Below are positions 1-64,000 of a stretch of 64,000 nucleotides of DNA, in pieces. The first letter of the stretch is position 1. Each line of letters starts with the position of its first letter. Below the pieces are notes generated by a model. The model searched no databases. It saw only the letters and a program-made list of their open reading frames with translations, and was not told the origin of the DNA. Origin of the DNA: Punctularia strigosozonata HHB-11173 SS5 (lineage: Eukaryota > Basidiomycota > Agaricomycetes > Corticiales > Punctulariaceae); contig NW_006767435.1 of assembly GCF_000264995.1 (NCBI RefSeq), positions 1,450,935 through 1,514,934 on the forward strand, in the 5' to 3' direction. The translations under genes and the position numbers were made by a program.

Positions 1-874
1 TGTTGCTGATTCGTATCGCTGTCGTGGTTCGCACGTAGATAGATATGAAATGTGTGTACACGGAGACGCTGGTGAGCCGGGTGCTGGAATACGATACAAG
101 AAAGAGCAAGTCTATTATACGCATCGTCTAGGGTCCGTGCGCCATCATCCTCGATCCTCTCGATCCTCTCGATCCCTCCCAACCGTCCTGATCCTGGTGA
201 TCTTGAGTTGTCGGCCGCCTGCGCAGGTATCGATCGTGCCTGTTGAGCGGCAGCCGTACGTCCGGAGCGTAGTGGGTCGAGGCGACGAGCGACGAGAGCA
301 AAGAGTAGCGCGCAGCCACGGGCGTTGAGTAGCGAGAAGCACGCCGCGAGCAGGAGTGATGATGTCAGCGCTGACATTGATGTCGGTACGGCCCTGCGTC
401 ATCGCCGAGCGCTACACTGCTTTGCGATTCGGATATCGTTTCGTTGGGGCATCACGTCATTTACAAATCAATGCCGTTCAAGGTCGTATGCCCTGGACGA
501 TTGAGAAGTCTATGAAATATAGGGAATCGTGCACCGAATCTTTCCAGCGCACATACGACTGCTAGCGACATCGTGTATACATATTACAATCTCGAAGTTC
601 TCCGATCGGGATAGTGGGGTCGCTTCCATAGACCGATAGTATGGACTTTACGACGCTGTTAGCAGAGCATCCAGCAACTCTGAAGCAACTGACAGCTGTC
701 ATCCTGTGTATGGTTTTCGTGAATCTATCATTTCACCCGAACTAGCTGACCATATATCATTAATGTGAAGAAACGAACGACGAATATGACAAGAAACACG
801 AAGACGGCACGATCATCAAGTGAGTCGCAGCGGGTACCTGATACCGCTGCTATCGGATGTGACTGTATGGTACC
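1..874. other. Intergenic, no gene recognised
   Basis: No open frame here shows a recognisable motif or a plausible intron chain. A short tandem run of the unit cgatcctct lies near 150-175. The right side is the 3' flank of the F-box gene that ends at 875. Confidence 0.5.
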
Positions 875-2620
875 CTAGGCGTAGCGACACGCCTGCGAAG
901 GAAAATCTGCTTCACGTACAATTTGGATCACGGGTACCAGGACTTTCAACCTTGCGAACATGGGATTCTCTTTGAGAGCTACGAAAACTGGGTTCCCGTC
1001 CTCGTGTGGCGAGGGGTTTGCAAATGTCAACAACTCGATAGGCGAGGTTCTAGTCTTGGTTGCAACATTATTCCCGTTGCGCCTCTCCACCAGCGTGTGC
1101 AAAAGATCCAGTACATCGTCGATTTCCTCCTTCTCGAATGTGTAAGAACTAGCAAAGATGGATAACGACGAGAGATTCGGAGCCACATTATCACCATGAC
1201 CATACGTGCATTCTCTAGTGAGGGCATATAAGAAGCCAAGAGTCGATGTGTCTTCGCCTAGGATCAATGTGTGCATTTGGGGATTTTGACATAGGACGGT
1301 GCACCAAAGGTGCGGGGTTCCGTAGTCACCGTCCATACACAAGACCGTTGGCTTGAGCACGCCCATGCGTGCTTGTAACTTGGCCAAGATGACGTTGTGC
1401 GTATTCGATGAGAACCACATTGAGAGCGGGAGATCTCCCATGTTAACGTGACTGCCGTCAGTCAGGCCGTAGTCCAAGAAGAACGATCCACCTTGGAGAG
1501 TCATCCGGAATGCCACGAATTGATCTGCACCGACTGATGGAGCGAGGAGATTGCAGTGCATGCGTGCAATGTCCCAGAGGAGCTCATATTTTGTTTCCCC
1601 ATCCTCGTCTACTTCATTTGCGCCCTCTTTGACACGAATCAGAAGGCGTGTAAGACGCGGCAGGATAAGATGATGGAGAAGTGTAATGCACTGAGTTGCA
1701 CTGTCGCAAATGGTAAGCTGTTGCAATGCAGGCAATGTAACTGAGCGCGTGGAGACCATTGAGTGTCGCAATGCGAAAGGAGGCTCCCTTGGAGGAGTAG
1801 GTGTGCTGAACGTGAGGTGAAGACATTGTAGCTGTGTCATGTTTTCAAGTACTCCAAGGGCATGCTCTAGCGGCGGAGAGGCTGATTCAGGGTCTTTCCG
1901 GAGTTCCAAAAAACGGAGTTTGGGGGATAGGAACAACGGCATTGTCCATGCCGTCAGCTTCACATCGAGTAACTCCAATGACAACAGATCAGGTGCCGTT
2001 ATTGAGTCCAACCATTTTCTGAGCGCCGAAATGTCTCCTTCAGGGTTCAAGGAGACAGAGAGGCGTCGCAGTGAAGGCAATAACCCTCTAAAACTGTCGA
2101 ATGCGTCGAACCTCTGCGAGATCCGTATGTCCAGCTCCGTAATTCGTGACGGCTCGTCCAAGAGCCGGCAGCGTTCGCCGTGTTCCCAGCCCTCGAGAGA
2201 GCCAAACACTCGGAGAGGAAAGCGGAAGTGGTCATAGAGATTCAGGCTTAGCTTTCGACGGCCGAGGTCCAAGATATCCACAGAGATGGCGTGCCTAAGG
2301 CAACACGTCGCCAGCGATCGCAAACGTGTGCGGTAGGTGGAATGAGTGGCCGACGAAACCAGGTCCGTTCGAACGGGAATTGTACGCGCTTGATAATGCC
2401 ATCGTCCTGCGCATGCGAGAAGACTTCAGAGAGGATTTCTGGCGGAAGGCGGGAGACAGGAAGAGAGGTGTTGTATCTCCGTTTGACCGCGATCATCTTG
2501 CGATGGATGTTCCGAATTTCCTCTTGCAATGATTTGAGTTCGTTCCGCAGAGAGGTCGGGAACGTAGCAGGCAAATGGCACATGTCGCCTGCATCAAAGG
2601 ACGATTCGCAATAGCATGCG
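875..2620 (-). pseudogene. F-box/leucine-rich-repeat-like protein with one frameshift
   Basis: The N-terminal part (ATG at 2583, MCHLPATF) holds a coiled segment followed by an F-box-like core with SRLPPEILSEVFSHAQ and then CDRWRRVALGTPSLW. F-box proteins of this kind serve as substrate adaptors for SCF ubiquitin ligases. The remaining 482 residues (2323 down to 875) are an uninterrupted LRR-like solenoid. The two frames meet at about 2290-2300. Against the related copy at 44.3-46.1 kb, which reads LWNTLDL here, this copy lacks exactly one base just after the TGG of LW. An acceptor at 2621-2623 matches the splice position in that copy, so a short upstream exon probably exists but was not located. 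No intron repairs the frame without removing the conserved LDL...LSLNLYDH segment. It is either a very young pseudogene or a one-base sequence error. Confidence 0.8.
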
Positions 2621-3309
2621 CTGGATGAACGGCGGCTCCTGCGACGAAAAGTATGAGTCGTGCAAACGTCGGTATACGCCGCGTAGGAAGCGGCAAACGT
2701 AGTTCATATTGTAGTTCGAGGTACTGTACACGCATGTGTACTGACCAATAACCTATCAGTCGTGTGCGCACGGAGTCGAGTAAGTTAGCACCGCTTGGAG
2801 ATCGGCGGACCGTTGGCGGCAGTCACACCGCGTGCAAGACGAAGCATGTGCACATCGATTCACCGTCCACGACGCTGCTCGTCGTGAACCTGCCGTAGGT
2901 GCTCAAAGGGAGGTACCCTGTCAATGGTAGCACAACCGAGCAGGGGTAAACGCAACGCCGAAAAAGCAGTAGCCGGCCCCACTAAAATCGAGCGATGGAA
3001 AACACTCAGTCCCGTTTGGTCCTCGTTTACCGCAAGGTTTCAGGCGATTGCGTATGATACAAAGAACGTATGGATTACCGATGAAGTACTATCGTACGTA
3101 CAGTCCGGAAGCCAGCAGGACACGCTAGAGATACAATTGCTATTGAGATGATGATACCTGTCATTCGAGTGCGTGCGTCAATGGGTTGGGAACAAGACGA
3201 AGAGCGTATGGATATAAAGATCAAGTAGAAGCACAGAGCATTCATTGGCCCAGCGGCGATTAGGAGCTTTAGCCTACGCGGAGAGAAGAAGAATGGATCG
3301 GGAAGACAC
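2621..3309. other. Intergenic between F-box gene and PRM1
   Basis: The presumed first exon and promoter of the F-box gene lie near 2640-2800. The rest is the 3' flank of PRM1. No other coding signal was found. Confidence 0.4.
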
Positions 3310-6300
3310 TCAGATCGCCACGCCGCCCGCGAACGGGTTGATGAGCGAGGGCCGGCTGTCCCTCGGCCCGAACGACATCCTGGCCGGGTTCACAGCTACC
3401 GCGTGCTCGTCGTCGAAAGGCGTCGTGAACGGGTCTACGGACGCGAGCGGACCCCCACGCTGCTGCAGCGGGGGCGGCGGCGCGAGCGCGTTGATCGCCC
3501 ACGGCCACGGTGCGCCCGCGGTGCCGGCGGGCGAGGCCGCCGGAGGCGGGGACGGCTCCTTCTGCTGGTGGTGGTGGAGGAACGCGTGGTGGAGCGGGAG
3601 CGGCGCGACGAACCGCGTCTGCTGCTGCATGGGCGGGAGCTCCTCCTCGACGTTCTCGGGCACGCTCGCCTTGCGCCGCCACTTGGGCGTCAGCGGCGCG
3701 ACGGGGAACAGGCCGGGCGGCGGGGGGCTCGGGACGATGTTGTGCGTCCACGGGCGGTAGGGTTCGGCCGTGGTGGTCGCGGGCGCGCTCGGGCCGGGGG
3801 AGACGGACCACGCGGATTTGAGTTCCGAGGCACGATCGACGCCGGGATGCGCGCGGCCGTCGTCGGAGGCGGCGTCGACGGCGATGGTCAGGTGCGCCGG
3901 GCGGCGCGCGCGGAAGGAGGCGGAAGAGGTGTGCGAGACCGCGTCGTCGTCGTCATCGGAGGAACGCGAGCGAGAAAACAGGCGCGTGAAGGGTTGGAGC
4001 CAGCCAGCGGATGCGGGCGTCTTCTCGGCGGGTGCTGGCGCGAGGCCTTCGCCTTCGCGCTTGCGGCCGAGCGCCATGAGCCTGCGCGGCGCGGAGATGG
4101 TGAAGCGTGCACGAGCCGCGGGCCGCGGCTCCGGTGTGGCGGAATGGTCGAAAAAGCTTTCCGAGCTCCGGCGCGCGTCCCGCGGCGAGCGCACCACCGC
4201 GAACGGGTCCGGTGTCGCGAACACGTGCTGCACGCCCTTCTCGTCCGCGACGATGTCCCGGGTCTGCGGTGCGGGGAGGGGGACGGGGCCCCGCTGCTGC
4301 CGCTCCCACTTGCGCCGGCGACGCGCCTCGAGCCAGTGCTGGCCGTAGCTGTGCCACCAGACGATGGCGAGCGCCATGAGGACGACAACGCCCCAGAGGC
4401 CGAGGAAGAGCGCAAACATGATGCGCTCCTTCTTGAGCGAGGCGACGTAGCTGTTCACCAGCCGCCCGACGACCCCGCCGCTGTCGGTTCCGTTGCCTCC
4501 TACGGCAGCAGCAGCGATAGGTTGCGTAGCCTCATCAACCTGCGCAGGCGAGAGCACGAGTACGGATTGGTTGACGGTCGGGATGTCGACGACGAGGTTG
4601 TTGTGGAGGAAGGTGAGGGCGTCCTCGAGCGCTTCGACCTTGGAGCCGATGAAGCATCGGATGAACTCCTGCACGGGGCTCTCGAGGATCGTGCCGTTGA
4701 ACACGGCCGATACCGCGTCCTGGACGTCGTCGTAGAACGCGTTCAGGGTGTCGTTGAGCGTCGTCGTTGTCCCGTTCACCCAGCCGAACACGCCGTCGTT
4801 GATCGTGCTTTGCACCGCGGCAACGCGGGCGTTGATGTCGTCCGCGTACGCGGCCGACTGGTTGTACATGCTGGCGGACATACTGGCGGCGATGGTGTTC
4901 GAGAAGTCGGCGGTGGTGGCGACAGCGCGGGCCTGGTAGTGCGCTTCGAGCGGGCGCACGGCGGCGAGCTGCAGCTCGACGGAGAGTAGACCGAAGAAGC
5001 CGATGAGGAAGCAGGCAAGAGCGGGCGGGTGGAAGACATAGTGCAGCGACCACTGCAGGTTCGTGTGCTGCGTCGGGGAGAGGCGCAGGCGCGCCGCAAG
5101 CTGGTTCGCGATCCGGGTGAGGAGCGGGTGCTGCGCGCTCGCCTGGAGCATCATCAGGTTGTGGTCCGTAAGCTTGACCTCAGGCGCGGCGTTCATGGCG
5201 ATTTGCGACTTGGCGTAGAGCGTGGGGTCGGTGGTCCACGCCTCGCGCGTGTAGCGGAGGTGTTGCTTCAGGCACCGCCACTTGTACCACTCGAGCGCGC
5301 AGTGGCCGGCGAGAAGGAGGAGTGCGGCAAGGGCAAGGATGAGGATCCCGATCTTGGTGAGCTTGGCAAGGTCGCGGCCGAGGTCGTCGACGACGGAGGT
5401 GTCGAGCCCGTCGCAAAAGGCGAGCGTATTCTGCTCCGGGACGGGCAGGACGGAGGCGTCGAAGGTGAGGTTGGCGAAGGTGTCGTTGATGTCTTTCTTG
5501 AGCAGCTCGAAGGGGGTGTCGATGCTATCAGGGGTGTCAGATCGAGGGCGAGGGAGAAATGTAGAGAAGAACGTACATGGACTCGATCTTGTCCTTGATT
5601 TCGGAGAACGACGGGATGGAATTGTTCAACGACTCGAGCGATTGTTCAAAGTCGGTCGGAAGCGTGACGTTCTCGAGCGCGGTCAGGCTTGGGACCGAGA
5701 TCTGCGGCGCCTTGATGTCGCTGAACGGGTTGACCTTGTTGATCGCATTGATGGTGCTGTTTATTGCGGAGTTGGCGGTCTCAATGTCGTTCTGAATCGA
5801 AGTCCGCAGGCCGTTGAACGTGTTCTCGATGAAGTCGCTGAGCTGGAGGAGCGCGTCAATGAATGATTCTGTATTCCACTGCTCAATCAACTTTACCTCT
5901 TTCACAGCGCTAATGAGGATAGAGAGGCCACCGCGAACGACGAGTTCGACAAAGCAGAGGAACGTGGAACGGTAAATGTCGACGATGAAGTTGATGATGG
6001 CTTCCATGACCGTCAAGGCAAGGACCAGAGCCGCACGCGCACCTGACAACAGGATCAGCGATGCATCACAGCGGAATCATAAGGATGCCCACCGTTCATG
6101 GTCCCGTTCACAGCGTCAGCTATCTGCTGGTTCGTAGCGGCAGCCATGTAGCGCGGCATGCTCGCGGCGGCGGTGGCGGCGTGCTCCGCGGCCTTACAGC
6201 TCGCGAGGAGGTCTGCCTTGGCATTGGTAGCCGCATCCTGTGAGGCCGCTGACGACTCAAGAAGGCGGAAGACAACAAAGACAAGAGAAAGGATCGGGTA

Positions 6301-6420
6301 GGCGAGCCAGGTGAGCGAAAGGAGGTGCGGGAGGCGAAGGTAGGGCGTGAGCCCGGTGGAGGCGGGCGCGTCGTAGGCAGGCGGTGGCGTCATCCAGCGT
6401 CGAGGAGGCGTTGCGGACAT
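3310..6420 (-). CDS. PRM1: Plasma membrane fusion protein PRM1
   Basis: PRM1 acts at the plasma membrane during cell fusion in fungal mating. Three exons join in frame: 6420-6093, 6042-5577 and 5524-3310, with introns of 50 and 52 bp, giving about 1002 residues. The start ATG at 6420 precedes MSATPPRRW and the first membrane segment. Family features are clear: LTPYL, then a hydrophobic helix, then [19 protein letters not shown], then a second long hydrophobic stretch with [17 protein letters not shown]. Further helices follow at [28 protein letters not shown] and [21 protein letters not shown]. The loops carry many N-x-S/T sites, consistent with an extracellular position. The last ~350 residues are a proline- and serine-rich, disordered cytoplasmic tail, making the protein longer than yeast Prm1. 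Confidence 0.93.
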
Positions 6421-7307
6421 CCAGAATATATCAGACAAAACGTTGAGAGGAGGGCGCGCGTAGGTTAGATGTCGGCCGGCGACGGCGCGCGGAACGTCTA
6501 TGGGGGTCGTCGACGAGGGCGTGAGGGGGAAGGACAGAAAGCGGAGTCGGAGGGCAGAAACCCTTATGGGCGTGAGCTGCAGCCACTTCAGGCAGCCTTT
6601 TGACGAGGACGGGCCATTGTCTTGTTGTGGCCATGGTTTCCTCCGCGGAGCAATGTGTCCCTGCGGCTTCCTTCCGGACGAGAGAACAAAGAGCAGGCCA
6701 TTGTGCGCGCGCAGCACCGCCACCCGCGTGCGCGGAGGAATGGATGTCACGTGCCATCTTCCTCAATCACGGTCCGCGCTCGATGTCGGTCCGAGGACTG
6801 CGACGAGCTCGACGGTCTGTGATAATAATATTGTTGGCAATCGCCACCGATGGCTTACACGTTGGACGGGGATTATGCCTCGCGGTAAGGAGGTTATTGT
6901 CTGCGATCCCGTCAAATACGTCACATGCGAAGACGGCGCTTCATTCGAGCCTTTTGTGACCCCACACTCAGTTGGCTGGCTGCTTTTGCTCACGGCCTCC
7001 ACCCACTCCGACGCTCGAGGATCCGCTCTATAGCGTCTCGACGGCAACCGCGCACCTCGTCCTCAAACAGCGCCGACCATGAACTCGATCACCGCGCGCA
7101 TATATAAATGCCGGCAGGCCGGGGCGGGGAGCGGTTCCCAAAAAGGGTAGCCACAAACTCAACTCCCGCTTCGGGGGCCCTCCCTTGCATCCTTCGTCCT
7201 CTTCCTTCATTTCGGGCGCGGGCACTAGGGTTTTTATCTGCTATATATGCGCTTCGGAACTTGAGAGGAACGCTCTCCCATCGATTGTGGTCCAAGCCCG
7301 CGCAAGA
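6421..7307. other. Divergent promoter region (PRM1 / F-box gene)
   Basis: This is shared upstream DNA between PRM1 (-) and the F-box gene (+). A TATATAAA box at 7101-7108 lies about 200 bp before the F-box start, with further TATA-like DNA near 7240. Open frames here look like shadows. Confidence 0.4.
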
Positions 7308-9129
7308 ATGACTCAGGAGAGCGAGCCTGCAGAGGAGCGCGATACGAAGGATGCTAGGGTACAACAACCCCGAAGGCGTGTCCTGTGGAAGAGGATGAAA
7401 TCAAGCGCCTACGTTTCCGTTATCAGCACAAAACAACTGTGCCCCCCACGTAGCGGCAGCGGCAGCGTCGCGAACGACGTCTTCCGCTGCATTTCCCCGC
7501 TCTGCGCCCTGCCCGATGACCTCGTCCTGCACCTCTTCACCTTCCTCGCCGTCGACGACATCCTCTCACTGCGCCGCGTACGTTCCAGCTTTCGTCCTCT
7601 CGGATCGTTCACTAACCAGACGGCATCGCGAAACAGACCTCCAAACGCTTCGGCGCCGTAACGCGAACGCGTTGGGTCTGGCAAGACGCCCTCGCACGGC
7701 ACGTCCTTGCACGGCGCCTGCCCATCCCAGCCCCAGAACACTTCGACCCTCGCACCGCCTCCGCTCGCGCGCTCGAGCTACGGGCCGTCCGTGCCGCGCG
7801 CCTCGACCGTAACTGGCGCTCCGGCTCACCCAAACCCACGCGCTCCTCGTCTCTCCCCCTCTCCCTCTTCACCCTCTGCTCTATCTTGTGCACCGGTGTC
7901 GATGTCGGCGATTCGGTGTCACAGATATGCTTCCTGCCAGGATCTGGCGGCGAACGCCTCGTCGCCGTGTTCCGCCAATCCATGCTCGTATGCTTGGACG
8001 TGCCTCTATGCGGCGCCGATCCACGTGCGGTCGCAATGTGGTTCCCGCCCTCCGGCTCGTCGCTCGAGATCGTCGCGAACGAGGACCCCGCGAGCGCGGG
8101 TCAGCTCGCCGTAGTTTACATTGGACCTGTCGAGTGCGTGGTATCTCGCTTCTTCCGCTGCTGATACTGACTGCAATAACTCACGCAGCGAAACGCTCGT
8201 CGTACTCTCTCTCGACGAGTTCCACGGCGAGTTCATCGTCGAAGCTACTCTCAACGGCCACCTCGACGTGCTCGCGCCACTTTGCTCCCTCCGCGGTGCG
8301 CACGTCCTCGCTGGCTCATCGCTAACGCTCTGGAACTGGCGAACCGGCGCGCGCACTGCGCTCACGGCCGTGGAGCAGTACCCGCTCGTTGACGGCGTAC
8401 GTCCTCAACATTTCTCTCCTCTGATGTCCATGACATGACTGATAAAAACGCGCACAGGTCCCAACGCGCAATCGCGTGTGCGCCGCTCGGCTTCTCGGCA
8501 GCCGCGGCGGCCCACGGTATGTGCTCGCCGTACAAGAGCGCTCGATCGCGCTCGTTCCCCTGGTCGCCGACCCCAACGAAGCGGACGAAGTCCTCCGCAC
8601 CGTCCCTGACGACCCGGGCTACGAGATCCCGCTCGCCTCCGCCTGCGCCGAAGCGACCGTCCTGCCCAACCCCGACTCCGGCTCCCCGTCCGCCACGATC
8701 GTCCTGCGCCTCGCGGACGGCGCGGGCGTGCGCGTCGCGCGACTCGTCTTCGACCCGGAACGATCGGGCTCGCCCTGCGCGATCGTCCTCGACATCCTCC
8801 CGCTCGCGCTCCCGCCGTCCGCGGGGGGCTTCGCGTTCGGCCCGAGCGGGCGCGGCGTCTGCCTCGTGACGCGCAACCTCGCCGCGCCCTCGGGGCGCGA
8901 ACGCTATCCCGCGCGCTGCGTCGTCCCGCTCGACGTGGGCGTGGGCGGGGCAGGTGAGGACGCGTCGGAGGCGTGGGCCGGCGAGGGGCACGTGTACGCG
9001 CGCCGGTGCGGCGTCGGGGAGGTCGCGGCGCGCCGGTACCAGCTCACGGCGGTGGCCCTCGAGGATGCGGTGGGCCGCGTCGCTATCGGGGACCGGGACG
9101 GGATAGTGCGAGTGTTGGATTTTGCGTGA
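7308..9129 (+). CDS. F-box domain protein with beta-propeller-like C-terminus
   Basis: Four exons (7308-7577, 7637-8133, 8189-8396, 8458-9129) join in frame to 548 residues; introns are 59, 55 and 61 bp. An F-box near residues 70-105 reads LCALPDDLVLHLFTFLAVDDILSLRR, then TSKRFGAVTRTRWVW after the first intron. The F-box suggests a SKP1-binding adaptor of an SCF ubiquitin ligase. The rest consists of beta-rich repeats; the last one, AIGDRDGIVRVLDFA, resembles a WD repeat. Exact propeller blades could not be counted by eye. The start ATG at 7308 is the first in frame before the F-box. The target protein is unknown. Confidence 0.85.
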
Positions 9130-9424
9130 CGAAGAGACGGAAGAAAATAACGTGCTCTCTCTCTCTCTTTCTCTCTACCTCCCTTCGTTCGTTCACAATG
9201 TATCATATTTTTCGGCATCCAGGTTATGGGTGGAGGGATCCTGTGACCCGCCTCCTGCTGTATCAGTCGAACTATTACTTGTCGTTGTTTGAACCCGAAG
9301 ATTGTATCCACAGAACACCAATATATATTCTCCAGTGCATGCATGACAGAGCAACAAGACGATAAGACGTGCGCGTACGAGAGTTTTGACAGCCAGAGGG
9401 GCTTGAAGCCATTCCCTGAAGGTT

Positions 9425-11057
<1,633 letters not shown>

Positions 11058-12161
11058 GTTGACCAAAGACGTTTGATGATCTGAGGAACGAGGGCTGGCA
11101 GGACGGCGTTGACTTTATAAACCACGGGCCTGAAATAAACTCGCGGTCTTTCACAGACGTAACAGGAATGGACGGCGCGCTCCGGGCCTGAAAATGTATT
11201 GGCCCCTGGTCAGTGACTGTGCGCTGCACATCATGGAGCATGACATGGAGGAACGATCATCCATGTCGGGTTCAAAACTCCAGAGTAGATGCGCCAATAA
11301 GCCGCGACAATTCAATACAGCGATCAAAAGCATCGGACGGCCATAGCGAAAATGGCACGCCTTCGCCGACGTCGACAGCGGCGGTTGCGATCCCGAAGAG
11401 TGAATTTTAACTTTCGCAAGCTTCGAAAGCACGTTTAAATGCCGCCAAAGACCTAGTTTGGGAAGCCAAAGCGCAGAAGAAACGCCGAACGCATCCGCGT
11501 GATGCTCTTCGCCGACAACATGCAGGGCGGATAAAAGTCGGGCGATCGTGATAGGGGGCATGCTCGACCTCTCGCAATCTCCGATGGCACGATGCAGCGG
11601 GACGCTTGCATGTCAAAGCATATGCGCGGTGAAAAACGTGTCTGTAAGTGTCTCGGATCATCTAGTTAGTTCAACTACCCCAGGAGGATGTTTTGTCCCA
11701 GGAATCACTGGATGTAAGTAGCCGCAGGGGTGGAGTCACAAAGAAGATCTAATGTTTCGGTGTAATGTAGCGTACACTTGGCCTAGTGATCCACACAATC
11801 GCCACATTCCAAGGGCCGCTGCAAATGGGTATGGTGACATCGACCCGACGGACGGCAAATTTTCAAGAGGGCGTGGTCGGTACGTCGGTCAGATGCTTCC
11901 AGAATGATGCGGATGTATGAGATTATTCGGTGCGTTGTACATCGCGCAGCCCAGTGAAGTCCGAGAGAGGCCTGTCGGTGTTCATTGTTCAAAGCAAGCA
12001 AGCCTCCGAAAAAGATCAATAGGCGCGTTGTTCCCACAGACACGTGACAAGTGCTCTTTTGGGAGAAGGGCGGGTGGCATGACGCGCGACAGGCACCGCA
12101 CAACTGCTCGCACGACCTCGGGCTCGTCGTTGCAAAGAGCCTCCAGCTGCGCTTCCATGCA
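11058..12161. other. Divergent promoter region (xylanase / MDM31)
   Basis: Upstream DNA of the xylanase (-) and MDM31 (+). No coding signal was recognised apart from the xylanase TATA box. Confidence 0.4.
11114..11119 (-). promoter_or_regulatory. TATA box of the xylanase gene
   Basis: TATAAA read on the minus strand, about 57 bp before the ATG at 11057. The spacing suits a short 5' leader and supports the chosen start. Confidence 0.5.
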
Positions 12162-14838
12162 ATGCCTCGGCTTTGCTCATCGTTTAGGACCCTGCTAGCT
12201 GCTGCTAGTAGCGATGCGGTCTCTTCATCTCGAACGTCTGGCCGAGGACTTGCGAATGTTGACCGGTACTCTACTATTCGGACATTTTTCACCACTACGA
12301 AGGTTGTCGACTGGTCTCTTCCGAGGTATGGTATTCCGCGGCCAACACCAATTTACAAGGCGACGAAATGGAATGGACTGCACGCTCCCGTTCGCATAAC
12401 CTTTCGAACGTACGCGTCGGGCAAGGGAGGGCACAGGGAAGAAACGCGGAGGCAGGTGGAGTCCTTGAAACGGGCCGAGGCCGAGCTACCCGAAGAATCA
12501 AGGAAAACAGGCACGAACGCGGCTCAACCTGACCATACAGATACACCCGACGAAAATTCGCAATCAGCATACACGAGTGCACAATCACAGCAAGGGCACA
12601 CGACCAACGGTGGCGATACTCCCGATGGACAGCAGCCGAATACCCTACCCGATCCCAGCTCCACCCGATCTCAAGTACTACAATCCTATGCCAGCTTCTA
12701 TCGTCGCCTTGCGCTTTCTCTTCCTCACGTACACCGGCCCACACGCGACGACCTTTTACGAGCTGCGAGTAACTTTTGGCAACGACTTCGCATCCGCTTC
12801 AAATGGTTCACGATTCGTTCGTTCCGACCCTTCAATGCCGACGATATATCTGGATTTGTTACACTTCTGATAATGAGCCAAACGGTCTGGATCTTAGTAG
12901 GGACGTGAGTACTTGGCTTCTATATACCGTCTTCGCAAGCTCATTCGGGCGACGCTAGCACCACATTCTTTTCCGTAGTTTTTGCAACAGCCAACAGTCT
13001 GCGATTGCAAGGTACGCCAGTTCATTCGATTGCCCTGGATCTTCACTCTCATGACGACCCAGAGTACATCGCGCGAGGGATCAGCGACTATCTGACAGCG
13101 GAAACTGGGATCACCGTCGTCTTCGAGTCTGCAATCGTCCCCAAGTGGAAAGATTCGCGCCTTTCCTTTAGGAACGTATACGTCTCTCGTCGTCCCAGCC
13201 CTAGCGCAGCACAAATGCAGCCCTCGGCGGGAGCATCCAAAAAAACTGGTCACTTGACTGCTGTCGGTTACGATGTGAGCACGCACCCCGCGTACAATAA
13301 CTATCACGATCAGGATGAGGAGGATGTCCTACCCGACCTTCACGAGGAAGACACGAACTACACCATGTTCGACCTCAACGTGGATTCTATCGACGTTGAA
13401 CTTTCGCTTCCCCATTGGCTCGACGGCAAGGGCCTGGTCAAGGATGCCGTGGTCAAAGGCGTTCGCGGCGTAGTTGACCGACGTTCAGTTCACTGGGACC
13501 CAGATCATCCTCTCGATCCTGCCGATTACCGACATGTCGCAAGGCCCGGTGACTTCGAGCTGGAGTCGCTGCAGTTGGAAGACGTGCTCGTCACCGTCCA
13601 CCAGCCAGGAGGTTTCCGACCCTATACTGTTTCCATCTTCCGAGCAGACCTTCATCAGTTGAGGAAGCAATGGATCTTCTATGATTTTCTGAGCGCGGAC
13701 AATATTGTCGGGCAGTTCGATAACTGCTTGTTCAGCCTCCATAAGCCGCAGAGCATGGGCCGGACGAATGAGCGGGATCTCAAGGATAGCAATTGGGCGC
13801 GGATGGTAAGAGGCATTCTTCCATCATCCGACAGATGCTAAGCTTTCCGATGGCAGTCTCGCTTCCGGATCGACGGCGTGAACGTGGACCACCTCCAAGC
13901 TGCGACCACGCAGGAGGGTCCCATCTCATGGATTACGTCCGGCAAGTTTGACGCCGTGGTCGACATCAAGTTTCCGCGCGAGCACGCCGACGACGAGCTC
14001 CCGCTGAACGCGCTCATCGTCGAGATCGCGGACGCGATCAGCACGGCATCTCAGTCTCTCGAGCGCATCCCGGGTCAGCGCGAACTCGCGAAGCCTCCGC
14101 TTACCGTTCCGGAAGAGGAGCAGCACAAGGAGGCGCTAGAGCAGATGGAGCGAGGCGAAGGCGCGCCCAAGGTGGTGGTGGACATCGATTTACGGTTCCG
14201 GGATCTGAAGGCGGCGGTACCTGTGTTCACGAACGAGTTGAGCTACGTGAGCAACGCGCTCGTACGACCCATTGTGGCCTTCATGAAGTGAGTTCTGTCG
14301 CACCATGCCATTCTGCTGCGGAGATTGACGGGTTACCCAGTGCGAATCGGACATTGATCCCAATCCGATGTCGAGTCATCAAGGACCTCAGCGAGTTCGA
14401 CGGGGCGTGGACAGTGAGTACCTTGTCTGATCAAGTATTCGTGATGACTGACTCGACATTTGCAGTTGTGGGAGAGTGAGTGCAAACGATACTATTCCTT
14501 CCCGCGTCTTACTCACCTAACACTTCTCGCATAGCTGGGCTGACCAACGAGATATCCGTGAAGGTAAAGCACGACCCTCGAACGGACCAATTCGCGTGCT
14601 CACGACGTCACTCACCCTCTAGATTTACGACGCGATGGCGTATCACGTCAGCCAGTCGAACCCCGTCTTTAACCGGCGAATCAAGACGGTCGGAATGTGG
14701 AGCCTGCAGAAGACCGTAAGCGCGGTGCTCTCGACCTTGCGCGCGATCATGGACCCAATGGCCGTTCACCTGCAAGAGGCATATACCGCCGCGGCGGACG
14801 TGGGAGTGCCGCTGGACGCGGTCGTACCGCACACGTAG
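12162..14838 (+). CDS. MDM31: Mitochondrial inner membrane protein MDM31/MDM32 family
   Basis: MDM31 family proteins sit in the mitochondrial inner membrane and are needed for normal mitochondrial shape and nucleoid stability. Eight exons (12162-12904, 12959-13011, 13063-13805, 13857-14287, 14341-14413, 14466-14475, 14535-14563, 14623-14838) join in frame to 765 residues. The N-terminus is Arg/Ser/Ala-rich like a mitochondrial presequence. A Gln/Thr-rich spacer precedes a membrane segment near residues 235-260 (SGFVTLLIMSQTVWILVG). Family motifs follow: ITVVFESAIVPKWKDSRLSF, LEDVLVTVHQPGGFRPYTVS, SKRIDGVN-like SRFRIDGVNVDHLQ, and near the end WSLQKTVSAVLSTLRAIMDP. Exon 6 is only 10 nt and is required for frame. 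The downstream ATG at 12162 was chosen over an earlier in-frame codon because it starts the presequence-like part. Confidence 0.93.
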
Positions 14839-17556
14839 TGCGCGTGACGAGATGGCTGGGCGAAGGGGCATGGATCATGCACATTGCATGATACGACCCG
14901 GAAATGCGGCCGCTGTCCCGACTGCTTCGATCTATCCCTGTCGATTCTGCATGCCATACCGCACGTCCGTGCATGGAGGCCGCGTGGGAATGAGTTGGTC
15001 ACCCCCCCTGGACGCTTTCCCTCCTTGAGAATGCGCCGAACGAGCGTTCAGGGACACGGGGCTAGCACAGCTTACTGCCATTCAATCTCGAGACTCGAGG
15101 ATCCTACTACTGCTACTCGTAGCTCGCGCAATACACTTGGGCTGCGCCGCGCATGGCAATACTCGGCCCATGCCTGCGGCCGTGGTCTTTGATAATACAC
15201 AAACGCTGTTGAGCCCCTCCGAACTCGGCAGCGTCGTTCACATCCCGTCCCACCGCCAGGCTTCCCTGAGTCGCCGAACCTGCCGAAAACGACGGACCAA
15301 GGCGGATGCCGAACCGGACTCAACAGCGAACAGCCACCCGATACGCATCAGGCGGGGCAGGCTATATGCAGCCCCGCGGGGACCTGGCCGCGGGGCGAAT
15401 AGATCGCCGGAGTTGTTTGCAGAAGGTTCGGGATGCGCAAACAGATGAGTAAGACGCACATATGTTTTACTTACTGGATAAGTGCGGCGGGCCGGAGTGG
15501 TGATCCTCGGATGAGACGTTTTTTTTCTTTCTTTCGTTCGCGGCGAGAAAACGGGGCTAAGCTATTGGAGCGAGGACGTGGGACTGGTACGGTGGACGTC
15601 GAAGACGATCGGTGTGGTGCGTGAAAGCCGTTGGACGTCCGGCGACCGCTTTGGCGCGTAAAAGGGTATGCCGTGTGCGTGCACGATGAGACGGGCATCA
15701 AAGCTTGTGGACTGCATAGGCTCGGGGCGGACTCGCGCTTCCTACTTCTGAACGTGGTGCGTGAGACCGACTAACGGGGTCAAGGGGGCTTCGCGATGGC
15801 ATATCGCTCCGGGATCGGCACGCGTAACCATGTCTATATCGAATACAAGGCAGCAGCAGGAAGACGGGCAGGTGGAGTCCTGTTCTGATGCTTGACGACT
15901 GGAGGTGCGATTGACAAGATGCCGGAGACTTGTTGCATGTTGGCTTTCAGGGCGAGGGTCGCTTCCTGGATCTCCTATGGACGTCGGCGGAGACAGTTCT
16001 GCTCATAGAAGTGGTTCGAGTCAGCGGTCCGGGGGATGTGTATTCATCGGTCGACGGATGAATCCAGGATGAGACAGAGTGTTGCGGCGATCTTGGCGAT
16101 GGGGGGTGCCAACGGCAGAAAGAGTTCGCTGAGCTGATTTCGGAGCGGGAAGCTTGAATACGACTTGAACAGCAACAGCGCGCCAGCGCAGCTTGTAAAT
16201 TGCCCCTGGCGTGGAAAGATATACAGCAACCCGTGCCCGAAAGATGGCGAACGCGACCCGGGAGCGCTTGGATGCAAAACGTCTCTAGACGACGTTCCCG
16301 ACTTACTCCGGGCGACAACGCGTGCCGGCAAGGCGGATCGGCAGCGCGAGCGCACGCAACGAGCGCGAAGTCACGTTTGCGCATCGTCTGCTGATTGTGA
16401 GCACACATTAATTACGAGCCACATTGACTCAGCCGCTGACCCGCGTAAGCAACGAAACGCGGGTCGCGTTCTTCTTAATGACGATGCCCCTCGCTGCGCA
16501 ATCGCGGATCTCGAGGAGCGGGTGGCCAGGTACGAGGCATGAGAGTCAACACCGTGAAGCTAGAAGAGTAGGGGCGCGCCGTGAAACCCGGCCGTGGAGC
16601 GCATGCAACTAGGGAGCGGAACGGGTGTGTTCCAACATACAATTCTCTCCTTTGCTGCGGTGGTAATTCCGAATCGGACGTTCGCGAGGATCCGTCGACG
16701 CCGGGAGGAAACGCCAAATAGAATACTGGGCTTTGGACTTTGATCTTTGGGGGGGTCGCAGTCGCGCGGTATGAGCCCGCGACCAATGTCTCTGTTGCGT
16801 GTTAGATGCTCCAGACGTCGGGGCCGGTACGAAGCTATTGCGTTTCAAATAGAGATGTGTCCTTGAATTCGCGTTCGTTCCACGTAGCGCGCGATGTCGA
16901 CGGGCGAGAGAGATGAGCCCCTCGGCATGCAGACACCTCGAGGCGCCTCTTGTCTGATCTCAACTCGTCCTATAGAGCCGCCCCGTCCGACGGATGCGGG
17001 CGAAGGAAAGAGCAGAAGGGCAGGAGATAGCCAGTAGCCAGTGAGATGCGCTGCGATGACGTGCTGAGGATGACTCTAGATCTTGCGAGGCGCGGGTGAG
17101 TGTGAGAGTCTGTAAGATTGGGTCGATCGCTAGCATGCTCGGAAAGGAATGAGAGACTCTTGGATGAAACTACAAAGCTCGGAATAGGGTTAACATGGCT
17201 CGCCACCGTTGATCGAGACCTGGTAATTTTGCTGCGAATAAAGCAGATACGCTCAAGCCGCCTTCGTACGGGACACGCGCCGGCGAAACGCCGTATAGGC
17301 CCGCCCACCTGAGAACGGGCAAGCCGGCTATTATACTGCCATCCGGAAAGCTGCCATTCGGAGGAGCGAGGCAGCTGAGAAATCGGTCAAAGGGGTACGG
17401 GGCCGCGTCCCATGCGTCCCGACCAAGGGAGAAGGAACCGCGCAGAAACCCAAACGCGCCGCGGGCAAGGGCAAAGGGAAAAGGGCGGCACGTGCCGGGG
17501 GCTTACTTAAAGACTTAGTCAGACCAGGCTATTCCCACCCGGACACGCCCACAGCC
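14839..17556. other. Long gene-free stretch upstream of the bZIP gene
   Basis: About 2.7 kb, the longest gap in the window. Open frames here have no recognisable motif and no convincing splice chain. It is probably the upstream control region and 5' leader of the bZIP gene, plus the 3' flank of MDM31. Nothing more can be supported. Confidence 0.45.
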
Positions 17557-18548
17557 ATGCTCCCGTCCTCCTTTTCGAACGCCAATGCCTCTCAGACCCA
17601 GACGACCGTCGGCGCCGCCGCGAACGACCCGCACCCCGGACCGCCGGCGTCGGGCTCGACTTCGATCATGCACAACACCATGCGGCTACGCGAGGAGCCG
17701 CCCACCGTGAACCAGCCCGCGGGCCGCACCTCTCGCAAGCGAAAGTCGCCGGCGACGGCAAGCGACTCGCCGCAAATGTCCGCGGCGACCGCGCAGCAAA
17801 CCCAACCACATCCGCAGCAGCCACCGCAACCACAATCGCAGCTGTCGCAGCAGCAGCATCAGGGCCCGCCGATACACTCGCTGCCGCCGCCGCATACGCT
17901 GATCCAGCCGCACCCGCCGCCGCACATCGGCGCGATGTACGCGTACGATTACACGCCGGGGGGATTGCCGCCACAGTCGCTGCACCCAGCCGCGATGAGT
18001 GGCGCGCCACCCATCGACCCGGGGCACCAGAAGGGGGACGGACAGAGCTCGGACGGCGGAAAGGGCGGACGGCCGCTGAGCCAGAGCAAGCGCGCGGAGC
18101 AAAACCGCAAGGCGCAGCGCGCCTTCCGGGAACGACGAGACCAGTGAGTTATTGTGCTGTCCTCGCGTCTTCCGTTCCACCCCCTCGCCCGGCGCGTCGA
18201 TCTACCGTGCTTACGCTATATACGCGCGACTCTTTTAGGCACGTGAAGAATTTGGAGGCGCGCTCGCAGTTGCTCGACACGGCGCTTGCGTCTGCGGACG
18301 AGGCGAATAGGCGCTGGGAGGAGTGTCGCGCCATCGTCGACCAGCTACGCGTTGAGAATCAGAACCTGCGGAATGAAGTCACGTCACTTCGTCAGGCCCT
18401 TGCGCAACAACAGTATACGGTAGTCAACATGGGCAACGGCAAAGATTCGAATAATCAGTCGGACAACGTGCGGGACGACGATGCGGAAGAACGGGCGGTC
18501 GACATGCTCGTACACGAGCAGCAGTCGCGCGAGAAACAAAAGGACTGA
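17557..18548 (+). CDS. bZIP transcription factor
   Basis: A nuclear DNA-binding regulator. Two exons (17557-18143, 18239-18548) with a 95-bp intron encode 298 residues. The N-terminal half is low-complexity, rich in Gln, Pro and His, with a short basic run TSRKRKSP near residue 60. The basic region SKRAEQNRKAQRAFRERRDQ spans the intron and carries the N-x3-A-x2-R-like pattern NRKAQRAFRER seen in AP-1/Pap1 and related fungal bZIPs. It continues into a leucine zipper (HVKNLEARSQLLDTAL...LRVENQNLRNEVTSLRQAL). Targets cannot be told from the sequence; the Yap-type cysteine-rich region is not apparent, so a redox role is not claimed. Confidence 0.9.
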
Positions 18549-19053
18549 TTCCTTCATTGTCATAAGCCGAAATCGTGCTGTGGCCCGTCGTTAATGTCTC
18601 ACTTTGCTGTGCTTACTCGTACCTTTCTCCCCTTCGTCCACGCATCTTCGTTCATCGCTATACTCTACTTGACTTGTCGATAAACTGTACAGTTTAATGT
18701 CGGTGTGTAGAGAACCGCTTGCTCCCAGGGAGGAAGGCGGATTTTCGTTGTAATATTGAACACTGATGCTGTGTTGGATGGCCCGATGGCCTGCCTTGTT
18801 CCCGGACCGGCGGTTTGGCTTTGCCTCCGCTCGCGACGGGCGCATCCCCCGCTCAGACAATCAGCGGCCCACACAGCGACCAAAACACAATAGAACGTCG
18901 TCGTCGTCGGCCACAGCCTACACAGGGCTTGAGAGGGCCATTACCTCTTGGCTTGTTCTTCTACCACCATATACCACCAACCATCCCCACGCCGAGCGCG
19001 AGTGGCACCAGTAGCGACCAGCACTCACGAGCGCGGACACGAGTGCGACGACG
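18549..19053. other. Intergenic between bZIP and ELL-like genes
   Basis: The 3' flank of the bZIP gene and the promoter/leader of the ELL-like gene. No separate feature was recognised. Confidence 0.4.
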
Positions 19054-22000
19054 ATGCCGCTCCCGACGGACACCCCGCTCTCCCTCCAGGGCTTTGGAGC
19101 CGCCCAGTCCAAGCCGAAGCAAGCTGTGATCGTGCGCATGTCGGCGGAGACGCTCGATGCGCTCGATTCCTTACCGGTGGGCGCTAAGATCGAGTTCCAG
19201 TCCGGCGACGGTTCGACCACCGCTGTGAGTAACCCCAATCCACCCTGACTTTCGTCTGCCACATCTCACGCATGCGCATTCTATGTTCGCGATCCGTGCT
19301 AACAATCGACGCTGCCGCTGTTGCCTTGCACCTCTAGGGCCTCCGCATCGGCGACCGCTTCTTCCCCATCCAGGGTCAGAGCGATACCTCCTCGCACGAT
19401 ATCTACCTCCGCACCGCGCTCGCCAACCGGCAGAACGCGCCCCTCAAGCTCCACGCGTCCGTCAGCGGCCTCTTCCGCGTCCAGCCCCAACTCGACGATG
19501 TCACCACGCGGATCAAGAGCATCAACGACGCGCACGAGCAAAAGCGCAAAGAGCGCCGCGTCGTCATGATCGACGATCCACCGACGGCTACTGCCGCCGC
19601 TGCCGCCGCCGCTGCCAAAACGGGCAAATCGGCGGGCGGCGGCGCGAAGAAGGCGAAGACGGGCGCGGCCGCGTTCTTGAAGCCGAGCAAGCCGACCACG
19701 ATCGGGCACTCGCGCTCGCCGTCGGGGAGCGGGCGCGTGTCGCCGATGCCAGCGCAGGCGCCGACGAGCGCCGCGGCGGCAGCGTCCGGCACCAAGGACG
19801 ACGTCGTGCCCCTGCGGCGCAGGATGGTGCACTGCCTCGCGGTCAAGTCCCGCTCTACGGAGGAGATCATGCGACTGATGGGCGGGAACAAGGACGACGT
19901 GCTCGCGATGCTCAACGAGGTCACTCCTTCCTCTCTCGTTGCTTGCCTCATCCATCTGAACGTTCTTGTCGTGTCGTGTTGTGCGATCAGGTCGCGGAGC
20001 CCGAGCCGGTGCCGAAGAAGAGCGCGGATAAGGCGGCGGGCAAGCTGTGGCGGCTCAAGCGCGCGTCGTGGCTCGACGTACGGCCGTACGAATGGCGCGG
20101 TCTGTCCGAGCAGGAGCGCATCACGATGGCGCGCCAGGCCCGCATCGCGCTCAAAGACCTGAACGTGCCCGAGAGCGACCCTGCGTGGGCTCACATCAAG
20201 TTCCGCACTACGAGCGGCGCGGTTGCGGCGGGAGAACGGGACGCGCTGCCCCCGGCGCCTGCGACCGCGCCGAGGAAGGATGCGGGTGCGTCCAATGCCG
20301 CCGCTGTCGCCGCGAAGAAAAAGCCGCGGGCGAAGGTCGAGGTCGGCACCTCGCGCAGGGCGAACGACGAGCCCATCATGATGAAAGACGAGAGCAGGAA
20401 GGCGTCCCAGCTCACGACGGCGTCGAACTCGACGGTTGGCTCGGGTGTGAGCTTGCTTCCGCCCAAACCGCAGGTGCAAGTGCAGGTGCGGCCGCGGCTG
20501 TCGACGAACGGCAGCAAGGCTAGCGAGGCGCCGTCGTCCGAGCAAGAGGAGGGCGAAATCAAGCAGCCGCAGCCGCCGAAGCCGGCGCGGCGGTTGCCCG
20601 GCTCGGGGTACAAGGCGCCATCGCCGACTACGCCATCGCACTCGCAGACCGGGAGCGGGCGCGGCACCCCGACGCCGGCGCCGACGCAGAACCCGCCGAC
20701 TGGCGTGCCGCAGAAGAGGCTGGGCCCAGTCGACGCGCGGAGCTCAAAGCAGGGCCCGGGAAGGACCGAGAGCCCGTTGGGACGCGAGCGGGAGAAGCCG
20801 GCGCCGCCCATACCGCCGCCCGCGCGGCGGACGGAGAAGGAGAAGGCGGAGAGAGAGCGGGAGCGAGAGAAGGAGGCCCGGGCGGCAGCTAGGGAGGATA
20901 GAGAGAGGAAGGCGCGGGAGGAGGAGAAGAAGGCCAAGGAGGAGGCCAAGAGGGCACGGGAGGAGAAGAGAGCCCAAGAACAAGAGGAGGCAAAGGCACA
21001 GGCCAAGGCCAAGGCGCAAGCGCAGGCCAAGACGCAGGCGAGGGATGAGAAAAGGGAGAGGGAAGAGAAGGCGCGAGTCAAGGAAGAGAGGGAGCGGGAG
21101 CGCTCGAGGGTGAAGGAAGAAACACCGGTTCGCTCCCTGAGGGATGAGCCTCCGCCGCGAGCGAAAACTAAGACCTCTGACTCTCGCTTATCCTTGTTAC
21201 CAAGGCCCAAGCAGGAGGACAAGGAACTTCGGCTCTCCGCGTCCAACACGTCGTTGAAACGAAAGAAAACCGCATACGATGACGATGACGATGACGAGTA
21301 CACGGACACGCCACGAGAACGCAAAAGGGATGCCGCCACCAAACGGCGGAAAACGGGCGAGGCTGCGCCAACTCGCGAGCGGGAGTCGAGGGAGGTGGCC
21401 AATCTAAAGTCCGAGGCGAGGCGGAGAGAATCGTCCCCGAGGGTCAGGGAAAGCCCTGCGCCACTACCGCCGACGTTGAAGCAGGGCAGGGACAGAGACG
21501 ATCGGGATCGGGATGGAGAGCGCAGCAAGCCTAGGGACACGGAACGTGACCGGGACAGGGAGCGCGATCGTGAACGCGAACGCGAACGCGAACGCCGCTC
21601 GACGAGCACCACCAAGTTGCGCCGCCTTGATCACATATACACGTCTTCTTCCGAGTCCGAAAGCGAGTCGCCGCCGACAAAGAAAGCCAAGCCCCATCCT
21701 CCTACCGCGCGCCACCACGATGCGCACGCGCGACGCGCAAAACGCACGCTGCCGACAGACCGTGCGGGGCTCACGAACCTCTACCACAAGCTGTACCCGC
21801 GATATCTCGGCCTTTTCCAGAAGGTCGTCGCGCAGAAGGCGATGGCGGAGCGCGGGCTAAGTGGGTACGACTCTGCGTGGTCGCGGTCGACGTCTGACGA
21901 CGACGACGGGAGCGACGACGGGGAGATGATGGACGCGGAGGAGCTGTACAAGCTAAGTGATCGCTACAGCAAGATGCGCGACGAGATGGAGAGCATTCTG

Positions 22001-22057
22001 AGGGCGTATCATGCACTGGGTGCGGGGAGTAGCGATGGCACGCCTGATTCAGGCTGA
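19054..22057 (+). CDS. ELL-type RNA polymerase II elongation factor
   Basis: ELL proteins suppress pausing of RNA polymerase II. Three exons (19054-19224, 19338-19919, 19991-22057) encode 939 residues. The N-terminal region (QAVIVRMSAETLDALDSL...GLRIGDRFFPIQ...LRTALANRQNAPLKLHASV) and the following winged-helix-like PLRRRMVHCLAVKSRSTEEI are the ELL hallmarks, consistent with fission yeast Ell1. The middle 400 residues are disordered, first Pro/Ser rich, then a long charged helix of alternating Glu/Lys/Arg with many RER and RDRD repeats. The last ~100 residues (NLYHKLYPRYLGLFQKVVAQKAM...LYKLSDRYSKMRDEMESIL) look like the occludin/ELL C-terminal helical domain. Family assignment rests on motif reading only. 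Confidence 0.78.
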
Positions 22058-22376
22058 TCTACGCAGCTCATGAACGTGGAGAGGGACATATTCTTATAGG
22101 GCTTTGTGGACATGCTAATATCGTAAATGTGGTCGTTATCTCGCATGGAACTGGACAACAATGTATTTAATCAGCACTATCTGCTAAGCCAGCAGTCTCC
22201 CCTACATCACATCAAATGGTTTATGAGGTCTATGCCAGCCTCAGGCGACTACACAGTAGCACGTCACCAGCTTCCGGATCACTGTAGGTCTTTCGCCTTG
22301 AACAAGTAATGGCCAACGCCCCACCTGCGTTGGGCCAGCAGTTAGAGGGGAGCGGAAAATTTGCGACCAAGAAGCC
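22058..22376. other. Convergent intergenic region
   Basis: 3' flanks of the ELL-like gene (+) and the methyltransferase gene (-). Nothing else was seen. Confidence 0.4.
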
Positions 22377-24343
22377 TTACTGCTGTCCGTGCTCAAGCCC
22401 AAAGAACTCAGCGACGGCGAGGTAGAAGACACGGAAGCGGAAAAAGGCCTTGCGGCCTTCTTCGGGCGAGAGCCCCTTCGCTATGGCGTCGCGCTCGAGT
22501 TCCGCAATGCCCGCTTTACCTATCCACAGCGAGAACCAGAAATCGGAAATCAGACATACAGAGAACAGGGGGAGCGACGGAGGACTCACGGTAGGCATCT
22601 TGCCGCTTGAGCCAGTGCTCGGACGTACGCTGGTAATGCGTGCCCGGGAGGTACCACGAGCGAACGAGGGTCAGGTCCGATTGGAAGTATAGCTATGCGG
22701 TGGGTCGGTCAGCGCCCTCGCGGGAGAGTTCGACGCCCCAAAGATGTAGGATCAATGCAGGGGTGGGCGCGCGTACGGGCATTCGGATGAAGTGCTCACC
22801 AGTAAATCATGTGAAGCCATTGTTCCGCCTGGAAGGATAGCACATGGATCAGCAACCGGATACGGGGAAGCGCAGGCAGGGAGGGTTTTACGTGCCCGAG
22901 AAAAACGTCTGGGCCATCCATCCGTCGCCCTCCTCGAAATGGTAGGGCGTCGTGCGGTGGCAAAATATGTGCACGAACAAGAGCGCGTCTTCTTGCTCCA
23001 CCGGCGTTCCTACCTCGACCCGTCAGATTGTTTCGTGTGCGTTTCAGACTAGCGAGGAACAAAGATATGTGACATCCGAACGGAGAAATGATACGGAGGA
23101 GCGGGTCCTGAGAGCAAGCGCATTGGAAAGCCTCGGGCTCACCGGTTTTGCCGTCGGATTTTTGAGAAGCCCGCGGCCGGAGCCATGTTGAAACCTTGCG
23201 CAGCAGGGCTTGATAGTTTTTCATGTGCTCGAACATCTGAGGACGACGAGGAAATCATGACCAGCCAGTCGGCTCAGGCGTCACGGAAATGAAGCGTCGG
23301 ATTTAGGAACGGCGTGGACATGCCTCTATGGATAAGATTCTGTCGAAGCTTCGAACAAGAAGTGGTGAGAAGGCATGTTAGCTGAGCGTCCGGTTTGTAC
23401 GGGTTACAAGAAGACAGGAGATGGGAAGGAAAGATAAGAAGGAACTAGGTTCTGGGATAAAGGAGTTGACACTAACTGTTTTGAGCCGGAGAAGTCGAAG
23501 GTGTTGACGTCTGCGGTGATGATCTATATATATTCCACGGATCATATACAGTAAGGGGCCTGACGGTGGTCTGGAACGGCGTGCCGGATGTACCTCGAGG
23601 TTGGTCAGACCACGCGCTTGAGCTTGAGCGTCGATGTGCACTTTCTGGGTGGTGGAGTTGGAGAGACCGGTGATGCGAGACTTGGGGTACTTTTGGGCAA
23701 GATAAAGGGAAAGACTGCCCCAGCCTACGACGGTAAACATACAAGAGTTCAAGGAGGTGCGTGATTGAGGTGAATGTGAACGAAGTCTGACCGCATCCGA
23801 GGTCGAGCACGTCTTGTCCGTCCTTCAGCTGCGCCTTCTCGCAGTAGCTTTCAAGCATAAGCACTTCCGCTTCCTCAAGCGTCTCTTTGCCGGTTGGATA
23901 CAAACAGCACGAATATTTCGCGAACGGCCCGAGGCAGGAGAGCATGAACGCCGTGGAGACCTGCACACATACGCGTTGTTGACATGACGTCAATGATGCT
24001 CTCGAGCGCCCATACACCACAAGCGCCATGGGTCGCGCACCTCGTAATGTTGCTCGTTGGCCTTCTCGGTCAGGTCGGCGATGGTGTCGCGCGCCCGTAC
24101 TCCCTCAATCCACACCATTTTGGCCGCATGATTCGCCTCGAACGAACCGTGGTCAATCTCGCGCAACCGCTGGCGGCACAGCGCGCGTATGACGGGCCGA
24201 AGAACGACATCCGGTACGAGCCCCTGATACCGTCGGATGACGCATATAGTCAGTGGCGGAAGCAAATGTGATATGGCGGAGGTGAGTCTGGCCTTGTCAA
24301 GGAGGTCATAGCCGACCTGCAGGACGGAATCTGATATAGTCAT
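22377..24343 (-). CDS. Cyclopropane-fatty-acid-synthase-like SAM methyltransferase
   Basis: A SAM-dependent methyltransferase of the CFA synthase / coclaurine N-methyltransferase-like class. Ten exons (24343-24041, 23960-23792, 23724-23594, 23523-23477, 23348-23324, 23236-23143, 23009-22896, 22828-22800, 22692-22590, 22519-22377) give 385 residues with all phases matching. The SAM site is VLDLGCGWGSLSLYLA, split by an intron; further family motifs are FMLSCLGPFAKYS, VNTFDF, SIEMFEHMKNY, FVHIFCHR, EGDGWMAQTFFSGGTM and GTHYQRTSEHWL. Two donors appear to be GC rather than GT: GAG|GCATGT after exon 5 and CGG|GCACGT after exon 7; GT alternatives break the conserved frame. The substrate, lipid or amine, cannot be decided. 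Confidence 0.85.
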
Positions 24344-24847
24344 CACTTATAGATGTCCAAATGTGCTCCAAATGTGACTCAAACGGCCGCGTTATAGGAG
24401 AATTTGAGTGGAGGTATAGTGAGCGTTGTGGAGAGGACAGCGCGTTCGTTGCTGCCCCGTTGGCACTGGGCAGCCTGCGAAGGAAACCATGGTCGGGTTT
24501 GATGTAGGTAGCACAGCCGCGCTCAATATCGTCACCGTCGGCCCGGATCGAGATCGGGGATCGGGGGGCATGATGTTCTCACGGATTTGATGCCCCTAGG
24601 AAGGTCTCCACCAAATGGGTCATTTACTCATTGACACCGACATCGTCAGTAGTGCAAAGCTTAAGGATGCGTTGGCATGTATATGATTTCACAAGCAGCA
24701 ACTGCATGAATTGCGCATTCTATCTTGAAATATATGTACGTTTTCACATAGGATATCATCTTCACTCAGGATCACAACAGTGTAATGGGTACTCATTATC
24801 GAATAAAGCGTGGTTGTGAGACACCACGCGATGAGCCAGGCCCGAGC
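24344..24847. other. Intergenic
   Basis: Upstream DNA of the methyltransferase gene and 3' flank of the next F-box gene. No coding signal was seen. Confidence 0.4.
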
Positions 24848-26515
24848 TCAATACCAATCCTCCGGCTCTATATCATCCCCAATAATGTCTTGAGGAGGCA
24901 CCCCCCGGGCCTGCTGCAGTGCGCGGACTCCTTCTATAACTTTCTGCGTTACCTCCGTCGATTCCTCGTATTCCTCGGGATAAGCCACGCTATCGGGGAT
25001 CATGAAGGTGAAGGCTCCCAGACGAGGGAATAGACGGTCGAGGACCGCTGCAAACTGGACAGGGTCCTCATCTTCATCGTCGAAGAACCACGTGTCGAGC
25101 CTCAGCTTCGACAAGCCCGCATTGCCGCGAAACCCTGCAGGAAGGTCCAGGTCATTCATGGACACGAGCCTTGGATCGACCCCGATAGCGAGCGCCGACA
25201 ACGAGCCGCAGCGGAGAGCGAAGGACTTCAGAGAAGCGCCGGACAGCCTAGGATCGTCGTCCCGTTGAACGTCGTAGGTCAACCATAACAGGTTCACGTG
25301 CGTCAACGCCGGACACGAACGGGCCAAACAGTCAATCACGGTGTCCGTCCACACAATTGGTGCGTTGATGACGAGCTTGCGTACCGTGTGGAACTGGTTC
25401 ATCTGCATAAATGGGTCCGCAGTGATGGGTTCCTGCCGTTTACTGCTGATGAGGAAGGCAAGGAGCGAAAGACGGCCCGTTCGGCGCTGCAGAACGTGTT
25501 GCAGTAAATACGACCAGACAGCAGGGGAGTCTGCTCGACCCTGGAAGTCCAGCAACAGCTCTTCAGTGTCCGGGAGGAAGCACGAAAGATAGCTGAGTGT
25601 CGTGATGTGACCCCGCAGGTCAAGGCGACGCACAGTACAGCGGCGACGTTCTGCGGCTAAGACCTCGGGAGGTACCGGCCCCACTCGCGACGGCTTTATC
25701 GCGCGATGTAAGTCAACGACCAGGTGCTGGAGGGCAGGAATCATCCACGCATAGCGAACAAGATGAACCGCGTGAGTCTCCTGATCACCGTGAGCAAAGA
25801 CGTCCTGGCACATGCTGATTTCAAGTGACTGCAAGCTTTCAGCGCTTGAAAAACCGATGATGAGCCCAAGGATCGGAGTGCTGAGGATTGGAGCATGAAT
25901 TTCCGATAATCCACGGGCGCGTACGGCGTGCAGGGCCCGAAAGAAGTGCTCCAAGTCTACGGCGGCATTGGGGTGATTATCATGGTTTTCACGGTCTATG
26001 ATCAACGACTTGAGCTGGGGGGAGAGAAATATCTTCGCCCAACGGGCCGGAAGTTGACCTGGGTTGATATCAAACTGGAGATGTTGAATTCGCGGAAACA
26101 GGAACTGGTTGGGAGAGATGAAGGCAGCGCGAGCATGCAACACTTGGAAAACATCTCCACGGAATCCACCTGGTGGGCGATGTTCGAGATTGAGAGTCCT
26201 GACGCGGCGGCTGTAGTCTTGAAAATGCGTCCATTCTACCTCGGTCGGATTGCGAGAGAACGTCTACACAAGATTCAATAACATACACATGCATGTCAAG
26301 AACCGGCATACCCATGATCCGTCGGCAATAGGTTCATAACACGGGATGGTGCGCAGAACAACATCGAGATCTGTGATGGTCGCCCAGATAGCATCCAACG
26401 CAATCTCAGACCACGTCTTGCACGTCAGGAGACAACTAACAAGGTCGGAGGAAGGCTGGTCCAAGCCCAAAAAAATCCGCTGGACAACTTCATGTATGAA
26501 GAGCGCACGATGCAT
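24848..26515 (-). CDS. F-box/LRR-like protein, intact member of local cluster
   Basis: Two exons (26515-26312, 26263-24848) with a 48-bp intron encode 539 residues. The start ATG at 26515 opens MHRALFIHEVVQRIFLGL, the same start as the two neighbouring relatives. The F-box-like part continues CLLTCKTWSEIALDAIW and LRTIPCYEP; TFSRNPTEVEWTHFQDYSRRVRTL follows after the intron. The rest is an LRR-like solenoid of about 25-residue beta/alpha units (for example LKSFALRCGSLSALAIG) with an acidic C-terminus, EEYEESTEVTQKVIEGVRAL...DDIEPEDWY. The arrangement suggests an SCF adaptor, but the target is unknown. It is the only cluster member here with an undisturbed frame. A longer in-frame start upstream at about 26608 is possible but lacks homology to the relatives. 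Confidence 0.85.
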
Positions 26516-27067
26516 ATCTGCAGTCGTGGCGTCAGAGGCGTGGCCACGGCCCGGGTTATTCGAGGCTTTCTCCTCTGGGTCGTTACGCAACACAAGCCAG
26601 GCCTTCATTGAGTGTCAATATGGCCCGTACACGCAGATAGGCCTGGACTCACTCTCAACGGTAAAATGAGTGGGAGCTTGAGCAGTTCGGGAGATGCGCT
26701 TGTCACCGAAACAGCGAGTAAACGTCGGGGTACTTATGTATATTGGTCCGGTATCAAGGTACTTATGTAGTTGGGGCCGGACACGTGGGCGGGTAACGAG
26801 AGGGACTTCACACGCTGGTCAAGAAGGGTTTGTGTAACCTTGTTGGTCCAACGGCTCGTCGCGATACAAACCCTTGTCCCTAAGACGGAAATACAAGCAG
26901 GGTCTGCACTACTAGCGCTCGATTGGGCGCCCAGTGCCCTATCTCCCCGTCTGCATGGCAACGTCCTCAGTTTTTATGCCGAATACGGACAGAGTCAATC
27001 ACCACAAGACGCACGATGTAAATTGGGAAAACCCTAGGTACATGCGATCATATAACCCGATCCCGCC
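26516..27067. other. Intergenic within F-box cluster
   Basis: Upstream DNA of the intact F-box gene and 3' flank of the broken one. No other feature was recognised. Confidence 0.4.
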
Positions 27068-28761
27068 TCACCACAACGTATCTGCTTCGTATTCATCGAC
27101 GATCGGGTCGTTCGGCTCAAGGCCTCGAGCGCACTGCAATTTTCGCAATTATCCGATGATGTATGTCTGGATATTATTCATTGACTGTCCGAACTCTGGC
27201 AGCGTCGAAAGAAAAGGCTTTGAAGTCCGGGAAGAGACAATCCAGTACCCAACGAAGGGTTCCGCCCACCATTTCGGTCACTGTCATTCGGGTCGTCCCA
27301 AACGAATTCCTCTAGCAGGAGCTTGCGGACGGCTCGGTTTCCTTGGCTCCCTGCCAATATAGTTCCATGTCATCTTGATCGACGGTTGTCGTCTCGATCA
27401 TCAGGCACAGGATCTTCAAGGACGGGCAGTGCACGGCGAACGACTTGAAAGAAGCGCACGTAAGTAAGGTTTCGTTTTCGCCATACTCTTGGACCCTGAA
27501 CAGGTTGACGAACTTCAACGACGGACACGAAATGGTGAGTTGATCAATGACAGCGTCTGTCCACATGAACGGCGCATTTATCCGGAGGTTGTAGAGCTTT
27601 CGAAAGGTAGGCTCGTTGAGGAAATGATCCGATCGCCATTGCATATCCGGTGCGTACCACTCGAAATTGATCGGCAGGGTGTTCAGTAGATCGGGAAGTT
27701 GCTGGAAAACCTGGAATAGAGCTTAGGAAGCCTGTAATCCCCGTTTGAATATAGATACCTTCAGTAACGGGCCGGGAGCAGCCGCAGAAGGTCACAGACG
27801 GCATGAAGTCGCCCTTCCAGAGCAAGTCGATCAATATGACGTGGGGCATCTTTTTCTCTGAGGTGCCCTATTCGGACCGATCGTCTGAGAGGGCGCTGGG
27901 CCCGCGACGTTCAGGAGCCGGCTATCAACATCGATCTCAAGCTCCTGAAGACCGGGGATCTCCCATGCTGGACGAACGAGGGTAGACGTGCGAGTGGACT
28001 CGTTGAAGTCCATCCAACTGAGGTACATGCGAAGTATCTCCAAGTGCTCCAGCCTGGCGATCGTTTCGAGCAACGGCGGATGAACAGCGCGGTCAACGAC
28101 GGCAAGCTTTGTCAGACGTGGGGTCGGTTGCAGTGTGGCGAACGAAGTCTGAAGGAAGCGTCTGACATCTTCGCCAACGCGCGACGGTCCCCACGAGTAG
28201 CTCGCTCCGGTGGCGACGGTGAGCCTCTTGATGGATGGCGATATGAATACGGTTGCAGGCCGAGTGGAAATTCTGTTTAGGTCGAATGAAAGCGTTTTTA
28301 GGCGAGGAAACGGACCACAGTGTTGTTCGCGAGACTGAAAGGCCGTTGGGGCGCCATACAAGGCACCTGGGTCGAGGTAGGTCTTGATCTCTAAGCCTCT
28401 GAGTCGACCATAGTAGTAATCAAAGAAACGCTTCCATTCACGCTCAGTTGGGCCGCGAGAGAACGCCTGTGTAATTGTTCAGTACTGGGTAAATAATCAA
28501 GCTGGTATTCACGTACCCATCGTGCCCATCGCCCATCATCATATTTCTCGTAGCAAGGAATCGTTCGCAGCACTAAGGTGTAAATCCACGATCGTGCACC
28601 ACAGTGTCCGACGCCCCGTCACACCATAACTTGCAGGTGCACACGCAATTCAGGAGACTCTCGCGACGACGTCGAGAGACACTGTCGTCCCATTCGTCTC
28701 CATCACCGAAGCCGGATAAAATGACCTGAAGAATCTCAGATTTGAGAAGTGTACGGTGCAT
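27068..28761 (-). pseudogene. Decayed F-box/LRR-like gene
   Basis: This copy aligns by eye along its whole length with the genes on either side but no single frame holds. It starts MHRTLLKSEILQVILSGF at 28761, then CTCKLW. It changes frame before LRTIPCYEKYDDGRW near 28570, then continues with FPRLKTLSFDLNRISTRPATVF (28300s), the WTDAVIDQLTISCPSLKFVNLF block (27500s), and ends LRKLQCARGLEPNDPIV near 27068-27150 in yet another frame. At least three frame changes and a loss in the middle (27650-27830) are evident. It is a host gene relic; the order of blocks is unchanged, so it decayed in place after tandem duplication. Confidence 0.8.
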
Positions 28762-29336
28762 GTTCCACAATCGTGACCGCCACGATGACACTTGACGCTA
28801 TAACGATAAAAACGAGTGCGCGGGCGAGATTTGTATGCCTAGGTTTCGCTGACGCTACTAGACGGAGTTAAGCATCACAGCTCGAAGACAGCTAGCTTTG
28901 AGAACGTTTGATCTCAACGGATTGGCAGCGTCGTGATCGAAGGGGAGAAAGGAGTGTACACGTTGCACATTTTGGTTCGTTCGTGTAAGGGGTTATGCAA
29001 CACTTGTGCACGTGAGGGAAAGGAAATTGAGCGCGTAGCGCGACAAATCAGTTAGATCCTGTCGTATTGCAAAAGAACTCTGCGCTACGATACAAAATCT
29101 TCGCGTTTATATATGTGTTGGATCTTGAGGTGATGTAATTGATGAGTAAGGTTTGCGTCATTCGGCGCACTAAACAGATTATCCGTTACAGTTCGCTTTA
29201 CATGCTCGCCCATGATATACCCCTGCATCCAGAACATCGTATCCACGGCCGATACTACGACTGATACAATCATGATCACAGGACGCATGGTGTATTACGG
29301 GAGACATTGATATACTATGTGAACCCCAGTCCAGTC
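28762..29336. other. Intergenic within F-box cluster
   Basis: No coding signal apart from short shadows. It separates the decayed copy from the next member. Confidence 0.4.
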
Positions 29337-31050
29337 TCAACTGAAGATAAGGTCAGGCTTGTAGACGGTCCCAATCACGTCCTCCGGCTGTAGGCCTCGA
29401 GCCAACTGCAATCTTCGCATCCTGCAAAGCACACATCTGCGAGTGTCTCGCCTCATGTCATCGTCATCCAACGCCTCGACGAAGTCTCTGAAGGTAAAGG
29501 CCTTCAAATTCGGAAAAAGACAATCTAAAACCTCGACGAAGGAATCAGACCAGCACGCCGACCCGTCAGAATTAAGTTCCCAGTCGTCGTCGAGCATGAA
29601 ATCCTCCAGCTTGAGCTTGCGAACCGATACATTGCCTTGTCTACCGGCGGGAAGAGTCGTGTGATCTGGAGAAGTTATCGATGGGTTGATCATGATGCAT
29701 AAGGTGTGTAGTCTTGAGCAATGCATAGCGAACGACTTGAGCGAGGCGCACGTAAGCTGCAGATCGTCGGTGCCATATCCAAGCGTCCTGAAGAGGCTGA
29801 CCCACATCAAGCTTGGACAAGAACGGGTGAATTGATCGATGATCTGGTCTGTCCACATGAAAGGCGCGCTGATTTGAAGCAGGCTGAGGTGAGGATAGGC
29901 AGGCATATGGAGGAGATGATCCGCAGCGATCGGCATTTGCCATTCATGGCTCCGATATTTGATCTCCAGCGAGTTTAGGTAAGTAGGATGTTGAAATATC
30001 TGACTCAACAGCCGGTTCCAGGCAGCCTGCGAATCCGCCTTGACGAACGATAGATCGAGACTATCGGCCGGGAGCAAGGGAACAAGATCGCTTATTGCTG
30101 TAACGCGACCACCCAACAAAACTTTTTGAACCCATATTTCCTCTTCATCGTCGTCCTCTTCGTCGTCTTGAGCGGTCACCAAATCAGGGAAGCCATCAAT
30201 CAAGGGATCAACCGAGATTCCGAACCACTGCACAATGGGGTGCGCGAACGCTCGACGGATGAGGCTGGACGTGCGGGCACCGTCGCCGAAGGAATCCCGG
30301 CTGATGGTGATGTACAGCACTCGCAGTGCCTCAAGGGCGCATATTTTCTCCAATAATAGGGGGTCAAGACCAGGGAGCATAATTTCCACTTCGGACAAGC
30401 GTGGAGTTGGGGAGAAGAGCAGCTTTTGAAGGAAATAGTTCACGTCTTCCGCATCGGATGGACCCTGCAGTTCCTGTGCGTTGTCCTCGATATCAAGAAA
30501 CTGCAAAACGGGAGAGACGAACAAAGCTGCAAGTCGAGCAGGAACGGTCCGCGGGTCGAAGAAAATTTGCCTTAGACGGGGGGATGTATCCCGAGCTTTC
30601 GCGTGTGACTGCATCGCCTGGAAGACGCGGTCCAGTGTCTCCCCTTGTGCGGATGACTTCAGCTCCAGATTCGTGACTCGGAGACAGTGACGCAGGAAAT
30701 GTTCCCACTCCCGTTCAGTCGGCTCGCGAGAAAAAGCCTGGTGAAGTATCAGAATCGATCATAGAGTCGTCGCGAGCTACGTCACGTACCCATCCTCGCT
30801 GCCCGTCTCTACTGTAGCAGGGAATAGTGCGAAGAAGGGAGTGAAACTCGACGAATGTGTTTGACCATACGTAGTCCAACGCGATGTCGGACCATAATTT
30901 GCAGGTGTACACACAACTCAGAGCTTCACTCTTGCGTACGTCTCGTTTGTGGTAATCTTCGTCCCAGTCTTCATCTTAGTCCCAATCGCTCCTGTCGAGG
31001 TGACGAAAAATGATATGCAGGACTTCGTATAGGCTGAGTGCACGGTGCAT
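29337..31050 (-). pseudogene. F-box/LRR-like gene with one in-frame stop
   Basis: Two exons (31050-30790, 30737-29337) with a 52-bp intron would encode 553 residues. The frame is open except for a TAA at 30978-30976, codon 25. Codons 1-24 read MHRALSLYEVLHIIF and match the other cluster members. After the stop the same frame continues DEDWDEDYHKRDVRKSEALS and then YTCKLWSDIALDYVW, LRTIPCY and the splice into AFSREPTEREWEHF. The 467-codon second exon is an intact LRR-like solenoid ending with a DEEEE-rich stretch, WTDQIIDQFTRSCPSLMWVSLF and LARGLQPEDVIG. The stop lies in a variable acidic loop. It may be a young null allele, or translation may start further in; no intron that removes the stop was found. 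Confidence 0.75.
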
Positions 31051-31518
31051 GCTGGGCGAGCGCGACGTGACGACAACGAACACAGATCCGGAGGTTACGC
31101 GTGACGTGTTTTGTGAGTGCCCTATAATACGTTCGGGCTATCGCATGGGGGTAGAAAGAGTGTATGAGGTGTTCTTGTCGTGTATGCAACTTTGCCAGCA
31201 AATGCGCGCTGGTGAGCAGCGGGGTAGACACGTGTGAGGACCAGGGTCAGCACGCTGAGTTGGAGCTCCGCCGAATCGTATGTACGCGCGTCGCACGCAT
31301 TTCGTGTCTTCGTCTTGTCAACGCCAGTATTGTTCAGTGTAATAGCTCACATATCGCATTCTTTTGACTACGCTACATCCTCGTGTGCTACAATCTCGCC
31401 TGATTCCCCCACGACCCAGCACTGGTCGTTACAACACGTCTCAGCCACTTGCGCGTCTCTGACCGCGTCGGCGTCCAGATATTGCCGGAATCTGCCGGCC
31501 ATCCTCAACTGTGTTCTT

Positions 31519-31725
31519 CTACCTGAACTGGGTCCCCATCCTGGATAGGTCAATGTTCCTTTGGCGGCCTTCACGAACCTGATTGAGTGGTAACGAAATT
31601 CCGGGAATTCGCACACTATCATCAGTACCAAAAGGTATCACGCAGTCTCGAATCGCTGCTTGTTCTTCCGATAGTTCATGCACAGGAACAGATGCGCGAA
31701 GAGGGGCCGTAAGGTCTTCCTTCAT
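31519..31725 (-). pseudogene. Possible cytochrome P450 fragment
   Basis: One short frame reads PLRASVPVHELSEEQAAI then RDCVIPFGTDDSVRIPG and ISLPLNQV. This order recalls the basidiomycete P450 segment between the ExxR helix and the PERW region (proline-rich approach, a D-x-VIP strand, then a P-x-NQV strand). Neither the heme-binding Cys loop nor an ExxR motif was found on either side, so at best it is a relic. The resemblance may be chance. Confidence 0.22.
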
Positions 31726-32320
31726 CAGCTATCTCGCCCAGTGGCCTGTTGTTCGCCGCTTGAATTGACGCTTCCAACTTGTTGATGCAACTTCACAAGT
31801 GACCTACTATAACTATATCACCGATCGGCACGGTTTTTTGAGGTACGAGGTCTTTTCATATCTCATGGCAAATGAGTATGACTGGATTTCGAGGTAATGA
31901 AAACCTCAAGGGGTAAGTGTGATATCGTTTCCCTGCTCCCACCTGGACGTCGTACGATCCTGGACCCATGTCCGGAGTATGTGCCTCATCGTCGCTCACT
32001 CGACTCGGGATCTCCGGAAGACGACGTCGACTGCGATCGCAATGCGGACTTGGGACACTTATTCTTCATGCGGGTCAGGGGCCTGGAATGATTGCGACTC
32101 ACGGTCGTATGCGCGGGGATTAGGCGTGTATATGCAGACCGTGTCGTACATGGCATCGACGGGCTTCCAGCGCAGCAAAGCCTGACCGTCGCCTCGCACA
32201 CGACGGTGTTCTTTATCGGGCGACTTTATCATATACGTGTATGCGGCATAAGATCACCATCTTATCCACCCCCGAAGGTAGCAAGTTCGCATCTGCCCGA
32301 AGGCTTTGCACCTGTTGGTA

Positions 32321-32377
32321 GGTAGGTAGGTATATTTCCGGCGTTCAGTACCCCCTGAGCTTATATACCTACCTACC
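32321..32377. repeat. 15-bp inverted repeat
   Basis: The left arm GGTAGGTAGGTATAT (32321-32335) is exactly complementary to ATATACCTACCTACC (32363-32377), with a 27-nt spacer. Extra GGTA units extend the left arm. It could form a hairpin. No flanking duplication was seen, so a miniature transposon is not shown. Confidence 0.7.
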
Positions 32378-32972
32378 ACACGAGAGCCTGCAGCCGATCC
32401 TACAGCGGTCTGTCAGGTAGCGCAAACAAATAAGCCAGGTGGCATCCTGATCGTCGGAGACGAACGCCAAGCTTGATCGCACACGTCCGTTGTTGCGATG
32501 GAACACACGTTCGCCTTCCGCTACGCCCCTTGCCCCGCGCACGCGCTCGCGCTCGCGCTCTCACTGGCTGCGCACACATGATCCCGATCCGCGTCTGTCT
32601 CGCTCGCTCGCCCTCCACCGGTGGTTCGATCCTAGCGCCGATGTCGCCAGAAGGAAGAAAAAAAAAAGGAATGACCCAGGACGATAGCGTCGATGATCGC
32701 GTTCTCAGCTCCTCCTCTCGCGGCCTTACAAAAGCAAGATGGTACCTGGGCCCCCGTCCGACGGCCCGCCCCACTTCTTTTGCTCTAGGTTTCATTTCTA
32801 TCGGTCAGCGAGCCTACTAGGTTCTGGCTTACTCAGGGAGTCCCCTTGCTCCTCGAGCCCGACGTCGCTGCACCCCCTCCCCTCGTCTTCGACCGAGGGA
32901 CCGAGCCGCAGTGAGCTCCGTCGCCGCACGCCCAACACCAGGCCGATTACCCCGTCGCTATACACCGCAACG

Positions 32973-33503
32973 ATGGAGAACCCGCTCACGCAGCCGTTCC
33001 GCACCATCCTCCTCCTCCTCGCGCTTTATATCAGCAGTCGGTACGCCCATGCACTCCATCAACGTCAGACGTGAACGAAGCCGGACCGCGCTCATGCATT
33101 GACCGCGCTCCCTGCAGATCGCTCTACACCATCCTCACCACCGAGCTCACCGGACCCGCGCTCCGCACGGAGTGGGCGATATGCACCGCGGACCTGCTCG
33201 TGCTCGGCTGGATCCTGTGCCGCGAGTGGACGGCGGTGGACAGGGACGACGCCGAGGTCGAGCTGCCCGCGTTCTCTGGCCCCGCGGACGGGTGGAGGCA
33301 CGAGCAGCAGCGGCGGGAGGTGTGCAGGTACTGCGCGTGCTGTACGGAGCGCCACCATCTGAAGCCTGGCGCCGACGCCGGAGAAGCGGACGAGTCGGTG
33401 CGTATTTCTGCGCATATATTCCCGTCGGAGGAGCGAGCGCTCATTCTTTGTGTTTCTGCAGGCCCCGCTGTTGAGCGGTAGGGAGGCTTCAGACATGGTA
33501 TAG
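32973..33503 (+). CDS. Small two-helix membrane protein, function unknown
   Basis: Three exons (32973-33040, 33118-33397, 33462-33503) with 77- and 64-bp introns give 129 residues. A hydrophobic helix at about residues 8-22 (PFRTILLLLALYISS) and a second at about 43-57 (AICTADLLVLGWILC) are followed by a charged, Cys/His-rich tail (VCRYCACCTERHH). The ends of the introns and phases agree, and the downstream stop TAG at 33503 is reached only after the second splice. I do not recognise the family. The tail could bind metal, but that is a guess. Confidence 0.7.
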
Positions 33504-33909
33504 AAGTTGGGACAAGCCTATCGTTTGTCAAGGAGGAGGATGCATACACTCAGGGGACGAAATTTCTCGTGCTTCGATCATCCCATCGACGAGGACGATC
33601 CCTGCTCTATCCCCCACGCACGAAGCTGCGATGGCGAAGACGATCAAACGATCACGGACGGACGATGAATATAGGATCGTCCATGAAGGCGCATGGACTG
33701 CAACTTATCGAATCTGGGACTCGCTATACCTCCACCCACGATACCTCACGATCTCGGATGGTTCGGTTTTTCTTGTTTGTATCGGGAGTCTCGCCGGGAT
33801 AGAGACGCGGTCTGCAGGTGCCGACGACATGCATGTAGAGTACGTCAATGTAACGATTACCGCCCCTATACCTTGCACGCGAACGCAATGCCTAATCTGT
33901 TCGATTGTT
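33504..33909. other. Convergent intergenic region
   Basis: 3' flanks of the small membrane-protein gene (+) and KTI12 (-). No other feature was seen. Confidence 0.4.
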
Positions 33910-35086
33910 TTACGGCCTGACGTTCTCCTCCAAATACTCGGCAAACTTGGTCGCGACGGCGCGTTCGCTCCAGTCGACGGCACCCTTCTCGGTCGTGCCG
34001 AGCGTGATCGCCTTCTTGTGGACGGCGACGAACTGGCGTTTGAGCCGCTGCAGCTCGGCGAGGCTCGCGTTCCGCGGCGGGAGCGTCACGGTTTGCTTGA
34101 TCGCGGGGGAGGTGGCGGAGGAGGAAGGGACGGAGAGCGTGAGCGGGCCGCCGCCGATGCCGGAAGAGGACTGTTCGGCCATAATGCACGAGACGATGGA
34201 GGCGGTGATGTGCTCCAGCGTGCGGAGGGCGTCCGTCGGCGCTTTGGCGACCTGTAAATGTCGAAGGACGGATGTGTAAGGAATCGAGGGGAGTGGGAGA
34301 GAGGGTGGGACGTACAGCCTGGGTGCCGACGTTGGGCGCCTTGATCTCGCCCGTGGTGATCGCGCGCCAGATGTCGTCGTACGGCGGGTGCTCGTCCGTC
34401 CAGGGCACGGTGAAGAGCGGCGAGTCCCAGCGGACCATGGACGACGGCTCTTCGTACCGGAGGAGCAGGTTGTCCAATCTGCGTGCATTCCGGAGGTTAA
34501 AAAACGTGTTTGAGAAGAAGAAGGCTGGGGAGGTGCAGGGACGCACGTTTCTGGCTCGTAGGCTCGTCCATCGGTCCGCGCCGCGTTCCACGTCCGGCAG
34601 TGCTCGTGCGTCGCGACGACGTACAGCTACTTTCCCGAGCGGTTCGTCAGAACTCGGTCCGTGTGGTTGTGCGGAAGGAGCAGAGAGGCACGTACGGTGC
34701 ACATCCGGACCTTGAACTCGCGCGCGGCGCAGTAGATCTGGTACCGGAAGCCTTTGATGTAATTCAGCGAGTCGAGGATGAGGATCGTATCGCGGCCCAT
34801 CGCGCGCTGGGCGGCGGTGAAGAGCGCGCCGCGCGCCGGCTTTTCGGAGCGCGAGTCTGCGTTCGTGTCAGCTCATGGTCCGAGAGATGGGGAGGAGGGA
34901 GGGGAGACGCATACCATTGTACACGGAGCGGGGGAGGCTGAGGGTGTCGTCGGAGACGACGACGACTTTGAGCTTGGGGCCAATGTAGGACGGGTCGGCG
35001 AGGCGTTGTTCGAGGTGGGCGCGAAGTTGCTCTGCTCGTCGTGTCTTGCCCGAAGAGGGATAACCGGAGACGGTGATCAGCGCCAT
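33910..35086 (-). CDS. KTI12: KTI12 family P-loop protein (Elongator partner)
   Basis: KTI12 binds tRNA and ATP and works with the Elongator complex in wobble-uridine modification of tRNA. Five exons (35086-34915, 34856-34696, 34626-34547, 34478-34316, 34251-33910) encode 305 residues. MALITVSGYPSSGKTRRAEQ gives the Walker A loop directly at the N-terminus, typical of the family and related to PSTK kinases. Then come VVVVSDDTLSLPRSVYN, RGALFTAAQRAMGRDTILIL and DSLNYIKGFRYQIYC, a Walker B-like segment. The C-terminal third has LDNLLLRYEEP, DSPLFTV and the basic helix LKRQFVAVHKKAITLG. Start choice is firm because the P-loop follows at once. It looks intact. Confidence 0.95.
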
Positions 35087-36832
35087 AACTTCACCCAGAT
35101 ACGACAACCTCGGCGCGTTTGCCAGTGCATTTCCTTGCAAGTTTATCATAGCATATCAACCTGATAGGGAGCTCAAAATCGTTGCATTACGATCAAATTC
35201 TACACTACTACTCTCCATAAATCTACGCTTCACATTCGTCATGAAGCGCGGACAAAGAAGGGTTTTCCAAAAATTGCTGAAGGTCGAAACCAACAGACGG
35301 TACGGAAATTAATTTGCAATCAGCAAAAGACTGTGCCTCGGTAAAGACCTCACTGGCGACAGTACATGCCCGAGCACAAGAGATGGGGAACAAAGATAGG
35401 AGGCGCGTCCCTTATATACAATCGGAGGCGTGGGAAGGAAGAGATGGGTTTGCGACTGTTTGCCTCTGTTTGTGTTGCGGCAACGCCTGCTCTCACTCAG
35501 ACTGCTTCAAGTGCGAGGGCGCGCGTGTCACAAAGGATGTCTAAGGTGCATGTCTACGCAACACGACACACGTTGCGACCGCAAGTACCGAGGTGTACAC
35601 CGTTCGAGTCTCGAGAGGTTGCGTTCAATCGATGAACAGCCGCAGATCTGTCCGCCACCGGAGATCTGCTGGAGCAAGTGCTGATGAACTTTTTACTTCC
35701 GAGGTCCAGAGCGTTTCCACAGGGAGGAGCATCGTCTGACCGAGCGTTGGATCCCTGAAGGCCTAACACGTCCCACGGGGGTGGCCTGCTGTGCTACACG
35801 CTATGCATATGCCCGTTTCGCCAGATGTAGATGATGCTGTGCAGAGCGCGTCTAGGCCTGTTCCGGGGGCGGCTCCGATTGCAACGATCTCCAGCGCGCA
35901 GCGCGCTCGAAGCCCAACAGATTGAGCTGCAGGGTAGGTTTGGGAAGCCTGCCAGAAGGATACGGACCTGGAAAAGAGGCTTGACTGTAATGACATCGGT
36001 CGCCGTGGCACTCGGCGCAGACGGGTGCAAATGAAGCAACGCTGAGATGAATGAATCGGTGAATGAATGAACCTAAAGCCTAAGCCGGGCAAGCGTCCCA
36101 CTGCGGTCGGTCAGCACCCCACAACGTGTCCTGTAAGAGCACATCTCTGGAATGGCTCTGCGGAGGTTCGGGTCTAGGCCACAAATGCGGGGGCTAGAGA
36201 GCGCTAATCCAGAAGTGATGCAGGAAGTGATAGCGGTTGATGCGTCCGTTGCATCCTCTCACTGGTGATGGGACTGCTCCTGTCAGAGGACTCGAATGTG
36301 CCAGTGGATGGGCCATATGGACGGCGCCGCCACATTTCGCCGGAGGTTCCGCTGAGAAGAGGGGGGGAAGTGAAGATCAGGTCCTGAATGCGTGAAATGA
36401 ATTCGGACGGCACGCCCAAGAAAAGCAGTGTCGGTGAGTGAAGAACACGTCGCGTTGGAAGCAATTGCCACCGTCGCTCCCGGCGCATTCGCGCGGTTTG
36501 CAACGAACCACGTTACCGTATCCTCCTCCTCCTCCTCACTGTCCTCGACGTCCTCTCCAGCCTAAGCTGCTCTTGCGCTCGTCGTCGAGCGCGTCGTCGC
36601 CTCCGCCATCTGCTCGTCACCGTTCCTTGCGGCGGCGCCCTGACCCACTTTGCCTGAGGCATCCCGATCTCGGCACTGCGACGCACATCCACATTTAGAT
36701 ACACCCACTTAAGCCTACGACACGACGCATACGCATACGCACACGACTGGATATCGCCACGCCGTGTAACGCGGCGCATAGACTCTCAGGCGTAATCTAG
36801 GCCACCGCGACCGGTCATTCGACGCAGACACC
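35087..36832. other. Divergent promoter region (KTI12 / RhoGAP)
   Basis: About 1.7 kb. Open frames here have no recognisable motif. The right end is C- and T-rich (36520-36640), as is common just before fungal start codons. Nothing else was supported. Confidence 0.4.
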
Positions 36833-39800
36833 ATGGCCGAGCTCGCCAACAGCCTTTCTGCCGAGCAACTCCCGGAGATGGACCAGAACAGCGTCTGCCC
36901 GGGCTGCAAAAAGTCGGTCTTGGACGAGAGCGGGGGCGTCGTCGTCGCTTTCGGGTATGTCTTAGCCCTTCTTTCACCCGCCCTTTCCCCGGCCTGAAGC
37001 GCGCGCGCATTCATCGTGCCTCCCCTTCCCGCCCCTCTGACATCTGACATCGCCCCTCTCTTCGTAATACAATGCACCCTCGAAAACCGTAACTGACATC
37101 GAACCCCCCCTCTCTCCCGCCCCTGCAGCCAGTCATTCTTTCACGTAGACTGCTTCCGATGCGCGAAATGCGGCGAACAGGTCACGGCCGATACGAACCT
37201 GCTCCTGCTCTCGGACGGCTCCCCGATATGTTCCAACTGCTCCTACGGCTGCGCCGTCTGCGGCCTGCCGATCCTCGACGAAGCGATCATGACCGGCGAC
37301 GACTCGTACCACGCCCACTGCTTCAAGTGCAAGGTCTGCCAGAAGCGCATCGATGAGCTCGTCTTTGCCAAGACCCGCCAGGGCATCTACTGCATGGACT
37401 GTCACAACGCGCGCGTCGCTCGCTCCCGCCGCCACGCCCAGCGACAGAAGGAGAAGCAGCGCGCCGCTGTTGCCGCCGCGAACGGGCAGGGGCCAGAATC
37501 GCCTGCACCGCGAGAGAACGGGGTGCGTCGATCTTTCATAGTGTAATCCCATGCACGCACTGACGGAAACCCTTGCAGGCTGGATCCCCCGCACACGATG
37601 CCGCGTCCTTATCGTCCGATCCGTCGAAGTACTCGTCGAAGCCGCCCTCGCGCGACGGCGTGCCACCGCCGTTCGGCGCGCCGGGCCCGGCGACTAGGCG
37701 GCGGTCGCAGCTGGGGCCGGGCCCGACGGATCAATCGCCGCATCCGCCACATCGATCTCAGAGCACCCCTCAGACGCGTCCTCGGGAGCTGCCGACGCCA
37801 CCGCCTCTCCATCCTGTGCCCAGCACCAGCTCCGCGCCCACCGTCCAAGGCGGTAGCCCGTACATCAGCGTGCCCGACGACAACCACAACAACACCCTCC
37901 CGATGCCCAGCTACGCTGACGCGCAGGACACGTCCGCCTTGCACGTCGGCGCATCCAACGGTGACAAGAGAAAGAGCTTTGACGACGGCGTCCGACCTTT
38001 GAACGTGCTCTTCGGTGGGGGCAACAAGCACCCACCAAGGGCTGAGTCACCCGACGTTCTAAAGAATACCACGAACGGCATCGCCGGTATGTCTGCCCTG
38101 CAGGTGCCCGACAAGCCGACCTCACGCCGCGATAAACGCAACTCGATCAACCCCGGCCTCTCCCTCGCCAACATGATGGCTAACTCTATTGCGCCTGTCG
38201 GCACTCGATCGCCACCGACATACTCCTCCCCGCTCGCCTCACCGCCACTCGTACCATCCCGCTCGAACACGCCACCCGTCACCACACGAATCCCCTCCCC
38301 GCTCCGAGATCGCTTCCCGGATGGACTCTCGCCTCCCATCAAAGACTACTCCTCCCAGCCCAACACCCCCGCCGGCTTCGACCAGTCTCCCTATTCCCGC
38401 TCACGCGCCGGCTCGTCCGGTGCGATCCCCGATCTCACCCCTCAAAGGCCGCCCTTGCGGACCAACAACACGCTCGAGCGCGTCCCTCCCCGCAACGCGA
38501 GCCTCGCTGGAAGCGGGGTCCGGCGTGAGCCCCCACGGCCTATCGCCGTTCACCGCATCTCGAGCGAGGGCTACGCGTCCTCCAACGGGCGCCTCTCGCC
38601 CGCGCTGCCCGGCCCGATCCGCGCCCAACGCTCGTTCGACGAGCGCTCGCGCGGGAGCATCGACGGCCGACTCTCGCCCAACGGCAGCCTCACCTTCGAC
38701 CTCGACCGCTCGCGCCCCGCGAGCCAGCTTTCGCATCGCTCCGCCTCCTCGCGCGCTTCGAACCGTTCTGCGCCGAAAGACCTGCCCCGCGGCGTCGAGA
38801 GCGGCACCGACACCGACAACGAACACGACGATGGGGACGACGACGACGTGCCTCCGGCTCCGCCGCCGAAGAGCGCGCCCCGCACCGACGCCCTCACGCT
38901 CGACACGTCCGCCCTCAGCCTCGATCTCGACCTCGACGCGTCCCTCGCGGGCGACAGCAGCGGCCTGCTCAGCGGTGGCGACCAGAGCCAGACGTCCTCC
39001 GCCGGTTCGTCCTCGCCCGTCGAGCGCACGTCGCACGCGACGTACATCGCGCCCGCGCTCCCGCCGATCCGCTTCTCCATGTCCGGCACCGACTTCTCCG
39101 AGTGGGCGAAGAACGTCGGGAGCAGCGGCGGCAAGCTCGCGGAGCAGCTCGGCCGGCTCACGGAAGAGGAGTCGATCGCTCCCGACGGGGCGCCGGTCAA
39201 CGGCGGCGGGGGGCACAAGCCTCAGGGTTCGGTGAGCTCGTTGGCCTCGATGATTGGCGGGGCGATCTCCTTGCCGGAGGTAGACAAGACGCCGACGAAG
39301 CGCACGCACGCGACGCGCACGGCCGCTGCGCCCAGCGCCGCCCGCAGCCGGTCTTCGTCCGAAGCGCATGTGGGCTCCGAGCCCGCCGCAGCTATCGCGC
39401 CGTCAGGTCTTGGGCGTGCGGCGTCGCTCAGCGCGCGCATCACCGTCACTGCGCCCGAGCCGCAATCAGAAGACGAAGCGCCCGACCCGACGGATGTGGT
39501 GACGCGGAGGTTGAAGGAGATCGTCGCGGACGCGCGGGAGAAGGGACTGCCGAACGCGCGGATCGAGGTACCGTTCCTGCAGGCGTTACTCGATGCGCTT
39601 GTGCAGCGCGAAACAGAGTATGCGTCGCTGAAGAGTAGGGTGGAGGGCATGAAGGTGTGTTCGCCTCCTCCGTATGGTTTGCATCGTGGCAAAGTGTTGA
39701 TCGTTCATTGTTTTCCAGCGCGCGAGCAAGCAATACGTCGACGGCTTGACCGTCGCTCAAGCCGAGTACGACAAGGAGCTCAAAGCACGGCGTGACGCGG

Positions 39801-41678
39801 AGGCTGAGGTCAGCCGCCTGCGCGTTCTGCTTTCCGGCCAGGCAGCGCGTATTTCCGCGATGCAGGGCGCGGTAAAGAAGCAGGAGGTGCAGCAGGAGCT
39901 GTCGGAGCAGCTTACGACGAGCATAAGTGGCCTGGCGCAGGATCTCTCGAAGCTTAGGGTGGAGCGGGACATGACACTGGCGGAGGTGGAGGAACTCTCC
40001 GCGTCGAAATCGTACGTTGCCTGTTCCTTAGGTAGGTCATGGGGTGCTCACTCGGGTTACACAGAACGGTATTCGCTGGCGATGCTCAAGCTCCGACCGG
40101 AACGCAGGCTACGCGGTCGTTGTCTATGCGCCTCGACAAGATCAAAGGGCAATACCAACGCGACCTTGTCACATTGACTGAGCAGAAAGAGACGCTCGCT
40201 CGTGAGATCGCCGAGCTGAAGGCCTCTCGGGAGTTGTATCTGGAAGAGACGAGTGCGCTGAACGCCCGCAATGAGGAACTTGCCAAGTTGAGCGCCCAGT
40301 ACGTTCGACGGGTCGAGGAGGCGGCGGCGAGTCTCGAGCCGGAGGAAGCCGCTGGCGGGCGCACCTCTGGCGCCTCCTTTGACAAGCCTCGGGATGTCGC
40401 AAACTCGGCGATGTCGCACTCCGCAACGTCGTTGACGGCGAGCAGCACCGCGTGGTCGGAGGAGACCACGGACACTAGATTCATCAAGGTGTCGAGACCG
40501 GACGCGCCTGATACGACGCCCCAAATCAAGAAGATATTCAAATGGCCCGGACCGAGGGCAGCCAAGGAGCAGGCGGTCGTGCAACCATCTCAAAGCGATA
40601 ACAGTAAAAGCTCCCAAGGGCCTAAGCATGCTTTCCAGCAGATCAATGTGCTACGCTTCGCTTTCGCGCGCTGCGACCATTGCGGGGATAAGATGTTCGG
40701 AACGCAGTTCCGCTGCACCAGTATGTATTTCCCCCTCTGCTTCTTCTCACGGTTTCGTTTTGACAACGTGGGGCCAACAGACTGCCACTTCAGCGCACAC
40801 ACTCGTTGCATAAATGCCGTCCACGGCGCGTGTCCCAATAACAGAGGCACGATACCCGAAGAACCGGCCACTCCACTTGCGCCTCCTCGTATGTCTTCGG
40901 TCCGTGCCAAGGCTCGCGATACTGATGTCTGTGTTAGCTCCCTCCATGTTCGGGCGCGACCTCATTGAGCAGGTGAGGGACGATGCTGCCCGCAGCGGGA
41001 CAGATCGGCTTGTGCCTTTCATTGTGGAGAAGTGTATCGACGCGGTGGAACACCTAGGTGCGCGGTACTTCTCTCCAAACCTTCCTCCGGGCTGACGCCG
41101 AACTGGCACAGGGATGGACTGGGAAGGAATTTACCGCAAAACAGGAGGCTCCGGCCAGCAGAAAATGCTCACGCAGCTGTTCGAGCGCGGAGATTACCAG
41201 GCTTTCGATCTCCTAGACACGGACCGCTTCAACGATATCGCCAGCGTGACCTCCGTGCTTAAAACATACTTCCGCTCGTTGCCAAATCCACTGATGTCAT
41301 ACGACCTCCACGACGAGTTCATGCAAGTCGCCACTATCAAAGAGCAGGAGGCCAAGGTGTCTGCCACCGCGGATGTCGTCGACCGCTTACCCGACGAGCA
41401 CTACCACACGCTCCGGATGCTGATACTTCACCTGCATCGCGTGCGTCTGCAAAGCGACGTTAATCTGATGGGCAGTCGCAACCTCGGCGTTGTCTTTGGA
41501 CGTGAGTTTTCGATCATCCCCCATATTGGTACGACACTGGCTCATCTGATCTGCAGCAACACTCATGCGATCGCGCGATCCAAGCCAGGAGTTCAGCGAC
41601 ATGGCAGGAAAAGCCCAAACCGTCGAATGCTTGGTGGAGTATGCTCCAATCATTTTCGGTGACGGAACCTCGGAATGA
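36833..41678 (+). CDS. LIM-LIM-C1-RhoGAP protein
   Basis: It should stimulate GTP hydrolysis by a Rho/Cdc42-type GTPase and so control polarity and actin. Nine exons (36833-36954, 37129-37522, 37579-39654, 39719-40011, 40065-40720, 40781-40888, 40938-41057, 41112-41501, 41557-41678) give 1426 residues. Two LIM zinc domains occupy about 22-135 (CPGCKKS...CFRCAKCGEQV, then YGCAVCGLPILDE...CFKCKVCQKRIDEL). A ~700-residue Ser/Pro-rich linker precedes coiled coils (KELKARRDAEAEVSRLRVLL, EQKETLAREIAELK). A C1-type zinc domain follows near 1150-1200 (RCDHCGDKMFGTQFRCT...CHFSAHTRC). The RhoGAP domain fills the C-terminus, with the arginine finger in GIYRKTGGSG and the GVVFGPTLMR motif, ending EYAPIIFGDG. 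The layout matches yeast Rga1/Rga2-like proteins with an added C1. Confidence 0.95.
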
Positions 41679-42056
41679 GGTTCCTTTACTATCATTATTC
41701 CCTCCTTTCTCTTCTTTCTGCTCGGGTTGCTGTTCGCCGTCTGTATTCCATTCTACCGAATATGTATTACTTGCTCTTCACAAACCGTCACATCTTACAC
41801 CACTATCTCTACTCTGGATCTTTCCCCTCCTTTTTCCCTTGTTCTCATCCATGATTGTCTTCTGACGTGTTTCCTTCACATTTCGGGGGAACAGCATGCA
41901 TTCGAGGATACCACGCACAATCGAACTGTAGTTTACATTTGTATTTGGTACACTCCGTACGCGATGGTCTATGGGGTATAGATATGTCTGGTATATGACC
42001 GCGCAGTACGAGATGGATGAGGTCGTGGAGCATGGCGCGAAAGTCCGAGCTGCATT
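41679..42056. other. Convergent intergenic region
   Basis: 3' flanks of the RhoGAP gene (+) and BTB gene (-); T-rich after the RhoGAP stop. No other feature was seen. Confidence 0.4.
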
Positions 42057-43842
42057 TCAGGACGTGTGCCGTAGCTTCTTCATGCGAGGGTTGGATTCAG
42101 CCTTGAGATTGCAAAAGAGGAAATGTCTCCGAGGGCCTGAAGCCGCGGACGCAACCCGGGTGCCGATAGGCGCCGCGTCAGTACCCACTCCGCGCATTCC
42201 GAGAGAGAACATTCTGTCAAACACTGGACAATGGGACGGATGAGCGAACTCAGAAACGGTAAATTCGCCTATAGCACGCTCACGGGCAGCGACGAAGGTC
42301 TTGGCGTGGTTTTGACAGTTAAGATTGGTTAAACTTAGAGGGGGGTTGGCCTCCAAATTTCGACAGTATCGGAACACCATGGACGGTTGGCAGGGACCTG
42401 TTCATCACGGTGTCAAGTGGAAGGGACTTCGACTGGTTGACGCTTACCGTAACGGAATATTTGATGGTAGCACTGCCGCCACTTTTCCTCCACCAACCGT
42501 GCACAAGTGGGCGGGTCTGGGCATGTAGGACACTAAAAGGTCGATGGTGAGCGCCCGTAAATCCGAGTGCAGTAAATCGCTCAGTTCAACTCACGCATTG
42601 ATAATCCCTCGCCATTTGCACTAGCCCAAGCTTGAGAACTCGCTCAAGGAACCATGTTCTCCTACCAAGATAGTGAAGATCTGGGGATTCTACCACATCA
42701 CGGAACATACCTTTTCTCGAGCTTTAACAGCGTTTCACGACTCAGGGTGCCCATCTCGGCGTCGTTCCAGCCGCCAGGATTGTCAAGAACGAAGCGACTT
42801 GCTTCACAGTATATGTCTGCTTCGTCGAATAGCTGCCATAATTCGTGAATCACGCAACGACATCGGATATATAGAAACCGCATGACCTACCTCTGCAATG
42901 CGCATAGCCTTGATTGGGTGACCAGCAGCATAGGTGAGGAGGAAGTGATTGCACTCCTTGGTCAGTTCAGGTACGCACAGCTTGTGCGAGATATTGAGGA
43001 GACCTTCAACGTTGGCCCATGTAATCGTGCATTGGAGGCTAAAGCATCATTGAGACCTGTTAAGTCACAATTCACGGCGAAGCGTACTTGGGGTAAATCC
43101 ACTTGAGAAAATCGTGGAAAGTGGATGCCTGCGGCACCCTCAGCGCAATTTCGGGGCATAAACATTGACGACCCACCCTCTCTTCTTTGAGCACGATGCA
43201 TGCGGTCAGGCCTTCAGAATCCTTGCGCTTAATCTTCGCGTGGGCGGGACTCGCCCCTGGCGGCAGTTTGACTATAGGAGGTGACACATCGTTCTTGCTG
43301 TCGTCTGCCTTCTCCGCTACATTGCTTCCTTCGAGTTTCTGGCGAGCTTTCTCCCATTGTCTTTGTGAGAGGCCAGTACTGCTCCCTTCCCCTCGGCCTA
43401 AATCCTGGGCGTCTTGTTCGGAGTTGATGAATTCGAGATCAGCATCGGTTTCTTCAGCTTCAGATCCTGCCTCGCTAGTAGGAAGGTACGTTGTTTCAGA
43501 GCGTGCCTGGCCCTTATTCGTGTTGGAGGCCGGATCGAGAGCACCAGACTGGGAGTGGCTCCGAGGACGGGCTATCGTGATGACCGAAGACATGGATCGT
43601 CGCTTCGTCTTATCCCCCGTCTCCGACCAGGAGCCGCTGAGTGCGGCCTCGAAGAAGGGGCTGGCGAAGTACAGCACCTCCTTGTGGGCCCAGAACGTGG
43701 TGCTCTCGACGACGATCTTGACCGTGCCGGGGAACTTGTGGAACTTGCTGAACGTCTCGTCGACGGCGATCGAGTCCTCTTCCCCGTCCGACTCGTCGGG
43801 CGGTGCGGCGCTCGACGCGCTGCCTTCCGCGGAGTCGGACAT
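42057..43842 (-). CDS. BTB/POZ domain protein with an insert in the BTB fold
   Basis: BTB domains dimerise or bind CUL3 ligases. Six exons (43842-43088, 43038-42891, 42832-42711, 42661-42595, 42532-42448, 42397-42057) give 505 residues. The BTB begins near residue 39: GTVKIVVESTTFWAHKEVLY then FASPFFEAALSGSW. It resumes only after ~140 disordered, Ser/Glu-rich residues, as ACIVLKEE...STFHDFLKWIYPNLQ, then NVEGLLNISHKLCVPELTKEC and a BACK-like helical part. Later regions have LERVLKLGLVQMARDY and a Cys-rich stretch, CCPTCPDPPTC. The start at 43842 (MSDSAEGS) was chosen as the last ATG before the acidic lead-in; an in-frame ATG at 43992 would add 50 residues. The function is unknown. Confidence 0.85.
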
Positions 43843-44309
43843 CTCTTCGAGCAGCCATCGTCCTGGTGGTGAGCCGGCGCTGGAGCGAAAGATTCCGGAC
43901 GCAGCCGCGCGCGTTTCGATTGGCGAGCTCAGCTGAGGGTTGTTGGCGCCACGAGAGTTCCTCGCTATCAGAATGTGCGATGGGTTGGACATCAGAGATG
44001 TGAGCGGTATATACTGTCCCGATGATAGCAGCTCGCTTGGGCGGCGAAGGGAGGGACAGCGAATCAATGTACACGTGAGACGTCGTGACCGTGAACGCGG
44101 TTAACCTGGTCATAGACCCCGACCACTGCTACCTTCGCTATCACCGTCTCACTAGTAATCCTCTGTGTGGGATTATTAGGACCCTATTGCAAACTCTGCA
44201 GAGTTTGGCTAGGCCTACCCCATCTCGTCTATCACTCGAACGAATCAGGGCCCAGGGGCCATATATTGCTCAGCGCGCATCTGTGGATGTATGCGTGTGC
44301 TCACTTTAA
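43843..44309. other. Divergent region (BTB gene / broken F-box copy)
   Basis: 5' flanks of both genes. It may include coding sequence of the BTB gene if the upstream start at 43992 is used. Nothing else was seen. Confidence 0.35.
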
Positions 44310-46060
44310 CATGAGTTCCAGGATGAAGTGAGTAGCCGTTCGTGCACGGCTTATCGCTATGTTTGCTCGATTCATAGCCCGTATAGTGAATGCTACTGCG
44401 AGCTGTCCTTCGATGCAGACGGCTACATCTTGCCTGCCCAGTTCCCAGCCACTCTTCGGAACGTTGATCTCAAAGGACTAGAAAAGGAAGTACAAACCAT
44501 TAGTCGCAAAATGATCGCGATTCTACAGAAATACAACACATCTCTGCCAGTTTCTCGACCCGCCTGAACTCCTCTCCGAGGTTTTCGCGTATGCACAGGA
44601 CAACGGGCATAAGAGGTGATCGTGATACCAACCTCTTGATCGTGTCGGTGGATTTCGCTGTCCACTCATACCGCCACCTGCACATGTCTACAGCGATCGG
44701 CGGCGCGTCGCATTTGGTACTCCATCCCTGTGGAACACCTTGGACCTCAGATATAGGTCGCGTTGTTTATACCTCTATGATCATTCCTGCTTCCTTTTGA
44801 GGATCTTCGGCTCCCTTCACATTTGGGCTCTTGACGAGCGCCGGTCGGCTGCTCGACGATGCATCGAGGATCTTGGAACTGGATGTTCGAATCTTGGACG
44901 GGTTCGATGCATTCGACAATTTTCGGGGTTTGTTACCGGCGTTGCAACGCTTGAAGACACGGAAGTGATCCACGGATGGCTAGCCTCTTCGACGGCGCCC
45001 AATCTTCGGTCACTGGAGCTTCAAGGCGCATCAATATCCACATGGATCTCGCCCTTGTTCTCCTCTCCGAATTTGCGCTACTTTCGAACTGATCAAAGAT
45101 ACGATCCGACTTCTCCGTCATTGGAACATGCCCTCAATGTTCTCCGGGAGATACAACAGCTGCATGAGCTTCATCTTTGTTATAACGTGCCGGTCCCGTC
45201 AGAAGGCTCTCAGCGGCCAAACATATACACCACGCACTCCGTTCAAATGCCTGCTCTCCGAACGCTATTCCTTACTGGCAGAGAACATGATACCCTCGCA
45301 TTCCTACTGCATCTTCCCTCCTTGGCCTGACCAATCTGTTCATGGTCTGAGATGAAGACGCGGACCGACCAGTGGGATATCGGACGGCTGCATTGCGACC
45401 TTCTCACACCATCATCAGCGGCAGTCGTCGGTTACCGTGTTTATCGAATCCACGATCTAGTTCAGTTAACCTATGGCCCGCTCATCGGTTCTGACCTTGC
45501 CGGCTGGAAATCATACCCGCTCACGTTTCGTTTTCAATCGCTTGCACACAGTGTCAGCTAGAGCAAGCTGCAAGCACGGATGGGAGCCATCAAGCCACGG
45601 TAATGATTCTTGAATACGACCAAGGCATCCTGGGTTCGGGATTGGAATGCACTCTGCTTTGCCAAAATCCTCAAGTGCGCACATTGCTGCTGGGCGACGG
45701 CGCTGTGGCTCAGAGAGTTCTCGAAGGGATGGTCACTGATTGCCCTCGTGGACATAGCGGCATCCCGGCTCCAAACCGCTCTTCACTGGTCATTTTCATC
45801 GATGAGAAATCATTCAGGTCTCCGGAACTCGTCGACATCACGGAGCTCTGTCTCAACCTTTGTGGAGAAGCGCAATTCCAGCAACAATCGTGATGGTGGT
45901 GCTATGAAGAGACCCCAACCCATCGAGTCGTCAAATTTCCAATCCTTCCTGTTCCAAGAGGTCGTGATCGCGGCGTTCGAGGCACTCGAAACGCTGGTGT
46001 GGGTGAGAGTGAACGGTGAAGATGTCTGCATATTATGCGAAGGGGTTCCGCACCACTGAG
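44310..46060 (+). pseudogene. Decayed F-box/LRR-like gene related to the copy at 0.9-2.6 kb
   Basis: A short first exon, ATGAGTTCCAGGATGAA, is followed by a GT...AG intron and then NECYCELSFDADGYILPAQF. This is the partner of CYCESSFDAGDMCHLPATF in the copy at 2.6 kb. Shared blocks include QTISRKMIAILQKYNTSLP, PPELLSEVFAYAQDN, GTPSLWNTLDL and LEHALNVLREIQQLHELHL. The frame breaks first near 44565 between SR and PPELL. It is again closed after QDNGHKR, after LHLPSLA (45330) and beyond CGEAQFQQQS (45890). At least four disabling changes make it a pseudogene. Orientation is opposite to its relative, 42 kb away. Confidence 0.82.
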
Positions 46061-46319
46061 TGTCCAACCACCAGTGCCTGAATCTATCATAGGACCGAGA
46101 CAGTATGAATGCCTGTTGCTACTCCTTCATGTCGTTTCCCCTAGTCATTCCGGGCGTAATGACCACGGATGCAAACTGTACAGCCTAGGTACAGGCCAGG
46201 TATCACTCTAAATCGTACTTCTCCAGGATTAGTTCAGTCGATGTATTAGTGTGTCCGTGGTTCTATGCTACTAGGGCGGACAAGGCGCAACGCCGGAACA
46301 AGTGACCAGCGACAATTTT

Positions 46320-47532
46320 TTAGATGCCAGCATCAGGGCCCAGCACCCAGGACGGGTTCTCGACGAGCACGACCTCCCTGTCCTTTTTGTAGTGCCCGGC
46401 CACGACCAGGTCCAGCCACTTTCCAAGCCGGACGGCCGCCCTCGAGACCTGCACCTCGACGATGGGGTAAGCACCACGCGCGTACCCGCTCGTGAGCAGA
46501 TCCGTGTTGTTATAGATCTGCGAGTACACGAAGTCGCACGTCCAGGCGTTGGACTCGCGCGCCCATTCGAGGGCGCAGCCGAGAGAGGTGGACGGGTCCG
46601 TGCAGGACAGCATCGAGGAGACGGGGACGAACAGCGTGTCGGCCTTGATGCGCGAGAGGAGCGAGGTGAAGAAGGGCGAGATGGACGTGTTGGAGAACCG
46701 GGTCACGTTCGCGAGCGAGTAGAGGATCTTTCCGTCCCAGACCTAAATATTCGCGAAACGCGGTCAGTCACGGCAACGTAGCATGCGGCGAAGTGTCTAG
46801 AGCTGGCGACTCACCGCGTGAAGCTCCGTCTTCGCCCCGCCGAAGGTCACGTCAAAGTCGTTACCGCCGACCGCGATTCCGCTCGCGTGCAGCGGCTGCG
46901 CGACGTCCCCGAGGAAGTGCACGACCCACTTCAGCGCCTCGGAGCAGGTGATGTTTGTGCCGCCCTTGAGCTTGCCGGCTTTCACCTGATCCACGCAACC
47001 CGCGAGGATCTCGGTCTGGTTCGCGATGGCGCGGACGACGCACCCGCCGGCCGTGCAGTCGCGGTTGTAGAAGACGTTGCAAACACCGGGCGGCTGGTAT
47101 GGGATAACGTTGTCAGCTTCGGGAAAACCCTTTTGAGAACAAGGATGCGCACGTTGTCCGAGCTGTCGCTGATGAAACGGGCAGACCGTTAGGACGGTCA
47201 AACCTCTGTGTTGCAGAATGGACGTACATCCAGTGCCACTGGAAGCTGAACGCTCCTTCCGGAGTGTGGGCAAAGCTATCCGCCCATGCAGCAGCCTGTC
47301 CTATGGAACCATTGTACATGGGCTCCAGAATCTCCTGCAAGACCGAGGTCGTGTGGTGGCTTATCAGCTTTTCGGCCATGAACTGCGAACAAAGCACGAG
47401 AGAACACGTTCAGGATCGGTTCCGTAACACATTCTAGGAGAGACCTACGCCAATCTGGTTGTGCACGTCCGTGTTCCATGCTGAAGCGGCGGCGAAGAGG
47501 CCGAATAGAGGAGCGATACGGCGCAGCAACAT
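46320..47532 (-). CDS. Secreted S1/P1-type nuclease
   Basis: These zinc enzymes cut single-stranded DNA and RNA and remove 3' phosphates, outside the cell or in vacuole-like spaces. Five exons (47532-47449, 47382-47228, 47168-47153, 47093-46815, 46742-46320) encode 318 residues. Residues 1-18 are a signal peptide (MLLRRIAPLFGLFAAASA). Cleavage would expose Trp19 followed by NTDVHNQIG; a mature N-terminal Trp and the His five residues on are zinc ligands in P1 nuclease. Further ligands fit in WADSFAHTPEG, FQWHWIDSSDN and KWVVHFLGDVAQPLHA, then GNDFDVTFGG. Cysteines in CNVFYNRDC and C...C later can form disulphides. One exon is just 16 nt. It looks intact. Confidence 0.93.
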
Positions 47533-48070
47533 GGCCAGCAGTTCGAGAGTGCGCTATCGGGGAAAACGGACACGGAACGGTCGTGCCAGTCGCCTCAGCC
47601 TATTTCTAGCGCTCGGTCGCTGCGTTGATGGATGTGCATACTGTCCACATGAACCTGCTGAGATAAAGGCCGCACCACGTCAAAGCGAGGGCGCGTCGTG
47701 GGACCCGGAGGAGAGGATCACACACGACGGGCAACCGTGGTCAACGCCACACTGACCACGTTGGCGAATGAGGTATCACCAAAATGTGCCGTATGTATCT
47801 ATCTACTATATGGAATATATACCGGACAAGCCATGGCAGAGGCGAAATTATGAATAGACCACGTAGTGATGTAAGATTAGCCGGAACTCAGCACCGCGTA
47901 ACTTACAGCTGCTTCAATTCTCTGGAATCGCACCGTACGACTACCTGGATTAACCAGCGCGGTCCCAATACCGGATCAACCGGGCCCTAGGGCCTCGCAC
48001 TATGTAGTGGCTAATTGGCGAAGATTGTCTGATTACCCATCTATAAAGACAAACACGCGAAGCTCAGCAT
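47533..48070. other. Intergenic before tRNA pair
   Basis: Upstream DNA of the nuclease gene (-) and 5' flank of the first tRNA. No feature was recognised. Confidence 0.4.
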
Positions 48071-48150
48071 GGCTCTGTAGTGTAGAGGTTATCACTCAAG
48101 ATTCTGATCCCAAGATTCTTGTAACCCAGGTTCGAGTCCTGGCAGGGCCT
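48071..48150 (+). tRNA. tRNA-Gln (anticodon CUG), intron-containing
   Basis: The acceptor stem GGCTCTG pairs with CAGGGCC (one G-U). The D arm is GTGTAGAGGTTATCAC. The anticodon stem CAAGA/TCTTG encloses TTCTGA, then an intron of about 8 nt beginning one base after the anticodon, the standard place for nuclear tRNA introns. The T arm is CCAGG TTCGAGT CCTGG. Anticodon CTG reads the Gln codon CAG. The box A/B promoter is internal, and a T-rich run with TTTT (48154-48157) follows as the Pol III stop. CCA is not encoded. Confidence 0.88.
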
Positions 48151-48218
48151 GTTCTTTTCTTTCTACTCCTCGCTGGTACCAAATATCATATAATGCATAC
48201 ACGCTGGCTTGCGTGCGC

Positions 48219-48299
48219 GGCTCTGTAGTGTAGAGGTTATCACTCAAGATTCTGAATTCTGGCTTTCTTGAAACCCAGGTTCGAGTCCTGGCAGGGCCT
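48219..48299 (+). tRNA. tRNA-Gln (anticodon CUG), second copy with a different intron
   Basis: The mature sequence is the same as the copy 148 bp upstream except for one base in the variable region. The anticodon stem CAAGA/TCTTG again encloses TTCTGA, but the intron is about 9 nt with unrelated sequence (starting ATTCTGG). TTTT follows at 48303. The tandem placement suggests a local duplication, with the intron having diverged freely while the mature tRNA was kept. Confidence 0.88.
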
Positions 48300-48558
48300 T
48301 ACGTTTTGTTCTTCTGTGTGGCGAGCGTGAACGGGGAACCAGCGATGCATTATTACCACGATACTGGGAGACTATACGGCGCAGAGTCACACAGTAAAGG
48401 GATTACTATTCCCGGAATTTTAGCGTAGTATATGTAATCACAATATCGATAAAAGTACATCATCCTAGCCAAGTAACAGCAGCGACAATTTAGCTTCCGA
48501 ATTCAACCATTCATTAGTATGCCCTTCTTTCAAGATTTCGTGCACTGCTCAGACGGGT

Positions 48559-49745
48559 TTAGTCGGATCTGGCGTTGTTGAGGAGGCGAAGAATGTTGAG
48601 GAAGAGGTTGATGAAGTCGAGATAGAGCGAGATGGCACCCATGATGAACTCGTCGGGTGACAGGCGGGCGTTGATAATGTAGCTGTGAGAGAGCATGAGA
48701 CAGTGAATACACAGGACACGGCAAAACAAGGATCGCGACGCACGTATCGTAGACGACATAACCGGAGAAAAGGAGCGTGCCGCCAATCGCGAAGAGCAGA
48801 TCGGTGGTCTTGCTGAAGGGGAGGAAAACACCGACGAAACCAGCCATTACTATACACATGTCCCGTGTTAGTCGCTTGCAGCGGGATCTGGGCGAAGAAG
48901 TCGCTTACCGAGCGCGATAAGGCCACCGAAAAGCCAGGGACCCATACCCGAGAAATCGTACTTGCTCTGCAAGGTGAACAGGGTGAGGCCGAGGAAGACG
49001 CCGAGCGTAATCAGCAGAGCCTGTAGGACGATGACATTGTCGTAGAACGAGACCGCGACACCGAGGGTAAAGGCTTCCATCGCGGTGAAGGTGGACAGGA
49101 GGACGAAGTTCTGCAAACTAAAGGTGAGCATTGGGCCGCTTAAGAACAGGAAGCGGTGAAGCGCACAAGAGGGTGTGAGTGACGCTTCCAGTAGAGGAAA
49201 CCGAGGTTGATGATCGTTCCAAGGAGCGGGACATAGAACGACCATGGGCTGAAGAGCAAGGGAGGTTAGGCACGGATGGGAGCACGACTAATTGACACTC
49301 ACTGCGTCTGGACCCAAAAGATCGCGGACGGAGACTGTGACAGTCCACCGGAAACGATGCATGTCGCTAGCTATTCAGCCAAATCAGCAATTTAACTATT
49401 GTGTTCACCGGTAGAGGCGCGTGCAACGTACAATCTGACAGACTGGGAAGGGCTTCGCATCAGGGGCTGATCTCCGGTCTTCCAACAGCACAGCGCAGAC
49501 TCACAGAGGATAGTGTAAACCTTGCGGACAAACGCGTTCCGAACTTCTAGCGAGCTCTCGGACACGGTGACGCCGTACTTGAAGTCGTCCGGGATGTCGC
49601 CGGCGAGGGGCTGGTCGTAGATGGCGGCGCCGCTGGTGCTCGCGCGGGGTGAACCGGAGAGGAGGGGCTGGCGCGCCTCTTCTTCAATGCCGGGCTGCTT
49701 GCTCTGGTAGGACGGCGGGGGAACAGTGTACGGTGATGAACTCAT
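48559..49745 (-). CDS. Bax inhibitor-1 / lifeguard family membrane protein
   Basis: BI-1 family proteins sit in ER, Golgi or vacuole membranes and affect calcium leak and cell death; the yeast member is BXI1. Seven exons (49745-49505, 49442-49432, 49370-49303, 49248-49167, 49110-48909, 48849-48744, 48682-48559) encode 277 residues. A hydrophilic, Pro/Ser-rich N-terminus leads to DDFKYGVTVSESSLEVRNAF. Seven hydrophobic helices follow: PWSFYVPLLGTIINLGFLYW, NFVLLSTFTAMEAFTLGVAV, VLQALLITLGVFLGLTLFTL and the family tail LLFSGYVVYDTYIINARLSP, DEFIMGAISLYLDFINLFL. Exon 2 is only 11 nt (FCQI). A MITE begins only about 55 bp upstream of the ATG, so transcription must begin in or next to it. Confidence 0.93.
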
Positions 49746-49803
49746 GACGGTGGTGGATGGTCGAAGTCAAGATTGAGCGCGGTTTGCGCAGCTGGGAGAG
49801 GTA

Positions 49804-49846
49804 CAGTGTTGAATCACTCCTTGATGCACTATCACTCCTTGATGCA
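49804..49846 (+). repeat. MITE left end: terminal repeat plus second copy of its core
   Basis: The terminal repeat (49804-49828) contains ATCACTCCTTGATGCA, and the same 16 bases follow directly at 49831-49846. Its counterpart lies at 50451-50475, with the additional inverted copy at 50265-50280. Confidence 0.8.
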
Positions 49847-50475
49847 ATCGGCTCTCCCGCCTTTCACTGGCTCAGAACCCTCTTATAATTAATTCATAGT
49901 GTACCTTCATACTGTTGCAAGAATGTATCAAGTTTTCTAGTCCGTGGGGCAAATGGTCGATTTTTGAAAAATCATCGAGTGCCTGAGAATGAACATTCTG
50001 GCACATTGCGCTAAGGAGTTGGGCCCAGAACTGCTCTCAACATCGCTGGCAGTCACATTTTTTCGACTCTTCCTTATGAAACATCATCCTGGCTACATTT
50101 TTTGCTATGACACCAAGTTCCAAATCGTCGATGCCGGGTCCATAGCTTGCATTTTCAGGCTTGAACCCCATCTGAGCCCGACGCGCGTCGGCCAACTGAC
50201 CGCGCGCCAATACATTCTGTGACTCGAACAGTCACACCGGGTAACCGGAGGGATCAGTAAGCGGTGCATCAAGGAGTGATAGAGGCGACCTGGCGACCTC
50301 GTTTACAAAATGCCTCACTGACGCTGCCCTCCGGTTCGTTTTGCTCCAAAAAATATTCCTCAGGATGCTACAGCTCGCAGCTTTCATATGAGAGGCTTAC
50401 TTTGCCATGAACTGCGGTATTGCAGGTACTATGGACCCCTCTCACGTGACTGCATCAAGGAGTGATTGAACACTG
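49804..50475. mobile_element. TA-flanked miniature inverted-repeat element (Tc1/mariner-like MITE)
   Basis: The ends are 25-bp inverted repeats beginning CAGTGTT (49804-49828 and 50451-50475) with a single mismatch, each flanked by TA (49802-49803 and 50476-50477). CAGT ends and TA duplication fit Tc1/mariner-type insertion; this class is inferred. The inner 16-mer ATCACTCCTTGATGCA is repeated at 49831-49846 and, inverted, at 50265-50280, giving layered end repeats. The 672-bp interior has no transposase-like coding sequence, so it is non-autonomous. Confidence 0.75.
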
Positions 50476-50683
50476 TACTTCAAGCACCTGGACTCAGCAG
50501 ATGCTGTGCGAGCGTCTACGTCCGAGAAGGGCAGGTTGTTCGCACGATTATACATTGATTCACTTCCTGCACGTTCGCTTCTATGCAGCGCAGGTACATG
50601 TGAATGCATGACGACTGCATACATAATCACTTTCAGCACCGATGACGATGATGACATAGATAACAGAGCTGCAGCAGAACAAT

Positions 50684-50709
50684 AGGGGGACTCAAAGTTG
50701 GCGATTATG
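50684..50709 (+). repeat. Harbinger left terminal inverted repeat
   Basis: 26 bp, identical to the reverse complement of 54989-55014. Preceded by AAT (50681-50683), the left copy of the target duplication. Further GATTATG-type motifs follow within the next 70 bp. Confidence 0.92.
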
Positions 50710-50947
50710 CACTGATTATGTGTTGGATTATGCGTCGATTCTGTGTCGATTCTGGTGTCGCTACACGACTATAATCCGACTCTCAACTTTGAACCCCCCG
50801 CTACACCAGCTGATTATGTCCGTATTATGTGCGTGATTCCTTGTCTGCCGACACTTCGGCACGTCCATCGGAGCTGCAATATATTGGATCCCGAACAATG
50901 GGCTTGCCACGAGATTGAGTTAGATACCGCGTGTGTCGCTTTCCCCC

Positions 50948-52415
50948 ATGCCTCGACACTCCGTACGAGCACGAAGCATACGCGACCTCGTAGAGGGATA
51001 TACACTGCAATTGCTAGCAGAAGGCAGGTCAGAAGAGCAATCATCCTCAGATAGCTCTATGGACACCTCCGGGTCATCAGCATCGGAGTCTTCGAGCTCA
51101 TCGGGCTCATCAGAGCAGGCCGATGACTATCAGCCGCTTTCGCAGCTCTACCTTCGTGAGCTTGCAGCAATCCAGGCCTCACGGTACATGAACGAACGCG
51201 AGGCTATCATTAAAACACCCGAGAACATACAGCTTCTTCTTCACCAATACAAGGTTGATTTTCCCGATATATTCCGCAGCTTCACGGGCATATCTCCAGC
51301 CTGCTTCGACAATATCCTATGCTGCATCGGCACAGATCCTGCATTCCATAACAACTCCAACAATCCTCAGATGCCTGTGGATCAGCAATTGGCCATAGCA
51401 TTGTACCGGTTTCGTCACTTTGGCAATGCAGTGAGCGTGCTGAAGGTAGCTCTGTGGGCTGGTGTCTCTGTGGGAACCGTGATTGGGGTCACCAAGCATG
51501 TCATGGCTGCAGTTTGCGGAGACTCAGGTCTTCGCCATGGTGCTATTGCTTTCCCAGATGCAGAAGCAAAGGAGAAGGCAAAATCCTGGGTCGAGACCAT
51601 GTCATGTTCAGGATGGCGCGATGGCTGGCTTATGGTCGATGGGACTCTTATTCCCTTGTATGAGCGGCCGGCATTCTTTGGGAATACGTGGTATGACAGG
51701 AAAAGCAACTATTCTATGAACCTGCAGGTTAGTGCACTCTGAGCCCCTGCAATCACTTTACACTGACTTGTTCTCAGCTGGTGTCTACACCTGATCTCCA
51801 GATCATCGACTACAGTGTAGGGCTTCCTGGCAGTCAGCATGACTCCACTGCATGGGCAGAGACAAGAATCTATAAGGAGCACGAGAAACTCCTGAACAGT
51901 GATGAATGGGTCTGGGGTGATTCTGCATATCCCTTAGAAACATGGTGCCAGGCACCATACAAGAAGTCAGTATTACCAATATACCACGGTGTATATGACT
52001 AAAAAGGTGTTATAGGCCTGAAAGTGAGCTTGCGGAAAACAGGAAGCACAATTACTATGTTTCTAAAATCCGTGTTCGGAGCGAACACTGTGTCGGTTTC
52101 CTCAAAGGGCGCTTTTCATCACTGCGAGGCCTTCGTGTTCAAATCGACAATCCCAAGAAGATCCAGTTTGCTGCATTGTGGATACACACATGTGTTATTC
52201 TCCACGCAGTTGCGATCAAACATGAAGCTGGTACGGACTTGGCTGCAGATGAATTCTACGCTGCAGGACTTGATATCATGAGGGAAGAGGCTGGGGCGCA
52301 AGAAGAGGTGCAAGTTGCACCTTATACCATTGCAAGTAGGCATGCAGCATTACAAAGGGGACAGCAGAAACGTGAGCAGCTCAAGAGAGTTCTATTCGAG
52401 CAGCTATCACTTTGA
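50948..52415 (+). CDS. Harbinger transposase (DDE superfamily nuclease)
   Basis: It cuts and joins the transposon ends. Three exons (50948-51727, 51778-51965, 52016-52415) with 50-bp introns encode 455 residues. A Ser-rich acidic lead-in (about 30-70) precedes a helical segment, PENIQLLLHQYKVDFPDIF, and the helix-turn-helix-like block VDQQLAIALYRFRHFGNAVS then VLKVALWAGVSVGTVIGV. The DDE catalytic residues fit DGTLIPLYERP (first Asp), WGDSAYPL (second Asp) and VRSEHCVGFLKGRF (Glu). NTWYDRKSNYSMNLQ and GLPGSQHDSTAW are typical Harbinger motifs. No defects were seen. An earlier in-frame GTG exists, but ATG 50948 (MPRHSVRAR) is the natural start. Confidence 0.93.
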
Positions 52416-52550
52416 TTAGCCACAATATACTGTAGATATTATAACGAGACAGTCTATGCACAGTTCGAAGTGATGCAATGCAATCCATTACTATGTCCAT
52501 CAAGCGGGTGTGGAGGACAAGGAACTACTAAGTTATTCAGTGCAGGGGGA

Positions 52551-54615
52551 TTAAGTTGAAGGATGCGGCCACATGTCCGACATGCCAGAGTCCAATAGCA
52601 CAGGGAGATCAAACACAGCATTGTTATGACTTGGCAATGCATCCGTCATGGAAAAGCTATTCGGAGTATTCCATGAATCTGATGCAAGAATATGAGACTC
52701 GAGGTGACACGCAAACATCAAAGACGTACTATCGTGGCTCACTGACATCGCCGGATCGGACCCCAATGCGGGGTTGTTGACACTGCTGGAACTGAGACCG
52801 TGCTGGATCCGTGCAAGCTCTATCTGAGCTTGCATCATCTGCAGTTCATGCCGGCGACGGTGTTCGGACTCCTCTGCCTCGAATCTGTTCTTCTGCTGAT
52901 TGAGCTGTAGATCACGCCGTGTGCGCTCAGCCTCACGTCTGACTTTACTATCAGCCCGTGAGGCTGCTACCTCTATTCGGACGCGATGCTCAGCCTCCGA
53001 GATCTTGTCGAGACGGTCAAAAGGATTGTTCTCCTTCTTCCGTTTCGACTGAGCATCCTCGAGCTTGCCAGTCGTGGTATCCAGCTCGTCAGATTTGCGT
53101 TTGGCCGAGCCACTGTTACTGTTAACTCCAGGCGCCAACAACACTGCAGTCTCTATCTGCTTCTGATCCTGTGGCTTAGAGGTAGTTGGCGATGACAGCA
53201 CGTTATCCAAGTGGGGCGAACCCACATGAGAGTCAGTGATGGATGAGATCTCTGACCCGGGGTGGCCAGAATAAGAGCTGCTATCCCCGCTGGAGCGGCG
53301 AAAGCTCCGGTGACGAGCAGAAGGCGTCGGTATATCCTGCGGCATGGTGAGAACGAGGAATGTGCAGTAAACATCATGTCGTACCTTGTCTGCGAATGCT
53401 GCCGCTCCAGTGTCACCCGGATCGTTCCCGCTGCCCGTGCCGTACCCACCACTCAGGGTATACCCATCATCCGCGCCATACCCCCTGCCCACGCTGTACA
53501 CGTCGCCCAAGACATATCCACCATTCGTGTCGTACCCACCGCCCACGACATACCCGTTATTCGTGTCGTAGCTGTCACCCGCAACGTACCCGCCGCCAGC
53601 AAGGTGCCTGTCGCCTGTGCCGTTGCTTTCGCCGTGACCATCGCTCGTGTCGTACCTGCCACCCGCGTCACCACCACTTTCGCTCACGTTGTCACCATCG
53701 CCCGTGCCGTCACCATTTCCCGTGTCTTCGCCACCACCCCCGTCGATGTCCGAACTCGAGCCCTGGGTAATGGATCGCTTTGCATATGACCCAAGAGCGG
53801 AGAGATCCAATTTGGTGCCACTATGTGCAATCGCAGAACGATCCACAATCGGACTAGCACCCATGAGGATATTCATGCGCTTGTACCACGGGAATGCGGT
53901 CTGGATTTTATCTGTAATGCCATTAGACAGTGTACTGAGCAGCACAAAGAAGAACATACCCCATATATTCTGAAGCGTAGATCCGGGCGTGATCTCATGC
54001 TCCCGATCATCGTCGATGAGGCCTTGACCAGTCTCGGATAACATCTGACGCTGCTTTCGATATATTTTCTTGAGGCTATATCAAGAAAAGGGTCACACGT
54101 AGCTAAGATAAGAGTCAAACAAGACATACTTGGCGACACGGTTCTTGATACACGTTGAGAGGCGATCCAGGTCTTCATCCACGTACTCTTCGGTGATCCG
54201 CTGATTATTGAAGAAAATGGTGCGAGCAAGTTGTCGATAGAGCTGAGTACTGTTCTTTCCTACACCCGACACTGGGGTACCATTTGGCCCTTTGTCGAAT
54301 CCGAAGGCTTGCTTGTACGTCGAGCTAGCCTCCACGGCTGTCAACAGGCTGTCGGTAAGGTGATGGTTGGCTGGCGGCCTCCATCTGTATGCAGTTGAGC
54401 CTGTGCATGGACATAAAGAAGTTGGAATGACGGACTCGACGTCCCGCTTCTCTACATTCTCCTGCTTTTCTATCTTCTCCGCTTTCGCCTTCCTACTTCT
54501 AGTCTGCCTTGCCGGAGCAGCATTGGTCTGCAATGGCGAAACTACTTTATAGGTGTGAATATGTCGAGTCAAACACACTGCGGGACGTACCAGACTTCTT
54601 CGACTTGTTCACCAT
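52551..54615 (-). CDS. Harbinger Myb/SANT-like DNA-binding partner protein
   Basis: Harbinger elements need a second, Myb-like protein that brings the transposase to the nucleus and to the ends. Five exons (54615-54591, 54544-54130, 54075-53960, 53911-53385, 53336-52551) give 622 residues. The first exon encodes MVNKSKKS; the first acceptor (ataaag) is weak but is the one that keeps frame. A basic region TRSRKAKAEK precedes a three-helix, trihelix-like part (HHLTDSLLTAVEASSTYKQA ... STQLYRQLARTIF ... LSTCIKNRVANLKKIYRKQR ... IQTAFPWYKRM). A Gly/Asp/Tyr-rich repetitive stretch (about 190-360) is unusual. A nuclear-signal-like KRKSDELD...KRKKENN and a long Arg/Glu coiled coil follow. The frame is open throughout. 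Confidence 0.8.
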
Positions 54616-54897
54616 CTACTGAATGCGCTGGCGGCGCAATGCGGACCGTTATTGGACCGCAATCGAATCCCTAGGTTGCACCAGACGTCGTCATTACAAG
54701 TCTGTGAGTAATCGGGCATGTTCCATACGTGTATAAGTTAGACAGAAGGAATGAGGTGGAGTATAGCGTAGGTAGCCAACGTCGACGCTGATGGTGGAAG
54801 GAACGAAGGGAAGCGGAGAGCGTGCCCGTGATCGACTCATCCGAACTTTGAGACTCCGCTGTAGCGGAGCATCGTAGCAGAATCAGATTATGGGTCG

Positions 54898-54935
54898 AAT
54901 CGAGTGTAGCAGCTCTGGAGCTGCTACACTCGATT
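54898..54935. repeat. Perfect 18-bp-arm palindrome inside Harbinger right end
   Basis: The left arm AATCGAGTGTAGCAGCTC (54898-54915) and its exact complement (54918-54935) are split by only TG. A smaller hairpin, ACTCCGC/GCGGAG, lies about 45 bp to the left near 54851-54869. Both are near the right terminus and absent from the left end. Confidence 0.85.
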
Positions 54936-54988
54936 ACCCCGTAATCCGCGTCCATAATCGACTTTCTAATCGACTCCATAATCCGTCC

Positions 54989-55014
54989 CATAATCGCCAA
55001 CTTTGAGTCCCCCT
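54989..55014 (-). repeat. Harbinger right terminal inverted repeat
   Basis: 26 bp, identical in reverse complement to 50684-50709. Followed by AAT (55015-55017), the right copy of the target duplication. Several CATAATC-type motifs lie just inside it. Confidence 0.92.
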
Positions 55015-55130
55015 AATCAACACGATTATACGATGCAACGAGAGCGAGTTGTGAGTGTATCTAGCGATTATGGACATTATAATGATACAGTAAGCACGAA
55101 CGAAAAGCTCCATCCTGGTCGTCAGCATCG

Positions 55131-55898
55131 TCATGACGATGGCGGCGGTGGACCCTGGCTAGAAGACGTCGTCGACCCAGCACCGTTCGCCACGCCACCC
55201 TCTACCTTCGCTGCGCCTGCCGCTTCCGCCTCGATCTGCTGCGCGAGCTTGGCCTCGGCCTGTATTCGCTCGAGAGCGCGTACAACCTTCGACTGAAGGT
55301 AATGCGAGTACACGGGCTGCGATTTGGACTTGAGGCGCGACGAGGTTGCTGCTGAGCCTTTTTCTGGCGGAGGCGGTGGGGAGTTGGCTTTGAAGAGGTG
55401 CTCGTAGTGCTGCAAGGTCCGTCAGCCCTCTGTCTCCAGCTCGTTCCGGGAACCGAAAGCAAGGTTAGGGGGGAGGTGAGAAGGCCATAGGGAAAGGGAA
55501 CGCGAAGAGAGGAGGCACCGGAAAGGGAAGTGTACGCACTTTACTCGCAACCTCGAGCGGATCGGTTCGCTTCAAGTTGAGGATGAGCTGTGCTTCATCT
55601 AACGTCATACGGTGCTCCCGGGTGAGCTTGTCCGTTATGGACCCCGAGGTGGCGTTCGACACGCCGGCCGCGTCGCCCGCCAGGCCGCCCTCCGGTCGAT
55701 GCTTTGCATCTATCACCGTATTGCGGATCAGCATTTCGAGTTGACCTATCAATATGGGTGAAACATACTCTTGACGGCTTGCCGACCTGCCTCGTAGAAC
55801 GCCTTGCCAAGTATGCGTGCGCCTGTCGTAGCGATCTGTACGAGGACGCGAGGAGATGCCTGCCATACATTCTTGAGTATCCCTTGTAAGCTCACCAT
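55131..55898 (-). CDS. PAM16: PAM16/TIM16, J-like subunit of the mitochondrial import motor
   Basis: PAM16 binds the J-protein PAM18 at the TIM23 channel and restrains it. Three exons (55898-55769, 55709-55540, 55409-55131) give 192 residues. ASPRVLVQIATTGARILGKA then FYEAGRQAVKNAKH is the membrane-associated N-terminus. The J-like domain is KLTREHRMTLDEAQLILNLK...KHYEHLFKANSP, with DKL in place of the HPD of active J-proteins. The C-terminus has an Ala/Gly/Pro-rich tail beyond the usual ~150-residue length. The first 36 nt after the ATG begin GTGAGC and end GGCAG, so they may be a very short intron or may be read as VSLQGILKNVWQ; both keep the frame. Confidence 0.92.
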
Positions 55899-56135
55899 TC
55901 ATCAATTCGGAACAAACCATGAATACAGTCACAGCGAAGTACTGCTGTCCAGAGTCGTGTGTTATGCAAGCAAGCTGCGGGTGCAGACACGAATTCCGAC
56001 CGGCAGGAATACGCCCCGTTACGTCACGTGCGACCGTCTAAAACTTTGTGTCCGCTCACCAGGATTGGACGCGACCTCATTCCGGGGACAAGAAGCGCAC
56101 GATCTCCTATCTCTTACTAGTACACGCCCTCTATA

Positions 56136-57437
56136 ATGTCGGATCCAACGCTGCAACTCCAGGCGAAGGCCAAAAAACGCAAGCACGCCGCAGCGGACGA
56201 CGCCGAGCACACGCCCAAGAAGTCGAAGAAGGGCTCCAAGTCCAAGGACAAGAAGGAGAAGAAGAAGGACAGGGACAAGACCAAGACCCTCGCCTCCTCG
56301 TCGACGAGACTCGAAGACTCGGAGTTTGTTGTTGTGCGATCGTCATTGCGGGTGTCTATCCCACCCGTCTTCGCGGCCAACCCCCGCGCGGGCGTCAAAG
56401 AGATGCTTGACTCGATGCTCATGAGGTACGGAACCTGTCCTTCGTCTTGTATGCGTGTATGGCGTAATGAATAGTCAGATTGTGTTTCTGCGCTCCGTAG
56501 ATACGTGCCCGCCCTCGACGGCGTCGTGCTCGCGCACTCCAATCTCGCGTTTCGCACCCCGACAGCGCGGATCGTGAATGACTGCCCGTGCGCGGTGTGC
56601 GACGTAGAGTTCGACGCGACAGTGTGGAGCCCGCAGGTCGGCATGAAGCTGTGTGCGTGATCGCCCTCGCTCTCTCTCCTTGCGTACATCGTTTCGCCCC
56701 TAACATATTGGATACCTAGCTGCCCGGATAAACCTATCGTCACCGGACCACATCGCGCTCCTCGTCCACCGCACATTCAACGTATCCATCCCGCGTCATC
56801 ATATACCGACGGACAGCTGGGAATTTGAGTATGGCCCGGCAGAGAACGACCCGGAATATGGTGCGGAGGCGGGTGTGCAGGCTGAGGAGGAAGTAGGAGC
56901 GGAAGGAGAAGCAGGCGAGGAGAAAGTGGCGGAGGCCGGGAGATGGATACATTCCACGACGGGCGACCGGCTGGGGGGCAAGGACGGGATCCTGGAGTTC
57001 ACCGTTATCGGGTGGGCATTTCAGATCTCAACATTATATTTCCTCGCAACGTTGCCCATACGATACGCTACAGGTTAACGGTGGCAAACCAAATGCTCTC
57101 ACTGATCGGGTCCATACAACCGGACCCGTTCTCACCCGCGCACGTACCGCAGAATGTGCCCGCGTCATCGCAGCACAGGCCTTCTCCGTCGACTCCTCCC
57201 CCAGTGAATCCTTGGGACGAAGAGGAGGAGGGAGAGGGAGACGAAGCAGGCAATGGGTTCGACGTCGACGGGCGGCCGTTGGAGGAGTTTGCAGATGAGG
57301 AGGAGGAGAGGCTCGAGAGGGAGCGGTTGAAGGAGCAAGAGGAGGCTGCAGCGAAGGTTGCGAAGAAGGAGAAGAAAGAGAAGAAACGGAAACGTCAAGA
57401 GGAGGGGGAAGGGAGCAAGAGGAAACGGACGTCATAA
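56136..57437 (+). CDS. RPA43: RNA polymerase I subunit RPA43
   Basis: RPA43 forms the stalk of RNA polymerase I and contacts Rrn3 for rRNA gene start-up. Four exons (56136-56425, 56501-56652, 56720-57011, 57074-57437) encode 365 residues. A Lys-rich N-terminus (TPKKSKKGSKSKDKKEKKK) leads to the conserved FVVVRSSLRVSIPPVFAANP and KEMLDSMLMRYVPALDGVVL, then CPCAVCDVEFDATVWSPQVG. The OB-fold half has KLSARINLSSPDHIALLVH and RTFNVSIPRHHIP, with an acidic insertion (EAGVQAEEEVGAEGEAGEE), then DGILEFTVIG. The C-terminus is acidic and then very basic (EKKEKKRKRQEEGEGSKRKR), a likely nucleolar signal. A bidirectional promoter of about 240 bp is shared with PAM16. Confidence 0.9.
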
Positions 57438-59321
57438 TCTGTAACCGCAAGTCCGCGGTACCGTGGACTGCTATATCATGCTTTGCATCGCTTGGTCGCG
57501 GTCGTTATCAAGATGAAAAGAACGTACATGGGTGTATGGCGTATTGGCCAATGCAGGACCGTATTCTTTTCTGTGCTTTCCTGTTCGTTACTGCTACCGC
57601 TACAAGGGAAAGTTGGCCTCGTGTTGAATTGTCATGCAGTGAAACGGAGTGTGGGACACCCGCGATGGTCATATGGTAATCGGTTCTCTATTGCCGTGCA
57701 TCACTTGTACATACAGGCGGAAAAGAGGCGCAACCGCGTGTACGAGTACAGTGGGCATAGTGGACATGGAGTCACCCCATAATCTATCCGCAAGAAGAGG
57801 GTACAGAATGGAGTTACCTTAGCATCCGAACCGTTAGATAGAAGTTGACGGGCTCAAAGAGAGCTCAAGTGACCAGCTCGAATTTGTAGGAGCGAGGCCT
57901 TCTCCACTGCAGAAGATCGCTGCTTGAAGTTCATCGTCGATCAAAGATTGAACCGTACGCTGGCACGAGACCGATTCCTGACGTCGTCTTACGGCTATCT
58001 CCACCCCCTGCAGAAGAGAAGGGACAGTGTATCAGCTATCTCCGGCGCCAGTAGGAGGCAGCATGCCAAAGAAAGTTACGAGAAGGAAGTTCAGAGTCAT
58101 AGTGATCCGCAACGCCCAGATACCCAGGCTCGGTAGTCTAACATGCCATTTATGACGAGGTTGCTCATCATGAAGATTGGGAAAGGGGTTAAATCGATGG
58201 GACAGCAACTCACCAGCATGAGATCTTTTATTCAAAAGGGAGAGTAGGAATGTATTGGTGTCTTGATGTAAAGGTCAGTGTGCTGCCGATAGAACGGACG
58301 ATTACGACAGTGAAGCCGGAGAAGACGCGATAAGATTCACGTTCTGAACGCCGAGCACACCGTATCGTGAGGGCAGAATGTCGGAGCCTTCGCATCGCAT
58401 CCACCGCTGTGCGGATACCGGCGTCGTCCCGCGTCGAGGGTGCTGGAGGACGATTCTCCGTAGCGAGCGTCGTCGTCACGGAAAGAAAAACGCAGCGTCC
58501 CGTGATGTGCCGGAGCACGTTCGTACGGGCCGTGCGGCCGCAAGGAAGATCGGGAGGAGTTCAAGCGGACGGCACTGACCGGGCGTGGTGAGCCGGGAAT
58601 CAAGGAGCTGGCAGCACGGGAAAACCGAGCAGATCAGAAGCGCGAGATCAACCTCGAGAAGAGGGCGTGGGCCGGGAAAGTTAAGCCTCAGCTGTGCCCC
58701 GAAAGGCAGAGGAGACGTCCTGGTATGCGGGCGTGCGCGACGCCGTGCACATCGATACGACCGAAGGCGGTTAGATGAACGCTGATAGTAAGCCTGCAGG
58801 CGACTACCAGCAGAGAGATGTGCGGTGTGATGGTAGCCACCGGGCGCGACGGAGGCGATGAGGCGGATGTCGATGAGCGCTGATAGTCAGATGGAATAAC
58901 ATCTCGAGATACTGCCCGGGCTCTCCTCTTCGTGCTCGTCGCCGTGCACGTCCTGCTCGCCGCCGCCCCAGCCTGACAGTTTTCCCGGGAGCGCGCCGCG
59001 GACGCCCGTCGTTTGACGGTCGAACCGACGAGTCGATCGTCTTTTTTTCACGTAAGTTAGTTTCCCATTTTCTCACGGGGGGTACGATTCGTCCTTCGCG
59101 CCGAGGACGTCTTTTGCTCTCCGACCACCTTCCGTCGTCGTCGTCGTCGTCGTGCACGCACTCACCACCACCGTCATCCACAGCGACTACCGGGGACGCA
59201 CCGCTGCCGTCCCCCCGCAGCCGTGTCACATCAACCTGCCACCCACACGAGCTCCCGCCCCAGGCCCCCGCCCGCGGCCACCGCCACACTCCGGGCGAGC
59301 TCCCTCTCGCTTTTTCTCTAC
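57438..59321. other. Intergenic upstream of the coiled-coil gene
   Basis: About 1.9 kb without a recognisable gene. A short run of CGT/GTC triplets lies near 59133-59153, in the C-rich leader before the next start codon. Confidence 0.4.
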
Positions 59322-62308
59322 ATGAGCGCCCTCTTCGGCGGCCTGGGCATCGTCTCCGTCCGCACGCCGGTTGCGGACTGGGACTGGAACAAGCTCCCGG
59401 GAGAGGGCGAGATCAGATCGTTGTTGTTTGCCTTTCTCTTCTTGGTCGTCTTTGTCGTCCTTGGTGAGTCAATTCCGCGACATGAAAGGGCTATATGCGC
59501 TTCAATAATCATACGAACTGTGTACAAACTACGATACTCATATGCACGTCCACAGCTCACCTTACCAATCCATCTGAGACATCCTTTCGCACTTTCCTCA
59601 CCGAACAATCGTTTCGCCAGCATCTGAGCCGCCTCGACCAGTCGAGCGAAGACGCGGCCGACGCCGACGACTACGCCCTCCCGCACACGCACAAAGGTCT
59701 CGGCTTTGAACGCCCGGTCCACTTTGCTAATCGTGCCTCGGTCTCCCTCCGCACGCCCAAGCACATCACCCACTCGTTCGGTATCCTCACCGTCGCCGCC
59801 GTCGTCCCCGACGCGCACACCCGCACCTCGCGCGCGGACTGCGCTGCATGCACGGATGATTTTGAGGGCGCATCGGCCGCCATCACCGACTCCTGGTTCG
59901 TTGGCGCCTTTGGAAAATGGTGGCGCGGAGGAGCCCTCGACGCGTGGTGGCTCGAGACCATGTCCAAGTCCAAGTCGGAGGAGGGATGGACGTCGGGAAT
60001 ACTGGGCATCAAGAGCCTCGATCGCATTGCGTCTGCCACCGGTGAGCAGCGATAAAAGAGTTAGATAATGGAGAAACACGTTATCCTGAGACGATCATCT
60101 TTTCCAGGTCTATCGCTCTCGTCCTACTATTCCAATCGCCTGTTCTCCCGCATAACGCCGACGTCGATCCGCCAGCCACGAGGCGCTTCGTCGCCCCAGT
60201 TCCCGGGCAGCCTTCGTCAGCGCAGTTTGTCTCCGCCGCCGCTCCCCAAGTCGGCCTCTCTCCCGCTGCACACGGCGCCTAACCTTCGGTCCACCAGTCA
60301 ACAACAACAGGTTCAAACACTCACCGTCCCCACCGCTGCAGCATGCGATACGATCCGGGGCAGCACGCCCGCTCTCTCGCGCACATCGTCGACAGTTTGC
60401 CTTGATCCATCCTCGCCTATGATCTCGGAGCTGCTGCGCCAGATAGGCATTTCCAAGACCACCGTTGAAGACCTCCGTAACCAACTCACCGACCTGCAGC
60501 ACGCTGCGGCTGAGTCGCACGCTGGCCTGCAGAGCGAGCTCGACGAGCACCGCGAACGCCGGCGGCAGGAAGAGGCCGCGCGCGCCGAGCTACGCGCTCG
60601 CACGAAGTCAATTGAGGATCAGCGACGCGCCGCAGACGCGGCCAAGCGCGATGCCGAGAAGCGTCTCAAAGCGGCGCACACGCAACGCGACCACGCGGCG
60701 CAGCGGATGGCACACTTAGACAAGGAGATCGCCAAGCTGCGCCAGCGTGCAGCGGGTGACGCAGCAGCGCGACGCGCCGGTGCGGAGGAAGCCGCGGTCG
60801 CGGAGAAGGAACACGCGGAGCAGCTGGCGCAGAAGCGGAAGGAGATCGGAATCGCGGAGGACGTCGTTGCGGCGCTCAACGCGCGCGCAAGGCAGCTGGA
60901 GGAGAAGATTGCGGCGGAGAAGGAGAGGCTGAGGCGCGCAAGAGAGCAGGCGGAGGCCAGGAGCCTGGAGCAGCAGGCGACGACGATCTTGAGTCACAGC
61001 GTGTTGACCGGCGAGCCCGCGTCTTGGGGCTCCCTCGCTGTCGAGCCCGACCACGATCGCGCGTCGAGCTCGCCCGAGGGCACGGACAGCTCCATGTCGC
61101 CCCGGCCTAAGCATCTTTCGCTTGGCAGCGCCTCGAATTTTAGCCACTCCGAGCCGGCCGAGAACAACCAGATCGCCCTCCGTGCCAAAGGCTACTCGAT
61201 CTTCAACGACGACCTCGCCTCGCTTCAACATCAGCAACGCTCAGCCGTCGATGTGCCGTTCACGCCGTTTGGGGAACGCGACAGCGACTCCAGCGCACCG
61301 CCGAGTGACCCGCCGATAACGCCGCTCTCGTCTTCGTTGATCCCGACCAGCCTCATCAAGTCGCTCGACGCCAGCGAGCAGTTCGTGCGCTCCGACGATG
61401 ATCCGATCGTTGGACGCGAGACCGAAGTTGCGCTGCGATACGCGCCACTGCCTCCTGCGCCGTTTGAGCTCCCGCACCATGCGTCCTCGCTCCCGATCGT
61501 CCTCCCTGGTCCCGACGCGGACGACTACGACCCATTCGAGGTGCGGCCTCCGCCCCCGCGCGAGCGTGCGGATTGCTTCGATACGCAGCGCGCCACCTTC
61601 CACCGCCACGCACCCGAGGCTCTTCAGAACATGTTCGTAGAAGAGGAACCAGTCGTTGCCGACAAGGGCGTTACTGTCCCGCGCCGCTGGTTCTCGAGCT
61701 CGACTTCCTCGACCAAGGATAAGGACAAGGAGAAACCGAAGCGCGGGCTCAACCCGGACGCGAAGGTCTTCTCCCTCGCACGCAAGAAGGCGCCGACGAT
61801 ACCGCTCCCTGGACCTCACCCGGCTACCTCCGGATCCGCGCTTGGCAGTCTGCACAACGCGTCGGCCTCGCTCGACACGTTCGATCGCCTCAATCCGTCC
61901 ATCCACGCGAGCACCGGCACGCCCGCTGACGCGGGTCACTCGCTCTGGTCGACGATCTCGATGCGCGCGTTCGCGCCGTCTCCGGCCGAGCGCGAGGCGC
62001 TTCAGCGCGCACTCGGCGGGTCGACGAACACGAGCCTCGACCGCCTGCCGACGCTGAGCGACGTGCCTGGCAGCCTGCCCGCGACGCCGCCCCACGTGCA
62101 CGCGGTCGCCTTCCCTGGCCCTGGCCCTGCACTAGACCTCGGCGCGTTTGGGTTGTCCACGCAGCCTCAGCGCTCGTCGTGGCTGTCCAACTTTGGGTTC
62201 ATGGGCTCGCGTAAGCCAAAGTTCAGCCCGTGGGACGACGAGGAGACGGTAATGGAGAAGGAAGGGGCCGGAGAGCAGGAGAAGAAGCTGGTGGTGATGG
62301 AGCAGTGA
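59322..62308 (+). CDS. Membrane-anchored coiled-coil protein, function unknown
   Basis: Three exons (59322-59463, 59556-60041, 60108-62308) give 942 residues. A single hydrophobic helix at about 31-48 (RSLLFAFLFLVVFVVLA) follows a short N-terminus, VRTPVADWDWNKLPGEGE. A globular stretch (about 55-210) has TSFRTFLTEQSFRQHLSRLD, FGILTVAAVVP, DSWFVGAFGKWW and WWLETM. A strong Ala/Glu/Arg coiled coil runs from about 313 to 505. The last 430 residues are disordered and Ser/Pro-rich, with WFSSSTSSTKDKDKEKPK and FGFMGSRKPKFSPWDDEE at the end. The N-terminal part reads like a conserved unit, but I do not recognise the family. Orientation in the membrane and partners are unknown. Confidence 0.75.
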
Positions 62309-63614
62309 AGAGAACGCGTTGCTGGTGTAGAGAGGCTCTGTGTAAGTTCATCGCGCTTGAGGCGGGGGTGGGGTATGGGTTGTAGGAGCAAAGAAGAAAG
62401 AGCACTGGTGCTGAAGAAGGGGGGTGCTCGTTGATAACAAGAGTGGTTTATTTGTCACTGAAGCAGAAATGAAACGAATTTGTTCTTGATGACATCCGCC
62501 TTCTTGAAGGAACCTTGGGCGAAGTTGCGCGAATGCCAGTCATGCGTTTTCCCTTTGTCGGGGGATTGCCTGCTTTCGGGTCGACGCGAATTCGCGAGGA
62601 CGGGATGTAAGAGCTATCGAGCATGCAGCTGGGGTCATGAGGTCCGCCTTCGAGGACGTCCACGGCGGGTGAGAGGCGGCAATGCTCCCGAACCTGCGCC
62701 CCGTTCATAGGCGGGCTATTTGCATACACCGCGTGTGCTCACAATCCCTCTTGGGAGCGCCGCAGTCACTATCACAAGTCGCGGTGGAGCGACAAACATA
62801 GGAACCAAACCGTAAGAGTGCAGCTGGTCTAGGGAGCCGAGTTTGAAATCTTGAAACTGCTATTCGTCATTATTTTCGTGCCATCTCGTAAATACAAAGA
62901 CGCGAGGGGGGGACAGTGATAACAAGGATGTGGTGTGTGCGAGTGTACGATCGGCAGGCCCTAGCTGTAGACTATTTAAAGTGGAAAACAAGTCCAGTCC
63001 CAGTTCAACGGAAATGAAGGCGAGGCGAGGAGATCGTCGAGGATGGCGGTTGAGGAGGGCTTGGCGGGGTTGTACCGCGGAAGTTACAGATAATAAAGGA
63101 GGAGAGCGGGAAATTCCTGTGGATAGCCCATCCAAGAAGGGGGATTTCGGTGAGGTGAGGTGGTCTGCTACGAGGAGCATTCCCCTCTCCCGAATGAGCC
63201 CGCGCTGCGCGCGAGGACCGAAGGAGCGTTATAGAGCCCGAGTTGGAACGTGTATGAGCCAGGTTGGGCTTCAGTTGGAGCGAGACCTACGGCAGGCGGA
63301 CGGGAACATAGGGGATCGCAAAAACCAACATGAGTGGCAATGCGCGGAGGAGACGCCGACGTATGCGAGGAGGCGATGGTTGGAACAGAGACAGTGCAGT
63401 TGCGGGGGTATACGAGAGCTAGCTTGACTGTATATACTGACGAATGACGCGCGAGGGAAGAAAGAGGCGAAGAAGAGGGAATGGGTCGGCGCGGGTCGCG
63501 AGAAGCCGACAAGGTTCCTCACGGCAGGGCGGGCGGACCGCCGCGCCCCCATGAACACCGCTAGGGGTGGTACAACGTTTAGCTTGTAAACGGCGCAGAT
63601 GGTCACTGTTCTCG
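62309..63614. other. Convergent intergenic region
   Basis: 3' flanks of the coiled-coil gene (+) and the phosphatase gene (-). No coding motif was recognised in about 1.3 kb. Confidence 0.4.
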
Positions 63615-64000
63615 TCATATTCCGCCATCTAGCACTCCCCGCACATCGTCTACGGTGGCAAGATCCGCCAGGAAGGGGCACAGGTCGGTCAGTTCGGTGT
63701 CATGGGGGTCGTTGAACCAAGATGACACAGGCACGGCGTTGTTTGGGTGGAAGATGTACGATGCCGGAGAATTGTCGAGGATAATGGTGTCTGCTATAGG
63801 CCGCCCGAGCTGTGACAGATCCTACGATGTGTCATCGTGAGATGCGAGTTACAAATGGAGGCGGAATGTCGGACCGACCTTCACGTAGCTGCCCCGATGG
63901 TTATAGCAGCTTTCTCGGAACAAGCGATGCGTCACTACTCTGTGAACGTCCAATTTATCAAGTACAGGATCGGCGTACTGAAACGAAACCGGCGTCAGCG
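63615..64000 (-). CDS. CTD-type (NIF/FCP1-like) phosphatase, C-terminal part only
   Basis: HAD-fold protein serine phosphatase of the Psr1/Nem1/SCP type. Two exons are in the window, 63977-63879 and 63821-63615, with a 57-bp intron; the acceptor at 63978-63980 shows that upstream exons lie off the edge. The visible 101 residues read [50 protein letters not shown] then [20 protein letters not shown] and end VLDGGI. DNSP and the NNA(V/I)PV..W stretch are family signatures. The DLDETL catalytic motif would be upstream and cannot be seen. Spacing and ending suit Psr1-like plasma-membrane phosphatases. Confidence 0.85.

Follow-up and report, generated by a model that had tools for sequence, protein, structure and literature searches.

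The PHIS superfamily of DNA transposons comprises PIF/Harbinger, ISL2EU, Spy and their kin, and Pangu forms a group within it (Han et al. 2015, PMC4482050; here and below we draw on selected sections of that paper). PIF/Harbinger elements are described there with a TWA target duplication, a mean length of 4,124 bp and terminal inverted repeats (TIRs) usually starting with A or G. Pangu elements show an ANT duplication and TIRs of 11–40 bp with an AG or GG start, and they carry two ORFs, one of which encodes a DDE transposase without other domains; their mean length is about 3,487 bp and they are known from three basidiomycetes among others (PMC4482050). For the second Pangu ORF the results section of that paper gives no known motif, whereas its discussion refers to a Myb/SANT protein (PMC4482050). 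ISL2EU elements duplicate a 2-bp AT target, and their second ORF is YqaJ (PMC4482050). According to the parts of a 2025 paper used here (PMC12730594), Harbinger2 of Repbase corresponds to Pangu, and the Harbinger-related PHISTA elements of Puccinia have a 2-bp TA duplication, with a TET/JBP gene in the TET+ families.

Here we describe a DNA transposon of 4,331 bp in the basidiomycete Punctularia strigosozonata. It lies at positions 50684–55014 of the window, by which we mean the whole 64-kb stretch of DNA that was analysed (C3:1450935-1514934 in an assembly of 33,569,446 bases, 33.57 Mb, in 32 contigs); all positions without a contig name refer to this window. We regard it as highly probable that the locus holds a complete, probably autonomous cut-and-paste PHIS transposon of the ANT-duplicating Pangu kind, which would work by the mechanism proposed below. 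As a kind the element is ordinary, and its second protein is the part most worth following.

Boundaries and target site

The element is bounded by two TIRs of 26 bp, the left one at 50684–50709 (forward strand, starting with AGGGGG) and the right one at 54989–55014 (reverse strand), which are perfect complements of each other (26/26 identical). Together with the adjoining outer base the inverted repeat (50683–50709 / 54989–55015) is 100% complementary, and similarity between the ends extends to about 37 bp at 92%. Reading the sequence on both flanks gave an unstranded AAT target-site duplication at 50681–50683 and 55015–55017. The first-pass annotation had proposed a complete element with identical 26-bp ends and an intact AAT duplication, and these boundaries were confirmed in all respects. 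Close to the right end, at 54898–54935, an inverted-repeat scan further located a perfect, unstranded inverted repeat whose 18-bp arms are separated by 2 bp.

We screened the assembly for the TIR pattern allowing up to three mismatches. This returned 12 forward and 12 reverse ends, while the reversed control gave 0 and 0, and the ends of the 4,331-bp element are therefore not a product of chance. The 24 matches resolved into 11 two-ended elements, a lone end at C3:129626 and an extra internal end at C7:1059110. The ends thus recur at further sites in the genome, whereas the first-pass annotation had named a lack of any other copy as evidence against its reading.

Both flanks could be read for 17 insertions, namely the 11 elements sharing the TIR and six elements of about 740 bp that are described below. 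In all 17 the flanking triplet was AAT or ATT and did not differ between the two sides, so that the middle base of the duplication was W throughout and the same on either side, and a TWA duplication was seen in none (0/17). The flanks could also be read as a 2-bp TA duplication, with the element's own A at the start and T at the end, but the next base, which would then be free to differ, agreed in 17/17 insertions and this reading was rejected. The same counts weigh against a canonical PIF/Harbinger element. Such an assignment would be in line with the DDE_Tnp_4 transposase, the presence of two genes and the length of 4.3 kb, which comes close to the mean of 4,124 bp in the cited part of PMC4482050, but with AAT or ATT at every insertion and TWA at none we consider it improbable. 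The Harbinger label of the first-pass annotation consequently holds for the superfamily in the broad sense and fails for PIF/Harbinger in the strict sense.

Gene content

The transposase gene (50948–52415, forward strand) encodes 455 aa in three exons (50948–51727, 51778–51965 and 52016–52415), separated by two GT-AG introns of 50 bp each. Splice sites of this gene and of the second gene were picked from the sequence. With this predicted splicing the frame stays open across both introns over 455 residues, as had been claimed initially. The spliced protein matched Pfam family DDE_Tnp_4 (E 3.1e-33) over profile positions 1–157 of 158, that is, it can be aligned over the catalytic domain as is characteristic of PHIS transposases, and the DDE triad is in place at all three positions, D231 (51638–51640), D308 (51919–51921) and E346 (52083–52085). 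The Pfam scan returned DDE families only. Against solved structures the transposase had no match at E up to 1, and a search of its first exon against plasmid sequences, which was uninformative, likewise gave no match.

The second gene (52551–54615, reverse strand) is convergent (tail to tail) with the transposase gene and encodes 621 aa in five exons (54615–54591, 54541–54130, 54075–53960, 53911–53385 and 53336–52551), with introns of 49, 54, 48 and 48 bp. Both 48-bp introns are frame-neutral, and the protein would measure 637 aa if either and 653 aa if both were kept. Because the frame survives either way, its openness is no evidence for splicing of these two introns. Of the earlier statement that this protein remains open across all introns over 622 residues, the open frame was upheld, albeit uninformative at the two 48-bp introns, and the length was off by one.

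Two-gene relatives in the genome

The nearest relatives by transposase were found at C16 and at C1:2999078, each with a gene convergent to the transposase. At C16, phmmer recovered a homologue of the second gene in two exon pieces (E 1.1e-6 and 3.5e-4). The C16 second protein is 33% identical to that of the window and scored 57.3 bits against it, compared with 3.5 for the best of 200 shuffles, so that the two are clearly homologous. The frame of the C16 transposase, spread over three exons, stays open for 517 codons. Comparison of the window and C16 transposases gave a pN of 0.41 and a pS of 0.77 (0.30 and 0.75 for the DDE core), and the lower pN would indicate constraint on the transposase protein, with the reservation that pS is almost saturated. 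In the assembly the C16 stretch occurs once, and repeated end searches showed no credible ends there; one candidate pair (a 14-mer with two mismatches, flank GCA) was attributed to chance, as 5/10 shuffles also gave one hit. The C16 pair might be an eroded element or, equally, a domesticated pair.

At C1:2999078 (locus L064) the gene convergent to the transposase is a candidate second gene. Its piece was absent from a phmmer search with the window's second protein at E up to 1, and the candidate scored 4.5 bits against this protein alone (best of 200 shuffles 4.9). Against a profile of the window and C16 proteins it reached 12.5 bits, compared with 5.6 for the best of 500 shuffles, by which homology to the window's second gene is weakly supported. 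The apparent stops in the transposase of this locus sit in stretches that are readable as introns. When the end search was extended to the sequence beyond the second gene, an element of 5,583 bp (C1:2994922-3000504) was delimited by AGGG ends agreeing at 14/14 and 20/22 positions, with ATT on both sides, and 0/200 shuffled contigs gave a 14/14 pair with equal flanks. Its end pattern was not found elsewhere in the assembly at up to three mismatches, and the DNA between its genes includes a 1.15-kb piece that recurs elsewhere as a 95% copy. Over all seven relative loci searched, credible ends were obtained for L073 and L075 and, in the extended search, for L064, and no credible ends were found for L063, L065, L074 and L076.

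A DDE tree of 10 rows (9 distinct), drawn from 10 of the 16 places counted, grouped the window with C16 and C1:2999078 (support 97/95) and C5:1504280 with C7, C15, C4 and C5:860242 (support 99/99); the long branch of C3:1071501 leaves the remaining topology unsure. The DDE_Tnp_4 elements C5:1504280, C7:200483 and C1:2994922-3000504 all have an AG start and AAT or ATT duplications. Two well separated DDE_Tnp_4 groups in this genome both include AAT/ATT-duplicating elements, so that clade membership cannot be read from the duplication alone.

The relatives also bear on whether the second gene is part of the transposition machinery. It could be an unrelated passenger with no cofactor role, which would agree with the lack of any Pfam domain match over the whole second protein and with a genome search in which this protein matched its own locus only. 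However, C16 has a homologue in the corresponding convergent place, and C1:2999078 a weaker candidate, which argues that the pairing of transposase and second gene is old, and we hold a passenger to be quite improbable.

The second protein and subterminal motifs

By eye, the second protein has a Gly/Asp/Tyr-rich middle and a charged Glu/Arg-rich C-terminal part. Its N-terminal part is a candidate Myb/SANT-like region, which aligned to Myb_DNA-bind_4 at E 0.13 (13.1 bits, below the cut-off of 27). The second gene of L073, a member of the other DDE_Tnp_4 group, aligned to the same family at E 0.09, also below cut-off, and second-gene pieces from C16, C1:2999078 and L075 had no Myb_DNA-bind_4 match. 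A single-sequence fold of positions 54093–54608 (one unspliced exon frame) gave helices only, with a mean pLDDT of 42, and was given no weight. Five Cas12a chains that a profile of the second protein returned among solved structures (E 0.75–0.76) were taken as chance. A second ORF with a Myb/SANT domain is a mark of PIF/Harbinger; taken from such sub-threshold alignments, the Myb/SANT nature of the second protein here is a hint only.

The motif GATTATG, or CATAATC on the opposite strand, occurs eight times in the element, never more than about 135 bp from an end, and five times in the 59,669 bp that make up the remainder of the window. The copies form two clusters of putative binding sites, one on the left (50703–50818, forward strand, with starts at 50703, 50714, 50726 and 50812) and one on the right (54886–54995, reverse strand, with starts at 54886, 54953, 54977 and 54989). 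As a control, 2,000 Markov sequences, each 360 bp long and modelled on the outermost 180 bp of either side, contained a mean of 0.07 and a maximum of 2 copies. The hexamer GATTAT was present in 7–9 copies in each of six gene-less relatives (0.5–2.1 kb) and in one copy in the single element of about 740 bp that was scanned, and the latter disfavours a strict need for a motif cluster. Perhaps the second protein is a cryptic Myb/SANT cofactor acting on the CATAATC clusters near both ends.

The mechanism that we propose would comprise the following steps. The 455-aa transposase, given its DDE triad and its family, would cut where the 26-bp ends have their outermost A/T. The element would insert into A-W-T, and AWT would be duplicated on repair, the duplication itself being observed. 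By binding the CATAATC clusters that lie inside both ends, the 621-aa protein would bring the transposase to them. Gene-less elements with the same ends and the same type of duplication would be non-autonomous and may have been moved by the 4,331-bp element or by an earlier relative.

We also considered a more specific reading, in which the second protein is a highly diverged Myb/SANT cofactor of a basidiomycete ANT two-gene lineage and, at the same time, the C16 pair represents domesticated host genes without ends. HARBI1 and NAIF1 are a vertebrate pair, of which a domesticated C16 pair would be the fungal counterpart. We rate this combined reading as unlikely, and lower than we otherwise would, since the C1:2999078 pair proved to have ends and a duplication.

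Gene-less relatives, age and activity

A search of the assembly with the DNA of the whole element returned one full-length copy, the window's own; copy counts from such DNA searches are lower bounds, N stretches being blind to them. A second locus, C1:64998-74000, is 99.25% identical over its first 533 bp (4/533 bp differ), and two of the four differences are a C in the window and a T at C1, in CpG. Past these 533 bp follow an N run of 7,672 bp and then inverted left-end copies with other DNA between them. Ten other places (nine two-ended, one lone) match the 4,331-bp element at the ends only, some of them with N runs. Ten left-type ends of relatives differ at 1–2 of the 26 TIR bases (24–25 kept), and the same ten show 19–24% divergence from the 4,331-bp element over positions 27–200. 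Six further elements of 734–743 bp have 73–74% identity to it over about the first 190 bp and are 97.2–98.8% alike among themselves. The gene-less copies C8 and C12 are 99.1% alike, and C6:2101960 is 95.6–95.7% identical to both. Most other places are accordingly gene-less relatives matching at the ends, rather than the decayed full-length copies by which the first-pass annotation had expected an intact copy to be outnumbered.

Four end pairs spanned 9–13 kb and were examined as possible large cargo elements. All contained N runs inside (7,672 bp at C1:64998, 9.8 kb at C1:4125114, 8.3 kb at C5 and 9.2 kb at C7), and in three of them (C1:4125114, C5 and C7) the outer parts matched the short relatives and enclosed other DNA. 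These pairs consequently do not show large cargo elements, and the suggestion of a TET/JBP or KDZ element was dropped with them.

Recency had been read from the identical ends, but this sign does not carry. Relatives that are a fifth diverged in their inner sequence still conserve their end bases, and identical ends are thus to be expected in any case. Open genes, intact boundaries and the few differences from the C1:64998 locus favour a recent insertion. A simple new arrival is disfavoured by the CpG content of the transposase gene, with an observed/expected ratio of 0.64 compared with 1.19 elsewhere in the window (whole element 0.90, second gene 0.98, 2-kb left flank 1.0). The CpG-poor transposase gene would fit long residence under methylation; nine other element stretches had ratios of 0.80 to 1.07, so that low CpG may reflect family history and not the age of this insertion. 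The empty site of the insertion was not found in the assembly, where the search returned only the two flanks.

It is a real possibility, somewhat short of probable, that the copy is now silent, for example methylated, and that the gene-less relatives derive from earlier bursts. This would be compatible with the proposed class and not with present activity. The CpG depletion of the transposase gene, the single full-length copy and the divergence of the relatives next to the TIR all agree with silencing. On the other hand, both frames are open (455 and 621 codons), the second gene is not CpG-poor, the C1:64998 locus differs at only 4/533 bp, and the gene-less copies are mutually close (C8/C12 and the six elements of about 740 bp). 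Given the divergence just inside their ends, the source of the gene-less relatives need not be the 4,331-bp copy. Autonomy of the 4,331-bp element is plausible, and a "recent, active" status is no more than a possibility.

Comparison with known systems

We prefer a complete, Pangu-like PHIS transposon as the best explanation because of the perfect TIRs and target duplication, the DDE_Tnp_4 transposase with its triad, the invariant AWT and the motif clusters, and also because of the two-gene relatives C16 and C1:2999078, the C1 one bounded by AGGG and ATT. The single full-length copy, the missing empty site, the CpG-poor transposase gene and the C16 pair, for which no ends were found, count against it. 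Within the titles and abstract openings searched, which cover the literature in part, there was no description of this particular family, and we make no claim that it is unpublished. The complete element, together with its short relatives that share its ends and duplication, offers a test system for the role of the second protein of ANT-type PHIS elements; apart from this, the locus matters mainly for annotation, as Pangu-like and not as a TWA Harbinger.

Compared with the systems as described in the cited parts of the literature, PHISTA is likewise a fungal Harbinger-related DDE transposon, but the duplication here is the 3-bp AWT and not TA, and neither protein has a TET/JBP Pfam domain. ISL2EU shares the DDE transposase and the AT-rich target and differs in that the duplication here has 3 bp and the Pfam scan gave no YqaJ match. 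PIF/Harbinger shares the DDE transposase, a second gene and the A/G-type TIR start, but has TWA where this element has AWT. Pangu agrees in the ANT duplication (17/17, here AWT), the 26-bp TIR with an AG start, the two ORFs with one DDE transposase and the occurrence in basidiomycetes, and differs in its mean length of about 3,487 bp compared with 4,331 bp here and in the restriction of the middle base to W in this genome. Judged by its target site, the letters at its ends and its number of genes, the label that fits this element, as far as its sequence can tell, would be Pangu-like PHIS rather than TWA Harbinger.

Relatives of the two-gene element

Among the relatives of the two-gene element, a single-copy locus on contig C1 (C1:2994922-3000504; 5,583 bp) also carries two genes and has AGGG ends (20/22) flanked on both sides by ATT. 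Between its genes sits another repeat, of which a 95% copy lies at C3:1294600-1295753. The second protein of the window element itself contains a degenerate repeat stretch rich in Gly, Asp and Tyr (window 53385-53760, minus strand).

A diverged, single-copy pair on C16 (C16:439000-446800) comprises a transposase open over 517 codons (local 3432-5088, minus strand) and a second gene (local about 1993-3397, plus strand). We looked for credible inverted ends or a target duplication at this locus and found neither; the pair is either an eroded element or a domesticated pair.

Two further DDE_Tnp_4 elements of about 3 kb, in L073 on C5 (local 1410-4575) and L075 on C7 (local 1306-4265), have ends starting with AG and AAT or ATT duplications; in each, the transposase is accompanied by another open frame in convergent orientation. 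Protein-identical DDE domains were encoded at two places (C4:313675 and C5:860242), perhaps representing a recent duplication within this other DDE_Tnp_4 group.

Within the inverted left-end copy on C1, a 416-bp stretch delimited by eye (L025, local 8982-9397) starts with TG, ends with CA and is flanked on both sides by GTTGA; from its sequence it looks like a solo LTR. Gene-less relatives (L027/L028, L030/L031 and L034/L035) are broken up by long runs of N and by unrelated-looking DNA, and possibly represent nested elements.
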